Source: Malaciobacter molluscorum LMG 25693 (GTDB lineage Bacteria; Campylobacterota; Campylobacteria; Campylobacterales; Arcobacteraceae). From it: a stretch of DNA of 64,000 nt. Below are positions 1-64,000 of the stretch, piece by piece. The notes below the pieces were generated by a model. That model saw only the letters and a program-made list of their open reading frames with translations. It was not told the DNA's origin and searched no databases. The position numbers were made by a program, and so were the translations under genes. The stretch is from contig NZ_CP032098.1 of assembly GCF_003544935.1 (NCBI RefSeq), positions 124,001 to 188,000 of the forward strand. Reading direction: 5' to 3'. How positions within the stretch are numbered: position 1 is the first letter of the stretch; each line of letters begins with the position of its first letter.

Positions 1-625
1 CATCTCCAAACACTTCCTCCACATCTACATTTGTTACTTCTTCTATATTCTCAGTCTTCTTCATATGCTCTATTGTACTTGGTGCTGCTCTATATGTATC
101 TCTTCTATGTACTAAATATACTTTACTACATATCTTTGATAAATATACTGCCTCTTCTAAAGCTGAATCTCCTCCTCCAACTACTGCAACCTCTTTTCCT
201 TTATAAAAAAATCCATCACAAGTTGCACAAGTAGAAATTCCTCTTCCAAAAAACTCATTTTCACCTTTAAATCCTGCACGTCTTGGAACTGATCCTGTAG
301 CTAATAATACAGATTTAGATTCAAATGTACTTCCATCATCAGCAGTTAAAATAAAAATATCACCATTCTTTACAACAGAAGATATTTTTTTCATTTCATG
401 TTTTAAACCGAACTTCATAGCTTGTTGTGGCCATGATTGCATTAAATCTAATCCTGAAACAACTTCTAATTGTCCTGGATAATTTTCAATTTCTGAACTA
501 CCAGTGATTTGACCTCCAGGCATCCCCATTTCAAACATTACTACTTCTTTTAATCCACCTCTTGTTGAGTATAACCCAGCTGTTAATCCTGCTGGCCCTC
601 CTCCTATTATCGCTAAATCTAACAT
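1..625 (-). CDS. trxB: Thioredoxin-disulfide reductase, C-terminus outside window
   Basis: FAD- and NADPH-dependent flavoenzyme that reduces thioredoxin in the cytoplasm. The reading frame starts at ATG 625 on the - strand and runs off the left edge, so only about 208 N-terminal residues are visible. They include the N-terminal FAD-binding GGGPAG motif, the redox-active CATC pair (in STCATCDGF), the NADPH-binding [12 protein letters not shown] motif and the following HRRD segment. An AAGGA ribosome binding site sits 7 bases before the ATG. It is divergent from a peroxiredoxin, a sensible partner because thioredoxin is the usual reductant of such enzymes. Confident in family; full length cannot be judged. 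Confidence 0.95.
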
Positions 626-823
626 TTTTAATTCCTTATTTTGTTTTATTTTATATAATTATGATGAAATTCTATAATATAAAGGATAAAAATTATCTTA
701 AGAAAAAAATTATAAATAAATAAAAAATATCTTAAAATATAAAGCTAATAAAAAAACAATAAAAAAGATTAAAAAATTTTATGTACAATTTCACCATAAA
801 TAAAAAATATTAAAGGAAAAAAA

Positions 824-1420
824 ATGTTAGTTACAAAAAAAGCTATAGATTTCACAGCAGCAGCTGTATTAGAAGATGGTCAAATTGTTGAGGATTTTAA
901 TTTATATGATAATATTGGAGAAAAAGGTGCTGTTGTATTTTTCTATCCAATGGATTTTACTTTTGTTTGTCCATCTGAAATCATTGCTTTCTCTAAAAGA
1001 GTTGATGAGTTCAAAGAAAGAGGAATTAATGTAATTGGAGTATCAGTAGATTCACAATTTTCACACTTTGCATGGAGAGAAACACCAGTTGAACAAGGTG
1101 GAATTGGAAGAGTAAGATTCCCTCTAGTTGCAGATATTACAAAACAAATTTCAAAAGATTTTGATGTATTATTTGAAGAGTCTGTTGCATTAAGAGGATC
1201 ATTCTTAATAGATAAAGATGGAACAGTAAGACATGCAGTAATAAATGACTTACCATTAGGAAGAAATATAGATGAAATGGTAAGAATGGTAGATACTATG
1301 ATATTTACAAATGAGCATGGTGAAGTTTGTCCTGCTGGTTGGAACAAAGGTGACGAAGGTATGAAAGCTGACAAAGATGGTGTTGCTTCTTATCTTGCTA
1401 ATAACGAAGGTAAATTATAA
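824..1420 (+). CDS. ahpC: Typical 2-Cys peroxiredoxin (AhpC/TSA family)
   Basis: Cytoplasmic thiol peroxidase that reduces H2O2 and organic hydroperoxides. The 198-residue product has the peroxidatic cysteine in DFTFVCPSE (C49) and the resolving cysteine in HGEVCPAGW (C169), the pattern of typical 2-Cys enzymes, and the usual length. An AAAGGA ribosome binding site precedes the ATG. It is transcribed away from trxB, whose product probably supports its recycling through thioredoxin. No PerR-like palindrome was found in the 198-base intergenic region. A hairpin follows the stop. The long antisense open frame inside it is a shadow. Confidence 0.95.
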   Translation: MLVTKKAIDFTAAAVLEDGQIVEDFNLYDNIGEKGAVVFFYPMDFTFVCPSEIIAFSKRVDEFKERGINVIGVSVDSQFSHFAWRETPVEQGGIGRVRFPLVADITKQISKDFDVLFEESVALRGSFLIDKDGTVRHAVINDLPLGRNIDEMVRMVDTMIFTNEHGEVCPAGWNKGDEGMKADKDGVASYLANNEGKL

Positions 1421-1430
1421 TTTAAAAAAA

Positions 1431-1450
1431 GTAGTAGAATTTTCTACTAC
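1431..1450 (+). terminator. Hairpin after ahpC
   Basis: A 9-base inverted repeat, GTAGTAGAA / TTCTACTAC, with a 2-base spacer lies 10 bases after the ahpC stop. It is preceded by A-rich and followed by moderately T-rich sequence, so it is probably a weak intrinsic terminator. Confidence 0.6.
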
Positions 1451-1527
1451 TTCTAATTAAAACTACTTTTTTTACTCCTAACTTCAATAAAAAATTTAAT
1501 TTAAATATAAAATAAAGAATTAGTATG

Positions 1528-1533
1528 TATAAT
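1528..1533 (+). promoter_or_regulatory. Putative -10 box for first histidine kinase
   Basis: TATAAT in the context TAGTATGTATAATTT, 25 bases before the start codon. No good -35 is seen, as is common in Campylobacterota. The placement leaves a very short leader. Confidence 0.4.
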
Positions 1534-1558
1534 TTATAAAAAAAAATAAAGTTTTTAT

Positions 1559-3457
1559 ATGTTATCAAAAAAAGAGAAATACATATTAAATATTATAAAA
1601 TATTTTCCAATTATAATTATTCTTATAACTGCACTTACTACATCTTATTTATTTTTAAATGAACATGAAAAACACTATCAAAAAGAATTACAACAAGTAA
1701 AAGATAAATTTATACAATCTCAAGAACTTAAAATTAAAAATGAAGTTGATAAGATTTATGAATATATAGATTTCCATAAAAAAAACAATGAATCATTAAT
1801 TAAAATATATGTAAAAGAGCAAGTTAATGAGGCTTACAATATTTTAAATGGATTATATAATAAATATAAAACGACAAAAACAAAAAATGAAATAATAGAG
1901 ATGTATAAAGCCTCTTTAAGAAAAATGAGGTTTTTTAATAATAGAGGTTACTTTTATGTTTATGATATGAAAGGTAATAATATATTTCATGGACTTATGC
2001 CTTTTATTGAAGGACATTCAATGTTATACCATAGAGATATAACAGGAAAAGAAATTATTAAAAGCATGATAAATGGATTAAAGAAAAAAACTGAAATTTA
2101 TGATGAATGGTACTGGCATGAACCAAATAGTAAGGAAATCAAAAGAAAGATAGGTTACCATAAATTATTTAAACCATATAATATTTTTGTGGGTTCAGGA
2201 GAATATGTAGAAGATTTTGAAAATGAGTTAAAACAAAGAATTATTAAATATATTTCTAGTATTAAATATATAAATAGATATATTACTATTCTTGATTATA
2301 AGGGTAATATCATTATAACTGATAATAAAGAATTAATTGGTAAAAATATATTCAAAAAAGATAAAAAAAATAAAGAAATATATGAAAAAGTATTTTTTCT
2401 TGCAAAAGCAGGAGAAAATTATACGGATTTTGATGATTCTACAATATTCAATAATACTAAGTTTAAACATGTAAAACTTTTTGTTAAAGGTTATAATGAT
2501 TGGCATTGGGCAATTATTTCTGCATTTTATACAGATGCTTTAAAAAATGATATAAATTCAAGAATTATTTTATTAAAGCAAGATGACCATAGAGTTTTAA
2601 TTAATTTTGCATTAATCGTAGGTATTTTATGTTTAATAATGATAGTTTTATCTTTTTATATTACAAAGTTTTTGGAAAAAAGCTTTTTTTCTTATCAAAA
2701 AAAGATATTAAAAGAGATAAAAATAAATAGAGAAAAAGATAATATGATAGCCCAACAGTCAAAAATGGCTGCTATGGGAGAAATGATTGCAAATATTGCT
2801 CATCAATGGAGACAACCTTTATCTGTAATATCAACAGCAGTAACAGGTTTAAAATTTGAAAAAGAGTTAGGAATCTTAGAAGATAAGAATTTTATAAGGG
2901 GAATGGATAGCATTCATGAATCAGTTATTCACTTATCAAAGACAATAGATGATTTTAGAAACTTTTTTAAACCAAATAAAAATAAAACAATATTTAATTT
3001 AAAAGATGTTGTTGATAAAACATTAAAACTTTTAAATTCTCAATTCAATATAAATGAAATCTATTTTGTTAAAAATATTGAAAATATAAAACTACATGGT
3101 TTAGAGAATGAATTAATACAAGTGTTGATAAATATTTTAAATAATTCAAGGGATGAACTTAAAAAAGTAGCTGAAGATAGATTTATCTTTATTGATATTA
3201 AAAGAGTAGATGATAAAGCGAAATTTACTATAAAAGATACAGCAGGTGGAATTTCTACTAATATTATAAAAAATATTTTTGATCCATATTTTACAACAAA
3301 AGGTGAAGAGGGTACGGGAATAGGACTATATATGTCTAAACAAATTATTGAGAATAGTTTTAAAGGTACAATTGAAGCTAAAAATAGCACTTTTACATAT
3401 AAAAATAAAGAGTTTAGAGGTGCTGAGTTTATTATGACATTTGATATATCAAACTAG
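1559..3457 (+). CDS. Membrane sensor histidine kinase with Cache sensor
   Basis: Predicted transmembrane sensor kinase of 632 residues. A transmembrane helix at about 15-33 and another at about 346-369 bracket a periplasmic region that looks like a double Cache_2 domain: RGYFYVYDMKG, then a YHKLFKPYNIFVGSGEYV segment, then a second unit around ITILDYKGNIIITD. The cytoplasmic part has an H-box MAAMGEMIANIAHQWRQPL with the phosphoacceptor H415, an N-box (ELIQVLINILNNS), and G-boxes DTAGGIS and EGTGIGLYMSKQ. No response regulator is adjacent, so the partner is unknown. The ligand cannot be read from sequence; Cache domains often bind small organic molecules. Two other kinases in this window share the same H-box. 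Confidence 0.9.
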   Translation: MLSKKEKYILNIIKYFPIIIILITALTTSYLFLNEHEKHYQKELQQVKDKFIQSQELKIKNEVDKIYEYIDFHKKNNESLIKIYVKEQVNEAYNILNGLYNKYKTTKTKNEIIEMYKASLRKMRFFNNRGYFYVYDMKGNNIFHGLMPFIEGHSMLYHRDITGKEIIKSMINGLKKKTEIYDEWYWHEPNSKEIKRKIGYHKLFKPYNIFVGSGEYVEDFENELKQRIIKYISSIKYINRYITILDYKGNIIITDNKELIGKNIFKKDKKNKEIYEKVFFLAKAGENYTDFDDSTIFNNTKFKHVKLFVKGYNDWHWAIISAFYTDALKNDINSRIILLKQDDHRVLINFALIVGILCLIMIVLSFYITKFLEKSFFSYQKKILKEIKINREKDNMIAQQSKMAAMGEMIANIAHQWRQPLSVISTAVTGLKFEKELGILEDKNFIRGMDSIHESVIHLSKTIDDFRNFFKPNKNKTIFNLKDVVDKTLKLLNSQFNINEIYFVKNIENIKLHGLENELIQVLINILNNSRDELKKVAEDRFIFIDIKRVDDKAKFTIKDTAGGISTNIIKNIFDPYFTTKGEEGTGIGLYMSKQIIENSFKGTIEAKNSTFTYKNKEFRGAEFIMTFDISN

Positions 3458-3472
3458 ATAGTTTGATATATC
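3443..3472. terminator. Bidirectional hairpin overlapping both stop codons
   Basis: A perfect 14-base inverted repeat, GATATATCAAACTA / TAGTTTGATATATC, with a 2-base spacer. It contains the stop codon of the upstream kinase and the stop codon of the convergent Gp88-like gene, so the 3' ends of both genes form the stem. Flanks are T-rich in both directions. Confidence 0.75.
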
Positions 3473-4300
3473 TTCTTGTGATTGGATAACAAAAGCACTA
3501 TTTTTATTAATATTTGTACCTTTTTTTGCTTCATGTAATAAAATTACACCTTCAATTTTATCTTTTATAGAAATCTTCCCTGTTTCAAAATCAGTTGCAT
3601 CATAAATATTATAATCTTCATAAGTATCAGTATTTAATAATATTTTTTTTATATCATAAGAACACACTACTGCTATACTGATTCTTTTATTTAGATAATT
3701 TTTTAAATCTTCCCAAGAATCAATAAGTTTTCCTTTATTTAAACCTGCACGTGAGTAAATTAAAGTATAATTTGATGGTAAATTTTTTCTATTTTTTAAA
3801 ATATTATATTTTGTATAATCAAAAAAATCTATATCAGGGAAAAACTCCATTATATTTTTATAAGTTTTTTCTTTATATTCAAATGACTCTTTTTCCCATA
3901 ATATATCAGATGTTTTATTTAATTGAATCAACAATTTAAGATTTTGTTTAATAGCTTTTCTTTTTAAAGCTTTTATCTCTTTTATAAGTTTCTCAAAAAA
4001 TTCATCTTTTTGTAGTAAAAATTTAAAAGTTCTTTTAATTCTTGCTTGCTTTATTTTATTTTTACTAAAATGAGAATTTTGAAATAATCCATTATGGTAA
4101 ATACATGCTGTTACACATCCATTTGTAGATTTTTTACATAAGTTAACTTTACTCAAATTTATTTTTGTATTATCATAATCAATTCCATACATTGGTGCAT
4201 GCATAATATTTTTTTGTGCAGCAAGATATAGTGTTGCAGTAATTGCATGTTCACTTAATTTTTTTGATAATAGATTGGTTGTATCATAATTATATTCCAA
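3449..4300 (-). CDS. Phage Gp88-like protein, function unknown
   Basis: The 283-residue product resembles the Gene 88 (Gp88) family known mainly from bacteriophages. Matching landmarks are three cysteines spaced CX6CX3C (C55, C62, C66, in NLCKKSTNGCVTACIYHNG), an LNKTSD segment (127-132), FPDIDFFDYTK (154-164) and a YTLIYSRA strand (178-185), in the family order. The start is TTG at 4300: an AAGGA site lies 6 bases upstream, and a nearby ATG is out of frame. It stands alone between two sensor kinases, with no other phage genes nearby. Biochemical role is not established for the family. Family assignment is from memory of its motifs. Confidence 0.7.
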   Translation of the reverse strand: MEYNYDTTNLLSKKLSEHAITATLYLAAQKNIMHAPMYGIDYDNTKINLSKVNLCKKSTNGCVTACIYHNGLFQNSHFSKNKIKQARIKRTFKFLLQKDEFFEKLIKEIKALKRKAIKQNLKLLIQLNKTSDILWEKESFEYKEKTYKNIMEFFPDIDFFDYTKYNILKNRKNLPSNYTLIYSRAGLNKGKLIDSWEDLKNYLNKRISIAVVCSYDIKKILLNTDTYEDYNIYDATDFETGKISIKDKIEGVILLHEAKKGTNINKNSAFVIQSQEDISNYLV

Positions 4301-4332
4301 AACATTTCCTTTTCAGACTCAGTAAGGCGCGT

Positions 4333-4366
4333 ATTATATAAAGATAAAGATTAAATAACATATAAT
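4333..4366. promoter_or_regulatory. Divergent -10 boxes, Gp88-like gene and PAS kinase
   Basis: TATAAT on the - strand at 4333-4338 lies about 33 bases before the TTG start of the Gp88-like gene. TATAAT on the + strand at 4361-4366 lies 34 bases before the ATG of the PAS kinase. The boxes face apart and are 22 bases from each other, so the two promoters share one short control region. Confidence 0.5.
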
Positions 4367-4399
4367 AGAATCTATATATGGTTTTTTTAAAGGTATATA

Positions 4400-6301
4400 A
4401 TGAACAAATTTGAAGAAGATGAACTCTATAAATATTTAAATATAACTAAGGGACTTTATCTTATTTTAGACAAGAGTGGAAATATTTTATTCGCAAATGA
4501 AAAAGTATGTAATACAGTAGAAGTATCTTTTGAAAGAATAAAAAAAATGAATTGGATCGAAACTTTTATTCCTAATGATTTGAAAAGTTATATAAGCAAT
4601 ATTTTAAAACAAATATCAAATAAAGATGTAAGATTATCAGAATATGTGGAGAATGAAATATTAACTATAAAAGGTGAAAAGAGATTTATTTCATGGAAAA
4701 ATTCTTATATTGAAGAAAATGGAGTTGTTACTAAAATTATTTGTTCAGGTGAAGATAAAACAAAAACAAAAGAGATAGAACTATATTTAGAAGAAAAAGA
4801 AGAACGATTAAAAGCAATTTTTGATTTTTCTCCTTTAGGTATTTTTATAACAGATAAAACAGGAAATATTTTAGAAGCTAATTTGGCTTTTTTAAATATG
4901 TTAGGCTATTCAAAAGAAGAAATTTTAGGTAGAAATTATATTGAAATTACACATGATGATAATATTAATTTAAATGAAGAGAAATTTAATCAATTAGTTG
5001 ATAATGAAATAGGAATTTATAAAATTAGCAAAAAATATATTAAAAAAAATAAACATCTAATTTGGGTAAATGCAACAGTTTCTACTATAAAAGATCAATA
5101 TAATGAAGTTTTATATGTTCTAGCAATTATTGAAGATATTACTGAAATAAAAAGTAGAGAGGAACATATCATTGCACAAAGAAGATATCTTCATACAATA
5201 ATTGACCAAAATCCAAATATAATAATAGTAAAAGATTATGATGGCAAATTTGTTCTTGCAAATCAAGCAATAGCAAGACTTTATGATACAACTGTTGAAA
5301 ATATGGTAGGTAAAAAAGATGAAGATTTCTTTCAAAATAAAGAGATATTTAGAAAAAAAATAGAGTATGATAAAAAATTAATAGATAACAATGAAACAAA
5401 AATTATATATGAAGATATAGAAGATAAAGTTACTGGTAAATTAAGAAATTTTCAATCGATTAAAAAAACAATAACGGGGATCTCAGGTGAAAAACAAGTT
5501 TTAATAATTTCAAATGATATTACCGATATTAAAGAGACTCAAAAAAAATTGAAAGATAATGAAGAGATGTTACATCATCAATCTAAAATGGCAGCAATGG
5601 GAGAAATGCTTGAGAATATTGCTCATCAATGGAGACAGCCTTTATCTGTAATTACTACAAGTGCAAGTAGTGTGAGAATTCATAAAGAGTTAGGAACATT
5701 AACTGACGATTTTTTAGATGAAGTTTTAGATGCAATTGTAAAATCTGGTACTCATTTATCTCAAACAATTGATGATTTTAGAGATTTTTTTAAACCAAAT
5801 AGAAAAAAAGTAGTTTTTGATATATCTCAATGTTATCAAAAGGCAATCTTTTTAGTTAGTTCAAAATTAAAAAATAGAGAAATAGAAATTGTTGAAAATA
5901 TACAAAGTGTTTCTATTTATGGATTTGATAATGAGCTTATACAAGTTATAATGAATTTAATAAATAATGCAACTGATGCAATTGATGATAATAAAGATTT
6001 AACTTCTAAATATATTTTTGTAGATATTTATAAAGATGATTTAAATAATGCAATATTTAAGATATTAGATAATGCAGGTGGAATAAAAGAAGATATAAAA
6101 GATAAAATATTTGAACCATACTTTACAACAAAACATAAAAGTTTAGGAACAGGAATAGGACTTTATATGTCAGAAGAAATCCTTGTAAAACATATGAATG
6201 GTGAAATAAAAGTAAAAAATAAAGAGTTTGAATATAAAAAGAATTCTTACAAAGGTGCAGAGTTTATTTTAAAAATACCAATAGAAGAAGATAAAGGATA
6301 G
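4400..6301 (+). CDS. Soluble PAS-domain sensor histidine kinase
   Basis: Cytoplasmic sensor kinase of 633 residues with no transmembrane helix. Three PAS-like units precede the kinase: about 10-130, about 135-250 (SPLGIFITDKTGNILEANLAF) and about 255-385 (NPNIIIVKDYDGKFVLANQA). The kinase core has the H-box MAAMGEMLENIAHQWRQPL with H409, an N-box (ELIQVIMNLINNATDA), and G-boxes DNAGGIKED and GTGIGLYMSEE. The PAS units suggest an internal redox, gas or small-molecule signal, but no cofactor ligand can be named. An AAAGG site lies 8 bases before the ATG. No cognate regulator is adjacent. Its kinase half is a clear paralogue of the kinases at 1559 and 57094. Confidence 0.9.
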   Translation: MNKFEEDELYKYLNITKGLYLILDKSGNILFANEKVCNTVEVSFERIKKMNWIETFIPNDLKSYISNILKQISNKDVRLSEYVENEILTIKGEKRFISWKNSYIEENGVVTKIICSGEDKTKTKEIELYLEEKEERLKAIFDFSPLGIFITDKTGNILEANLAFLNMLGYSKEEILGRNYIEITHDDNINLNEEKFNQLVDNEIGIYKISKKYIKKNKHLIWVNATVSTIKDQYNEVLYVLAIIEDITEIKSREEHIIAQRRYLHTIIDQNPNIIIVKDYDGKFVLANQAIARLYDTTVENMVGKKDEDFFQNKEIFRKKIEYDKKLIDNNETKIIYEDIEDKVTGKLRNFQSIKKTITGISGEKQVLIISNDITDIKETQKKLKDNEEMLHHQSKMAAMGEMLENIAHQWRQPLSVITTSASSVRIHKELGTLTDDFLDEVLDAIVKSGTHLSQTIDDFRDFFKPNRKKVVFDISQCYQKAIFLVSSKLKNREIEIVENIQSVSIYGFDNELIQVIMNLINNATDAIDDNKDLTSKYIFVDIYKDDLNNAIFKILDNAGGIKEDIKDKIFEPYFTTKHKSLGTGIGLYMSEEILVKHMNGEIKVKNKEFEYKKNSYKGAEFILKIPIEEDKG

Positions 6302-6315
6302 TTTGAACTATCCTT
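6294..6315. terminator. Hairpin over kinase stop, convergent with purT
   Basis: A 10-base inverted repeat, AAGGATAGTT / AACTATCCTT, with a 2-base spacer includes the kinase stop codon and ends two bases before the purT stop. The T-run after it supports termination on the + strand, and the A-rich left flank could serve the - strand. Confidence 0.75.
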
Positions 6316-6316
6316 T

Positions 6317-7483
6317 TTAATCTGAAAAGTTTTCAATTAATTCTTTTGCTTGTTGTAAAGCTTTATCACTACTATTTTTATCAAAAGATAGTGCAACAGC
6401 CATTCTTCTTCCTTTGTGACTTTGAGGTTTTCCAAAAACTCTTACAAAAGAAGTATCTGTAAAAGCTTCGTTTTTAATATCTATTAAAGGATTAAAAGTA
6501 TCATTTTTTGATTTATATGCAGCACTTGCTCCTGCTCCATAATCTATAAAATTTAGAGGAAGACCTAAAACTGCTCTAATATGAAGTGCAAACTCACTTT
6601 GACTTTGTGTAATCATAGTAACCATTCCTGTATCATGTGGTCTTGGACTTACTTCACTAAAATAAACTTCATCGCCTTTTACAAATAGTTCTACACCAAA
6701 AATACCTCTTCCCCCTAGTCCATCAGTAATTTTCTTTGCAATTTCTTTTGATTTCTCTTTTGCAGTTTCACTCATATTCATTGGTTGCCATGAAAAGATA
6801 TAATCTCCATCTTGTTGAATGTGTCCTATTGGTTCGCAAAATACAGTTTGATTTTCATTTCTTGCTGTTAATAAAGTAATTTCATAATCAAATGTAATAA
6901 ACTCTTCAACAATCAATTCACTAGCATCACCTCTTGCTTCTTTTGCAAGTTCCCAGGAATTTGATAAATCTAATTGGCTTCTTGCTATACTTTGTCCATG
7001 ACCAGATGAACTCATAACAGGTTTAATAACACAAGGGAAACCTATTTTTTTAGCTGCACTTTCTAATGATTCAAAAGTAGTTACAAACTCATATTTTGAA
7101 GTTGGAAGAGCAAGTTCAACAGCAGCAAATTCTCTTATATTTTTTCTATTCATAGTCTTATTTACTGCATCTGCATTTGGTATTACATGGTAACCTTCAT
7201 TTTCAGCTGTAAATAATGCATCAATATTAATAGCTTCAACTTCAGGTAAAATATAATCAGGTTTTTCTCTTCTAATTACATCTAAAATTTCATTTTTATT
7301 TTTCATATTGATCGTATAAGCTTTATTTGCAACTAATTGTGCTGGTGCATTATTATAACTATCAACAGCAATTGTTTCAATTCCCAATCTTTGAGCTTCA
7401 ATTACTACTTCTTTTCCAAGTTCTCCACTTCCAAGAAGCATAATTTTTATTGAATCTGATTTTAACGGTGCACTAAATTTCAT
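6317..7483 (-). CDS. purT: Formate-dependent GAR transformylase 2
   Basis: Catalyses ATP- and formate-dependent formylation of glycinamide ribonucleotide, the folate-independent third step of purine synthesis. The 388 residues are the usual length for an ATP-grasp PurT. Visible landmarks are the N-terminal [19 protein letters not shown] nucleotide-fold motif, the [21 protein letters not shown]-binding loop, [29 protein letters not shown] in the metal/ATP site, and the C-terminal [15 protein letters not shown]. It is the first of a group of - strand housekeeping genes but is separated from dapF by only 12 bases, suggesting co-transcription with dapF and coaE. Confidence 0.96.
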
Positions 7484-7495
7484 ATTTCCCCTCTT

Positions 7496-8236
7496 TTAAT
7501 TAATTGATGTTGTAAAAACTTTTTTTACAGCACCTTTAAAGTATAGTGTTTCATCTTTTTTTGTAAGTGTTAACTCTTCATTACTTTTTGGATATACATT
7601 AGTAATATTCTCTACTAACCCTAAATTATTAGCTCTTAAAAAGCAAGCAGCCATTCCAGTTCCACAAGCAAGTGTCTCTCCTTCAACTCCTCTTTCATAA
7701 GTTCTAACATAAATTTTACTATTTTCAATTTTTGCAAAATTTACATTTGCATTATATTTGTATCTCATTTTAGAAGCAAGATCATAATCATATTTTTCTA
7801 AATCATTAACAATAGTAACTAAGTGTGGAACTCCTGTATCAACTAAATACCATACAAATCCATCTTCTTCAAATTCATCTTTTATTAAAACAGGTTTTGT
7901 AAGTTGTGTTTCAACTATATTTCCATCAACTATTGATTCAATAGTTCCTGCACCTGTTAAAAATTTCATATTTGATGAAGCAAGACCATTTGTATATGCA
8001 TAATGTGCACAAGCTCTTGTGCCATTTCCACACATAGCTGCATTACTTCCATCACTATTATAAAATAGCCATTCAAAATCATAATCACAATTTGGTACAA
8101 GAACTATCAATCCATCTGCTCCAATACCTTCATTTCTATCACATAATTTTATGGCTTCTTGTGAATAGTCTTTTTTTATAAATGAGTGAAATATTACAAA
8201 GTCATTTCCACTTGCACTATATTTTTCATAAGTCAT
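7496..8236 (-). CDS. dapF: Diaminopimelate epimerase
   Basis: Interconverts LL- and meso-diaminopimelate for lysine and peptidoglycan synthesis in the cytoplasm. Both catalytic cysteines are present: C69 in AAMCGNGTRACAHYA and C191 in LACGTGMAACF, together with the YSASGNDFV N-terminal motif. At 246 residues it is somewhat shorter than the common length of about 270, but the two-lobed core is intact. The start codon overlaps the coaE stop by 4 bases, indicating translational coupling. Confidence 0.95.
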   Translation of the reverse strand: MTYEKYSASGNDFVIFHSFIKKDYSQEAIKLCDRNEGIGADGLIVLVPNCDYDFEWLFYNSDGSNAAMCGNGTRACAHYAYTNGLASSNMKFLTGAGTIESIVDGNIVETQLTKPVLIKDEFEEDGFVWYLVDTGVPHLVTIVNDLEKYDYDLASKMRYKYNANVNFAKIENSKIYVRTYERGVEGETLACGTGMAACFLRANNLGLVENITNVYPKSNEELTLTKKDETLYFKGAVKKVFTTSIN

Positions 8237-8823
8237 ATTATTTCTCCAATTACTCTTTCTACTTCATTTTGTAAATTTTTTAAATCTTTTGAATTATCTA
8301 TGATTAAATCAGCTAAATTTTTTTTCTTTTCTATACTCATTTGATTTGATATTTTTAATTTTGCTTCATCTTCACTTATATTATCTCTTTTCATAAGTCT
8401 TTGAATTTGAAGTTCTTCTGGTGTATAAACTACTAAAGACTTAGGAATTGGATAGTGCATTTTTTCAAAAAATAGAGGAATATCAATAAAGTAAGGTTTA
8501 TTCGCCTCTTCAAAAACTTTTGATTCTTTAATAATCTCTTCTTTTATTAATGGATGAAGAAGAGCTTCTAGTTTTAGTTTATTATTTTCATTTGAAAATA
8601 TTATTTTACCTAGCTCTTTTCTTTGAACTTTTCCATCTTTTACATAAATACTACCAAACATTTCTGCAATTTTATGAGAGTTTGCATCAAGTAGTTTATG
8701 AGCAATTTTATCTGCATCAATTGTTAGAAATCCATGTAGTTTCAAAAGATTACATACTGTACTTTTACCTGTTGATATTCCACCTGTTAAGGCTATTGCA
8801 TTTTTAAACAAATCATTATTCAT
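8233..8823 (-). CDS. coaE: Dephospho-CoA kinase
   Basis: Performs the last step of coenzyme A synthesis, phosphorylating the 3'-OH of dephospho-CoA. The 196-residue protein has the P-loop GGISTGKST (14-22), the DADKIAH motif in the substrate site and the LIDNSKDLKNLQNEV C-terminal segment. It is the first gene of a coaE-dapF-purT run: it overlaps dapF by 4 bases, and purT starts 12 bases after dapF ends. Confidence 0.95.
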   Translation of the reverse strand: MNNDLFKNAIALTGGISTGKSTVCNLLKLHGFLTIDADKIAHKLLDANSHKIAEMFGSIYVKDGKVQRKELGKIIFSNENNKLKLEALLHPLIKEEIIKESKVFEEANKPYFIDIPLFFEKMHYPIPKSLVVYTPEELQIQRLMKRDNISEDEAKLKISNQMSIEKKKNLADLIIDNSKDLKNLQNEVERVIGEII

Positions 8824-8870
8824 AGTAAGATTTTACTATAATAATGATTTATTTTTGTTTTAATTAGATC

Positions 8871-9425
8871 TTATCTTTTTGCGATTGTAGTTAGTGCTTT
8901 GTGAATACTTGCTGGAAATACAAAAGAAGCTGAGTGTATTTCTGTTGAATAGTATTGTAAATCATCCAAAATATCTGATCTTTGTAAGATAATATCCGCA
9001 GTTGGATGATATTTTTTAGAAGCTAAAATAGAAGTTTTATGTCCAAATTTAAATGGCATTGCAATCCAAAACTTATTTCCTACTAATTTTAGATCATCAA
9101 TAAGTCTATCTTTGTCATTTTGAAAACTTTTAGATGAAAATGTAATTAATCCATCATCTTTTAAAATTCTATCTATATTTGCTAAAATTATTTCATCTAA
9201 TTGAACATCTGTTAAGATAACCACATCGATATTTTTTTCATTTTTTGAATTTAGAAGTGTAATATCTCCAAACTCTATATTCCCAGAGTGTTTTTGTGCT
9301 TGTTCTTTTAACTCTTGAGCATTAGACCCAATTATTAAAATATTTTTTGGCTCTTTATGTGTACATAAAGGAACATGTACCATCATTTCATTAAAAGCTT
9401 GGTTATCATTCATTGAAGCTGACAT
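8871..9425 (-). CDS. Short spermidine-synthase-like protein
   Basis: Resembles the C-terminal methyltransferase-like fold of epsilonproteobacterial SpeE. The region FWIAMPFKFGHKTSILASKKYHP and the ending LDDLQYYSTEIHSASFVFP match the corresponding segment of Helicobacter SpeE as remembered. At 184 residues it is well short of the usual 260 or so, because the N-terminal beta-strand domain is missing. The start was set at 9425 rather than the longer frame at 9470: a good AAGGAC site precedes this ATG, and the extra 15 residues look unconserved. Whether it makes spermidine is uncertain. Confidence 0.7.
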   Translation of the reverse strand: MSASMNDNQAFNEMMVHVPLCTHKEPKNILIIGSNAQELKEQAQKHSGNIEFGDITLLNSKNEKNIDVVILTDVQLDEIILANIDRILKDDGLITFSSKSFQNDKDRLIDDLKLVGNKFWIAMPFKFGHKTSILASKKYHPTADIILQRSDILDDLQYYSTEIHSASFVFPASIHKALTTIAKR

Positions 9426-9617
9426 AAACCCGTCCTTTTTTTTTATTAAATTTTGGATATAATACCACAAAAATTTTAAATTACATAGATATATTTGTAT
9501 GTGTTAAAAAATTACAGAAAGTTTTAATATCAATTATGATATTGCTTATTTGATTTTTATAGATGCAAGTATATATTGCTTTAAACTCGTAAAACATAAT
9601 AATAAAAAAGGTAAATA

Positions 9618-10613
9618 ATGTCTAAAGTTAGCTATAAAGACGCTGGTGTTGATATTGACGCAGGAAATCAGTTTGTTGAGAATATTAAGCCACACGTAAA
9701 ATCTACTTTAATCCCAGGTGTATTAGGTGGTATTGGTTCATTTGCAGGTGCTTTTGAATTACCATCTGGATATAAAAAACCAGTATTACTATCAGGAACT
9801 GATGGTGTTGGAACAAAATTAAAATTAGCAATTGATTCAAGAAAATTTGATACAGTTGGTATAGATTTAGTTGCTATGTGTACAAATGATTTATTATGTA
9901 ACTTTGGTGAACCTCTATTCTTCTTAGATTACTATGCAACTGCAAAACTTGAAGTTGAAGAAGCTACTGATGTTGTAAAAGGAATTGCTCAAGGTTGTAT
10001 TGAAAGTGAATGTGCATTGGTTGGTGGAGAAACAGCTGAAATGCCAGGTATGTACAAAGAGGGTGATTTTGATTTAGCAGGTTTTTGTGTGGGTATTGCA
10101 GAAAAAGATGAATTAAATAGAATTGAAAGAGTTGCAGCTGGAGATACATTAATTGCCCTTCCAAGTTCTGGTATCCACTCAAATGGTTTTTCATTAGTTA
10201 GAAAACTTCTTTTAGAAAAACTAGGAATGTCTTTAGAAGATGATTTCCAAGGAAAACCTTTAAAAGATGTATTATTAGAACCAACTAGAATATATGTAAA
10301 AGAGTTCAAAGCAAATAAAGATAATATTAATGCATTAGCTCATATTACTGGTGGAGGAATTACTGAAAATCTTCCAAGAGTATTACCAGAAAATCTTAAG
10401 GCAATTGTTTACAGAGATAAAATTAGAACATTGCCGATTTTTGATTTTATGAGTGAACATGTGGAAATTGATGAAATGTATAGAACATTTAATATGGGTG
10501 TTGGTATGGTATTAGTTGTTAATCCTGCTAATGTAGAAGCTGTTTTAGCAAATACTGATGGATATATTATTGGTGAATTAGCTGAAGGTAAAAAAGAAGT
10601 AGAGTTTAAATAA
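9618..10613 (+). CDS. purM: Phosphoribosylformylglycinamidine cyclo-ligase (AIR synthetase)
   Basis: Catalyses ATP-dependent ring closure of FGAM to aminoimidazole ribonucleotide, step five of purine synthesis. The 331-residue protein shows the ordered PurM landmarks: SYKDAGVDIDAGNQFV, LLSGTDGVGTKLKLA, the GGETAEMPGMY loop, the SSGIHSNGFSLVRK motif and ITGGGITENLPR. Length is normal for the family. An AAGG site precedes the ATG. It is transcribed alone, with a terminator hairpin over its stop. Confidence 0.96.
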   Translation: MSKVSYKDAGVDIDAGNQFVENIKPHVKSTLIPGVLGGIGSFAGAFELPSGYKKPVLLSGTDGVGTKLKLAIDSRKFDTVGIDLVAMCTNDLLCNFGEPLFFLDYYATAKLEVEEATDVVKGIAQGCIESECALVGGETAEMPGMYKEGDFDLAGFCVGIAEKDELNRIERVAAGDTLIALPSSGIHSNGFSLVRKLLLEKLGMSLEDDFQGKPLKDVLLEPTRIYVKEFKANKDNINALAHITGGGITENLPRVLPENLKAIVYRDKIRTLPIFDFMSEHVEIDEMYRTFNMGVGMVLVVNPANVEAVLANTDGYIIGELAEGKKEVEFK

Positions 10614-10622
10614 ACTCTACTT
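10597..10622. terminator. Hairpin over purM stop, convergent with CDGSH gene
   Basis: A perfect 12-base inverted repeat, AAGTAGAGTTTA / TAAACTCTACTT, with a 2-base spacer includes the purM stop. It is followed by T-rich sequence and ends one base before the stop of the convergent CDGSH gene at 10623. Confidence 0.8.
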
Positions 10623-11078
10623 TTAAAATGTATAATATCGTCCTTTTGTCCTATTATGTGTAGTATCACAAAATGGTTTGTTTTTTGAATTCCCACATCT
10701 ACATAAACTAAAACTTTTGATATTTTTTGGTAAATTATTTATCTTTATATCAACTTCATTATTAACCATTATTGCAGAACCTTTTGATATATGAATTTTT
10801 AAATTCTCATTATTATTAAATACATCTGTATGATTTGTCTTTATTTTTTGTATTTGTTCATTTTTGGCTATTTGGCATTTTGAATCAAATTTAGCATCGG
10901 CATGGGAACCTTCACAAAAAGGTTGTTTTTTACTTCTTCCACATCGGCATAGAAATGTACATTTTTTTAAATCAAATAGGTTATCTTCAAATTGAATAGA
11001 CTCTTTTGCAAGAGTATCTGATTCATTAACTAATTTTATAGGACCATTTTTTAAAAATTTTATCGAAATTCTTTTCAT
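10623..11078 (-). CDS. Double-CDGSH iron-sulfur protein
   Basis: Predicted small redox or cluster-transfer protein carrying two [2Fe-2S] CDGSH domains of the mitoNEET type. The cluster ligands are C44, C46, C55 and H59 in CRCGRSKKQPFCEGSH, and C126, C128, C137 and H141 in CRCGNSKNKPFCDTTH. The second motif has CDTTH instead of the canonical CDGSH. Between the two lies a segment of about 60 residues that resembles neither. It is soluble, 151 residues. It is on the same strand as the pirin and FMN reductase upstream but separated from the pirin by 128 bases. Function in bacteria is poorly defined; oxidative stress or iron handling is an inference. Confidence 0.88.
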   Translation of the reverse strand: MKRISIKFLKNGPIKLVNESDTLAKESIQFEDNLFDLKKCTFLCRCGRSKKQPFCEGSHADAKFDSKCQIAKNEQIQKIKTNHTDVFNNNENLKIHISKGSAIMVNNEVDIKINNLPKNIKSFSLCRCGNSKNKPFCDTTHNRTKGRYYTF

Positions 11079-11206
11079 ACTAATTACCTCTTTTTAGTAT
11101 ATTATTAGCTTTAATTAAAGCACCAAATATTTAGGGTAAATGTAGAATGTTATTATAGTATATATAAGTGGCAAGAAGTGTCAATAAATAGAAAAGAAGA
11201 GGAGTT

Positions 11207-11908
11207 CTATTCCTCTTTCATCTCTATAAATAGAAAGTGAGAATTATTAAGTGAAGTTATTAATAAATTATTATCATTTGTTATTTCTAACGCATCGCCT
11301 TCTTCTAAAATTATTTCATTAATTTTACAACTACCTTCTATTTGTACAAAATAAATTTGTCTATTTTCTTCAATTTTGTAATTTAATGTTTTATTTTGAT
11401 CTAATTCTGATACAAAAATATTTATATCTTGATGTATTGTTACTTTTGAATTTTGTTTTTTTGAAGATACAATATTTAATAATTTATTTATTCTTTCTTC
11501 TTTTTTATATCTATAAGAGCCATAAATTTTTTTTAAATTTCTTTTAGGTGGAATAATCCATATTTGTAATAGTCTTAAATCTTCATTTTGAAAATTATGT
11601 TCACTGTGAAATATTCCATCTCCTGCACTTAAATATTGTACTTCCCCTCTACTTAAGGTCTCTTCATTGCCCATAGAATCTTTATGAGTAATGCTTCCTT
11701 TTATTACATATGAAATTATTTCCATATTATCATGTGGGTGTGTATCAAATCCACTATGTGGATGAATTATATCATCATTTAATACTCTTAAAACACCAAA
11801 ATTGATATTAGAAGGATTAAAATATTGAGCAAAAGAGAAATGAAATCTACTCTCTAGCCATCCTAAATTTGATGTTCCCATATTTTCTTTTGGTATTTTT
11901 TTTATCAT
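11207..11908 (-). CDS. Pirin family bicupin protein
   Basis: Bicupin of the pirin/YhaK-YhhW type, 233 residues. The metal-binding N-terminal cupin shows HPHSGFDTHPHDNMEIISYVI, with the usual His cluster and the glutamate ligand, followed by GEVQYLSAGDGIFHSEHN. Some bacterial pirins are quercetin 2,3-dioxygenases, others have redox-sensing roles; the substrate here is unknown. Its start lies directly after the stop of the FMN reductase gene, so the two are almost certainly co-transcribed and share the palindromic control sites at 12424-12469. Confidence 0.9.
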   Translation of the reverse strand: MIKKIPKENMGTSNLGWLESRFHFSFAQYFNPSNINFGVLRVLNDDIIHPHSGFDTHPHDNMEIISYVIKGSITHKDSMGNEETLSRGEVQYLSAGDGIFHSEHNFQNEDLRLLQIWIIPPKRNLKKIYGSYRYKKEERINKLLNIVSSKKQNSKVTIHQDINIFVSELDQNKTLNYKIEENRQIYFVQIEGSCKINEIILEEGDALEITNDNNLLITSLNNSHFLFIEMKEE

Positions 11909-12409
11909 TTATTTTCCTATATAAATATATTCATCAAGTATAGTTTTTAATTCATCTTCTTCAATGCCCAATGAATACGTAGTTATGATTTCTCTTGGTG
12001 CAACAATTGCTCCAAGTTTTGTAAACTGATTTCTTGTTGAATTCATAAAATCTTTCCCATTACTTCCAGAATGAGTTGCTAATTGAATTGTTTTTAAAGA
12101 AAATAAGGCTCTGAAGTTTTCCCCAATTCTTGAAATCCATGCAATAAAATTTACTAATACCGGTGGTACATTAAAATTATACTCAGGTGAAACAAATATA
12201 TACCCTTTAGCCTTTTTCATTTTTTCTGCTAATTCAAGTGCAGCTTGTGGAATTCCATCATTTTGCTCTTTTATTGTGTCATACATTGGTAAATTTAAAT
12301 GAACCAAGTTAATTATTTCAACTTCTTTATTAGACTCTTCTAATTTATTTTTTATTCTATTTGCTAATTTTACATTTTCATTTAAACTTGAAATAAAAAT
12401 TAAATACAT
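11909..12409 (-). CDS. NAD(P)H-dependent FMN reductase / quinone reductase-like
   Basis: Flavodoxin-fold oxidoreductase of 166 residues in the NADPH-dependent FMN reductase family. It has an N-terminal LIFISSLNENVKLANRI segment where FMN phosphate binds, the family signature KGYIFVSPEYNFNVPPVLVNFIAWIS, and a LATHSGSNGKDF loop. Such enzymes reduce FMN, quinones or azo compounds. An AAGGA site lies 6 bases before the ATG. It leads an operon with the pirin gene and is preceded by two copies of a palindromic operator, suggesting repression relieved by an electrophile or redox signal. That last point is inference. Confidence 0.85.
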   Translation of the reverse strand: MYLIFISSLNENVKLANRIKNKLEESNKEVEIINLVHLNLPMYDTIKEQNDGIPQAALELAEKMKKAKGYIFVSPEYNFNVPPVLVNFIAWISRIGENFRALFSLKTIQLATHSGSNGKDFMNSTRNQFTKLGAIVAPREIITTYSLGIEEDELKTILDEYIYIGK

Positions 12410-12423
12410 TATATGTCCTTTAT

Positions 12424-12435
12424 TACTAATTAGTA
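12424..12435. promoter_or_regulatory. Palindromic operator copy 1
   Basis: TACTAATTAGTA is a perfect 12-base palindrome lying between the predicted transcription start and the FMN reductase ATG. The same 17 bases, TACTAATTAGTATTAAT, recur at 12458. The TACT...AGTA form resembles sites bound by HxlR/MarR-type repressors. No regulator gene is adjacent. Confidence 0.6.
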
Positions 12436-12457
12436 TTAATTATAAATACAATTATAA

Positions 12458-12469
12458 TACTAATTAGTA
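12458..12469. promoter_or_regulatory. Palindromic operator copy 2
   Basis: Second exact copy of TACTAATTAGTA, 34 bases from the first. A - strand TATAAT lies between the two copies (at about 12452-12457), so a dimer on each site would bracket the -10 box of the FMN reductase-pirin operon. Confidence 0.6.
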
Positions 12470-12519
12470 TTAATGTCAAGTTTTATAATAAATTAATTTG
12501 GATTTTTTAGATTAGAAAA

Positions 12520-12547
12520 TAAAGAGGAAATTATAAAATCCTCTTTA
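12520..12547 (-). terminator. Intrinsic terminator of lysine-rich protein gene
   Basis: A 9-base inverted repeat, TAAAGAGGA / TCCTCTTTA, with a 10-base loop lies just after the stop of the - strand lysine-rich gene. It is followed on that strand by TTTTCTAAT. Confidence 0.7.
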
Positions 12548-12554
12548 TTAATAA

Positions 12555-12755
12555 TTATGCAGCTTTTTTAGCAGCTTTTTTAGCAGCTTTTTTAGCAGCT
12601 TTTTTAGCTTTAGAAGGTTTTGTTAATTTTAGTTTACTTACTTTATTTGCAACTTTTTTAGCAACTTTTTTTACATCTTTTTTCTTTTCTACCACTTTTT
12701 TAGCAGCTTTTTTAGCTATTTTAGCAACTTTTTTTTCTTTTAATACTTTAGCCAT
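12555..12755 (-). CDS. Lysine/alanine-rich histone H1-like protein
   Basis: Small basic protein of 66 residues made almost only of lysine, alanine and valine. KKVAKK/KKAAKK units run through it, and the C-terminus is four exact repeats of KAAK-type units. The composition is like the C-terminal tails of eukaryotic H1 and bacterial H1-like proteins (HctB and AlgP types), which bind DNA without sequence specificity. A role in nucleoid packing is inference. It has its own - strand promoter (TATAAT complement at 12811-12816), a GGAAAG site before the ATG and its own terminator, which argues that it is a real gene. Confidence 0.8.
   Translation of the reverse strand: MAKVLKEKKVAKIAKKAAKKVVEKKKDVKKVAKKVANKVSKLKLTKPSKAKKAAKKAAKKAAKKAA
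12559..12606. repeat. Four perfect 12-base tandem repeats
   Basis: GCAGCTTTTTTA occurs four times in tandem and encodes the alanine/lysine tail of the H1-like protein. As the unit is a multiple of three, copy number can change by slippage without a frameshift. Confidence 0.9.
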
Positions 12756-12964
12756 TACGCTTTCCTTTTTATTATTTATATTTTATATAAAAAAGTTATA
12801 TAATATGGTGATTATATATAAGAAAAATGTGATTGTCAATACTTAAGCAATAAAATTATAAAAATTTACAATTTTGTTACAAATAAATACTTAACCTCTT
12901 CATAATGAAAACTTAGATAATATATTGAGTTTTACATAAAATATATATGTTTTAAGGATTAAAA

Positions 12965-14071
12965 ATGTTATTAACACCAGGTCCAACTCCTGTACCAGAG
13001 TTTGTAAGAAAAGCTATGGCAGATGTAACTATACATCACAGAACTCCTGAATTTGAACAAATATTTAAAGAAACAAGAGAGTTACTATTTGAACTATTTT
13101 TAATGGATGAAGTAGTAATGCTTGCATCAAGTGGTTCTGGAGCAATGGAAGCTTGTATTACAAATTTAACTTCTAAGAAAGCATTGACTATTAATTCTGG
13201 GAAGTTTGGTGAGAGATTTGGAAAAATTTGTAAAGCATTTGATATTGATTATACAGAAATTAAAAATGATTGGGATACACCAGTTAGTGTAGAAGAAATA
13301 GTTGAAACTGTAAAAAATGATAAAGATATTGATGCAATTTTTATTCAAATATGTGAAAGTGCTGGAGGACTAAGACATCCAGTAGAAGAAATAGCAAAAG
13401 AAGTAAAAAAAATCAATAAAGATATTATGATTATTGCAGATGGAATCACTGCTATTGGTGTAGAAGAAATTGATACTACAAATTTAGATGCAGTAATTAC
13501 AGGAAGTCAAAAAGCCTTAATGTTACCGCCAGGATTAGCAATTATTGGTTTTAGTAATAAAGCTGTAGAAAAAATTGAAAAAAATCAAAGAGGATTTTAT
13601 TTTAACTTAGCAACTGAAATAAAAAAACAAAAAACTAATACTACTGCATGGACAGCAGCAACTACTCTAATCATTGGATTAAAAGAGATATTAACTTATA
13701 TCAAATCAAATGTTGGTTTTGATAAATTGTATGAAGATACAGCAAAAAGAGCAGATGCAACTAAAGAAGCTTTAAAGGCCATTGGATTTGATATTTATCC
13801 TAAAGTTGCAGCAAAAGCGATGACTACAGTTTATACTGAGCATTCTGATAAGATTAGAAAAATTTTAAAAACAAAATACAATGTAAATATAGCAGGTGGA
13901 CAAGATAATCTTAAAGGTAAAATTTTTAGAATTAATCATATGGGGTTAGTTGAAGATTTTGAAGCTGCGTGGGTTATAAATGCTATAGAGTTAGTATTAG
14001 ATGAATTAGATATTAGAAACTTTGATGGAACAGCAAATAAAGTTTTTCTTTCCAAAGTATTTAAGGCATAA
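12965..14071 (+). CDS. Class V aminotransferase (alanine-glyoxylate / serine-pyruvate type)
   Basis: PLP-dependent aminotransferase of 368 residues. The N-terminal LTPGPTPVPEFV and HHRTPEF motifs and the PLP lysine K183 in VITGSQKALMLPPGLA are typical of the alanine-glyoxylate/serine-pyruvate aminotransferase branch of class V. In archaea and some bacteria related enzymes use aspartate or phosphoserine, so the substrate cannot be fixed here. An AAGGA site lies before the ATG. It begins a tight + strand series with hisZ (2-base gap) and purA (5-base gap). Confidence 0.85.
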   Translation: MLLTPGPTPVPEFVRKAMADVTIHHRTPEFEQIFKETRELLFELFLMDEVVMLASSGSGAMEACITNLTSKKALTINSGKFGERFGKICKAFDIDYTEIKNDWDTPVSVEEIVETVKNDKDIDAIFIQICESAGGLRHPVEEIAKEVKKINKDIMIIADGITAIGVEEIDTTNLDAVITGSQKALMLPPGLAIIGFSNKAVEKIEKNQRGFYFNLATEIKKQKTNTTAWTAATTLIIGLKEILTYIKSNVGFDKLYEDTAKRADATKEALKAIGFDIYPKVAAKAMTTVYTEHSDKIRKILKTKYNVNIAGGQDNLKGKIFRINHMGLVEDFEAAWVINAIELVLDELDIRNFDGTANKVFLSKVFKA

Positions 14072-14073
14072 GA

Positions 14074-14919
14074 ATGATATTTGAGCATGAAATACCAGAT
14101 GGAAGCAGACTATATTTTGGCAAAAAAGCTAAACAAAAAAGAGAATTAGAGTATAATGTAAGTAATATCTTACATGATAATGATTTTGAAGAGATAATTA
14201 CTCCAAATTTCTCTTACTCTCAACATCAATCGATCCAAAATTCAAGAAAACTTATTAAGTTTTCAGATACAAATAATGAACAAGTTTCTTTAAGAGCTGA
14301 TTCAACTTTGGATGTAGTTAGAATCATAACTAAAAGACTTGGACGAACTACAAGCCACAAAAAATGGTTTTATATTCAACCTATATTTACATACCCTTCA
14401 AATGAAGAGTATCAAATTGGTTGTGAGTGGATAGGACATGATAATATTTGTGATATTATAAATTTAAATGTTGAAATATTAAAACAATTAAATATAAATC
14501 CAGTTTTACAAATTGCGAATATTAAAATACCACGATTGATTAGCCAAGAATTAGGCCTTGATATAGAACTTTTTAAAAATGGTGAAATTGCTCAATTATT
14601 TGATTTAGAAAATAAATGGTTATCTAAGTTATTAGAAGTTAAAGATATTAATGATTTAAAAAATGTTGTTGATTTGGTACCTGAAAGTATAAGACCTGAA
14701 GTTGAGTGCTTGATAAATAAAGCATCAGAAATTGATTATGAGAATATAGTAATATCACCTTTATATTATGGTTCATTAAAATATTATGATGGAATATATT
14801 ATAGAGTGATTGATGATAACTTAATACTAAGTAGAGGTGGAATGTATAGTAGTGAAGGATTAACTTCGCTAGGATTCGCACTTTATACAGATAGTTTATT
14901 AAAAATTTTAGAGGATTAA
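14074..14919 (+). CDS. hisZ: ATP phosphoribosyltransferase regulatory subunit (HisRS paralogue)
   Basis: Catalytically inactive paralogue of histidyl-tRNA synthetase that would partner a short HisG to start histidine synthesis. The class II synthetase core is visible: a motif 2-like segment [12 protein letters not shown] followed by [14 protein letters not shown], and [22 protein letters not shown] near the end. At 281 residues it lacks the HisRS anticodon-binding domain. No hisG lies in the window. It begins 2 bases after the aminotransferase stop and is followed at once by purA, so an operon is likely. Confidence 0.8.
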
Positions 14920-14924
14920 AGATT

Positions 14925-16175
14925 ATGAAAGCAGATTTAATAGTTGGAATTCAATGGGGAGATGAAGGAAAAGGTAAGATAGTTGATATGCTTGCTCAAA
15001 AGTATGATATTGTTTGTAGAAGTCAAGGTGGACATAATGCAGGACATACAATTTGGGTTGATGGAGTGAAGTATGCATTACAATTAGTTCCTTCAGGAAT
15101 TTTAAATCCAAAAGCTATAAATGTTATAGGAAATGGTGTAGTTTTGTCTCCTGAAGCAATAATAAAAGAGATGTCTCAATTTCAAAATCTTGAAGGAAGA
15201 CTTTATATCTCTGATAAAGCACATTTAAATTTACCTTATCACTCTCAAATTGATCAAGCAAAAGAGAGACTTAAAGGTGATAAAGCTATTGGTACAACAG
15301 GGAAAGGAATTGGACCTGCATATGCTGAGAAAATTTCAAGAACAGGTTTTAGAGTTGGAGAGTTATTAAATCCAATAAAATTAGCAGAGAATGTTATAGA
15401 TTACTTCCAACAAAATAGAGCAATTTTTGATGTTTTACAAATAGATACACCAAATAAAGAAGAATTAACAGCTTTATTAACTGATTATAAAAATAAATTA
15501 GCTCCATTTATTACAAATACAACAAATTTAATTTGGAATGCACTTGATAATGATAAAAAAGTGTTATTAGAAGGTGCACAAGGTACACTTTTAGATATTG
15601 ATCATGGTACATATCCTTATGTAACTAGTTCAAGTACAGTAAGTGCAGGTGCTTGTACAGGTTTAGGAATAAGTCCTAAAGATATAGGTGTGGTTACTGG
15701 AATTGTAAAAGCTTATTGTACAAGAGTTGGAAATGGTCCCTTTCCATCTGAAGATTTTACAGAAGATGGGAAAAAAATTGCAGATATTGGTAAAGAGTTT
15801 GGAACTGTAACAGGAAGAGCTAGAAGATGTGGATGGTTTGATGCAATTGCTGTAAAACATGCAAGTAGATTAAATGGATGTGATCAATTAGCATTGATGA
15901 AACTTGATGTTTTAGATGGATTTCCTAAAATAAAAATTTGTGTTGCATATGACTTAGATGGGGAAAGAATAGATTATATGCCATCAGATTTAAATAAAGT
16001 AAAACCAATATATGAAGAGTTTGATGGTTGGGATAGCGTTGTTGGAATTACTGAATATGACAAACTTCCATTAACTGCAAAAAAATATATAGAAAAGATT
16101 GAAGAATTAACTGGAGTAAAAGTAGGTATAATATCTACATCACCAGAGAGAGCAGATACTATTATAAGAGGGTAG
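14925..16175 (+). CDS. purA: Adenylosuccinate synthetase
   Basis: Catalyses GTP-dependent condensation of IMP and aspartate, the first committed step to AMP. The 416-residue protein has the P-loop-like [14 protein letters not shown] with the catalytic aspartate, the GGHNAGHTI segment, the [13 protein letters not shown] loop, the [20 protein letters not shown] signature and [11 protein letters not shown]. Normal family length. It sits between hisZ and the DUF507 gene with gaps of 5 and 3 bases. Confidence 0.97.
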
Positions 16176-16178
16176 GTT

Positions 16179-16730
16179 ATGAGAATAAAATTACATCATA
16201 CAAAATATATCGCAAGAAGAGTAGCACGAGATTTAATCAATTGTGATTTTGTAGAGGTTAGAAAAACAAAAGAAGAAATAACTCAAGAGATTGATAGAAT
16301 CTTGGTTGATGATATAGACAATGAATTCGATTTAGATGAAAGAGTTTCTGAAATATTAGAAGATCAAGAAGATGAGATTGAGTTTTTAAATGCAGATTAT
16401 AGACAATTATTTTGGATGACAAAAAAAAGAATGGCAAATGAGTTTGGTGTAATTTTAAATAATGAAGATAGATTTTCAGATATTGCACACAAAATATTAG
16501 ATTTTTTATGGGAAGAAGATTATATTCATTACACTTGTTCTGATAACAAAATAAAAAATGTTATCTTTACTTCAATAGATGAATTTTTAAAAGGTTTTGA
16601 AAAAGCAGACAGTATTGTATTAGATAAGATCAAAAATTATAAAAGAAAATTGATTCCTGGTACAGAAGAGTATGACATAGTTTACAATAGACTTTATGAA
16701 GAAGAATTAATTAAAAAAGGGTTAATGTAA
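16179..16730 (+). CDS. DUF507 family protein
   Basis: Acidic, charged, mainly helical soluble protein of 183 residues of the DUF507 family, common in Campylobacterota and some other bacteria. It reads as two similar halves: each has an ARRVARDL- or FSDIAHKIL-like segment, then an acidic helix. No catalytic motif or membrane segment is visible. The function is unknown. It starts 3 bases after purA and ends one base before the carA ATG, so it is co-transcribed with nucleotide synthesis genes; that does not prove a metabolic role. Confidence 0.8.
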   Translation: MRIKLHHTKYIARRVARDLINCDFVEVRKTKEEITQEIDRILVDDIDNEFDLDERVSEILEDQEDEIEFLNADYRQLFWMTKKRMANEFGVILNNEDRFSDIAHKILDFLWEEDYIHYTCSDNKIKNVIFTSIDEFLKGFEKADSIVLDKIKNYKRKLIPGTEEYDIVYNRLYEEELIKKGLM

Positions 16731-16731
16731 T

Positions 16732-17856
16732 ATGCAAAAAGTTTGGATTTATTTAGAAAATGACGTGTTTTTAGAAGCAAATTCTTTTGGTGCAACAGGT
16801 ACAAGTGTTGGAGAAATTGTATTTAATACATCATTGACAGGTTATCAAGAGATTATCTCTGATCCTTCATATGCAGGTCAATTTATTACATTTACAATGC
16901 CAGAAATTGGAAATGTAGGAGTAAATCAAAATGATATGGAAAGTAATACTTGTCATTGTAAAGGTGTAATAGTAAGAAATTATCATCATGAATACTCAAA
17001 CTATAGAGCACAAGCTGATTTAGATTCTTTACTAAAAGAGAATAATGTTCTTGGTATTTGTGATATTGACACAAGATATCTTACAAAAATGATAAGAGAT
17101 GAAGGTGCAATGATGATGATTGCATCAACAGAAATCCATGATAAAGATGAACTTAGAAAACTATTGCAACAAAGTCCAAGAATTGAAGATATTAATTATA
17201 TTGAAGAAGTAACAACAAAAGAGCCATATATTCATAAAAATGGTGCTTGGAATCATCAAAAATTAGCATATAATAAAGCTGTAATGAGTGATAAAAAAGT
17301 TGTCGTTATTGATTTTGGTGTAAAAAGAAATATTTTAAATGAATTAGTAGAAGCTGGACTTGAAGTAGAAGTTATACCTGCTAGTTTTAAAGCTGATGAT
17401 TTAATTGCTAGATTTGAAGCTGGTGAAATTGGTGGAGTATTTTTATCAAATGGACCAGGTGATCCTTTAACATTAACAAAAGAGAAAGAACAAGTTCAAA
17501 AATTAGTAAATACAAATATTCCAATATTTGCTATTTGCTTAGGTCATCAAATGTTATCAATTGCACATGGACATGATACTTATAAGTTAAAGTTTGGTCA
17601 ACATGGGGGTAACCATCCAGTTGCAAATCCAGAGACAAAAATAGTAGAAATAACTGCACAAAATCATAACTATAATGTACCAGATAGTATTACTGAAATT
17701 GCAGATATAACACACATGAACCTTTTTGATAATACAATTGAAGGTGTAAAATATAAAAATAAAGAGATATTTTCTGTGCAACATCACCCAGAAGCATCTC
17801 CAGGACCACATGAGTCTAAGTATATTTTTGCAGAATTTGCTAAGATTGTAAAATAA
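16732..17856 (+). CDS. carA: Carbamoyl-phosphate synthase small subunit
   Basis: Glutamine amidotransferase subunit that passes ammonia to CarB for arginine and pyrimidine synthesis. The 374 residues show the N-terminal CarA domain (NTSLTGYQEIISDPSYAGQ) and a class I amidotransferase domain with the nucleophile C269 in ICLGHQML, and the catalytic His/Glu in QHHPEASPGP. carB is not in the window. It follows the DUF507 gene by one base. Confidence 0.97.
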   Translation: MQKVWIYLENDVFLEANSFGATGTSVGEIVFNTSLTGYQEIISDPSYAGQFITFTMPEIGNVGVNQNDMESNTCHCKGVIVRNYHHEYSNYRAQADLDSLLKENNVLGICDIDTRYLTKMIRDEGAMMMIASTEIHDKDELRKLLQQSPRIEDINYIEEVTTKEPYIHKNGAWNHQKLAYNKAVMSDKKVVVIDFGVKRNILNELVEAGLEVEVIPASFKADDLIARFEAGEIGGVFLSNGPGDPLTLTKEKEQVQKLVNTNIPIFAICLGHQMLSIAHGHDTYKLKFGQHGGNHPVANPETKIVEITAQNHNYNVPDSITEIADITHMNLFDNTIEGVKYKNKEIFSVQHHPEASPGPHESKYIFAEFAKIVK

Positions 17857-17876
17857 GTAATCTTATTTTGCAATCT
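17843..17876 (+). terminator. Hairpin over carA stop
   Basis: A 15-base stem, AGATTGTAAAATAAG / CTTATTTTGCAATCT, with one G-U pair and a 4-base loop contains the carA stop in its left arm. No T-run follows, so it may act as a 3' stabilising hairpin rather than a strong intrinsic terminator. Confidence 0.55.
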
Positions 17877-17943
17877 CTGCGTTGAAGTTTTAAATTTTTC
17901 TTAGCCATTTGAATTTAAAATAAAACTAACGAAAATGGTTTGT

Positions 17944-18423
17944 TTATATCATAGGTAGAATAAATCTTTCAATTAATGCATAAGTACCAGCAGCAGCAAT
18001 ACCACCAGCAATTCCAGCAACTAAATCATCACCCATTACTCCCCATCCACCTTTTACATTTCTATCAATTCTTCCAATAATAGATGGTTTCCATATATCA
18101 AATAGTCTAAAATATATAAAAGCTAAAGGAGCTAAATAATATATATTTTCAGATGTAACTCCACAAATAGAAAGGGCAATCCACATACCAGCAAGTTCAT
18201 CTATTACAATCTCTTTACTATCATGCTCTTTTACTTCTTCTTCATACTTATCAATTTGTTTTACTGCAATTACAGTAATTAATAGCGCCAATAAAAATAG
18301 TGTAGATTCATGAATAACTTGCAAAAGTGCAATTGCAAAAAGAAGTGATAAAAAACTTCCAGCAGTTCCAGGTGCTTTTGGGCTTAGTCCACTATAACAC
18401 ACAGTTAAAAAGAATTTTCTCAA
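17944..18423 (-). CDS. pgpA: Phosphatidylglycerophosphatase A
   Basis: Inner-membrane enzyme that removes phosphate from phosphatidylglycerophosphate to form phosphatidylglycerol. The 159-residue protein shows SGLSPKAPGTAGSF near the start, the metal-binding KEIVIDELAGMWIA motif, and DIWKPSIIGRIDR followed by GGWGVMGDDLVAGIAGG. Hydrophobic segments alternate with these motifs as expected. It is last in a - strand operon, 9 bases after the HP1021-like regulator. Confidence 0.94.
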   Translation of the reverse strand: MRKFFLTVCYSGLSPKAPGTAGSFLSLLFAIALLQVIHESTLFLLALLITVIAVKQIDKYEEEVKEHDSKEIVIDELAGMWIALSICGVTSENIYYLAPLAFIYFRLFDIWKPSIIGRIDRNVKGGWGVMGDDLVAGIAGGIAAAGTYALIERFILPMI

Positions 18424-18432
18424 TTTAGTTCC

Positions 18433-19320
18433 TTATTTTTTCTTTTCAATACCAAGTTTTTTTCTTTTTTCCCATAAAGATTTTCTCGAAATACCAAGTT
18501 TTTTACTTAGTTCTGTATCTGGATATTTAGATTGAAATGATAATACCATTAATTTTACATAGTCGTTAATAGTCATAATGTTATTATTCAAGACAACTAA
18601 ATCAGGATTATTAAATTCAACTTTTTTATAAGGGAAATCTTCTTCTTTTTCTAAAGATGTAATTATGCATTTTTTATCTTCTACAAGTTTTATTAAATTA
18701 TCTTTTGCACTTTTTTTCAATGTATGAAAATCTGTTAGATAATAGATACCTTTAAATGAGTTATTATTTAACTCTTTTTGCCAATTATCAATACTTAATG
18801 ATATAAATTTTACACCTAATGCCACTTTTTTTGATAAATTAAATACTAATTTATCTGCACATTTTTGTGAATTAGTTTCAATTAATACTGGAAATGTAGG
18901 AGGCAAAGTATTATCTTCTAGGTCTATGTCTCTAAACATAAAATCAAGGTATCTTCTCATAGTATATAGTTCTTGTTTTAGTGCTCTACACTCTTTATAG
19001 TGATAGATTTTTCGTAATAGTTCATCCATTATAAATGGTTTCATAATATAATCTTTTGCACCATCTTTTATAGGATTTGTTACTGTTTCATCTGAAATGT
19101 ATGAAACTAAAAGAATAATAATAGATTCTTTATATTTTTTTATTATATTTTTACATTGTGCACTTGGAAGAGATGTAGATAATAATACAATATCATAATC
19201 TTTTGTTAAACTTTCAATATTTGGAGACTCAACATAATCACAACTATGTCCATCATCTAATAGTCTTGATACAACTTTCTGCGCTAAATAAATTTCACTT
19301 TCAATTATTAATATATTCAT
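18433..19320 (-). CDS. HP1021-type orphan atypical response regulator
   Basis: DNA-binding response regulator of 295 residues with a receiver domain at 1-120, a middle domain and a Fis-like C-terminal helix-turn-helix (LSKKLGISRKSLWEKRKKLG). The phosphoacceptor position has serine (S48 in DIVLLSTSLP) in place of aspartate, as in Helicobacter HP1021, which is also encoded beside ispDF. HP1021 and its relatives in Campylobacter and Arcobacter act without phosphorylation in redox response and control of replication initiation. The start is placed at 19320, where ATGA overlaps the ispDF stop, rather than at 19335. Orthology rests on gene order, length and the missing aspartate. Confidence 0.85.
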   Translation of the reverse strand: MNILIIESEIYLAQKVVSRLLDDGHSCDYVESPNIESLTKDYDIVLLSTSLPSAQCKNIIKKYKESIIILLVSYISDETVTNPIKDGAKDYIMKPFIMDELLRKIYHYKECRALKQELYTMRRYLDFMFRDIDLEDNTLPPTFPVLIETNSQKCADKLVFNLSKKVALGVKFISLSIDNWQKELNNNSFKGIYYLTDFHTLKKSAKDNLIKLVEDKKCIITSLEKEEDFPYKKVEFNNPDLVVLNNNIMTINDYVKLMVLSFQSKYPDTELSKKLGISRKSLWEKRKKLGIEKKK

Positions 19321-20444
19321 ATCTGTTTTTTCCAATCATAATATTTTACTGTTGCAACACTTTGTACTGCTACTCCTTCACTTCTTCCAATAAAACCTAA
19401 TTTTTCAGCAGTTGTCGCTTTTATATTTACAAATTGTTTTTCTATTTTTAATAAATCTGCAATTTTCGATTTAATTTCTTGTTTATATGGATTAATTTTT
19501 GGCTTTTGTGCAATTATTGTCAAATCAAGATTTATTATTTCATATCCTACATTTTTTACAAATTGAACAATTTCTTTTAATAAAATTTTAGAATCTACAC
19601 CTTTATACTGTTCATCAGTATCAGGAAAAAATTCTCCAATATCACCTGCTCCTATTGCACCTAAAAGTGCATCAATAACAGAATGAATTAAAACATCTCC
19701 ATCACTGTGAGCTTTGAATCCATAATCTACATCAATCTCAATTCCACCTAAAAGCATTTTTTTATTATTTTCAAATGGATGAATATCAAATCCAGTTCCT
19801 GTGAAAAAATTATTTGAAGGAGATGGTAACTCTTTTATAATTTCTAAATCTTCAAAAAATGTAATTTTTTTACTTTTTATACTACCTTGTATATATTTTA
19901 TTTGACCATGTATATTTTTTATGGCAGAACTATCATCTGTAAATTCAATATCAGTCTTCAAAGCTTGATTTAAGATTTTAGTATTTGAGAGTTGGGGTGT
20001 TTGAATAAGTTTTACATTATCTCTATTTATTGTATTATTTTCATAAATAACAGTATCAGATACATCTAAAACAGGAACAATACAATCTGCTTCATTTTTT
20101 GAATTTATTAAATTAGTTACAACCTCAGAAGGAATATTAACTCTTGCAACATCAGTTATCATTACAAAATCAGAATCAATATGCTTTAAAGCATTTTTAA
20201 TTGATTTTTGTCTTGTATCTCCACCTTCAACAAAAGTAATATTATCACAAAAATTTTTCATATAATTTAACTCATTTTTGCTAGAAGTAACAACTATCTT
20301 ATCAAAAGAGTAGTATGAAGTGAGTTTTTTTGAAACATATAACCAAATAGGTTCGTTATTGACACGAAGCCATTGTTTTTTAGCGCTTTGATTAAATCTT
20401 GAAGAGTTACCAGCACAGAGAATTACCAATGAAACATTAGACAA
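19317..20444 (-). CDS. ispDF: Bifunctional IspD/IspF isoprenoid enzyme
   Basis: Fusion of MEP cytidylyltransferase (N-terminal, about 1-210) and MECDP synthase (C-terminal, about 215-375), a fused form usual in Campylobacterota. The IspD part has LCAGNSSRFNQSAKKQWL, the IspF part has GTGFDIHPF with metal ligands, AHSDGDVLIHSVIDALLGA and GRSEGVAVQSVATV. The start is TTG at 20444: AGGAGGA lies 6 bases upstream, and the ATG in between is out of frame. The stop overlaps the regulator start by 4 bases. Confidence 0.95.
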   Translation of the reverse strand: MSNVSLVILCAGNSSRFNQSAKKQWLRVNNEPIWLYVSKKLTSYYSFDKIVVTSSKNELNYMKNFCDNITFVEGGDTRQKSIKNALKHIDSDFVMITDVARVNIPSEVVTNLINSKNEADCIVPVLDVSDTVIYENNTINRDNVKLIQTPQLSNTKILNQALKTDIEFTDDSSAIKNIHGQIKYIQGSIKSKKITFFEDLEIIKELPSPSNNFFTGTGFDIHPFENNKKMLLGGIEIDVDYGFKAHSDGDVLIHSVIDALLGAIGAGDIGEFFPDTDEQYKGVDSKILLKEIVQFVKNVGYEIINLDLTIIAQKPKINPYKQEIKSKIADLLKIEKQFVNIKATTAEKLGFIGRSEGVAVQSVATVKYYDWKKQI

Positions 20445-20510
20445 GCCATTTCCTCCTTGTGTAAAAAAGTTACAAATTATAGTCTAATGTAACTTATGCT
20501 AAATTTAACT

Positions 20511-21320
20511 TTACTTACTAGTTTTAGCCTTCAAGCTGTCAATAGCATTAATTAAAGGCTCAATATCAAAGCCATATTCAATTGCTTTTTCCAATGCTTT
20601 TTGTATATTTTTGTCTGATAATGGTCCTGTAATATCACATGCACATTTAACAACTTCAAGAACTTGTGCTTTTTTAATATAATCTTTTGGACAAGATTCT
20701 AAATCATTTACAAAACCTATTGATAATATAAGATCAGGACTTAGTTTCCAGTGTTTAAAAATATTTGCAGTAATTCTTGCACAAGAGTATCCAGTAAATT
20801 GTTTTTCTGCTTCTTCTGTATCATTTCTTAATACTTTTTGAAACTGTTGTAATTCATTTTCTTCACATATAACATCAGAAATGATAAATTTTCCTACTTC
20901 TTGTAAAAATGCTGCCAATACTAAATCATCTTTTGAATTTTTATCAAGTTCTGAATCCCAAGTATTTACAAGTTGTGATGCAAGGTTTGAAACATACATA
21001 AAATCGTCAGGTGTTGCATCATAGGCTTGAAGATTTGATTTTATTAAATCTTGAACAACAGAGCCTAATGCAATAGAAATAGAAAAGTTTACACCTAATA
21101 AAGCAATTGCTCTATGAACAGTATTTACATGATCTCTAAAAGAAAAAATAGAAGAATTTGCAACCCTCAGTAATGTAGTAACAATTAAAGGATCTTTTTC
21201 AATTATTTTTAATAAATCTTCAGGATCTTTATTTGGAAGTCTTCTAAACTCTTCTAATTCAATTACACTTTTTGGTAAAGGAGGAAGTGAATCTATTTTT
21301 TCAATTAATAGTTTACTCAT
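20511..21320 (-). CDS. HDOD domain protein
   Basis: Single HDOD-domain protein of 269 residues, the HD-related fold found in bacterial signalling proteins. Recognisable segments are SLPPLPKSVIELEEF, DPLIVTTLLRVANSSIFSF and VHRAIALLGVNFSISIALGS, the standard N-terminal half of an HDOD domain. The metal-binding HD pair of true phosphohydrolases is not evident, as is normal for HDOD. No output domain is fused. The closeness to the HP1021-like operon (66 bases upstream of ispDF) may allow co-transcription. Role unknown. Confidence 0.85.
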   Translation of the reverse strand: MSKLLIEKIDSLPPLPKSVIELEEFRRLPNKDPEDLLKIIEKDPLIVTTLLRVANSSIFSFRDHVNTVHRAIALLGVNFSISIALGSVVQDLIKSNLQAYDATPDDFMYVSNLASQLVNTWDSELDKNSKDDLVLAAFLQEVGKFIISDVICEENELQQFQKVLRNDTEEAEKQFTGYSCARITANIFKHWKLSPDLILSIGFVNDLESCPKDYIKKAQVLEVVKCACDITGPLSDKNIQKALEKAIEYGFDIEPLINAIDSLKAKTSK

Positions 21321-21464
21321 AATTATTCCTATTTTTTTTAAATAAATATTATAATTTAGTTTGTACTATACACAAAATAAAGTAATATACTTATGAAGAG
21401 AACAAACTAATCTTAATATTGATAACTTAGATTAAATAATTAAGTTTATATAAAAAAAATTTGA

Positions 21465-21470
21465 TATAAT
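21465..21470 (+). promoter_or_regulatory. thiC -10 box
   Basis: TATAAT in TTGATATAATCAG, after an A/T run, about 30 bases before the thiC ATG. The leader is too short to hold a TPP riboswitch and no THI-box sequence is seen. Confidence 0.6.
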
Positions 21471-21490
21471 CAGTTGAAATTTTATGATAG

Positions 21491-22874
<1,384 letters not shown>

Positions 22875-22990
22875 TAACTTTTTTTTATACTACTTTTTAA
22901 ATTCTCCTAATAAATCTTTTTGCAAAATTAGCATAAAATTGTATGTTAAAAGTATTGATTTAAATTAAGACAAAAATTATCCTAATTAGA

Positions 22991-22996
22991 TATAAT
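22991..22996 (+). promoter_or_regulatory. mrp -10 box
   Basis: TATAAT in TTAGATATAATACAC, 27 bases before the mrp ATG. Confidence 0.55.
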
Positions 22997-23023
22997 ACAC
23001 TAAAATTAAATTAAGGAATTTAT

Positions 23024-24184
23024 ATGGCAACAGTAGCAGATATAAAAAGTGCATTAGAAAATGTAAAATATCCAGGCTTTGCTAAATCTATTATAGAATT
23101 TGGATTTGTAAAAGATGTTCAAGTTGATGGTTCTGCCTGTAGTATTTTGCTTGATATTACATCAAGTGCTAAAGAAGTAGAAGAGCAACTACGAAAAGAG
23201 ATTTCAGCTGTATTAAGTGATCTTGTAGAAAATGTGACAATAAATATAAAAAAACCACAAGAGCCAAAACAACATAGTAATAGTGTAAGTGGGAAAAATA
23301 TTGCTCCTCACATTAAAAATTTTGTAATGGTAAGTTCAGGAAAAGGTGGAGTTGGAAAATCTACTACGACAGTTAACTTAGCAGTAGCTGCAGCTATGCA
23401 AGGTAAAAAAGTAGGTATTTTAGATGCAGATATTTATGGTCCTAATATTCCTAGAATGATGGGATTACAAGGTAAAGAAGTAGAAGTAATAGGAAATAAA
23501 GCAAAACCATTTAATGCTTATGGTGTTGATGTTATGTCTATGGGGTCATTGATGCAAGAAGGTCAAGCACTTATATGGAGAGGTGCTATGATTATGAAAG
23601 CAATTGAACAACTTCTAAGAGATATTTTATGGGAAGAGTTAGATATTTTATTTATTGATATGCCTCCAGGAACTGGTGATGCTCAACTTACATTAGCACA
23701 AAGTGTTCCTGTAACTTGTGGAGTTAATGTAACTACTCCTCAACATGTTGCACTTGATGATAGTAGAAGAAGTTTAGATATGTTTAGTAAACTTCATATT
23801 CCTATTGGAGGAATTATTGAAAATATGAGTGGATTTATTTGCCCTAAATGTGGTGAAGAATCAGATATCTTTGGAATGGGAACTTGTGAAGCATTAGCTG
23901 AACAATATAATACTCAAGTTTTAGGAAATCTTCCAATTGAACCAGCAATTAGAGAAGGTGGAGATGCTGGTAAACCAGTTGTTTATTTTCAACCGGAATC
24001 TGAGTCAGCAAAAAGATATATGAAAGCAACTCAAAAACTAATCGAATATATAAATGAAGTAAGTGATAAAGTTGAAAATGCTTCAATCCAACCAACAACA
24101 CCTCCTGGTGTAAGTGCTTGTAGTACAGCAGGTGCAGCAAAATCTAGTAACCATTCTCATGGTGGTGGATGTGGTTGTCACTAG
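23024..24184 (+). CDS. mrp: Mrp/ApbC-type iron-sulfur cluster carrier ATPase
   Basis: P-loop NTPase of the Mrp/NBP35 family thought to carry and transfer [4Fe-4S] clusters. The 386-residue protein has an N-terminal MIP18-like domain (1-75), a deviant Walker A SSGKGGVGKSTTTVN, the LDADIYGPNIPRMMG segment, DMPPGTGDAQLTLAQ and the cluster-binding CX2C in FICPKCGEES. The C-terminus is an unusual tail HSHGGGCGCH rich in His and Cys, possibly a second metal site. It is monocistronic. Confidence 0.94.
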   Translation: MATVADIKSALENVKYPGFAKSIIEFGFVKDVQVDGSACSILLDITSSAKEVEEQLRKEISAVLSDLVENVTINIKKPQEPKQHSNSVSGKNIAPHIKNFVMVSSGKGGVGKSTTTVNLAVAAAMQGKKVGILDADIYGPNIPRMMGLQGKEVEVIGNKAKPFNAYGVDVMSMGSLMQEGQALIWRGAMIMKAIEQLLRDILWEELDILFIDMPPGTGDAQLTLAQSVPVTCGVNVTTPQHVALDDSRRSLDMFSKLHIPIGGIIENMSGFICPKCGEESDIFGMGTCEALAEQYNTQVLGNLPIEPAIREGGDAGKPVVYFQPESESAKRYMKATQKLIEYINEVSDKVENASIQPTTPPGVSACSTAGAAKSSNHSHGGGCGCH

Positions 24185-24189
24185 TTTTA

Positions 24190-24222
24190 AGTAAAGAGAA
24201 CTCTTCTCTTTACTTCTTTTTT
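24190..24222 (+). terminator. mrp intrinsic terminator
   Basis: An 11-base perfect stem, AGTAAAGAGAA / TTCTCTTTACT, with a 3-base loop and a following TCTTTTTT tract. A textbook Rho-independent terminator just after the mrp stop. Confidence 0.88.
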
Positions 24223-24269
24223 AATAAATCTTTCTTATAGTATTCATACTTATTATTTAAAGGTAAAAT

Positions 24270-24614
24270 ATGAATATTGAAAAAATTTATGAAGAAATAA
24301 AAAAGTTTTCTAAACAAAGAGATTGGGATAAACACCACAATCCAAAAAATCTAGCAATGGCTTTAAGTGTAGAAACAGCAGAATTAGTTGAGATATTTCA
24401 ATGGTTAGACTTTAATGCTTCAAAAAATTTGGCTGGGGATAAAAAAATACACTTAAAAGAAGAAATAGCAGATGTAGCAATATATTTAATTCGTATTTGT
24501 ATGGCTTATGATATAGATTTAGAAGAAGCTATTTTTGAAAAAATGATTAAAAATGAGAAAAAATATCCACTTTTTGATAAAGATGGAAATAAGATAGATT
24601 ATAGTAAAAAATAA
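24270..24614 (+). CDS. MazG-like nucleotide pyrophosphohydrolase
   Basis: Small all-helical pyrophosphohydrolase of 114 residues of the MazG-like / dCTP pyrophosphatase (RS21-C6) type, which cleaves non-standard or excess (d)NTPs to monophosphates. Metal-binding acidic residues appear as SVETAELVEIFQW and EEIADVAIYLIR, the conserved EXXE...EXXD arrangement, with an FSKQRDWDKHHNPKNLA N-terminus. An AAAGG site lies before the ATG. The specific nucleotide is not predictable. Confidence 0.88.
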   Translation: MNIEKIYEEIKKFSKQRDWDKHHNPKNLAMALSVETAELVEIFQWLDFNASKNLAGDKKIHLKEEIADVAIYLIRICMAYDIDLEEAIFEKMIKNEKKYPLFDKDGNKIDYSKK

Positions 24615-24681
24615 AATAGTTACTTATAAAATATTTAGATATTTTATTTAATAAATAAATTTTTTTCTTTATGTGAAAAAA

Positions 24682-24687
24682 TATAAT
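24682..24687 (+). promoter_or_regulatory. Putative -10 box of small membrane protein gene
   Basis: TATAAT in AAAATATAATAAAA, 30 bases before the ATG of the 32-residue gene at 24718. Confidence 0.45.
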
Positions 24688-24717
24688 AAAATTATATAAA
24701 GATATAAAGGATAAATA

Positions 24718-24816
24718 ATGTTTATAGGTAAAATAGCACTTCTAGTTGTAGGCGGACTTTTGATTTTTATGGGCTTAAGTTTTATTGTAAAAACATTTAT
24801 TCGAAAAGAAGATTAA
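24718..24816 (+). CDS. Small single-span membrane protein (32 aa)
   Basis: A 33-codon frame with ATG at 24718 and TAA at 24814-24816. The product begins MFIGKIALLVVGGLLIFMGL and ends KTFIRKED: one hydrophobic helix (about 4-25) followed by a positively charged tail, which favours an N-out/C-in membrane span. Supporting evidence for expression is an AAGGA site 8 bases upstream, a TATAAT box, and a hairpin that includes the stop codon. It is convergent with and abuts hisIE. No family is recognised. Confidence 0.6.
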   Translation: MFIGKIALLVVGGLLIFMGLSFIVKTFIRKED

Positions 24817-24829
24817 TTAATCCTCTTTT
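24804..24829. terminator. Bidirectional hairpin between small gene and hisIE
   Basis: Arms AAAAGAAGATTAA / TTAATCCTCTTTT (12 of 13 pairs) directly abut and contain the stop codons of both convergent genes. The A/T flanks suit termination in both directions. Confidence 0.65.
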
Positions 24830-25500
24830 CTTGAATTTTTTTCTTCAATTCCTGAAATACCAAATCTTCTTGCTAACTCTTGTTTAACTCTATCTGGGTT
24901 GATATTTTTACTAGCCATTGCTACTAAGCAATGATACATTAAATCAGCTGCTTCATAGACAATTTCTTCTTGATTATTATCTTTTATTGCAAATGTAAAT
25001 TCACCTGCTTCTTCTACAATCTTTTTTAGCATTGAGTTTTCTTTGCCATTTAAAAGTTTTGCAGTATAGGACTCTTTAGGATTAGCATTTTTTCTTTCAC
25101 AAATAGTATGATAAAGAGTATCAATTACTCCATATGCATTAGTTGTATCAACTTCTACTTTTGTAATTTCTTCATTTGTTTCTAAATTTGTAAAAAAACA
25201 TGATTTTCTACCTGTATGACATGCCACACCAATTTGTTCTACTTTTAATAAAACTGTATCATTATCGCAATCTAAAAGTATCTCTTTTACATTTTGAATA
25301 TGACCTGATGTTTCACCTTTTTTCCATATTCTTTGTTTACTTCTACTAAAGTAGTGTGCAATTTTTGTATTTAATGTTAATTCTAAAGCTTCTTTATTCA
25401 TATATGCAAGCATTAAAACTTCATTTGTATTTGAATCTTGAGTAACTACTGGTATCAAATTATTCATTTTTCCCCAGTCAATTTTATCTATCATACTCAT
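24817..25500 (-). CDS. hisIE: Phosphoribosyl-AMP cyclohydrolase / phosphoribosyl-ATP pyrophosphatase
   Basis: Bifunctional enzyme for steps two and three of histidine synthesis, 227 residues. The HisI half (about 1-120) has [27 protein letters not shown], the metal-binding [13 protein letters not shown] and the [10 protein letters not shown] cysteines. The HisE half (about 125-227) has [20 protein letters not shown], the MazG-related EEAGE...EAADLMYH acidic motif. It is the last gene of a - strand group with the SPFH gene and ilvE upstream, but a gap of 73 bases separates it from the SPFH gene. Confidence 0.95.
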
Positions 25501-25573
25501 TTGGAATATCCCTTATTTTAAAAGTTTTATAAAATTGGTAGTTTTGAAGAAATAAATAAGAAGGAATACCTTC

Positions 25574-26647
25574 TTATTTATTTATAGAGCTATCTCTTGC
25601 TTTATCTTTTGTATCAACCCAAATATTTGGAGTTGAACCACCTGGTGTTAAGAAAATTTTAGCATCTTTATTTGTTCTAAGTGCTTCATTAAATTTACCT
25701 TGAACTTGAATTTGTTGCATTTTAAGTAATTTGTCTGTTAAAGAAGTTGCAATAGCTTTATTTGCGGCTGCTTGTGCTTTAGCTTCAATTGTAACAGCAT
25801 CTGCTCTACCTTGAGCTTCAATTCTATTTTTATCAGCATCTCCTTTTGCTAAGGCAGCTTTTTTCTCAGCTTCTTGTTTCGCTCTTTGTACTTCGTATCT
25901 TACTCTTTGTGCTTCTTGGTTTGCAATTTGAACTCTTTCAATTTGATCTTTGATTTTTTGTGGTAATACAATTTCTGTTAATTGAACTGATTCTACAGAA
26001 ACAGGTTTACCTTCAAGAGATTCAATCTCTTTTCTAATACCATTTTCGATCATAGTTGCAATTTCATTTCTTTTTGTTGGAAGTGCTTCTGCATTAAACC
26101 CACCTACAACATTTCTTACAATATTTCTTACAACAGGGTCAACAATTTTATCTTCCCATCTAAGTCCCCATGTTTCAATTGTTTTTGGAGCACCTTGTGC
26201 TGTAAGTCTATATTGAACTGTTAATTCAATTGAAACAGGTAATCCTCTTGCATCCAAAATATTAATAGCAGGATATAATCTAATACTTTGATCGTAAGCA
26301 CCACTAGCTTCATATGTTTTGTAGTTAATTAGTCTTACTTTTGTATCAACAACTATAACTTTTTGAAAAACTGGAATATAAAAATGAAAACCTGGATATA
26401 AAGGCGTTTCATTATATTTACCTGCTGTAGCTTTAATACCTACTTGTCCTGATTCAATAATTGCAAATGGCTTGAAAACAAATAGCATAATTACAATAAT
26501 AATTATTGCATATATAAAACCTGCTTTTTTCCCAAAGTTTTTAAAGAACTCAGGCGGCTCAAAAGGTGGTTGATAATTACCTTTATTTCCACCTCCTGAA
26601 TTATTTCCTTGTTGTCTATTTTTAAAGTAATCGTTGTCAATTGGCAT
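25574..26647 (-). CDS. SPFH/prohibitin-family membrane protein
   Basis: Membrane-anchored SPFH (stomatin/prohibitin/HflK-like) protein of 357 residues. A Gly/Asn/Pro-rich cytoplasmic start (1-40) is followed by one transmembrane helix (about 43-62), the SPFH domain (ESGQVGIKATAGKYNETPLYPGFHFYIP...), and a long Glu/Ala/Lys coiled coil (about 235-310). Such proteins form large membrane rings or scaffolds. Similar genes are found across Campylobacter and Helicobacter. It starts 14 bases after ilvE ends, so the two are likely co-transcribed. No HflC-like partner lies in the window. Confidence 0.88.
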   Translation of the reverse strand: MPIDNDYFKNRQQGNNSGGGNKGNYQPPFEPPEFFKNFGKKAGFIYAIIIIVIMLFVFKPFAIIESGQVGIKATAGKYNETPLYPGFHFYIPVFQKVIVVDTKVRLINYKTYEASGAYDQSIRLYPAINILDARGLPVSIELTVQYRLTAQGAPKTIETWGLRWEDKIVDPVVRNIVRNVVGGFNAEALPTKRNEIATMIENGIRKEIESLEGKPVSVESVQLTEIVLPQKIKDQIERVQIANQEAQRVRYEVQRAKQEAEKKAALAKGDADKNRIEAQGRADAVTIEAKAQAAANKAIATSLTDKLLKMQQIQVQGKFNEALRTNKDAKIFLTPGGSTPNIWVDTKDKARDSSINK

Positions 26648-26661
26648 ATTTTTCCTTTTTA

Positions 26662-27582
26662 TTAATTAATATATGTCAAATATTTTAAGTATTTTTCGTT
26701 TTTCCCTGCAACTACGTCAAAATAAGCACTTTGCAATTTTTCTGTAATTGGTCCTCTTGAACCACATCCAATAATTCTGCTATCAACATCTCTAATTGGA
26801 GTTACTTCTGCAGCAGTTCCTGTAAAAAATGCTTCATCAGCAATATAAATTTCTTCTCTTGTAATTCTTCTTCTTTGAACTTCATATCCAAAATCTTTTG
26901 CTAACTCAATAACAGTTGATTGAGTAATTGATTCTAATGAATTATCATTTGGAGGAGTAATTACAACACCATCTCTTACTATAAATAAACATTCTCCACT
27001 AGCTTCAGCTATATAACCATCATCATCTTTTAATAATGCTTCATCATATCCAGCTTCAACTGCTTCAAATTTAGCCATTTGTGAATTTAAATAATTCGCT
27101 GATGCTTTTGCTTTTCCCATAGTAGAAGTATTTGATGGTTTATTAAATGAACTTATTTTTACTCTTACCCCATTTCTCATACCTTCTTCACCAAGATAAG
27201 CACCCCATTCCCATGCTGAAATAGATACATTTACTGGGCATTGTTTATGATAAATACCCATAACTCCATAACCTAAGTAAACAAGTGGTCTAATATAAGC
27301 ACCATTAAATAATTCATTTTTTTGTAATAATTCAATTTGAGCATTTTTTAGCTCTTCATATGTGAATGGAATATCTAAAAGTAGCATTTTTGCTGAATTA
27401 AAAAGTCTTTTAGTATGCTCATCTAATCTAAAAATAGCACATCTACCATCTGCTGTTTTATAAGCTTTTGTTCCTTCAAATATACCATTACCATAATGTA
27501 ATGTATGTGTTAAAACATGAACTTTCGCATCATGCCAATCTACAAATTTTCCATCCATCCAGATGTATTTAGCTTCTGTCAT
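26662..27582 (-). CDS. ilvE: Branched-chain amino acid aminotransferase
   Basis: PLP fold-type IV aminotransferase of 306 residues that carries out the last step of leucine, isoleucine and valine synthesis. Landmarks are the HTLHYGNGIFEGTKAY start, RPLVYLGYG, the PLP lysine in GKAKASANYLNSQ, the GYIAEASGECLF motif and FFTGTAAEVTPI. Length is typical. It is divergent from a methyltransferase gene. Confidence 0.95.
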   Translation of the reverse strand: MTEAKYIWMDGKFVDWHDAKVHVLTHTLHYGNGIFEGTKAYKTADGRCAIFRLDEHTKRLFNSAKMLLLDIPFTYEELKNAQIELLQKNELFNGAYIRPLVYLGYGVMGIYHKQCPVNVSISAWEWGAYLGEEGMRNGVRVKISSFNKPSNTSTMGKAKASANYLNSQMAKFEAVEAGYDEALLKDDDGYIAEASGECLFIVRDGVVITPPNDNSLESITQSTVIELAKDFGYEVQRRRITREEIYIADEAFFTGTAAEVTPIRDVDSRIIGCGSRGPITEKLQSAYFDVVAGKNEKYLKYLTYIN

Positions 27583-27727
27583 TATCTTTTATCCTGAATA
27601 AAATTTTTGTAAATAGTTTATCCAAGATTATATTAAAAAAAAGTGAAGATATTTTTATTTAATTATTTTGAAATTATTGTTTAATTTATTTTTGATAAGA
27701 TTTGCAAATTTTATTGAAGGTAAAACA

Positions 27728-28336
27728 ATGACACAACAAGAGTTTTGGAATAAAAAATTTTCAAAAAAGGGTTTTTTATATGGAGAAGATGCAAATAGTT
27801 TTTTAAAAGCTAATGAAAATTTATTAAAAAATTCTAAAGATCTTCTTTTTTTAGGTGAGGGAGAAGGAAGAAATGCAATTTATTTTGCATTAAATGAAGC
27901 TTTTAATATTGAATCAATTGATGCTTCTAATATTGGTTTAGAAAAATTACAAAATCGTGCTAATACTTTAGGTATGAATAATATTTCAACTACTTGTTTA
28001 GATTTAAATGAATGGGCACCTACAAAAAAATATGATGCAATACTATTTTCGTATTTACATATGCATAATAAACATAGAGATTTATTATTTGAAAAAATTG
28101 AAGATTCCTTACATAAAAATGGCTATTTAATAGCAGAAGTTTTTTCAAAAAAACAGATAAATTACTCAAGTGGTGGACCAAAAGATTTAACTTTATTATA
28201 TGAAGAAAGTGACTTTTTAAATAGGTTTAATAACTCTAAAAAAATAAAAGTGAGTGAAGAAATTGTAAATTTACAAGAAGGAAATGGTCACCAAGGTAAA
28301 GCTTGTGTAATAAGAGTAATAATACAGAAAAAATAG
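27728..28336 (+). CDS. SAM-dependent methyltransferase (TehB/thiopurine-like)
   Basis: Class I methyltransferase of 202 residues. The SAM-binding glycine motif reads LFLGEGEGRNAIYFAL, followed by an acidic residue ending strand two (ESIDASNIG) and DAILFSYLHMH at motif IV. The N-terminal FWNKKFSKKGFLYGEDANSF resembles TehB-type small-molecule methyltransferases. The start is set at 27728, which has AAGG 8 bases upstream; a longer frame from 27668 adds 20 hydrophobic residues without a ribosome binding site. The substrate is unknown. Confidence 0.82.
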   Translation: MTQQEFWNKKFSKKGFLYGEDANSFLKANENLLKNSKDLLFLGEGEGRNAIYFALNEAFNIESIDASNIGLEKLQNRANTLGMNNISTTCLDLNEWAPTKKYDAILFSYLHMHNKHRDLLFEKIEDSLHKNGYLIAEVFSKKQINYSSGGPKDLTLLYEESDFLNRFNNSKKIKVSEEIVNLQEGNGHQGKACVIRVIIQKK

Positions 28337-28396
28337 TGTTTAAATACTTCTTAACAACTATTTATATATACTTCAAATAATTAATAAAGAATAATT

Positions 28397-28402
28397 ATAC
28401 TA
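28397..28402 (+). promoter_or_regulatory. Putative metH -10 box
   Basis: TATACT in AATTATACTAGAG, only 10 bases before the metH ATG, implying an almost leaderless transcript if used. No cobalamin riboswitch fits in the 75-base gap. Confidence 0.3.
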
Positions 28403-28411
28403 GAGAAAAAT

Positions 28412-31400
28412 ATGACTAAAAATATAGAGCAATTAATAAAAGAAAAAGTATTAATAATTGATGGTGCAATGGGTACTCAGTTACAAATTGCAGATATAAA
28501 AGATGAGTATTGGGAGTATGAAGGAAATAATTTAGAAGGATGCAATGAGTTATTAAACTTAACGGCACCTTCTATAATAGAAAAAATTTATGATGCTTAT
28601 GCATATGCTGATGCGAATTTAATTAGTACAAATACTTTTGGTTCAATGCCTTGGGTTTTAGATGAATATGATATTGGAAATATGTCATATGAGTTATCTA
28701 AATTAAGTGCACAAATTGCAAAAAAGGTATGTGATAAATATGAAACAGAAGAGAAGCCAAGATTTGTATTAGGATCAATTGGACCTGGGACAAAACTACC
28801 TTCTTTAGGTCATATAAAATATGATCAAATGTATGAAGGTTATAAAACTATGGCTACTGGGTTAGTTGATGGTGGAGTTGATATATTTTTATTAGAGACT
28901 TGTCAAGATCCTTTACAAATAAAATCTGCTTTACATGCTTTAAATGATGTTGCACCACATATTCCTATTATGGTTTCAGTTACTATTGAACTTAGTGGAA
29001 CAATGTTAATTGGAACAGATGCAGCTACAATTGCAACAATATTAGAGCCTTTTAATATTTTGTCTTTAGGTTTTAACTGTGGAACAGGTCCAAAACAAGT
29101 ACATAAACATGTAAAAACATTAAGTGAAGTTTCAAAATTTCCTATTTCTGTTCATGCAAATGCAGGATTACCACAAAATAAAGGTGGATATACATATTAT
29201 CCAATGGGGCCAAAAGAGTTTGTTGAGCTTCAAGAAAAATTCTTAGAGATTGATGGAGTTGCTTTACTTGGAGGATGTTGTGGAACAACTCCTCAACATA
29301 TAAAAGCATTAGCAGATGCGGTAAAAAGTAAAAAACCACTTGAACCAAAAGGAAAACAAGAGCCATCTTTAGCTTCACTATTTAATAGTGTACCTTTAAA
29401 ACAAGAATCAACTGCATTATTGATTGGTGAAAGAAGTAATGCAACAGGAAGTAAAGCTTTTAGAGAACTTTTAAAAGCTGAAGATTATGAAGGTACTTTA
29501 AGTGTAGGACAACAGCAAGTAAGAGCTGGTGCTCATGTAATTGATGTAAGTGTTGGTTTTGCAGGAAGAGATGAGAGTAAAGATATGGATGAAGTAATAT
29601 CTTTATATACGCAAAAAATAGCACTTCCTTTGATGCCAGATTCAACTCAAATAACAGCATTAGAAGTGGCCCTTAAAAATATTGGTGGAAGACCAATTAT
29701 TAACTCAGTTAATTTAGAAGATGGTGAAGAAAAATTTGATGCTGTTTGTAAATTAGCCAAAAAATTTGGAGCAGCTTTAGTTTGTCTAGTAATTGATGAA
29801 GTTGGTATGGCTAAAACTAAAGATAGAAAAGTAGAAGTTGCACAAAGAATCTTTGATTTAGCAGTTAATAGACATGGATTTAGACCAGAAGATTTAGTTT
29901 TTGATATGCTTGTATTTACAGTTGGTTCTGGAGATGATGAGTATAGAACAGCAGCAGTTGAAACAATAGAAGCAATTAGAGAATTTCAACAAATGCATCC
30001 AAATGTAGGAACTACACTTGGATTATCAAATATCTCTTTTGGACTTGATGCAAAAGCAAGAATATATTTAAACTCTATGTTTTTGCACCATTGCGTAGAA
30101 GCAGGATTAACAAGTGCAATTGTTAATGTAAAGCATATTTTACCAATGAATAAAATATCAGAAGAAGATAAAAAAGCTTGTAATGATTTACTATTTAATA
30201 ATCAAAATGATGGTGATCCTTTATTTAAATTTATAGACCATTTCTCAAACCTTGAAGAGCAAGAAGAAGAGAGTGACGAAGAGTTTCAAAAATTAAAGCC
30301 AATTGAAAAAGTTAAGAAGTTACTTTTAGATGGAGATAAAGAAAGAATGTTACCTCTAGTAGAAGAGATAAGACATGAGGTAAAACCAGAAATAATTGTA
30401 AATAAGTGGTTAATTGATGGAATGAAAGTAATTGGAGACCTATTTGGAAGTGGTCAAATGCAGTTACCATTTGTTCTTCAAAGTGCAGAAACAATGAAAG
30501 CTACTGTTGATGCATTAAATCCATATTTGCCAAAAGAAGATAAAGCAAGTGAAACTGTTTTAGTTTTAGGAACTGTTAAAGGTGATGTTCATGATGTTGG
30601 TAAAAATTTAGTTGATATTATTTTAAGTAATAATGGATTTAAAGTTATAAATATTGGTATTAAAGCTGATATAAATGAATTTATTATTGCTGTAAAAGAG
30701 CATAAAGCTCAAGCAATTGGAATGAGTGGTTTACTTGTAAAAAGTACAGCTGTTATGAAAGAAAATTTAGAAGAATTACAAAGACAAGGAATTAATATTC
30801 CAGTGTTATTAGGTGGTGCTGCTTTAACTAAATCTTTTATAAATGACTTTTGTAGACCAATATACGATGGACCAATTTTTTATTGTAGAGATGCTTTTGA
30901 TGGTGTAGTATCTATGCAGCGAATAGAAGAAGGTGATATAAATAATACGGCTTTAGCAGCTGATTTAATTGAAGTTACTGATACTTCAACTAAAAAAGAT
31001 GAAAAAGAAGTAATTATTCCTGAATATAAAGATATAAAACTTCCTAAATCTGCAGAGTTTACTTTTCCACCTTATTGGGGAAGAAGTGTAAAATTAAGTG
31101 ATAAAATAGATAATGATTTAGTATTTAAATGGATAAATCATAGAGTTTTATTTAGACAAAGATGGGGATATAAAAGAGCTGGTAAAAAGACAGAAGATTT
31201 TATTAAACATGAAGAAGAAGTTGTTCAACCTTTGTATGAAAAACTAAAAGAAGAGTTAATACAAAAAGATATTTTTAAACCAATTTCAATAATGGCTTAT
31301 TATCCTTGTATCTCTTATGATAATAAACTATATATATTTGATGCAAAAAAGTATGGGTTTAACTCTTTAGAAGAAGCAAAAAATGTCCCACCATTAGAAG

Positions 31401-31891
31401 AAGCAATTAAAATATTAGAATTTCCAAGACAAAGAAGAAAACCTTTTAGATGTATAGCAGACTTTTTTGCAAATGATAGATTAGATGTAGTTGCTTTTAC
31501 TTTAGCAACTGCTGGATTAAAAATAACATCATATGAAAGAAAACTTTATGATGAAGGAAAATTTACAGAATATTTTCAAGTACATGGATTAGGTGTAGAA
31601 TTAGCTGAAGCTTTAGCTGAGGTTATACATAAACAAATAAGACTTGATTTAGATATTGTTCCAAAAGAAGGTCCAACATTAAATGATGTTCAAATGAAAC
31701 AATATGTTGGTTGTAGATATTCTCCTGGGTATGCAGCTTGTCCAGAACTTAGTCAAAATAGAGATTTTTATGATTTATTAAATCCTGAAGAGTTTGGAAT
31801 AACTTTAAGTGAAACATTCCAAATGGATCCAGAACAAACTACTTGTGCTATAGTAGTGCATCATCCAGAAGCGAACTACTATAATGTTTAA
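28412..31891 (+). CDS. metH: Cobalamin-dependent methionine synthase
   Basis: Large modular enzyme (1159 residues) that methylates homocysteine using methyl-tetrahydrofolate and cobalamin. Domains in order: homocysteine-binding with zinc cysteines (GFNCGTGP and GGCCGTTP, about 1-310), pterin-binding (GERSNATGSKAF onward, about 330-590), helical cap (about 640-730), cobalamin-binding with the axial-ligand motif DVHDVGKN (about 740-880), and the SAM-dependent reactivation domain (RCIADFFA and RYSPGYAACPEL, about 900-1159). All modules appear intact. The stop codon is part of a terminator hairpin that borders the first rRNA operon. Confidence 0.97.
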   Translation: MTKNIEQLIKEKVLIIDGAMGTQLQIADIKDEYWEYEGNNLEGCNELLNLTAPSIIEKIYDAYAYADANLISTNTFGSMPWVLDEYDIGNMSYELSKLSAQIAKKVCDKYETEEKPRFVLGSIGPGTKLPSLGHIKYDQMYEGYKTMATGLVDGGVDIFLLETCQDPLQIKSALHALNDVAPHIPIMVSVTIELSGTMLIGTDAATIATILEPFNILSLGFNCGTGPKQVHKHVKTLSEVSKFPISVHANAGLPQNKGGYTYYPMGPKEFVELQEKFLEIDGVALLGGCCGTTPQHIKALADAVKSKKPLEPKGKQEPSLASLFNSVPLKQESTALLIGERSNATGSKAFRELLKAEDYEGTLSVGQQQVRAGAHVIDVSVGFAGRDESKDMDEVISLYTQKIALPLMPDSTQITALEVALKNIGGRPIINSVNLEDGEEKFDAVCKLAKKFGAALVCLVIDEVGMAKTKDRKVEVAQRIFDLAVNRHGFRPEDLVFDMLVFTVGSGDDEYRTAAVETIEAIREFQQMHPNVGTTLGLSNISFGLDAKARIYLNSMFLHHCVEAGLTSAIVNVKHILPMNKISEEDKKACNDLLFNNQNDGDPLFKFIDHFSNLEEQEEESDEEFQKLKPIEKVKKLLLDGDKERMLPLVEEIRHEVKPEIIVNKWLIDGMKVIGDLFGSGQMQLPFVLQSAETMKATVDALNPYLPKEDKASETVLVLGTVKGDVHDVGKNLVDIILSNNGFKVINIGIKADINEFIIAVKEHKAQAIGMSGLLVKSTAVMKENLEELQRQGINIPVLLGGAALTKSFINDFCRPIYDGPIFYCRDAFDGVVSMQRIEEGDINNTALAADLIEVTDTSTKKDEKEVIIPEYKDIKLPKSAEFTFPPYWGRSVKLSDKIDNDLVFKWINHRVLFRQRWGYKRAGKKTEDFIKHEEEVVQPLYEKLKEELIQKDIFKPISIMAYYPCISYDNKLYIFDAKKYGFNSLEEAKNVPPLEEAIKILEFPRQRRKPFRCIADFFANDRLDVVAFTLATAGLKITSYERKLYDEGKFTEYFQVHGLGVELAEALAEVIHKQIRLDLDIVPKEGPTLNDVQMKQYVGCRYSPGYAACPELSQNRDFYDLLNPEEFGITLSETFQMDPEQTTCAIVVHHPEANYYNV

Positions 31892-31926
31892 GTAAAATAA
31901 GTAGTTTTTAACTACTTATTTTACTT
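31890..31926 (+). terminator. metH terminator, long perfect stem
   Basis: A perfect 17-base stem with arms AAGTAAAATAAGTAGTT (31890-31906) and AACTACTTATTTTACTT (31910-31926) and a TTT loop. The left arm contains the last two bases of the metH stop. The right arm alone recurs upstream of the second rRNA operon. Confidence 0.85.
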
Positions 31927-31960
31927 TTCTACAGATACTACTTATTTTTTAAAAAAACTT

Positions 31961-31966
31961 TATAAT
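31961..31966 (+). promoter_or_regulatory. rRNA promoter P1, -10 box
   Basis: TATAAT after a T/A-rich stretch, without a clear -35. A boxA-like GTTCTTTAAA lies downstream at 32003-32012, supporting a first promoter ahead of the stronger P2. Confidence 0.45.
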
Positions 31967-32089
31967 AAAAAATCCTTAATAAGCCCCATAAAATATAGAG
32001 AAGTTCTTTAAAAAAGCGCAAAGAAACAGAAGAAGAAAGTGGAGAAATGAAAGAAATTCAAAATTTAAGCTTTTATTAAGTTGTAGCTC

Positions 32090-32118
32090 TTGACAAAGAG
32101 GGGAAAAGAGACTATAAT
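32090..32118 (+). promoter_or_regulatory. rRNA promoter P2, consensus sigma-70 type
   Basis: TTGACA at 32090-32095 and TATAAT at 32113-32118 with an exact 17-base spacer. It is followed by TCCCGTCCAAAT; the tRNA operon promoter at 56140 has a close match in the same place. The strongest promoter seen in the window. Confidence 0.85.
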
Positions 32119-32160
32119 TCCCGTCCAAATTCGCTGAGGCCGGAAGGAAGAAAGTGAAGA

Positions 32161-32171
32161 GTTCTTTAACA
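32161..32171 (+). promoter_or_regulatory. rRNA antitermination boxA
   Basis: GTTCTTTAACA closely matches the bacterial boxA element bound by NusB/NusE. It is located 43 bases after the P2 -10 box, the usual place in an rRNA leader. nusB is encoded at 54977. Confidence 0.75.
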
Positions 32172-32191
32172 GAGAAGTTTGGTAAAGATAA

Positions 32192-32220
32192 GTAATCTTT
32201 ATAAACTGAATATACTAGAT
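32192..32220 (+). other. 16S precursor processing stem, 5' arm
   Basis: This 29-base leader segment is complementary to 33870-33898 in the spacer, with 27 Watson-Crick pairs, one G-U pair and one A-G mismatch. It would form the long stem that brackets the 16S precursor for RNase III cleavage. Confidence 0.8.
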
Positions 32221-32310
32221 ATATAAAAAACAAGAAGAAATAAAAATTCTTCGTCTATAACACGAGTAATTAAGAGATTAATTAGTCAGAGAATTAAACA
32301 TTCAAAAAAT

Positions 32311-33827
<1,517 letters not shown>

Positions 33828-33869
33828 CAGAGAAGACTAGATAAGATTCGATTCTTATCTAGCAAAAAG

Positions 33870-33898
33870 ATCTAGGATATTCAGTTTATAAAGATTAT
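33870..33898 (+). other. 16S precursor processing stem, 3' arm
   Basis: Complement of the leader arm at 32192-32220; together they bracket the 16S rRNA. Confidence 0.8.
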
Positions 33899-33984
33899 TT
33901 GAAAGAGTAATCAAGTTATTTAAAAATATAATGTTAAAGTCTAAATTTTTCTAAGAAATAACAATTTCAAAGATAAAAAGAAAG

Positions 33985-34025
33985 AACACAACTATTTTAT
34001 TAAATTTAATAAGATAGTAGCCAAG
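33985..34025 (+). other. 23S precursor processing stem, 5' arm
   Basis: The segment AACACAACTATTTTATT and onward to CCAAG is complementary, with a few mismatches, to 37030-37070 after the 23S gene. This forms the RNase III stem bracketing 23S. Confidence 0.75.
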
Positions 34026-34112
34026 GAATAATTATCAAGGTAAAATAATAGAGATATTGTTTTATAAAAGGTACCCTGGAGAAATCGTAAGATTTTTTTA
34101 GGCTAACTTAAA

Positions 34113-37024
<2,912 letters not shown>

Positions 37025-37029
37025 ATTAA

Positions 37030-37070
37030 CTTGGTTTACTATCTTATTAAGTTTACTAAGTAGTTGTGTT
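37030..37070 (+). other. 23S precursor processing stem, 3' arm
   Basis: CTTGGTTTACTATCTTATT and onward to GTTGTGTT pairs with 33985-34025 in the 16S-23S spacer. Confidence 0.75.
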
Positions 37071-37161
37071 AGTTATTGAAAGAAGAAAAAGACTTTAATA
37101 TAAAAGAGCTCATAAGAATGTGAGTATAGAGTGAATGATAAGTTCATTGTATACTCATATT

Positions 37162-37277
37162 GCTGGTGGAAAAAGCGAAGTGGAAATACCCAGCTCCATT
37201 CCGAACCTGGAAGTCAAGCACTTCAGCGCTGATAATACTGCACCTTTCAGGTGTGGAAACGTAGGTCTCTGCCAGCT
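37162..37277 (+). rRNA. rrf: 5S ribosomal RNA
   Basis: About 116 bases. The ends pair (GCTGG at 37162 with CCAGC at 37272), and the conserved CCCAGCTCCATTCCGAACC segment of loop C lies in the usual place. It follows 23S by about 137 bases. Open frames across it are artefacts. Confidence 0.93.
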
Positions 37278-37515
37278 TTTGAGTTTTATTTTTAGGTTTA
37301 GTTATTTATACTTTTTTCTAGTATTCTTAACTAAGCCTTTTTTTTTACCTCCTTTCACCTCCTCTTTCACCCTTTTATTTTTTTTTATCTCCTTTTTTGT
37401 TTTTTTACTCTTATTTAATAAATATTACTATTATTATTTGTAGATTTAAAACAATTAGACTATATTTGCTAGGGTATTTTTAGTTATTATTTAGTCAGTT
37501 TATTTAGAGAAAAGA
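37278..37515. other. T-rich intergenic stretch after 5S
   Basis: Contains pyrimidine-rich runs (several T8 to T10 tracts and repeated CTCCTTT-like words between about 37338 and 37405) and no coding signal. No clear GC-rich terminator hairpin was found after the 5S, so the T tracts may themselves serve for termination. Confidence 0.5.
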
Positions 37516-38292
37516 TTATTTCTCATTATTTAGCCTATAACACATTTTAATGCCATATAAAAAGATTATCCAAGATACATATATCCAAAATATAGAAAAT
37601 AATAAAGTGGATAACGAACCATATATTGTAGAATATGTTTTATTATATATAACATAATAAACAAATAGGTTTTTTGTTATTGATAATATTGTTAGAGTAA
37701 CAAAGGAAGAAACAATTGCAGCTTTATTATTTACATATTTATTTACACTTAGTTTAAATAGAATAAAAAATATAATCCATGCTACAATAAATGTAGTTAA
37801 ACTATTTAGAAATGAATTGCTATATAAAGATATAACTATATCAGATATTGTAAAAACGAAAGGAAGAGTAATTAAAAAGATTAAATAAAAAAGGAATGAT
37901 TTATAAAGAGGTCTTCTTTTTGCTTTATGTATTTTATTTATTATGTATTCATAGTCTTTAAAAAACATTATAAAGACAAAAAACATATAAATAATACCAA
38001 TGTAGCCTAATTTATTAGAATTAGATATAAAGCTTTTAAATTCATTTACAAACTCTTTTGAATGCATTGGATTTAATATATCAAAAATATAAGATATAAA
38101 AGTATCAAGATATCCTTGAAATATTTCAAGTGAGGATATTATTGCAATTAAAAGAGCAATAATCGGTAGTATTGAAAAAATAGTAAAGAAGCTTAGACTT
38201 GCAGCATAATAAGTAGTATCATCATTAAAAAATGAATCAATTGATTTGATAAATATTTTAGTATATTTTGCTACAAGACTTTGCTTTTTCAT
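37516..38292 (-). CDS. YihY/BrkB family inner membrane protein
   Basis: Integral membrane protein of 258 residues in the YihY (once called ribonuclease BN) family. It has about six hydrophobic helices and the family's DDTTYYAASLSFFTIFSILPIIALL start and a GYIGIIYMFFVFIMFF central helix. The ribonuclease claim for the family was withdrawn; true function is unknown, perhaps transport. It starts one base after the stop of glcD, so it is the tail of a - strand operon. Confidence 0.88.
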   Translation of the reverse strand: MKKQSLVAKYTKIFIKSIDSFFNDDTTYYAASLSFFTIFSILPIIALLIAIISSLEIFQGYLDTFISYIFDILNPMHSKEFVNEFKSFISNSNKLGYIGIIYMFFVFIMFFKDYEYIINKIHKAKRRPLYKSFLFYLIFLITLPFVFTISDIVISLYSNSFLNSLTTFIVAWIIFFILFKLSVNKYVNNKAAIVSSFVTLTILSITKNLFVYYVIYNKTYSTIYGSLSTLLFSIFWIYVSWIIFLYGIKMCYRLNNEK

Positions 38293-38293
38293 A

Positions 38294-39682
38294 TTATAAA
38301 CCCATTTTAAATGGATTTAAAATGTTATTAGGATCAAAAGCTTTTTTTATACTTCTAAATAAGTTTAATTCTGCTTCATTAAATGCAATACTCATAAATG
38401 GAGCTTTTGATAGTCCAATTCCATGTTCTCCGCTTAATGTTCCTTCTAAATCTACTACAAATTGAAAAATTTCTTCAATAGCTTTGTGCCCATCTTTCAT
38501 CTCTTTTTCATTTGTTTTATCTTTAACCATTACATTAACATGTATATTTCCATCTCCTGCATGTCCAAAACAAGGTACATTAAAACCATATTTCTCACCA
38601 ATCTTATAAATACCATCTAATGCTTCAGGAAGCTTTGCTCTTGGAACTGAAATATCTTCATTTAATTTTTTTGTTCCATATATTGCAGTTGCTGGACTAG
38701 CATTCCTTCTTGCAAACCAAAGTTTTGCGCTTTCTTCTTCATCTTTTGCTATTACAAAATCAGTAGATCCAAAATTAGCAAATGATTCTTTTAATGTTTC
38801 TAATTGTGAGTCAATTTCTGCTTGACTACTTCCATCAACATCTCCAACTAAAATACCACCAGCATTTTCAGGTAATGCAACTTGTGGAAATTTCTTTTTA
38901 AGTGCTTTAATAACAAGTGTATCTAAAAATTCCATAGCAACAGGATTTGCCCCATTTGCTAAAGATTTAAAAACTGCATTCATTGCTTTATTTACATCAG
39001 GGAATACTCCCATATAAGTCTGCTTATATTTTGGTTTTGGAATTAATTTTAATGTTATTTCAGTTATTACTGCAAGTGTACCTTCACTTGCAATTAGAAT
39101 TCCTGCTGTATTATATCCTGCAACATCTTTTATTGTTTTTTTCCCAGCAGTAATTATTTCGCCACTTGGTAGAACAGCTCTTAATGCAACAACATAATCT
39201 TTAGTTATTCCATATTTTGCTGCTCTCATTCCACCAGCATTTTCACTTACGTTTCCTCCAAGTGTAGAATATTGTTCACTTGCAGGATCAGGTGGATAAA
39301 ATAACCCAACTTCTTCTACTGCTTTTTGGAATTCCATATTTATAAGACCTGGTTGAACTACACCAACCATATTTTCCATATCAATTTCTAAAAGCTTATT
39401 CATATGTCTTTCTAAACTTAGAATTATTCCTCCATTAGAAGGAAGAGCTCCTCCTGTAAAACCAGAACCTGCACCTCTTGGAACAATTACAATTTTATGT
39501 TCATTACAATATTTTAATATTTTAGATACATCTTGTTCATCTCTTGGAAAAATAACTGCATCAGGTTCAAATCTCTCTTTTGTTGCATCATAACAATATG
39601 CGATTAAATGAGCTTTGTCAGCTCTAATATTTTCTTCCCCGACTACTTCTTTGAAGTAGTCTAGATGTTTTGAATCAATCAT
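38294..39682 (-). CDS. glcD: GlcD-type FAD-linked oxidase
   Basis: FAD-binding (PCMH-type) oxidase of 462 residues related to the glycolate oxidase GlcD subunit and D-lactate dehydrogenases. It shows the FAD-binding IVIVPRGAGSGFTGGALPSNGGIILSLE segment, GLFYPPDPASEQYSTLGGNVSENAGG, and the C-terminal GHAGDGNIHVNVM and GTLSGEHGIGLSK motifs. The acceptor subunits GlcE/GlcF are not in the window, so D-lactate or 2-hydroxyacid oxidation is as likely as glycolate. It overlaps the upstream gene by one base (TAATG). Confidence 0.9.
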   Translation of the reverse strand: MIDSKHLDYFKEVVGEENIRADKAHLIAYCYDATKERFEPDAVIFPRDEQDVSKILKYCNEHKIVIVPRGAGSGFTGGALPSNGGIILSLERHMNKLLEIDMENMVGVVQPGLINMEFQKAVEEVGLFYPPDPASEQYSTLGGNVSENAGGMRAAKYGITKDYVVALRAVLPSGEIITAGKKTIKDVAGYNTAGILIASEGTLAVITEITLKLIPKPKYKQTYMGVFPDVNKAMNAVFKSLANGANPVAMEFLDTLVIKALKKKFPQVALPENAGGILVGDVDGSSQAEIDSQLETLKESFANFGSTDFVIAKDEEESAKLWFARRNASPATAIYGTKKLNEDISVPRAKLPEALDGIYKIGEKYGFNVPCFGHAGDGNIHVNVMVKDKTNEKEMKDGHKAIEEIFQFVVDLEGTLSGEHGIGLSKAPFMSIAFNEAELNLFRSIKKAFDPNNILNPFKMGL

Positions 39683-40767
39683 TATTTTAATCCCAAAATA
39701 GTTTTATAATAGTCAACATAAATATCATTTTTATTAACTATTTCATCTTTTGTCATTTCACCTTCTAAAAGAATCTCTTCTTCACTTCTTTCATCATCAC
39801 CAAATAAGTCTTTTAATATACTTAATTTTTTTATACTTTTCCATACACTATCAATCATAGATTCTTCTATACCTGTGATTCTTGTATAAAATGGCATTCT
39901 ATCTGTATCAAGATAGTTATATGCAAGAGAGAAAGTATCTAATACTGCAAATGTTTTACTATCTATGATATAAACTTTATTAGAAATAACAATAAAAATT
40001 GTTCCTAAATTTTGTTCTTTTGCAAATTTCTGAATTGTTGTTTTAGATGGTAAAGGTTCTCTATCTGCTTTAAGTTTCGCTGCAAAAATATCTGAATGTA
40101 AGAATGTATTATTTCTAAATTTTGCTCTTGTTACAATAAACGCATCTTGTGAAGGAGCAATAAGAAGTGATTTATCATACATATAATTTAGAATTAATGT
40201 ATCATTTTCTTGAACGATAGATTTTGAATTAGGAAGAGCATTTTGTTTTAATCCTTCAAATCTTAAAAACTTAACTTTTGATGCTGTATCATTTGTAGCT
40301 TCTACATACGCATTTGCAATAATAATTTTTTGTCCATCATCATAAGTTTTTATAACAATACCAGATTGTCCTACTCTTAAATTACCTATATTTATAATCG
40401 CACTATTTTTTGTAACATTTGTTAATTGTGTTTTTATTGTATTAAAAGTTAATGTACCTGGAGTAACATTAGATGCAACAAATTTTTTATTATCAAATCT
40501 TAATACTGTTTTTGTAGTTAAAATATATTGGTAATTTAAACCTTTTTTAGAACTTGTAATCCTAATATCTTTTAATTTCCATCCCTTCTTTTTCATATCT
40601 AAAAAAGAAGCTTCTCCTTGACACATACCACCATCTAATTTTACTTTATCAATTGTTGATGGACTTGTCCAATCTTTTTTATAACATACAGTTGTTTGGG
40701 CACTTAATATTGTAGTTGTAAAAAGTGCTAATATTGCTAAAAATAATTTAGTTGAAGCTTGTTTCAT
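39682..40767 (-). CDS. PgbA N-terminal-domain secreted protein
   Basis: Secreted or surface protein of 361 residues with a signal peptide (KLFLAILALFTTTILSA, cleavage near 23). The mature start TTVCYKKDWTSPSTIDKVKLDGGMCQGEASFLDMKKKGWKL resembles the plasminogen-binding PgbA N-terminal domain of Helicobacter and related species. The two cysteines there could form a disulfide. The C-terminal 40 residues are acidic. Plasminogen binding has been tested only in Helicobacter; in a free-living relative the role is unknown. Confidence 0.78.
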   Translation of the reverse strand: MKQASTKLFLAILALFTTTILSAQTTVCYKKDWTSPSTIDKVKLDGGMCQGEASFLDMKKKGWKLKDIRITSSKKGLNYQYILTTKTVLRFDNKKFVASNVTPGTLTFNTIKTQLTNVTKNSAIINIGNLRVGQSGIVIKTYDDGQKIIIANAYVEATNDTASKVKFLRFEGLKQNALPNSKSIVQENDTLILNYMYDKSLLIAPSQDAFIVTRAKFRNNTFLHSDIFAAKLKADREPLPSKTTIQKFAKEQNLGTIFIVISNKVYIIDSKTFAVLDTFSLAYNYLDTDRMPFYTRITGIEESMIDSVWKSIKKLSILKDLFGDDERSEEEILLEGEMTKDEIVNKNDIYVDYYKTILGLK

Positions 40768-40780
40768 TCATTTTTCCTTA

Positions 40781-41248
40781 TTAATTTTGTAACTGTTTTA
40801 ATTTGTCTTTTACTGCCTCAACATGGCCTTTAACTTTAACTTTAGTCCACATAGCTGCAATTTCCCCTTCAGGATTTATAATAAAAGTAGATCTAACTAC
40901 ACCCATATACTCTTTTCCCATAAATTTTTTAAGTTGCCATACTTCATAGTCTTCACACATTTTTTTATCTATATCAGATAAAAGAGTTATTGTTAATTCT
41001 TTTTTTTCTATAAACTTTCTATGTTTTTGTGTTTCATCTGGACTTACGCCTAATATGATTGCATCTAAGTCATCAAATTCAGGCTCACTTTGTGAAAATT
41101 CACAAGCTTCAGTTGTACATCCAGGCGTTAAATCTTTTGGATAAAAATATAAAACTATCCATTTCCCTTTTAAATCTCTTAAACAAATTTCAACATCATC
41201 TTGGTTTTTTGCACAAAAATCTGGTGCTTTATTCCCTATTTCTATCAT
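40781..41248 (-). CDS. bcp: Thioredoxin-dependent thiol peroxidase (BCP)
   Basis: Bacterioferritin-comigratory-protein type peroxiredoxin, 155 residues. It has the peroxidatic cysteine and nearby second cysteine of the atypical 2-Cys class in DLTPGCTTEACEFSQ, preceded by GKWIVLYFYPKD, and the VVRSTFIINPEGEI segment. It lies 13 bases upstream of the PgbA-like gene on the - strand and 13 bases after cmoA, so the run is probably transcribed together. Confidence 0.94.
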   Translation of the reverse strand: MIEIGNKAPDFCAKNQDDVEICLRDLKGKWIVLYFYPKDLTPGCTTEACEFSQSEPEFDDLDAIILGVSPDETQKHRKFIEKKELTITLLSDIDKKMCEDYEVWQLKKFMGKEYMGVVRSTFIINPEGEIAAMWTKVKVKGHVEAVKDKLKQLQN

Positions 41249-41261
41249 AACTTATCCTTAT

Positions 41262-41969
41262 TTATTTTATTGCAATATATGTAGCAAAATTAACCCATTT
41301 AAAAATAGTTTCAAAATGAGTAAATCCTGCATCTAATATCATTTTTTTATTTTCTTCATCTGTATATGGAATTAATACATTTTCTAATGCTTCTCTTTTT
41401 TGAGAAATTTCATACTCACTGTAACCTTGAGTCTTTTTAAAATCATAATATATATCAATACTTTGTTTATTTAATACTTTATTATTAGAAATAACTTTTT
41501 CACTAAATATAAAAATACCTTTTTTATTTAATGCATTATATATTTTTTTAATAAGCTTTTCTCTTTGTAAAGGTCTAATAAATTGAAGTGTGTAGTTTGA
41601 TATTATTAGTTGTGCATGATCGTAATTTGTTGTGAGTAAATCTTCATTTTTTAAATCGATATCTATTCCAAAAGCTTTACACTTTTTTTTAGCTCTTGCA
41701 AGCATTGCACTTGAATTGTCTATGCCAATTAAATTAAGATTGAAATTTGATTGTTTACCAAGTTCAATAAGCGTTGATGCTGTTGAACAACCTAAATCAT
41801 AGACATAATCATCTTTATCTAAATGATTTAATGCAAAGTTTATAGTTAATTCTTGCATCTGTTTATAAAATGGTATTGAGCGATTTAACATATCATCAAA
41901 AACTGATGCAACATCTTCATCAAACTCAAATTGTTTTTTTATTGATTTTTCAAATACTTTATCTATCAT
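41262..41969 (-). CDS. cmoA: Carboxy-SAM synthase
   Basis: Makes carboxy-S-adenosylmethionine from SAM and prephenate for the wobble modification cmo5U in tRNA. The 235 residues include the N-terminal [27 protein letters not shown] motif [32 protein letters not shown] and the [13 protein letters not shown] segment that are specific to CmoA. cmoB is not in the window. Confidence 0.93.
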
Positions 41970-42007
41970 ATGGATATTTTATCTAAATGATTATTAATAA
42001 ATATTTA

Positions 42008-42844
42008 TCAATTGAAAAATTCTTTTGCTTCTTTTATATCCAAAATAATTTGTTCTTTTAAATCTTTAAAATTATCAAATTTTTTATTATCTCTTATTCT
42101 ATTTAAAAACTCAATTTCAACTTTATTGTAAGTTGTTTGTATATCATCTTTTAAAATATGAGTTTCAACTGCATAAGATCCATCCGTAGAGACTCTATTC
42201 CCTATAAATGTAACAGAATTATAAATATCATTTTTTATTTTTGTTTTTGTAATATATACACCTTCTTTTGGTAACAAAAAATCTTCGATTTGTAAATTAA
42301 TTGTAGGAACAAAATCACTTTTACCTAGACCTTGCCCTTTGATTTGAGAACCAACAATTTTATATTTTTTTCCTAAAAATTCATTTGCTTTTTTTATATC
42401 CCCATTTTTAATAAAATCTCTTATATATCTTGAATGTATTGCAATATCATTATTTTTAATTTCTTCTATTACAATAACTTCCCCATTAAATAGTTCTTTT
42501 AAATCTTCAACACAATACTTTCTATTTTTCCCAAAACAAAAATCAAATCCGACTACTATTTTTTTTAGATTAGGAAACTCTTCTTTTATTAATTTGATAA
42601 ACTCTTTACCTTCCAAATATTTGATATTGTCAAGTACATAATAATAAATAGGTAAATTTGTATATTCTTGTCTAAATCTTTTAGGAGTTAAATTAGAAAA
42701 TCCAGACTCAATAGTAACAATTGCTCCATTTTCATCTAAATTCTCAAAAAGTTTTTGATGAGCTATATGCATACCATCAAAACCCCCAATTGCAATTGAT
42801 TGAATATCTTTTTTATTTACTAAAGTAGAATAACTCTTCTTCAT
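42008..42844 (-). CDS. ribF: Bifunctional riboflavin kinase / FAD synthetase
   Basis: Converts riboflavin to FMN and FAD. The N-terminal adenylyltransferase domain shows SIAIGGFDGMHIAHQKLF, VVGFDFCFGKNRK and the SRYIRDFIKNGDI segment; the C-terminal kinase has GQGLGKSDFVPTINLQIED and GVYITKT. The start was set at 42844, because AGGGA lies 9 bases before it; the in-frame ATG at 42850 is only 3 bases from that site. Either way the 5' end lies inside tlyA, so translation is probably coupled. About 278 residues, slightly short for the family. Confidence 0.92.
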   Translation of the reverse strand: MKKSYSTLVNKKDIQSIAIGGFDGMHIAHQKLFENLDENGAIVTIESGFSNLTPKRFRQEYTNLPIYYYVLDNIKYLEGKEFIKLIKEEFPNLKKIVVGFDFCFGKNRKYCVEDLKELFNGEVIVIEEIKNNDIAIHSRYIRDFIKNGDIKKANEFLGKKYKIVGSQIKGQGLGKSDFVPTINLQIEDFLLPKEGVYITKTKIKNDIYNSVTFIGNRVSTDGSYAVETHILKDDIQTTYNKVEIEFLNRIRDNKKFDNFKDLKEQIILDIKEAKEFFN

Positions 42845-43526
42845 TTCCATCTTTCCCTTGTAGTTTACTTTTTGAATTATAAATTAGTTTCCAATTTAAA
42901 TGTATAGTTTCATCTATAAATCTTTTTCTTGCTAAATTTATAGCATTTTTATCTTTTACTACACCTTTTTTATCTCTTTTTACATTTTTCCCAACTTCAA
43001 ACTGTGGTTTAAAAAGAATAATAATCTTATCTTTTGCTAATCTATTAATATCATTTAAAATATTGTGTATTGAGATAAAAGAGACATCACAAGTTACAAT
43101 TTCAAAATTTTCGTTAGATTCAAAATCTCTAATATCTGTATTTTCAAAAAATTTAATTTTTTTATTTTCTTTGATTTTTTCATGTAATTGATTTGAACCA
43201 ACATCAATGCAATAAACATTTTTTACTTCATTTAATAATAAAATTTGAGTAAATCCACCTGTGCTACTACCTATATCTAATGCAATTTTATTTTTAATGT
43301 GTATATTTATTTCATCTAAAAAGTATTTTAGTTTATAAGCAGCTCTACTTACAAAAAAATCTTCTTCTAATATTTGAATATTAACTAAATTAGGATTTTC
43401 TATAATAAAAGAAGGTTTTGATATTAAAACTCCATTTACTTTTATTTTATTTGATTTTATAAGTTCTGTAGCTTTATTCCTACTTTGTATTTTACTATTT
43501 TTTGTAAGGTATTGGTCTAATCTCAT
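42813..43526 (-). CDS. tlyA: TlyA-type rRNA 2'-O-methyltransferase
   Basis: S4 RNA-binding domain (MRLDQYLTKNSKIQSRNKATELIKSN, 1-60) joined to an FtsJ-like methyltransferase (about 75-237) with the SAM motif ALDIGSSTGGFTQILL and the VTCDVSFISIH and LFKPQFEVGK catalytic segments. TlyA enzymes methylate 16S and/or 23S rRNA nucleotides and influence capreomycin sensitivity. 237 residues, of the expected length. It overlaps ribF. Confidence 0.93.
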   Translation of the reverse strand: MRLDQYLTKNSKIQSRNKATELIKSNKIKVNGVLISKPSFIIENPNLVNIQILEEDFFVSRAAYKLKYFLDEINIHIKNKIALDIGSSTGGFTQILLLNEVKNVYCIDVGSNQLHEKIKENKKIKFFENTDIRDFESNENFEIVTCDVSFISIHNILNDINRLAKDKIIILFKPQFEVGKNVKRDKKGVVKDKNAINLARKRFIDETIHLNWKLIYNSKSKLQGKDGNEEELFYFSK

Positions 43527-43605
43527 TTAGATATTATAATATAAACTTAATCAAAAATTGGTTATTTTTATAATTAAATTAATAATTTATTATAAAGAGA
43601 GAAAG

Positions 43606-44178
43606 TTGAATTTTGTAAAAGAAAATTTTTCTTCAATTTTTGAAGAAAAAAAATCTAAATTTATAGCTTATTTATTCCCTATTAGTAAATTTGATGATGT
43701 AATGAAATCACTAAAAGAAGAACATCCAAAAGCTAGACATCATGTTTATGCATATCGATATTTAAATGAATTTGATCAAATTGTTGAAAATAGTAGTGAT
43801 GATGGTGAGCCAAAAGGTACAAGTGGAAAACCTAGCTTAAATGTTTTATCAGGGCATGATTTAATAAATACAGCAGTTATTATAGTTAGATATTTTGGTG
43901 GAGTAAAATTAGGAACAGGTGGTTTAGTAAGAGCATATAGTGATGCTGTAAATAAAGTTATTGATACAGCAACTTTATTTAAATATGAAAAACTTTTATT
44001 TAAAACAATTATATGTGAATATTCAGAGTTGTCAAAAATTGAATATGATTTGCAACAATTAGATATACAAATTAAAAATAAATTTTTTTCTCAGCATGTA
44101 TTGTTAGAGTTAGAATCTACTAAAGAAAAATTTCAAAAACTAAATGAAATACTTCCACGACATATAAAAATAAAGTAA
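43606..44178 (+). CDS. YigZ/IMPACT family protein
   Basis: Protein of the UPF0029/IMPACT family, 190 residues. Recognisable segments are EEKKSKFIAYLFPISKFDD, KARHHVYAYRY and DDGEPKGTSGKPSLNVLSG followed by AVIIVRYFGGVKLGTGGLVRAYSDA, the family signature. The start is taken as TTG at 43606, downstream of an AGAGAG site, since conserved sequence begins there; a longer frame from TTG 43558 adds 16 hydrophobic residues. Role is unclear; translation-related functions are suspected for the family. Confidence 0.9.
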   Translation: MNFVKENFSSIFEEKKSKFIAYLFPISKFDDVMKSLKEEHPKARHHVYAYRYLNEFDQIVENSSDDGEPKGTSGKPSLNVLSGHDLINTAVIIVRYFGGVKLGTGGLVRAYSDAVNKVIDTATLFKYEKLLFKTIICEYSELSKIEYDLQQLDIQIKNKFFSQHVLLELESTKEKFQKLNEILPRHIKIK

Positions 44179-44222
44179 AAATCTATTATAATAATTTATA
44201 AAATTATTTTATTGGAGTTTTT

Positions 44223-45794
44223 ATGAAAATATGTATTACTATGTTACTTATATGTATTTCTCTTTTTTCAAAAGAAAAACCAAATGTTAAATTTGAAAAT
44301 TTACCTTTAAAAGAGTTAATAAAAATAAGCTCAAAAATCTTAAATAAAAACATATTATTAAATAGTGAAGTAAAAGGAAGTGTTGACTTCTATTCAACAA
44401 AATCTCTAAAAAAGGATCAATTATTAGTATTGTTAAAAAATGCCTTGAATACAAATGGATATGATTTAATAAATGAAAAATATTATTATAAAGTTGTAAA
44501 AAAAGATTCTAATTTAATAAAATCAAGAACAATTATATTAAAAAATATAGATGTTAATGAACTATATTTAAATCTAAAAAATATGAAAAATGAAATATTT
44601 AAAAATGTAAACTTTTTGAAAATGAATACAAATAATTCTATTACTTTAATAGGCAAAGAGAATAGTATAAATACTATATCTAAATATATTTCTAACATAG
44701 ATAGAAATAATAAAAAAAGAATCTCTAAAGTTATTACACTAAAAAATAGTGAAGCAAAAAATATTGTAAAAATAATAAATGATTATTTATTAAAAAATAA
44801 AATATCAAATTTATTTGTTTCTTTAGATAATAGTTCGAACTCATTAGTTTTAATAGGAAGCAATAAACAAATTTATTTAATTGAAAAATTAATAAGTCAA
44901 TTAGATAAAGATGAGGTTCAGGTATATTTAAAAGCTAAGATTGTTGAGGTAAATAGAACATTATTAAAAGAGGTTGGTTTAAAATATGGATTATTATCTG
45001 GAAAAACAAACAGCAGTGGAATATATACACTTGCTTCAAATTTTAATTCTAGAGTATCAAATACTTTTGATATTTCAGATATAGGTTTATCTTTACCAAC
45101 ATTAAAATCTTCTTTATCTCTAGCTGCAACTCTATCTTTACTTCAAGAAAATTATGCATTAAAAGTAGTTTCAGAACCATCAATTTTATGTATAAATAAT
45201 AAAAGTAGTTCAATTTATGTGGGAGAAAGTATATCTTTACAAACTGATTCAACTGTAACAACAGGAGGGAATACTTCTTATTCTTATGAAAGAACAGATA
45301 TTGGTTTAAAACTTGATGTGAAACCAAGAGTTTCTCAAGATATAAATAAAGTAAGATTAAATATAAAAACTATTTTAGAAGGTATAAAAAATAGTTCTAC
45401 AAATAATCAGCCAGATACTACTAAAAAGCAAATAAATACTTCTGTAATTGTGAAAAATGGTGAAAGTATTATATTGGGAGGATTAATAGAAAATAGAAAA
45501 GAAAATATTAATCAAAGTATTCCTTTTTTATCAAGCATACCTTTACTCGGAGATTTATTTAAATATAAAAATAGTCAAAATCTTCAAAAAAATTTAGTTG
45601 TAGTTATTACTCCTTATATTGTTCCCTATTCAAAAGATTTAACATTTATAAGAAATCAATTATCAAAGTTAAAAAGTATTGAAAATAGTTTCATAAATGA
45701 AATTATAAAAAAACAAAAACAGGATAATGAAGAAAAAAGATTAAGTGGTGAAGAATTACATAAAAAAAGAGTTAAAGAGATGTTAGGCATTTAA
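44223..45794 (+). CDS. Type II secretion / type IV pilus secretin
   Basis: Outer-membrane secretin of 523 residues. A signal peptide (about 1-17) is followed by secretin N domains (VKFENLPLKELIKISSKILNKNILL, then ITLKNSEAKNIVKIINDYL) and a C-terminal secretin domain with VQVYLKAKIVEVNR-like strand, VVSEPSILCINNKSSSIYVGE, and the signature VKNGESIILGGLIENRKE...PLLGDLFKYK. A GspD-like ring for export or DNA uptake is predicted. No ATPase, platform protein or pseudopilin lies nearby, so it is an isolated component here. A GGAG site precedes the ATG. Confidence 0.88.
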   Translation: MKICITMLLICISLFSKEKPNVKFENLPLKELIKISSKILNKNILLNSEVKGSVDFYSTKSLKKDQLLVLLKNALNTNGYDLINEKYYYKVVKKDSNLIKSRTIILKNIDVNELYLNLKNMKNEIFKNVNFLKMNTNNSITLIGKENSINTISKYISNIDRNNKKRISKVITLKNSEAKNIVKIINDYLLKNKISNLFVSLDNSSNSLVLIGSNKQIYLIEKLISQLDKDEVQVYLKAKIVEVNRTLLKEVGLKYGLLSGKTNSSGIYTLASNFNSRVSNTFDISDIGLSLPTLKSSLSLAATLSLLQENYALKVVSEPSILCINNKSSSIYVGESISLQTDSTVTTGGNTSYSYERTDIGLKLDVKPRVSQDINKVRLNIKTILEGIKNSSTNNQPDTTKKQINTSVIVKNGESIILGGLIENRKENINQSIPFLSSIPLLGDLFKYKNSQNLQKNLVVVITPYIVPYSKDLTFIRNQLSKLKSIENSFINEIIKKQKQDNEEKRLSGEELHKKRVKEMLGI

Positions 45795-45796
45795 TA

Positions 45797-46414
45797 TTAT
45801 ATAACTTTTTTTAATAAATCTTCTTCAATTAAAGAGTTTCTTAATCTATTCTCCTGTGATTCACTTGAAAGAATTTTATTACAATCACTACATAATGTAA
45901 TTAAGTTTTCAAAATTATATCCTCCACCTTTTGATAAAGGTTTTACAAAAGATACATAAGCATCAGAAGAACTTATTTTTAGTCCACATCTTTTACATTT
46001 ACAATTGTCTCTTCTATAAGTGAAATCTTTTCTTTTTATCCAATCATTTGGTCTTCTATTATTTATAGGTTTAGAACCAGCTTCATAATTTGACCATAAT
46101 AAGTCTTTATCTATACAATCTTGTGTTTGTAATTCATATTCATAATCAATAAATTGAGAGACTAAATCTTCAATTATTAAAATTTGTCTTCTTTTACTAT
46201 CTTTTTCATTTTCTGTTTTCTTTATAATATTATTTAATTCAAATTTTATATTAGGATATGTCTCTTTTAAATGAATTCTTATATCATGTAAAAAACTATT
46301 AAAATCTCCATTTCTTCTAAATAACTTGTACACTTTTTTTCTATAAATATATAAAGGTATTATACATAATATTATTATACTACCACTTATTATAAAATCT
46401 AAATCTAGATGCAT
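45797..46414 (-). CDS. Membrane-anchored degenerate HNH-domain protein
   Basis: A 205-residue protein with one N-terminal transmembrane helix (7-24), a middle helical region and an HNH-type zinc scaffold at about 130-180. The two CX2C pairs (C140/C143 in CKCKRCG and C175/C178 in LCSDC) and N170 are kept. The catalytic His expected in an (E/V)DHIIPLSKGG motif is replaced: the sequence is VSFVKPLSKGG, with F156 at the His position, and the final His is N179. Nuclease activity is therefore doubtful. It is convergent with the secretin gene (2-base gap) and one base downstream of the FrdB/HdrB-like gene. Confidence 0.75.
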   Translation of the reverse strand: MHLDLDFIISGSIIILCIIPLYIYRKKVYKLFRRNGDFNSFLHDIRIHLKETYPNIKFELNNIIKKTENEKDSKRRQILIIEDLVSQFIDYEYELQTQDCIDKDLLWSNYEAGSKPINNRRPNDWIKRKDFTYRRDNCKCKRCGLKISSSDAYVSFVKPLSKGGGYNFENLITLCSDCNKILSSESQENRLRNSLIEEDLLKKVI

Positions 46415-46415
46415 A

Positions 46416-47510
46416 TTAGATTATTCCTGGATTAATTGAATGTTTTTTAAAAAAGTTATTTGCTTCATTAAAATTACCTTCAACAAGTAAATTTAGTTCT
46501 TGTAGATGTAAGATTGGCAAATTAATTTCTCTTTTAAGCTGCTTTTTTAACTCTTTTCTATTATAATCAAAGATATAAAAATCATAAATATTATTAACTA
46601 CTAAAAAGTCACTACCTTTGTCAAATGCTTCTTGTATAATTTCACCCGCAATTTTAAATGTTAGATTTTTATTAATATGAAAACTAGATTTATTTAAATC
46701 TACATCTTTTGTATCTAAATCAATTATCTTACAAGCAAGCTTTTTTAAATATGATTTTATAAAATGATTATTTTCTCCATAATATGATATGTTAAAATCT
46801 TTAAAATTATTTTTAATATTAATATTAATTGAAGAAAGTTCTTTCAAATTAAAATTTGTTGTTTTGTTTATTTTAAAATTTTGTTCTTCATCTTTTTTAT
46901 AAAAATTTAATTCTTTTTTTAGTTTTAATATTTTATTTTCTATATTTTCATCAAAGTTAAAAATTCTATTCTTTAAACTTGTATGATATTGTATTCCAGT
47001 TGGATATTGTTTAATCACTTTTAAAATTTTATTTTTTAGATTTGCTTTTTTTTCTATTATATAATCTGCTAATAGAAGAGTAGAATCTCCAATATAATTT
47101 TTTTCAAAATTTAAAGTATTTGATGCATAATAATATTTTTTTAAAGATTTATAATATACCTTGTCATCTTCATCTAAAAATTCATCTAAAATTTCAAGTC
47201 TTTCATAAAAATCATTATCATTGATTATTAAATCAGTCATTGCTCTTCTTTTTGATAATGGTTCTATGATTAACTCATTATTAAAGTTATTATAAATATC
47301 TTCTAAATTTATAGAACAATCGACAACTAAATTATTTAATATAATCTGTGAGTCTTCATTTTTATCATAGAAAAATTCATCTTCTTCATTCATTGTATTT
47401 AATAAATCAAGTAGCGTTTTTTCATTTTTAGTTTTTATAAAATATTTTTTATAAAATGGAACATAATCAGACTTATAATCAAATCTAAAAAGTGATATCT
47501 CAAATTTCAT
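46416..47510 (-). CDS. Cysteine-less FrdB/SdhB-like protein with HdrB-like C-terminus
   Basis: A 364-residue soluble protein. Residues 4-105 follow the N-terminal domain of fumarate reductase/succinate dehydrogenase iron-sulfur subunits (ISLFRFDYKSD, TLLDLLNTMNEE, then ELIIEPLSKRRAMTDLIIN with FYERL), and 119-151 follow their cluster domain (YKSLKKYYYASN...KNYIGDSTLLLADYI). Residues about 286-346 recall HdrB C-termini (AGEIIQEAFDKGSDFLVV, FDYNRKELKKQL, LPILHLQELNLLV). Only C65 and C260 remain, so no cluster is expected. Likely a DUF5644/HdrB C-terminal-domain protein of Campylobacterota. Probably co-transcribed with murA upstream. Function unknown. Confidence 0.6.
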   Translation of the reverse strand: MKFEISLFRFDYKSDYVPFYKKYFIKTKNEKTLLDLLNTMNEEDEFFYDKNEDSQIILNNLVVDCSINLEDIYNNFNNELIIEPLSKRRAMTDLIINDNDFYERLEILDEFLDEDDKVYYKSLKKYYYASNTLNFEKNYIGDSTLLLADYIIEKKANLKNKILKVIKQYPTGIQYHTSLKNRIFNFDENIENKILKLKKELNFYKKDEEQNFKINKTTNFNLKELSSININIKNNFKDFNISYYGENNHFIKSYLKKLACKIIDLDTKDVDLNKSSFHINKNLTFKIAGEIIQEAFDKGSDFLVVNNIYDFYIFDYNRKELKKQLKREINLPILHLQELNLLVEGNFNEANNFFKKHSINPGII

Positions 47511-47525
47511 ACTATTAACCTTTTA

Positions 47526-48791
47526 TTATTCGTCAAATCTTTTAATATCCACACCTATTTTACTTAATTTACCTTCTAAATCTTCATATCCTCTATCTAA
47601 ATGGTAAATTCTGTGAATATTTGTTTCTCCTTTTGCAACTAATGCTGCTAAAACAAGTGCTGATGAGGCTCTTAAATCTGTAGCCATAACATCTGTACCA
47701 TTTAAACTATTTGTAGTTCCATTTATAGTTGCAATATTTCCATTTAAATGAATATCTGCACCTAATCTTAATAGTTCGCTAACATGCATAAACCTATTTT
47801 CAAAGAGTCTTTCATCAATTGTACTTGCTCCATTTGCTTGTGTTGCTAAAGCCATAAACTGTGCTTGCATATCAGTAGGAAAACCTGGATATTCAGAAGT
47901 GATAATATTTACTGGTTTTATTTCATCTGTTGGAAGAATTGTTAATGAATCTTCAGCTTGTATAATCTTAAAATTCATCTCTTCAAGTTTAGATATAACT
48001 GCTTCTAAATGTAATGGAATTACATTTTTTATTTTAATTTCTGAATTTGTAATTGCTGCTGCACATAAATATGTACCTGCTTCAATTCTATCAGGAATGA
48101 TATCAAAATCTTTAAATTCAAGTAACTTTCCATTTGTTCCTTCTATGCTGATTTTTGATGTTCCAATCCCTTCAATCTTTATTCCAGCATTTTGTAATAC
48201 TTCACATAATTGAACAATTTCTGGTTCTTTTGCAGCGTTTATTATAGTTGTAATTCCTGTTGCTAAACTTGCTGCCATTATTATATTTTCTGTTCCACCT
48301 ACTGTGACTTTATCAAATACAATTTTTGTTCCTTTCAGACCACTTTCACAAATTGCTTGAATATATCCATTTTTTATTTTGATTGTTGCACCCATTTGTT
48401 CTAATGCTTTTAGATGTAAATCAACTGGTCTTTGTCCAATTGCACATCCACCTGGAAGTGATACTTCACAATGTCCAAATCTTGCAAGTAATGGACCTAA
48501 AACTAGAATTGATGCTCTCATTGTTTTAACAATATCATATGTTGCTTTTGTTTTATTTATTTTAGATGTATTTATATCTATTAAATTTTTATTTCTAGAG
48601 TAAGAACTACCTAATTTTTCTAATAATTTTAATAAAGTATTTATATCTACTACATCTGGCAAATTACCTATTTTAATATCATTTTTAGCTAATATTGTTG
48701 AAGCTAATAGCGGCAGTGCAGCATTTTTAGCACCTGAAATAGATATCTCTCCTTGTAGTTTTTTCTTCCCTATAATCTTTAAGTATTTCAT
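47526..48791 (-). CDS. murA: UDP-N-acetylglucosamine 1-carboxyvinyltransferase
   Basis: First committed enzyme of peptidoglycan synthesis, adding enolpyruvate to UDP-GlcNAc. The 421-residue EPSP-synthase-like protein has [15 protein letters not shown] at the start, the catalytic cysteine in [16 protein letters not shown] (fosfomycin target), and [17 protein letters not shown]-like and RVMHV-equivalent [16 protein letters not shown] segments. It is the first gene of a - strand run with the FrdB/HdrB-like gene 15 bases downstream and the HNH-like gene. Confidence 0.96.
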
Positions 48792-48943
48792 TCTTTTCCT
48801 AAGTTTTATCTAATTAATTGTATATTCGCATATATTTTATCAAATAAATACTAAAAACATTAGTATGGTAATTTAAGCATAAATAATAATGATAATTTAA
48901 TTATTAACTTATTAGAATTTCGCTTTTTATTTTAGGATAGGTT

Positions 48944-49828
48944 ATGAAAGAAGATGTCTCATTGGGTATTAAATATATGTTATTAGCTTCCTTACTTTTT
49001 GCATTTATGGGAGCAAGTGCAAAAGAATTAAGTGATTCTATGAGTTCTGTTGAAGTAGTATTTTTTAGAAATGTATTTGGTGTGCTAATAATACTTTTTT
49101 CTATTTATAAAAGACCATTAAACCAAATTGGAGGAAAACCTTTTTTATTAATTTTTAGGGGAACTATAGGTTTTGTTGCATTATTAATGTTCTTTTATAA
49201 TATTTCTGAAATTCCACTTGGTGAAGCAATGACTTTTTCAAGAACATCAACTATATTCACAGCAATTTTTGCATATATTTTTGTAAAAGAAAAATTAGGA
49301 TTTAAGGGATGGTTGGGTGTATTTGTAGGTTTTATTGGAATTTTATTTATAACAAAATTTGATGGTAGTAATTTGGACAAAACAGATTGGTTAGGTATTT
49401 TATGTGGTGTAGGTGCGGCTCTTGCTTATACTTCAATTCGAGAATTAAAAAATTATTATGATGGAAGAGTTATTGTTCTTTCTTTTATGGGAATAGGAAC
49501 AATTGGACCATTACTGTTGATGCTTATTTCTCAATTTTATACTAATGAAAAGTTTGATTTTATGTTAGCAACTTTTGTAATGCCAAGAACTAAAGATATT
49601 CTATATATTATACTTTTGGGATTATTTGCAACATATGCTCAAATTTTTATGACAAAAGCATATTCTTGCGCAAAAGCGGGAATTATTGGTACAATATCTT
49701 ATTCAAATATTGCATTTTCAATAATATTAGGAATTATTTTAGGTGATACATTTCCTGATATTTGGATTATTTTAGGTATACTTTTAATAGTTGTAAGTGG
49801 ATTTTTAGTTTCGTTAAAAAAGGATTAG
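48944..49828 (+). CDS. DMT superfamily (EamA) transporter
   Basis: Inner-membrane transporter of 294 residues with about ten hydrophobic helices arranged as two EamA repeats: the first with KYMLLASLLFAFMGASAKELS and VVFFRNVFGVLIILFS, the second with WLGILCGVGAALAYTSIRELK. Substrate is unknown; family members export amino acids, metabolites or drugs. An AGGATAGG site precedes the ATG. It ends one base before the GltB-like gene. Confidence 0.87.
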   Translation: MKEDVSLGIKYMLLASLLFAFMGASAKELSDSMSSVEVVFFRNVFGVLIILFSIYKRPLNQIGGKPFLLIFRGTIGFVALLMFFYNISEIPLGEAMTFSRTSTIFTAIFAYIFVKEKLGFKGWLGVFVGFIGILFITKFDGSNLDKTDWLGILCGVGAALAYTSIRELKNYYDGRVIVLSFMGIGTIGPLLLMLISQFYTNEKFDFMLATFVMPRTKDILYIILLGLFATYAQIFMTKAYSCAKAGIIGTISYSNIAFSIILGIILGDTFPDIWIILGILLIVVSGFLVSLKKD

Positions 49829-49829
49829 T

Positions 49830-51572
49830 ATGAATGATTTTGTGTTAATAATTGATATAATGATTGCGCTTTTCGTTATTGTAATTATTGCTTGGTATAT
49901 CCATGACAAATATGTTCAAAGAGATCACCAACTTTTGGTAAATTATCCAATAATTGGTAGATTAAGGTATCTATTTGAAGAGTTTAGAGAACCATTTAGA
50001 CAATATTTTGGGGATGAAAAATTCTATGAGTCTAAAGATAAGCTTGATTGGGTTTATAAAGCTGCTAGAGATTTGCCTAATTATGCATCTTTTTCTCCTT
50101 CTCAACCTTTACCTAAACCAAAATTTATGTTAAGACATGCAAATATAGTTTTAAATGAAAATGAAGTTGATACTCATTTTGGAGTAACTTTTGGAGAAAA
50201 TAAAAAATATTCTTATCATGCAAAATCAATTATTGCAAGAAGTGCAATGAGTGATGGGTCAATTTCACCAGAAGGTACAAGAGCTTTTGTTCGTGGAGCA
50301 TTTATGGGAGGATTTCCTATTAATTCAGGTGAAGGAGGTTTAACTTCTAACTTTTTTGTTACACATAGAAATTATAACCCTTCTTATATGACAGAAGTTC
50401 ATGGTACTATTACTCAACGATTTGTAAAAAAAGTTGTACAAAAACTTTTTAATGGTGCAATGGCTGCTGATGTGTATAGAAGTTTAGTTTTTAAAAAAGA
50501 TCCAGAAGCTGAAACTTATGTATTTGATTTAAAATCAGAAGTATTTCATCGACCAAACTGGGAAGCTCATTTAGAAAACTTTCCCGAAGAAGTTCCTGAA
50601 GATATGCCGGATATAATTTTACAATTGAGTTCTGGGTTATATGGAGCAAGGGATAAGCAAGGTAATTTTGATCCTGATAGATACCAAAAAACTATGCGTT
50701 TTTGTAAAATGACAGAGATTAAAATGGCCCAAGGAGCTAAACAAACGGGTGGAAAACTTATTGCAGATAAAGTAAGTCCTGCCATTGCTTATTATAGAAA
50801 TGTAGAAGCACATAAAGATCTCTTTTCACCAAATAGATTTCCTTATGCAAATACTGTAGAAGAATTATTTGATTTTGTAGGAAGATTACAATCTTTATCA
50901 AATAAACCAGTTGGTTTAAAAATAGTAATCTCAGATATTGAAAATATTGAACCATATGCAAAAGAGATAAAAAAAAGAATAGATGAAGGAAATAGTGCTT
51001 ATCCTGATTTTATATCAATTGATGGAGGAAGTGGAGGAAGTGCTACTGCTCCAATTGAAATGATGGAAAGAATTGGACTTGATGCTAGAGATTCTATTTA
51101 TTTAGTTGATAAAATATTAACAGATTATAATGTGCGAGATAAAATTAAACTTGTTGCAAGTGGAAAAGTTTTAACTCCTGATGATGTAATAGTTTTAATG
51201 TCTTTAGGTGCTGATTTTATACAAATTGCAAGAGGATTTATGATGAGTGCTGGATGTATTAGAGCAAGATATTGTTCTGGAACAAATGGTCACGAATGTC
51301 CTGTTGGATTGGCAACTCAAAATAAAAGTAAAAGAAAAAAATATTTTGTGTATAAACATGCAAAATATGTAAGAGATTATCATAATAATTTATTAAAAGG
51401 TGTAAAAGGCTTACTTGCTGTAATGGGATTAAGTAATATTAGTAAATTAAATAGACATAGACTTATTTTTGTAGATGCAGATGGTAAAGTACATGATAAT
51501 ATTGATCAAGTTTTTAAAAGAAGATTAGATATAGGTAAAGATAAAGAGGACGAATTTTATGAACTTAGATAA
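49830..51572 (+). CDS. Membrane-anchored GltB-like FMN-binding protein
   Basis: 580 residues of the FMN-binding glutamate synthase family. A single N-terminal membrane span (about 5-24) precedes the central FMN/synthase domain, with FISIDGGSGGSATAPIEMMERIGL, KLVASGKVLTPDDVIVLMSLGADFIQIARGFMMSAGCI, and a cysteine cluster CIRARYCSGTNGHECPVG that matches the [3Fe-4S] motif of GltB. The amidotransferase and GltD parts are absent, so true glutamate synthase activity is unlikely on its own. It overlaps the DUF6394 gene by 14 bases. Confidence 0.85.
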   Translation: MNDFVLIIDIMIALFVIVIIAWYIHDKYVQRDHQLLVNYPIIGRLRYLFEEFREPFRQYFGDEKFYESKDKLDWVYKAARDLPNYASFSPSQPLPKPKFMLRHANIVLNENEVDTHFGVTFGENKKYSYHAKSIIARSAMSDGSISPEGTRAFVRGAFMGGFPINSGEGGLTSNFFVTHRNYNPSYMTEVHGTITQRFVKKVVQKLFNGAMAADVYRSLVFKKDPEAETYVFDLKSEVFHRPNWEAHLENFPEEVPEDMPDIILQLSSGLYGARDKQGNFDPDRYQKTMRFCKMTEIKMAQGAKQTGGKLIADKVSPAIAYYRNVEAHKDLFSPNRFPYANTVEELFDFVGRLQSLSNKPVGLKIVISDIENIEPYAKEIKKRIDEGNSAYPDFISIDGGSGGSATAPIEMMERIGLDARDSIYLVDKILTDYNVRDKIKLVASGKVLTPDDVIVLMSLGADFIQIARGFMMSAGCIRARYCSGTNGHECPVGLATQNKSKRKKYFVYKHAKYVRDYHNNLLKGVKGLLAVMGLSNISKLNRHRLIFVDADGKVHDNIDQVFKRRLDIGKDKEDEFYELR

Positions 51573-51936
51573 AGTAATTGCAGGGTTTTTTATTATTTTA
51601 GCAATGACAATAAATTTTGGGTTTTTTTATGGAGATATGGATTCTTTAGAAATGCATAGTAAATATGAATTATTTGCTGCAATAATTATTAATATAATTG
51701 CAACAACACTCAAACTTGGTGATAAAACACAAATGGGTTCAGTTTTATTAGCAACATCTTTAGTTGCGGATATTCAATTAATAGCAGCTGCAACTATATG
51801 GACAGTTGCTGAATATGCTTACTCTATTGACAAAGAGATTGTTGGTATGATTATTTCTTTATCTGGTGGAGCATTATTAGCAAATATTACATCAGTTACA
51901 TTGTATATTGGTGAAACAATAAAATCAAAAAGATAA
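51559..51936 (+). CDS. DUF6394 family membrane protein
   Basis: Small polytopic membrane protein of 125 residues with about four hydrophobic helices (7-27, 38-54, 62-85 and 96-118). It matches what is remembered of the DUF6394 family, which is often beside potassium-channel genes. The start lies inside the GltB-like gene (14-base overlap) after a GAGG site, and the TrkA-type channel gene begins 10 bases later. Function unknown; a role with the channel is inferred from position. Confidence 0.7.
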   Translation: MNLDKVIAGFFIILAMTINFGFFYGDMDSLEMHSKYELFAAIIINIIATTLKLGDKTQMGSVLLATSLVADIQLIAAATIWTVAEYAYSIDKEIVGMIISLSGGALLANITSVTLYIGETIKSKR

Positions 51937-51946
51937 AAGGTTAAAA

Positions 51947-53632
51947 GTGAAAAATAGTTCACTATTTATTATTCTTTATAGAATGAGAATGCCTTTTATA
52001 ATAATAATTGTTGCTTATACAGTAGCAATTATTGGATTATTACTTATTGAAGGTAAGGATGCAAATGGGCAGCCTTATCAAATGTCAATTTTTGAAGCAT
52101 TTTATTTTGTAACGTATATGGCTACTACAATTGGATTTGGTGAAACTCCTCATGAATTTACTTATGCTCAAAGAATATGGGTAAGTATGTCAGTTTATAT
52201 TACTGTTGTTGGATGGTTTTACGGTGTAGGAGCATTAATAAGATTATTACAAGATAAACTTTTTTTACAAGAAATTGAAAAAAGTAGATTTAGAAGGCAA
52301 TTAAAATCATTAAAACAAAGATTTATAATTATTTTGGGTTATAATCAAATAACAAGTGAAATAATAAAAAGAGCAATTGAACAAGATATAAGAACAGTAG
52401 TAATAGAAAAAAATGAAGAGAGAGGAAATGATTTACTTCTTGAAAATTTTACTCCTACGGTGCCTTTATTAGTAGCAGATGCCCATAGTGCAGTTTCTTT
52501 AGAAGAAGCGGGTATTAAAAAGCATAACTGCAAAGGGTTAGTCTCTCTTTTTGAAAATGATGCTTTAAATTTAAGAATTGCATTGACTTCTAAATTATTA
52601 AATAAAAATGTAAAACTTGCAATAAAATCAACAACAGAAAATCATACTGAAAATTTAAGAGATTTAAATGTAGAAATAATTGCAAATCCCTTTTTAATTA
52701 TTTCAAATGAAATCAATATGGCTATAAATGCACCAAATTTACTAAAACTTGAAAAATGGTTATATAAAGTAGATAATTTAAATTCATCATTACCTTTATT
52801 TCCAAAAGGAAAATATATTTTTTGTGGTTTTGGAAGAATGGGACAAACTGTTTATGAAAGATTAAAAATGAGTAATATTGAAGCTCATTTTATAGAAATT
52901 GATAAAAATAAACAATTGATAATAAAAGATGATAAAAATGCATTAATAACTTATGCTAATGCAGATGATAAAGATACTTTACTTCAAATAGGTATAGAAG
53001 ATTCTATTGCAATTATTGCTGGAACAGGAGATGATACAACGAATTTATCTATATTAGCAACTGCAAAAAAATTAAATCCAAAAATTATGACAATTGCAAG
53101 ACAAAATGAGATGGAAGATATATCTATTTTCCAAAGTGCAAATATTGATCATATTTTTATGCCTGCAAAAATTTTGATAAATAAAACTACTAATGCTTTA
53201 ATAAATCCACTCTCAGATCTATTTATTAGAAAAATTGCAAATAATGAAGAAATTTGGGCTGCAAAATTAGTTAGACGTCTTTTTGAAACAATAAATGAAA
53301 ATCCTTTATTGTTTGAATTAGAAATTGATTCTGAACAAGCATATGAAATTGTAAGATACTTAAAAACAAAAGAAGAGTTAACTCTAAATATTTTTAGAGT
53401 ATCATTACATAATAAAGAACATAAAAATAATGTTGTTCCTTTACTTTTAGTAAGAAATAATGAAGATATTTTATTGCCAGAGTGGGAAGAAACAATACAA
53501 ATAGGTGATAAAATACTATTTGCTTGTGATAATCATGCAAAAAATGATATTGAATATATTGCACAAAATATATATGAATTTTATTATGCCTTAACAGGAA
53601 AAGAAAAAAGAACAATTTTTAAAGGATTTTGA
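51947..53632 (+). CDS. Potassium channel with TrkA-N (RCK) domains
   Basis: 561-residue ion channel subunit. Two transmembrane helices (about 16-34 and 76-98) surround a pore loop with the selectivity filter TTIGFGE (60-66). Two cytoplasmic RCK/TrkA-N nucleotide-binding domains follow: FIIILGYNQITSEIIKRA and later KYIFCGFGRMGQTVYERL, then a TrkA-C-like region. The filter is the K+ type. The start is GTG at 51947. Its stop overlaps the kdsA ATG by one base. Confidence 0.9.
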   Translation: MKNSSLFIILYRMRMPFIIIIVAYTVAIIGLLLIEGKDANGQPYQMSIFEAFYFVTYMATTIGFGETPHEFTYAQRIWVSMSVYITVVGWFYGVGALIRLLQDKLFLQEIEKSRFRRQLKSLKQRFIIILGYNQITSEIIKRAIEQDIRTVVIEKNEERGNDLLLENFTPTVPLLVADAHSAVSLEEAGIKKHNCKGLVSLFENDALNLRIALTSKLLNKNVKLAIKSTTENHTENLRDLNVEIIANPFLIISNEINMAINAPNLLKLEKWLYKVDNLNSSLPLFPKGKYIFCGFGRMGQTVYERLKMSNIEAHFIEIDKNKQLIIKDDKNALITYANADDKDTLLQIGIEDSIAIIAGTGDDTTNLSILATAKKLNPKIMTIARQNEMEDISIFQSANIDHIFMPAKILINKTTNALINPLSDLFIRKIANNEEIWAAKLVRRLFETINENPLLFELEIDSEQAYEIVRYLKTKEELTLNIFRVSLHNKEHKNNVVPLLLVRNNEDILLPEWEETIQIGDKILFACDNHAKNDIEYIAQNIYEFYYALTGKEKRTIFKGF

Positions 53633-54429
53633 TGATTATATTGACTGGACCATGTGTCTTAGAAGATAGAGATACAGTAATGAAAATTGCAGAAAAACTT
53701 CAACCTCTAAGTGAAGATAAAAGAGTAGAGTTCTATTTTAAAGCATCTTTTGATAAAGCAAATAGAACTAGTATCCATTCTTATAGAGGACCTGGATTAG
53801 ATGAAGGACTAAAAATATTTGAAGAAGTAAAAAAAGAGTTTGGATATAAACTTATTACAGATATACATGAATCTCATCAAGCAAAGCCAGCTGCTGAGGT
53901 TATAGATATTTTACAAATACCAGCTTTTTTATGTAGACAAACAGATCTTTTAGTAGAAGCTGCAAAAACAAATGCAAAGATAAATATTAAAAAAGGGCAG
54001 TTTTTAGCAGCAGATGCAATGAAACATCCGGTTCAAAAGGTATTAGAAACTAGAGGTGAAAAAGATATAAATTATAATATCTCAAAACAAAATGGTGTAT
54101 GGCTTTGTGAAAGAGGCAATACTTTTGGTTATGGAGCTTTAGTTGTAGATATGAGAAATTTAATATTAATGAGAGAGTATGCTCCTGTTATTTTTGATGC
54201 TACTCATTCTGTGCAAATTCCAAGCACCGGAGGAACAACAGGAGGAAATTCTGAATTTGTTTCATATATGGCAAGAGCAGCAGCAAGTGTAGGTGTAGAT
54301 GGATTCTTTTTTGAAACTCATATTGATCCATCTATTGCAAAAAGTGATGGACCAAATATGTTAGAAGTAAGTAAATTATATAAAACAGTAGATGAGATAT
54401 TTGCAATTAAAGATGCTTTAAATATTTAG
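53632..54429 (+). CDS. kdsA: KDO-8-phosphate synthase
   Basis: Condenses phosphoenolpyruvate and arabinose 5-phosphate to KDO-8-P for lipopolysaccharide. The 265-residue protein shows KASFDKANRTSIHSYRGPGLDEGL, the GGTTGGNS and FFFETHIDP motifs. The cysteine in TGPCVLED occupies the metal-ligand place of the metal-dependent class of this enzyme, in contrast to the asparagine of Escherichia coli KdsA. The start is the ATG at 53632 after AAAGGA, overlapping the channel stop; a TTG just upstream is less likely. Confidence 0.95.
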   Translation: MIILTGPCVLEDRDTVMKIAEKLQPLSEDKRVEFYFKASFDKANRTSIHSYRGPGLDEGLKIFEEVKKEFGYKLITDIHESHQAKPAAEVIDILQIPAFLCRQTDLLVEAAKTNAKINIKKGQFLAADAMKHPVQKVLETRGEKDINYNISKQNGVWLCERGNTFGYGALVVDMRNLILMREYAPVIFDATHSVQIPSTGGTTGGNSEFVSYMARAAASVGVDGFFFETHIDPSIAKSDGPNMLEVSKLYKTVDEIFAIKDALNI

Positions 54430-54455
54430 TTTTTTGCAATTAATTTTTTTTTAGA

Positions 54456-54461
54456 TATAAT
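54456..54461 (+). promoter_or_regulatory. ribH-nusB-pyrF -10 box
   Basis: TATAAT in TTTAGATATAATCGC after a T-rich stretch, 46 bases before the ribH ATG; the typical epsilonproteobacterial form. Confidence 0.6.
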
Positions 54462-54506
54462 CGCAAAATAAATGAATAAAAATATTAATATATTAATGGA
54501 GTAATA

Positions 54507-54977
54507 ATGAAAGTTATAGAAGGTAAATTAAGACTTAATGGTAATGAAAAGATTGCAATTATTAATGGAAGATTTAATCATATCATTACTGATAGATTAG
54601 TTGAAGGTGCTAAAGATGCATTTATAAGACATGGTGGAAATGAAGATAACTTAGATTTATTATTAGTTCCAGGAGCATTTGAAATTCCATTTGCATTAGA
54701 AAAAGCATTAGAAAGTGGAAAATATGATGCTGTTTGTTGTGTAGGAGCAGTAATTAGAGGAGCTACACCTCACTTTGATTATATCTCAGCTGAAGCAACA
54801 AAAGGTATTGCAACTGTAACTTTAAAATATGGAAAACCTGTATCAAATGGTGTTTTAACTACAGATACAATAGAACAAGCTATTGAAAGAGCAGGTTCAA
54901 AAGTAGGGAACAAAGGTGCAGAAGCAATGATTACAATTATTGAAATGCTAGATTTATATAATGAGTTAGGAAAGTAA
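54507..54977 (+). CDS. ribH: 6,7-dimethyl-8-ribityllumazine synthase
   Basis: Penultimate enzyme of riboflavin synthesis, forming the lumazine from the aminopyrimidine and dihydroxybutanone phosphate. The 156 residues show [51 protein letters not shown] and the [16 protein letters not shown] motif. Normal length. Its stop overlaps the nusB start by one base (TAATG). Confidence 0.96.
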
Positions 54978-55369
54978 TGGCAACTAGAACACAAGCAAGA
55001 GAGTCGGTTATTGGTTTACTTTATGCAGTAGATTTAGGAAATGATGGAATTATTAAATTTGTTGATGAAATTTTAGAAGATAAAAAAATAAGAAATAAAC
55101 AAAAAGATTTTGCATTAAATCTTTTTAATGGTGTAATTGATAATTTAGAAAAAATTGATGAAGAGATTCAAGTACATTTAAATCAAGGTTCTTTAAATGA
55201 TTTAGGAAATGTTGAAAAATCTATTTTAAGATTAGCAGTTTATGAAATATTGTTTGAAAATCTAGATAAACCAATAATTATAAATGAAGCAATAGAATTA
55301 TCTAAAAGATTAGCAAGTGATAATGCACCAAAATTTATTAATGGTGTTCTTGATAAAGTAAAAAGGTAG
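54977..55369 (+). CDS. nusB: Transcription antitermination factor NusB
   Basis: Small all-helical RNA-binding protein of 130 residues that binds boxA with ribosomal protein S10 during rRNA transcription. Landmarks are the TRTQARESVIGLLYAVDLG start, the EKSILRLAVYEILF helix and the C-terminal NEAIELSKRLASDNAPKFINGVLDKV. The rRNA operons here have boxA elements (32161 and its copy at 59946). It sits in the ribH-nusB-pyrF operon. Confidence 0.95.
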   Translation: MATRTQARESVIGLLYAVDLGNDGIIKFVDEILEDKKIRNKQKDFALNLFNGVIDNLEKIDEEIQVHLNQGSLNDLGNVEKSILRLAVYEILFENLDKPIIINEAIELSKRLASDNAPKFINGVLDKVKR

Positions 55370-55373
55370 AGTT

Positions 55374-56072
55374 TTGAAATTATGCATATCTTTAGATTTA
55401 CCTACAGCTAAAGAGAATATTGAATTAGTTAAAAAGGTAAATGAATTAGAAAATATTAGTGAAGTTTGGCTAAAAGTAGGATTTAGAAGTTTTATTAGAG
55501 ATGGACAAAAGTTTTTAGAAGATTTAAAAGCAATAAATAATAGTTTCAAACTTTTTTTAGATTTAAAACTTTATGATATTCCAAATACAATGGCAGATGC
55601 AGCATTTGAAATTTCAAATTTTGGTATTGTTGATATGTTTAATATTCATGCAAGTTCAGGAAGAATTGCAATGCAAACAGTAATGCAAAGAATAAAAGAT
55701 ATCCCAAATAGACCTATTGTTTTAGCAGTTACTGCTCTTACTTCATTTGATAATGATAATTTTAGATCAGTTTATAATGAAGATATAGATACAAAAGCTA
55801 GAAGATTTGCTATTGATGCATTTGATTCTGGTATTGATGGCGTTGTTTGTTCTGCTCATGAAAGTAGAGATATTAAATCTTGTACAGCAGATGATTTTAT
55901 TACTTTATGTCCAGGAATTAGACCTTTTGGTGAAGATTCTCAAGATCAAAAAAGAGTAGCAGATTTAGATTTTGCAAAAAAAGAGTTGGTTGATTATATT
56001 GTTGTTGGAAGACCAATATACAAATCTGAAGAACCAAAAGAAGTAGTAAATAAAATTTTAGAAAATATTTAA
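55374..56072 (+). CDS. pyrF: Orotidine 5'-phosphate decarboxylase
   Basis: Last step of UMP synthesis. The 232-residue barrel shows LCISLDLPTAKEN, VWLKVGFRSFIRDG, the catalytic cluster LFLDLKLYDIPNTMADA, the CPGIRPFGED loop and VDYIVVGRPIYKSEEP. The start is TTG at 55374, five bases after the nusB stop; conserved sequence begins right there. It is the last gene of the operon and is followed by a strong terminator. Confidence 0.95.
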   Translation: MKLCISLDLPTAKENIELVKKVNELENISEVWLKVGFRSFIRDGQKFLEDLKAINNSFKLFLDLKLYDIPNTMADAAFEISNFGIVDMFNIHASSGRIAMQTVMQRIKDIPNRPIVLAVTALTSFDNDNFRSVYNEDIDTKARRFAIDAFDSGIDGVVCSAHESRDIKSCTADDFITLCPGIRPFGEDSQDQKRVADLDFAKKELVDYIVVGRPIYKSEEPKEVVNKILENI

Positions 56073-56099
56073 AATAAAAGAATTTAGTAAATTATTTTT

Positions 56100-56127
56100 A
56101 AAAAGCACTTTTTTAAGTGCTTTTTAA
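56100..56127 (+). terminator. pyrF operon terminator
   Basis: An 11-base stem, AAAAAGCACTT / AAGTGCTTTTT, with a TTTT loop, ending in a T run. A strong intrinsic terminator that separates the operon from the tRNA cluster. Confidence 0.88.
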
Positions 56128-56139
56128 GTATCTAAGCAT

Positions 56140-56145
56140 TATAAT
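56140..56145 (+). promoter_or_regulatory. tRNA operon -10 box
   Basis: TATAAT followed by TCTCGTCCAG, nearly the same as the sequence after the rRNA P2 -10 box (TCCCGTCCAA). It lies 40 bases before the first tRNA. No -35 match is evident. Confidence 0.65.
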
Positions 56146-56184
56146 TCTCGTCCAGTTTTTGACTTAGATTTAAGAACTGTAAAC

Positions 56185-56275
56185 GGATAGGTGGGTGAGC
56201 TGGCTGAAACCACTTCCCTGCTAAGGAAGCGTACTGGTAACGGTACCGAGGGTTCGAATCCCTCCCTGTCCGCCA
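56185..56275 (+). tRNA. tRNA-Ser (GCT)
   Basis: Acceptor GGATAGG pairs with CCTGTCC, followed by G and an encoded CCA. The anticodon loop CTGCTAA gives GCT. The long variable arm, from AAGGAAGCG to the T arm GGGTTCGAATCCC, is right for a class II serine tRNA. Confidence 0.95.
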
Positions 56276-56295
56276 CTATAAAATATAATGGAATC

Positions 56296-56372
56296 GGGTC
56301 ATTAGCTCAGCTGGTTAGAGCACTCGGCTCATAACCGAGTGGTCGGAGGTTCGAGTCCTCCATGACCCACCA
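56296..56372 (+). tRNA. tRNA with CAT anticodon, probably Ile2 (lysidine)
   Basis: Acceptor GGGTCAT pairs with ATGACCC, then A and CCA. The anticodon is CAT. The D arm TTAGCTCAG...GGTTAGAGCA and the stem CTCGG/CCGAG resemble bacterial tRNA-Ile2 more than elongator tRNA-Met, which would make it a TilS substrate. The assignment among the CAT tRNAs is tentative. Confidence 0.75.
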
Positions 56373-56375
56373 TTT

Positions 56376-56452
<77 letters not shown>

Positions 56453-56487
56453 TTATTTTTTATTTTTAAATATTTTAAGTTGATTAT

Positions 56488-56564
<77 letters not shown>

Positions 56565-56592
56565 CTTAAAATAAATAAGCATTAATATAAAT

Positions 56593-56669
<77 letters not shown>

Positions 56670-56678
56670 TTTTTTTAT

Positions 56679-56755
<77 letters not shown>

Positions 56756-56778
56756 AATTAGTATTTAAATTTTAATAT

Positions 56779-56855
56779 GTCAAGGTAGCTCAGCTGGCTA
56801 GAGCGCTGGTCTCATAAGCCGGAGGTCGAGAGTTCAAGTCTCTCTCTTGACACCA
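56779..56855 (+). tRNA. tRNA with CAT anticodon, probably elongator Met
   Basis: Acceptor GTCAAGG pairs with TCTTGAC (one G-U), then A and CCA. Anticodon CAT in CTCATAA. The D arm GTAGCTCAGCTGGCTAGAGCG is like bacterial elongator tRNA-Met. See the other CAT tRNA at 56296 for the alternative. Confidence 0.8.
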
Positions 56856-56868
56856 TATATATTTGAAT

Positions 56869-56945
56869 GCTGGTGTAGCTCAGTTGGCTAGAGCAGCTGA
56901 TTTGTAATCAGCAGGTCGGGGGTTCAAATCCCTTCACCAGCTCCA
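56869..56945 (+). tRNA. tRNA-Thr (TGT)
   Basis: Acceptor GCTGGTG pairs with CACCAGC, then T and CCA. Anticodon loop TTTGTAA gives TGT. Confidence 0.94.
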
Positions 56946-56957
56946 TTCAAAAGTTCT

Positions 56958-57032
56958 TGGGGTATCGCCAAGTGGTAAGGCAACGGTTTTTGGTATCGTC
57001 ATTCGCAGGTTCGAATCCTGCTACCCCATCCA
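56958..57032 (+). tRNA. tRNA-Gln (TTG)
   Basis: Acceptor TGGGGTA pairs with TACCCCA, then T and CCA. Anticodon loop TTTTGGT gives TTG. The weak U-A first pair is typical of glutamine tRNAs. Confidence 0.94.
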
Positions 57033-57093
57033 CTTATTCTATTTTTAATCATAACTAGATATACTATTGTCAATTATTTAAAAAGGTAAATAA

Positions 57094-59655
57094 TTGCAAT
57101 CAATAATTAAAAAACTCATAATTTTATTTTGTTTTATTACTTTTTCTAATTTATATTCGAAAGATTTAGATAAAGTCTCTTTACAATTATCTTGGTTTAA
57201 TCAATTTCAATTTGCAGGTTATTATATTGCAAAAGAGAAAGGTTTTTATAAAGATGTAGGATTAGATGTCGATATTAAAAATTATGATTTCAATATTGAT
57301 GTACCAACTGAAGTTAGTAATGGTAACTCAAATTTCGGTATTGGTAGAGAAACATTACTTTTAGATAAAAGTGAAGGTAAAGACGTAGTTTCTCTTTATG
57401 CAACTTTTCAAGCTTCTCCTTTAGTTTTAATATCATTGAAAAATTCAAATATTGAATCCATAAAAGATTTTGAAAATAAAAAAATTATGGCAACACCTGG
57501 TGATGCAACTGAAGTATCAATAAAAGCTATGATTACTTCAAAAAATATTGATTTTAAAAAAATGATATTTCTTAAACATTCTCACAATGTAATGGATTTA
57601 GTTAATAAAAAAACTGACATAATGTCTGCATATATTTCAAAAGCACCTTATTCATTAGATAAAAAAAATATTAAATATAATATATTTTATCCTAAAGATT
57701 ATGGTTTTGATATGTATAGTGATTTTCTTTTTACTAATTCCCATGAGATTAAAAATAATGAACAAAGAGTTATTGATTTTAAAAATGCCTCATTACGAGG
57801 ATGGGAGTATGCTTTTTCTCATATTAATGAAACGGCAAAATTAATATATGATAAATATAATAATAAAAACTTAACTATTGATGAGTTGATTTTTGAAGCA
57901 AAAAAGTTAAAAAAGTTAGCATATTATGATAATGCTAATTTAGGAGATATAAAATTAGATAAAGTTCAAAGAATTTTTGATTTATATAATGTTATGGGTT
58001 TGACAAAAAAACAGATTTCTATTTCACAATTTGTTTATAATAATAAATTTAATCTTTTTACAAAAGGTGAAAAAGCTTATATAAAAAATAATAAAATAGT
58101 TAATATTTGTATTAATGAAAACAAAAATCGTACAGGAATATTAAAAGATTTTATAAATTTAATTGAAAAAAATAGTGGTTTTGAATTTAATATAATAAAT
58201 AGTAAAGATTGGAACAGTTCTTTATCTTTGTTAAAAACTAAGCAATGTGATATATTACCTTCATCTTTTAAATCTTTAGCTTTAAAACAATATTTTTCTT
58301 TTACAAAAAAATATGTAGATATTCCTTTAGTTATTGCAACAAAACATGATGTATCATTTATTGATAATATAAGATCATTAAAAAATAAAACAATTGGTGT
58401 TATAAATGATAAAAATTTAATAAGTTTTTTAAATAAAAATTATCCTTCTTTAAAAATACAAAGAGTTAATTCTTTGGATGAAGGATTAGATTTAGTTTCT
58501 CATAATAAACTATTTGCTCAAATTGATACAATTACTTCAATTTCAAAAAAAATACAAGATAAATATTTAACTAAAATAAAGATTTCTGGTAAGTTACCAA
58601 AAAGTCTTCAAATGTTTTTTCTTTTAGATAAAAGTAATAATTTTTTATTAAATATATTAAATAAATCAATTGGTTATATTGATGAATATGACAAACAAAA
58701 AATCCTAAATAAATGGCTATCTATTCAATATAAAAAAAGTTTTGATTATTCTCTTTTAGGAAAAATATTTTTAGCATTTATTGTAATAATAGGAATACTT
58801 ATTTATAGGCAAAGGTTGTTAAATAATGTAAATGAAGTATTAAAATACAAAGTAAATGAAAAAACTAAAGAGTTAATACAATTAAATGAATCATTAGAAC
58901 GAAGAATAGAGCAAGAAGTTGAAAGTAATAGAGAGAAAGATAGACTTTTGTCTCAACAAATAAAATTAGCAGCAATGGGTGAAATGTTGGAAAATATTGC
59001 ACATCAATGGAGACAACCATTATCAATTATATCTACAACTGCAAGTGGGGTAGAAGTACAAATTAGTGCTAATTTGCTAACAAATGATGAACTAATAAAA
59101 TCAATGATTATAATAAATGAAACTGCACAAAATTTATCTAAAACAATAGATGATTTTAGACAATTTTATGAGCCAAATAAAAAAATTGTAAAATTTAAAG
59201 CAAAAGATTTATATTTAAAAATTTTAAATAATGTAAATACAAGTTATACCTCTTTAGATATAAAAATTATTGGTGATATTGAAGATATAGATATAGAAGG
59301 ATTAGATAGTGAATTAATACAAGTTATTTTAAATATATTAAATAATGCTAAAGATGCTTTAATAATGAATAATAAAAATATAGAAAAACTAATATTTATA
59401 GATATAAAAAAGAAGAGAGAAAAAGTTTTTATAACAATTAAAGATAATGCTGGTGGAATAAAAGACGAAATAATTGAAAGAGTTTTTGAACCATATTTCA
59501 CTACAAAACATAAATTTCAGGGAACTGGTATAGGATTATATATGACCCGTGAAATAATAGCAAAACATATGAATGGTGAAATAACTGTAAAAAATAAAGA
59601 ATATAAATATAATCAAAATAGCTATACAGGAGCAGTTTTTAAGATAAAACTGTAA
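57094..59655 (+). CDS. Hybrid solute-binding sensor histidine kinase
   Basis: 853-residue membrane kinase. A signal segment (1-22) leads to an NMT1/THI5-like binding domain (about 25-300: SLQLSWFNQFQFAGYYIAKEKGFYKDVGLDV), then a SBP_bac_3-like domain (about 330-545: NICINENKNRTGILKDFINLIEK), one transmembrane helix (about 557-572), a coiled-coil linker and the kinase with H-box AAMGEMLENIAHQWRQPL (H637), N-box, and G-boxes DNAGGIKDE and GTGIGLYMTRE. The architecture suggests sensing of two small solutes, as in BvgS-like sensors, with an unknown ligand. The start is TTG at 57094. It lies between the tRNA cluster and an rRNA operon, with no obvious terminator on either side. Confidence 0.9.
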   Translation: MQSIIKKLIILFCFITFSNLYSKDLDKVSLQLSWFNQFQFAGYYIAKEKGFYKDVGLDVDIKNYDFNIDVPTEVSNGNSNFGIGRETLLLDKSEGKDVVSLYATFQASPLVLISLKNSNIESIKDFENKKIMATPGDATEVSIKAMITSKNIDFKKMIFLKHSHNVMDLVNKKTDIMSAYISKAPYSLDKKNIKYNIFYPKDYGFDMYSDFLFTNSHEIKNNEQRVIDFKNASLRGWEYAFSHINETAKLIYDKYNNKNLTIDELIFEAKKLKKLAYYDNANLGDIKLDKVQRIFDLYNVMGLTKKQISISQFVYNNKFNLFTKGEKAYIKNNKIVNICINENKNRTGILKDFINLIEKNSGFEFNIINSKDWNSSLSLLKTKQCDILPSSFKSLALKQYFSFTKKYVDIPLVIATKHDVSFIDNIRSLKNKTIGVINDKNLISFLNKNYPSLKIQRVNSLDEGLDLVSHNKLFAQIDTITSISKKIQDKYLTKIKISGKLPKSLQMFFLLDKSNNFLLNILNKSIGYIDEYDKQKILNKWLSIQYKKSFDYSLLGKIFLAFIVIIGILIYRQRLLNNVNEVLKYKVNEKTKELIQLNESLERRIEQEVESNREKDRLLSQQIKLAAMGEMLENIAHQWRQPLSIISTTASGVEVQISANLLTNDELIKSMIIINETAQNLSKTIDDFRQFYEPNKKIVKFKAKDLYLKILNNVNTSYTSLDIKIIGDIEDIDIEGLDSELIQVILNILNNAKDALIMNNKNIEKLIFIDIKKKREKVFITIKDNAGGIKDEIIERVFEPYFTTKHKFQGTGIGLYMTREIIAKHMNGEITVKNKEYKYNQNSYTGAVFKIKL

Positions 59656-59745
59656 GATAATAGATTAGGATAAATAATAAAAAGAATGAAAGTTAACTAC
59701 TTATTTTATTTTTCTACAGATACTACTTATTTTTTAAAAAAACTT

Positions 59746-59751
59746 TATAAT
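59746..59751 (+). promoter_or_regulatory. rRNA promoter P1, second copy
   Basis: TATAAT at the position corresponding to 31961 in the first operon. Confidence 0.45.
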
Positions 59752-59874
59752 AAAAAATCCTTAATAAGCCCCATAAAATATAGAGAAGTTCTTTAAAAAA
59801 GCGCAAAGAAACAGAAGAAGAAAGTGGAGAAATGAAAGAAATTCAAAATTTAAGCTTTTATTAAGTTGTAGCTC

Positions 59875-59903
59875 TTGACAAAGAGGGGAAAAGAGACTAT
59901 AAT
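59875..59903 (+). promoter_or_regulatory. rRNA promoter P2, second copy
   Basis: TTGACA, a 17-base spacer and TATAAT, as in the first operon. Confidence 0.85.
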
Positions 59904-59945
59904 TCCCGTCCAAATTCGCTGAGGCCGGAAGGAAGAAAGTGAAGA

Positions 59946-59956
59946 GTTCTTTAACA
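59946..59956 (+). promoter_or_regulatory. boxA, second copy
   Basis: GTTCTTTAACA, matching the antitermination element at 32161. Confidence 0.75.
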
Positions 59957-59976
59957 GAGAAGTTTGGTAAAGATAA

Positions 59977-60005
59977 GTAATCTTTATAAACTGAATATAC
60001 TAGAT
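59977..60005 (+). other. 16S processing stem, 5' arm, second copy
   Basis: Pairs with 61655-61683 in the spacer, as in the first operon. Confidence 0.8.
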
Positions 60006-60095
60006 ATATAAAAAACAAGAAGAAATAAAAATTCTTCGTCTATAACACGAGTAATTAAGAGATTAATTAGTCAGAGAATTAAACATTCAAAAAAT

Positions 60096-61612
<1,517 letters not shown>

Positions 61613-61897
61613 CAGAGAAGACTAGATAAGATTCGATTCTTATCTAGCAAAAAGATCTAGGATATTCAGTTTATAAAGATTATTTGAAAGAGTAATCAAG
61701 TTATTTAAAAATATAATGTTAAAGTCTAAATTTTTCTAAGAAATAACAATTTCAAAGATAAAAAGAAAGAACACAACTATTTTATTAAATTTAATAAGAT
61801 AGTAGCCAAGGAATAATTATCAAGGTAAAATAATAGAGATATTGTTTTATAAAAGGTACCCTGGAGAAATCGTAAGATTTTTTTAGGCTAACTTAAA
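61613..61897 (+). other. 16S-23S spacer, second copy
   Basis: Matches the first spacer and likewise lacks tRNA genes. Holds the 16S stem 3' arm (61655-61683) and the 23S stem 5' arm (61770-61810). Confidence 0.85.

Positions 61898-64000
<2,103 letters not shown>

What the first reader, a model, noticed from the sequence alone, without database searches (positions are those of the whole stretch)
46416..47510. FrdB/SdhB-like protein that has lost its iron-sulfur cysteines, fused to an HdrB-like tail
Seen: the order ISLFRFDYKSD, TLLDLLN, ELIIEPLSKRRAMTDLIIN, then YKSLKKYYYASN and KNYIGDSTLLLADYI tracks the fumarate reductase/succinate dehydrogenase iron-sulfur subunit through both cluster domains. 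The cysteine positions hold other residues, and only C65 and C260 exist in 364 residues. The C-terminal LPILHLQELNLLV and preceding helix recall HdrB. Inference: a redox scaffold repurposed as a binding or regulatory protein, co-transcribed with murA.
Basis: partly seen in the sequence, partly recalled or inferred. Interest (0 to 1): 0.65.

Follow-up and report, generated by a model that had tools for sequence, protein, structure and literature searches.

The report
Cofactor-stripped relative of respiratory complex subunits
This gene makes a protein built like two electron-carrying parts of a succinate/fumarate enzyme joined together, but it has lost the sites that hold iron-sulfur clusters; relatives run through a whole bacterial phylum, including one of unknown function in the stomach bacterium Helicobacter pylori.

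Summary
The 364-aa protein (X) at 46416-47510 is a paralogue of SdhB (iron-sulfur subunit) fused to the second half of SdhE (HdrB-like subunit) of the "E-type" succinate:quinone oxidoreductase, with the cluster cysteines gone. Profile comparison gives E 3e-22 to SdhB and 6e-14 to SdhE. At 12 SdhB ligand positions 16 of 16 true SdhB have Cys; of 77 X proteins 61 keep none, 15 one and 1 two, and the first [2Fe-2S] loop is deleted in all 77. X is no pseudogene (dN/dS about 0.15) and forms one clade (100/100). Its helical part is Pfam DUF5644, found in 198 of 397 genomes of the phylum; solved H. pylori 3KWL is a relative. In 12 loci B' and E' are two separate genes. X lies next to sdhA in 13 of 77 loci. 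The murA link was seen only in Arcobacteraceae, and murA is followed directly by the HNH gene in 8 of 9 X-less genomes read. X is probably a non-redox pseudo-subunit that binds complex-II-type proteins; that function is inference. Structure prediction gave no model.

The parts
46416..47510 (-). Protein X, 364 aa: Cys-poor SdhB-SdhE fusion paralogue (DUF5644 / HdrB-like_C)
47205..47510 (-). Residues 1-102: degenerate plant-type ferredoxin domain (Fer2_3-like)
   Evidence: Fer2_3 match 5-102, E 2e-4, below cut-off; hhalign to SdhB
47340..47370 (-). Around residues 47-57: place where the first [2Fe-2S] cysteine loop of SdhB (two of its four Cys) is deleted
   Evidence: gap in 77 of 77 X proteins at these two Cys columns; alignment A2
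46905..47204 (-). Residues 103-202: degenerate helical dicluster domain = DUF5644
   Evidence: DUF5644 match 110-202; aligned SdhB Cys153/163/210 are Tyr in 67, Ser in 67 and His in 51 of 77 X proteins
47118..47153 (-). YKSLKKYYYASN, residues 120-131: counterpart of the SdhB CxxCxxCxxxC cluster motif, all four Cys replaced
46428..46805 (-). Residues 236-361: degenerate second CCG domain of SdhE / HdrB-like C-terminal domain
   Evidence: HdrB-like_C 276-358, E 7e-12; hhalign to SdhE
47526..48791 (-). murA, directly upstream of X; context
   Evidence: NCBIfam murA equivalog E 7.5e-174, over cut-off; next to X in 28 of 77 X loci
45797..46414 (-). HNH-domain protein with a hydrophobic N-terminus, directly downstream of X; context only, not functionally tied to X
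   Evidence: HNH E 2e-9; retained in X-less genomes

Best explanation
SHOWN by sequence: X belongs to a widespread Campylobacterota family of paralogues of two subunits of the E-type succinate:quinone oxidoreductase. Its N-terminal 200 residues are SdhB without cluster ligands and its last 125 are the second CCG domain of SdhE without cluster ligands. Some lineages keep B' and E' as two adjacent genes, E' in at least five loci alignable with both CCG domains; others have one fused gene. INFERRED: a copy of sdhB-sdhE beside sdhA lost its clusters, the cluster pockets were filled with bulky or polar residues, and the folded shell was kept as a non-redox pseudo-subunit. Most likely it binds a complex-II-type partner (flavoprotein SdhA/FrdA or its iron-sulfur partners) as an assembly, storage or regulatory factor, and was later uncoupled from sdhABE and moved, in Arcobacteraceae, into the murA-HNH gene pair. 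My own split: about 0.93 for identity and origin as an SdhB+SdhE paralogue, about 0.3 for the complex-II-partner function.
For: Homology. Cluster positions: 16 of 16 SdhB and 17 of 17 SdhE have Cys at all 12 and 10 columns examined. Among 77 X the SdhB columns hold Cys in 0, 0, 2, 5, 0, 0, 0, 0, 5, 2, 3 and 0 proteins; 61 proteins keep none, 15 one, 1 two. Two of the columns have Tyr and Ser in 67 of 77 each. At the five Cys columns of the second CCG domain only the second Cys of the CCG motif survives, in 15 of 76 (11 of 64 fused, 4 of 12 C genes), a relic. Intermediates: 12 loci carry separate N and C genes, and the C proteins of L125, L126, L140, L141, L143 match the SdhE profile from position 5 to 286-289. 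Single clade of X, 100/100. Link to sdhABE: X is immediately beside sdhA in 13 of 77 loci, 11 co-directional and 2 divergent; of the 20 X-bearing genomes with a strong E-type SdhE match, 13 have this adjacency, 3 more have X within about 5 kb, and 4 have it elsewhere. Constraint: dN 0.10, dS 0.69 against G005.
Against: Adjacency to sdhA may only record where the duplication happened. 44 of 72 X-bearing genomes have no true SdhE or MfrE match, and some genomes have the E-type SdhB but no X (G011, G012, G024), so neither needs the other. The unrooted tree has three sides, X, E-type SdhB and MfrB+FrdB, and X is not nested inside SdhB, so it does not by itself show that X came from SdhB rather than branching before it. 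The deleted loop is, from recalled structural knowledge, part of the face that SdhB/FrdB turns to the flavoprotein, which argues against ordinary docking on SdhA. 12 species of one genus (one only 54% complete) lack X and still have an SdhB/FrdB-type protein. No partner, expression or structure was measured.
Confidence: 0.55

Rival explanations
1. X works with its Arcobacteraceae neighbours: a regulator of MurA or cell-wall synthesis, or a partner/immunity factor of the HNH nuclease.
For: murA-X-HNH is collinear in the 28 Arcobacteraceae loci L069-L096; X-HNH gaps are -1 to 24 bp.
Against: Of the 49 other X loci 42 have thiL or truD within three genes and 13 have sdhA beside X. HNH relatives persist in X-less species, and murA is directly followed by HNH without X in 8 of 9 such genomes read; in the ninth, G011, the HNH stretch read holds no murA. 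In G016 and G017, which have X, the HNH gene lies away from X.
Confidence: 0.08
2. X has swapped its clusters for another ligand (metal, nucleotide, heme or quinone) and is a binding enzyme or sensor.
For: Some replacing residues are strongly conserved: Tyr at SdhB C153 (67 of 77), Ser at C163 (67 of 77), His at C210 (51 of 77).
Against: The replacements read more like pocket filling than a new site. Of the 25 columns of the SdhB part that are over 80% conserved in X, 22 carry the same majority residue in SdhB, as expected of fold residues; the other 3 are two former Cys columns and one Arg-to-Ile column. No ligand was tested.
Confidence: 0.15
3. X descends from an already fused TfrB-type (thiol:fumarate reductase B) protein rather than from separate sdhB and sdhE genes.
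For: The TfrB model is among the weak N-terminal matches (E 6.5e-5) and has the same FrdB-HdrB order (architecture recalled). Many Helicobacteraceae-type (f13) members lie in open frames of about 496-525 aa, near the TfrB model length of 488.
Against: Split B'/E' genes occur in 12 loci of at least three families. E-type SdhB score 69-102 bits with the X profile against 14-18 bits or none for 8 periplasmic MfrB. TfrB itself was not put in the tree.
Confidence: 0.1
4. X is a decaying, non-functional duplicate.
For: Nearly all cluster ligands gone; fast change (52% identity to three congeners where murA keeps 86-90%); absent from some species.
Against: dN/dS about 0.15 with the nearest relative; full-length match without stops in 70 of 104 Arcobacteraceae genomes; present in at least nine families.
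Confidence: 0.02

Closest known systems
H. pylori HP0468 / PDB 3KWL (DUF5644 protein, uncharacterised)
   Same: Same family: phmmer E 8e-17 with X, profile E 1.9e-33, N- and C-terminal parts both matched
   Different: 514-residue chain against 364 aa, with an extra middle region. The identity of 3KWL with HP0468 is inferred here from length (gene 1488 bp, PMC6090961 passage) and the DUF5644 label (PMC9570263 passage), not looked up.
SdhB of E-type succinate:quinone oxidoreductase (SdhABE); cytoplasmic by inference, since the flavoproteins read here start without a twin-arginine signal
   Same: N-terminal ferredoxin domain plus helical domain, shared FRF..D..P.Y, IEP, RA..D..I and G signatures
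   Different: 12 ligand Cys positions lost or nearly so, first [2Fe-2S] loop deleted, C-terminal 100 residues missing
SdhE / HdrB (CCG domain proteins)
   Same: Second CCG domain and C-terminal AxD..AD...FD...GRE..P.L signature
   Different: Cys absent except a relic second CCG Cys in 15 of 76; the first CCG domain is missing in the fused form. True SdhE match Pfam CCG, and HdrB-like_C only below its cut-off in 2 of 3.
Periplasmic MfrABE (8-methylmenaquinol:fumarate reductase; PMC2680327, abstract and passages)
   Same: Same superfamily and gene order A-B-E
   Different: Flavoprotein with a twin-arginine sequence in 7 of 8 read (the eighth starts later); much lower similarity to X; real cysteines kept
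TfrB (thiol:fumarate reductase B; architecture recalled)
   Same: Natural FrdB-HdrB fusion in the same order
   Different: A redox enzyme with clusters; only a weak N-terminal match

Membership tests
DUF5644 / HdrB-like_C family (HP0468-type) | Matches PF18712 and PF22196 over the curated cut-offs | tested here: met
   29.5 against 25 bits and 45.6 against 33.4 bits
DUF5644 / HdrB-like_C family (HP0468-type) | Same clade as the other Cys-less proteins, apart from true SdhB | tested here: met
   43 X rows, one clade 100/100; the window's own row was not in the tree, its 81% identical G005 orthologue was
SdhB/FrdB iron-sulfur subunit | Common descent of sequence | tested here: met
   hhalign E 3.3e-22
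SdhB/FrdB iron-sulfur subunit | Cysteines for three iron-sulfur clusters | tested here: not met
SdhE/HdrB | Two CCG domains with the ten-cysteine motif | tested here: not met
   only the second domain aligns, without its Cys
E-type SQOR (SdhABE) subunit | Part of an sdhA-sdhB-sdhE gene set in the same genome | tested here: not met
   no SdhE in G000 (0 matches at 1e-10). G000 does have two FrdA/FrdB-type pairs.
TfrB | FrdB-HdrB fusion with clusters, clade membership | not tested
   TfrB sequences not fetched; ligand Cys absent in X
SdhB/SdhE fold | Three-dimensional fold | not testable with these tools

The most novel reading that the evidence does not exclude
A phylum-wide family of cofactor-stripped complex II 'pseudo-subunits' exists: an SdhB-SdhE pair that lost its clusters yet was kept since early in Campylobacterota as a dedicated non-redox chaperone, inhibitor or adaptor of fumarate/succinate respiration. 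HP0468 of H. pylori, reported as up-regulated by molecular hydrogen (PMC6090961, discussion passage), would be its best studied member.
Probability: 0.3. Interest if true: 0.72.

Novelty: new variant of a known kind. Interest (0 to 1): 0.5.

Why it matters
It gives an origin and a testable role to a protein family with a solved but unexplained structure in a human pathogen and members in a large part of a phylum. If X binds complex-II-type proteins it would be a case of an electron-transfer subunit turned into a cofactor-free regulator or assembly factor, comparable to pseudokinases. The split and fused forms, the relic cysteine and the sdhA-side position preserve possible intermediate steps of that change.

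Tried and rejected
Pseudogene: rejected by selection and conservation. murA or HNH partner: weakened. Weak Pfam matches (HisK-N-like in 1 of 28 members at E<=0.01, ATG5, DUF2096 and others) taken as chance. Strict dependence on SdhABE/MfrABE: rejected. Promoter and terminator scan: 24 promoter-like sites where shuffles give 28.7, so uninformative; one terminator-like site, inside the HNH gene. The genome-contig scan gave one locus only. Literature: searches for Cj1459/Cj1460 (these locus tags are my recall from gene order), for the hydrogen study behind the HP0468 remark (listing only, the study itself not found), for HdrB with cysteine, degenerate and Campylobacter and for SdhB paralogue terms (listing only) gave no paper on this; the library holds open-licence papers only. 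A search for 3KWL found one paper that lists it as uncharacterised (PMC3397514, passages read).

Limits of the counts. The phylum profile search scored at most 5 candidates a genome and its profile also picks up true SdhB, so I did not use its 338 of 397 as a count of X; the DUF5644 count (198 of 397 at E<=0.001, 182 over the cut-off, 0 of 14 control genomes) is a lower bound, since for example G007 has X but no DUF5644 match. Of the 79 neighbourhood loci read, two were not counted as X loci: L068 (no X found) and L065 (a fragment of X at a contig end). In one search the C gene of L067 fell under my threshold and was left out of the 12 C rows although it matches HdrB-like_C. The SdhE columns of the first CCG domain mean little for fused X, which lacks it (one stray Cys in 64). 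The X protein of L131 (410 aa, 10 Cys) probably carries a false upstream start that inflates its Cys count. In one search I chose 30 of the 64 fused X rows plus all 13 N rows; one SdhB gene (G162) stands in that tree twice, and the program flags long branches, among them L066 and L067. X-less genomes read at the HNH locus: 7 of the 12 X-less species of g11, G009 and G011. Homology outside Campylobacterota was not searched beyond the 14 control genomes.

Full report
What is there. The window holds an intact 364-aa gene on the - strand (46416-47510), between murA (47526-48791; NCBIfam murA E 7.5e-174) and an HNH-domain gene (45797-46414), all in one direction. The genome is an Arcobacteraceae relative; the one named record found is Arcobacter sp. 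CECT 8985, 67% identical in this protein.

Homology. Pfam places HdrB-like_C on residues 276-358 and DUF5644 on 110-202, both over their cut-offs, and Fer2_3 on 5-102 below its cut-off. NCBIfam shows weak matches, far below cut-off, to SdhB, FrdB and TfrB models within residues 2-122. An alignment of 28 orthologues compared with true SdhB (A4) and true SdhE (A5) gives E 3.3e-22 and 6.1e-14. The same profile finds solved E. coli FrdB and SdhB, HdrB weakly, and 3kwl_A of H. pylori strongly. Nine true SdhB, MfrB, FrdB, SdhE and MfrE proteins were scanned: 0 of 9 match DUF5644 at E<=0.1, while two SdhE match HdrB-like_C below its cut-off. So DUF5644 marks the degenerate form.

Cluster sites. In an alignment of 77 X proteins with 16 true SdhB, all SdhB have Cys at the 12 positions I took as ligands. 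X has Cys there in 0, 0, 2, 5, 0, 0, 0, 0, 5, 2, 3 and 0 proteins; 61 keep none, 15 one and 1 two. Two of the [2Fe-2S] positions fall in a deletion common to all 77, and the last position is a gap in all 77. Tyr stands in 67 of 77 at SdhB C153, Ser in 67 of 77 at C163, His in 51 of 77 at C210. On the SdhE side, 17 of 17 SdhE have all ten Cys; of the five in the second CCG domain only the second Cys of the motif survives in X, in 15 of 76. Of 25 columns of the SdhB part conserved over 80% in X, 22 have the same majority residue in SdhB, which suggests a kept fold.

Relatives and intermediates. X is full length in 70 of 104 Arcobacteraceae genomes and fragmentary in 2 more; 17 others match only through true SdhB and 15 have no match (my count from its table). 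In the phylum sample DUF5644 rings in 198 of 397 genomes and 38 of 68 genera, and in 0 of 14 control genomes. In 12 loci X is two neighbouring genes. In the C gene of L125, L126, L140, L141 and L143 the SdhE profile matches from position 5 to 286-289, so both CCG domains can be aligned there, with the cysteines gone apart from the relic. These look like the state before fusion and loss of the first CCG domain (inference). The tree of N-terminal parts (43 X, 21 E-type SdhB, 8 periplasmic MfrB, 2 FrdB; 74 rows, 72 different) puts all X in one clade (100/100). It is unrooted and has three sides: X, SdhB (91/86) and MfrB+FrdB (97/85, where the program warns of long branches). X is not nested inside SdhB. 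Groups within X follow families only in part. The closeness of X to E-type SdhB therefore rests on scores (69-102 bits for 21 E-type SdhB against 14-18 or none for MfrB and FrdB) and on gene position.

Gene neighbourhood. 77 loci with X were read. 28, all Arcobacteraceae, are murA-X-HNH. Of the other 49, 42 have thiL or truD within three genes of X (named by Pfam and NCBIfam). 13 have sdhA immediately beside X, 11 of them as X-sdhA-sdhB-sdhE in one direction and 2 divergent, in four families. The sdhA of L057 is an SdhA over the NCBIfam cut-off and far under that of the periplasmic MFR flavoprotein. Of the 72 X-bearing genomes searched for SdhE, 20 have the E-type SdhE (E below 1e-140), 8 the periplasmic MfrE type (about 1e-75) and 44 neither; the 22 Arcobacteraceae of the murA type in that search are among the 44. 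The likeliest ancestral order is truD-thiL, then X-sdhABE; sdhABE was lost or moved in many lineages, and X moved to murA-HNH in Arcobacteraceae (inference).

The murA link. murA-X gaps run from -11 to 127 bp and X-HNH gaps from -1 to 24 bp in 28 loci (start codons chosen mechanically), so co-transcription is plausible. But in seven X-less species of genus g11 and in G009 murA is followed directly by HNH; in a ninth X-less genome, G011, and in G016 and G017 (which have X) the HNH stretch read holds no murA. HNH relatives occur in 88 of 104 genomes, many without X. Neither neighbour needs X.

Constraint. Against G005 (81% identity) dN is 0.102 and dS 0.691; murA on the same stretch has 0.023 and 0.578. 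X changes fast but under purifying selection.

What it may do. The cluster ligands are gone, so electron transfer by the ancestral route is very unlikely on sequence grounds. What is kept is the shell of SdhB joined to half of SdhE, linked to sdhA in several families. I commit to a pseudo-subunit that binds a complex-II-type partner as an assembly or regulatory factor, at about 0.3. Against it stand the many genomes with X but no SdhE, those with E-type SdhB but no X, and the deletion of the loop that faces the flavoprotein in known structures (recalled). From papers: HP0468 is listed as a DUF5644 protein in a table of a study of Helicobacter proteins associated with flagellar sheaths (PMC9570263, start of abstract in the listing and one table passage) and is said to be up-regulated by molecular hydrogen (PMC6090961, passages; the study cited there was not seen). 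The E-type enzyme and its periplasmic MFR form are from PMC2680327 (abstract and passages).

Known or new. The family is known to Pfam as DUF5644 plus HdrB-like_C and has a solved member, so it is not a new family. I found no statement in the searches made that DUF5644 is a degenerate SdhB helical domain, that the whole protein is an SdhB-SdhE paralogue, or that split and sdhA-linked forms exist; the library is open-licence only, and of the papers listed I opened passages of four.

Noticed in passing
window 45797-46414 (-): HNH-domain protein with a hydrophobic N-terminus followed by basic residues, perhaps membrane-anchored with the nuclease domain inside; it follows murA, with or without X, in the Arcobacteraceae loci read except G011, G016, G017.
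   Followed up: partly
L125, L126, L140, L141, L142, L143, downstream of X: A ~130-aa gene follows split X in these loci; the L126 copy matches Pfam Desulfoferrodox (superoxide reductase-like) and the others match it by BLAST.
   Followed up: no
L164 and L169 (genome G344): Two complete periplasmic MfrABE-type gene sets in one genome.
   Followed up: no
L131 and L132: X is divergent from sdhABE here but co-directional in the other sdhA-adjacent loci, so gene orientation changed at this locus.
   Followed up: no
L066:4279-5253: X-like protein of 324 aa whose stop overlaps the sdhA start by 4 bases; it lacks roughly the last 35 residues of other fused X.
   Followed up: no
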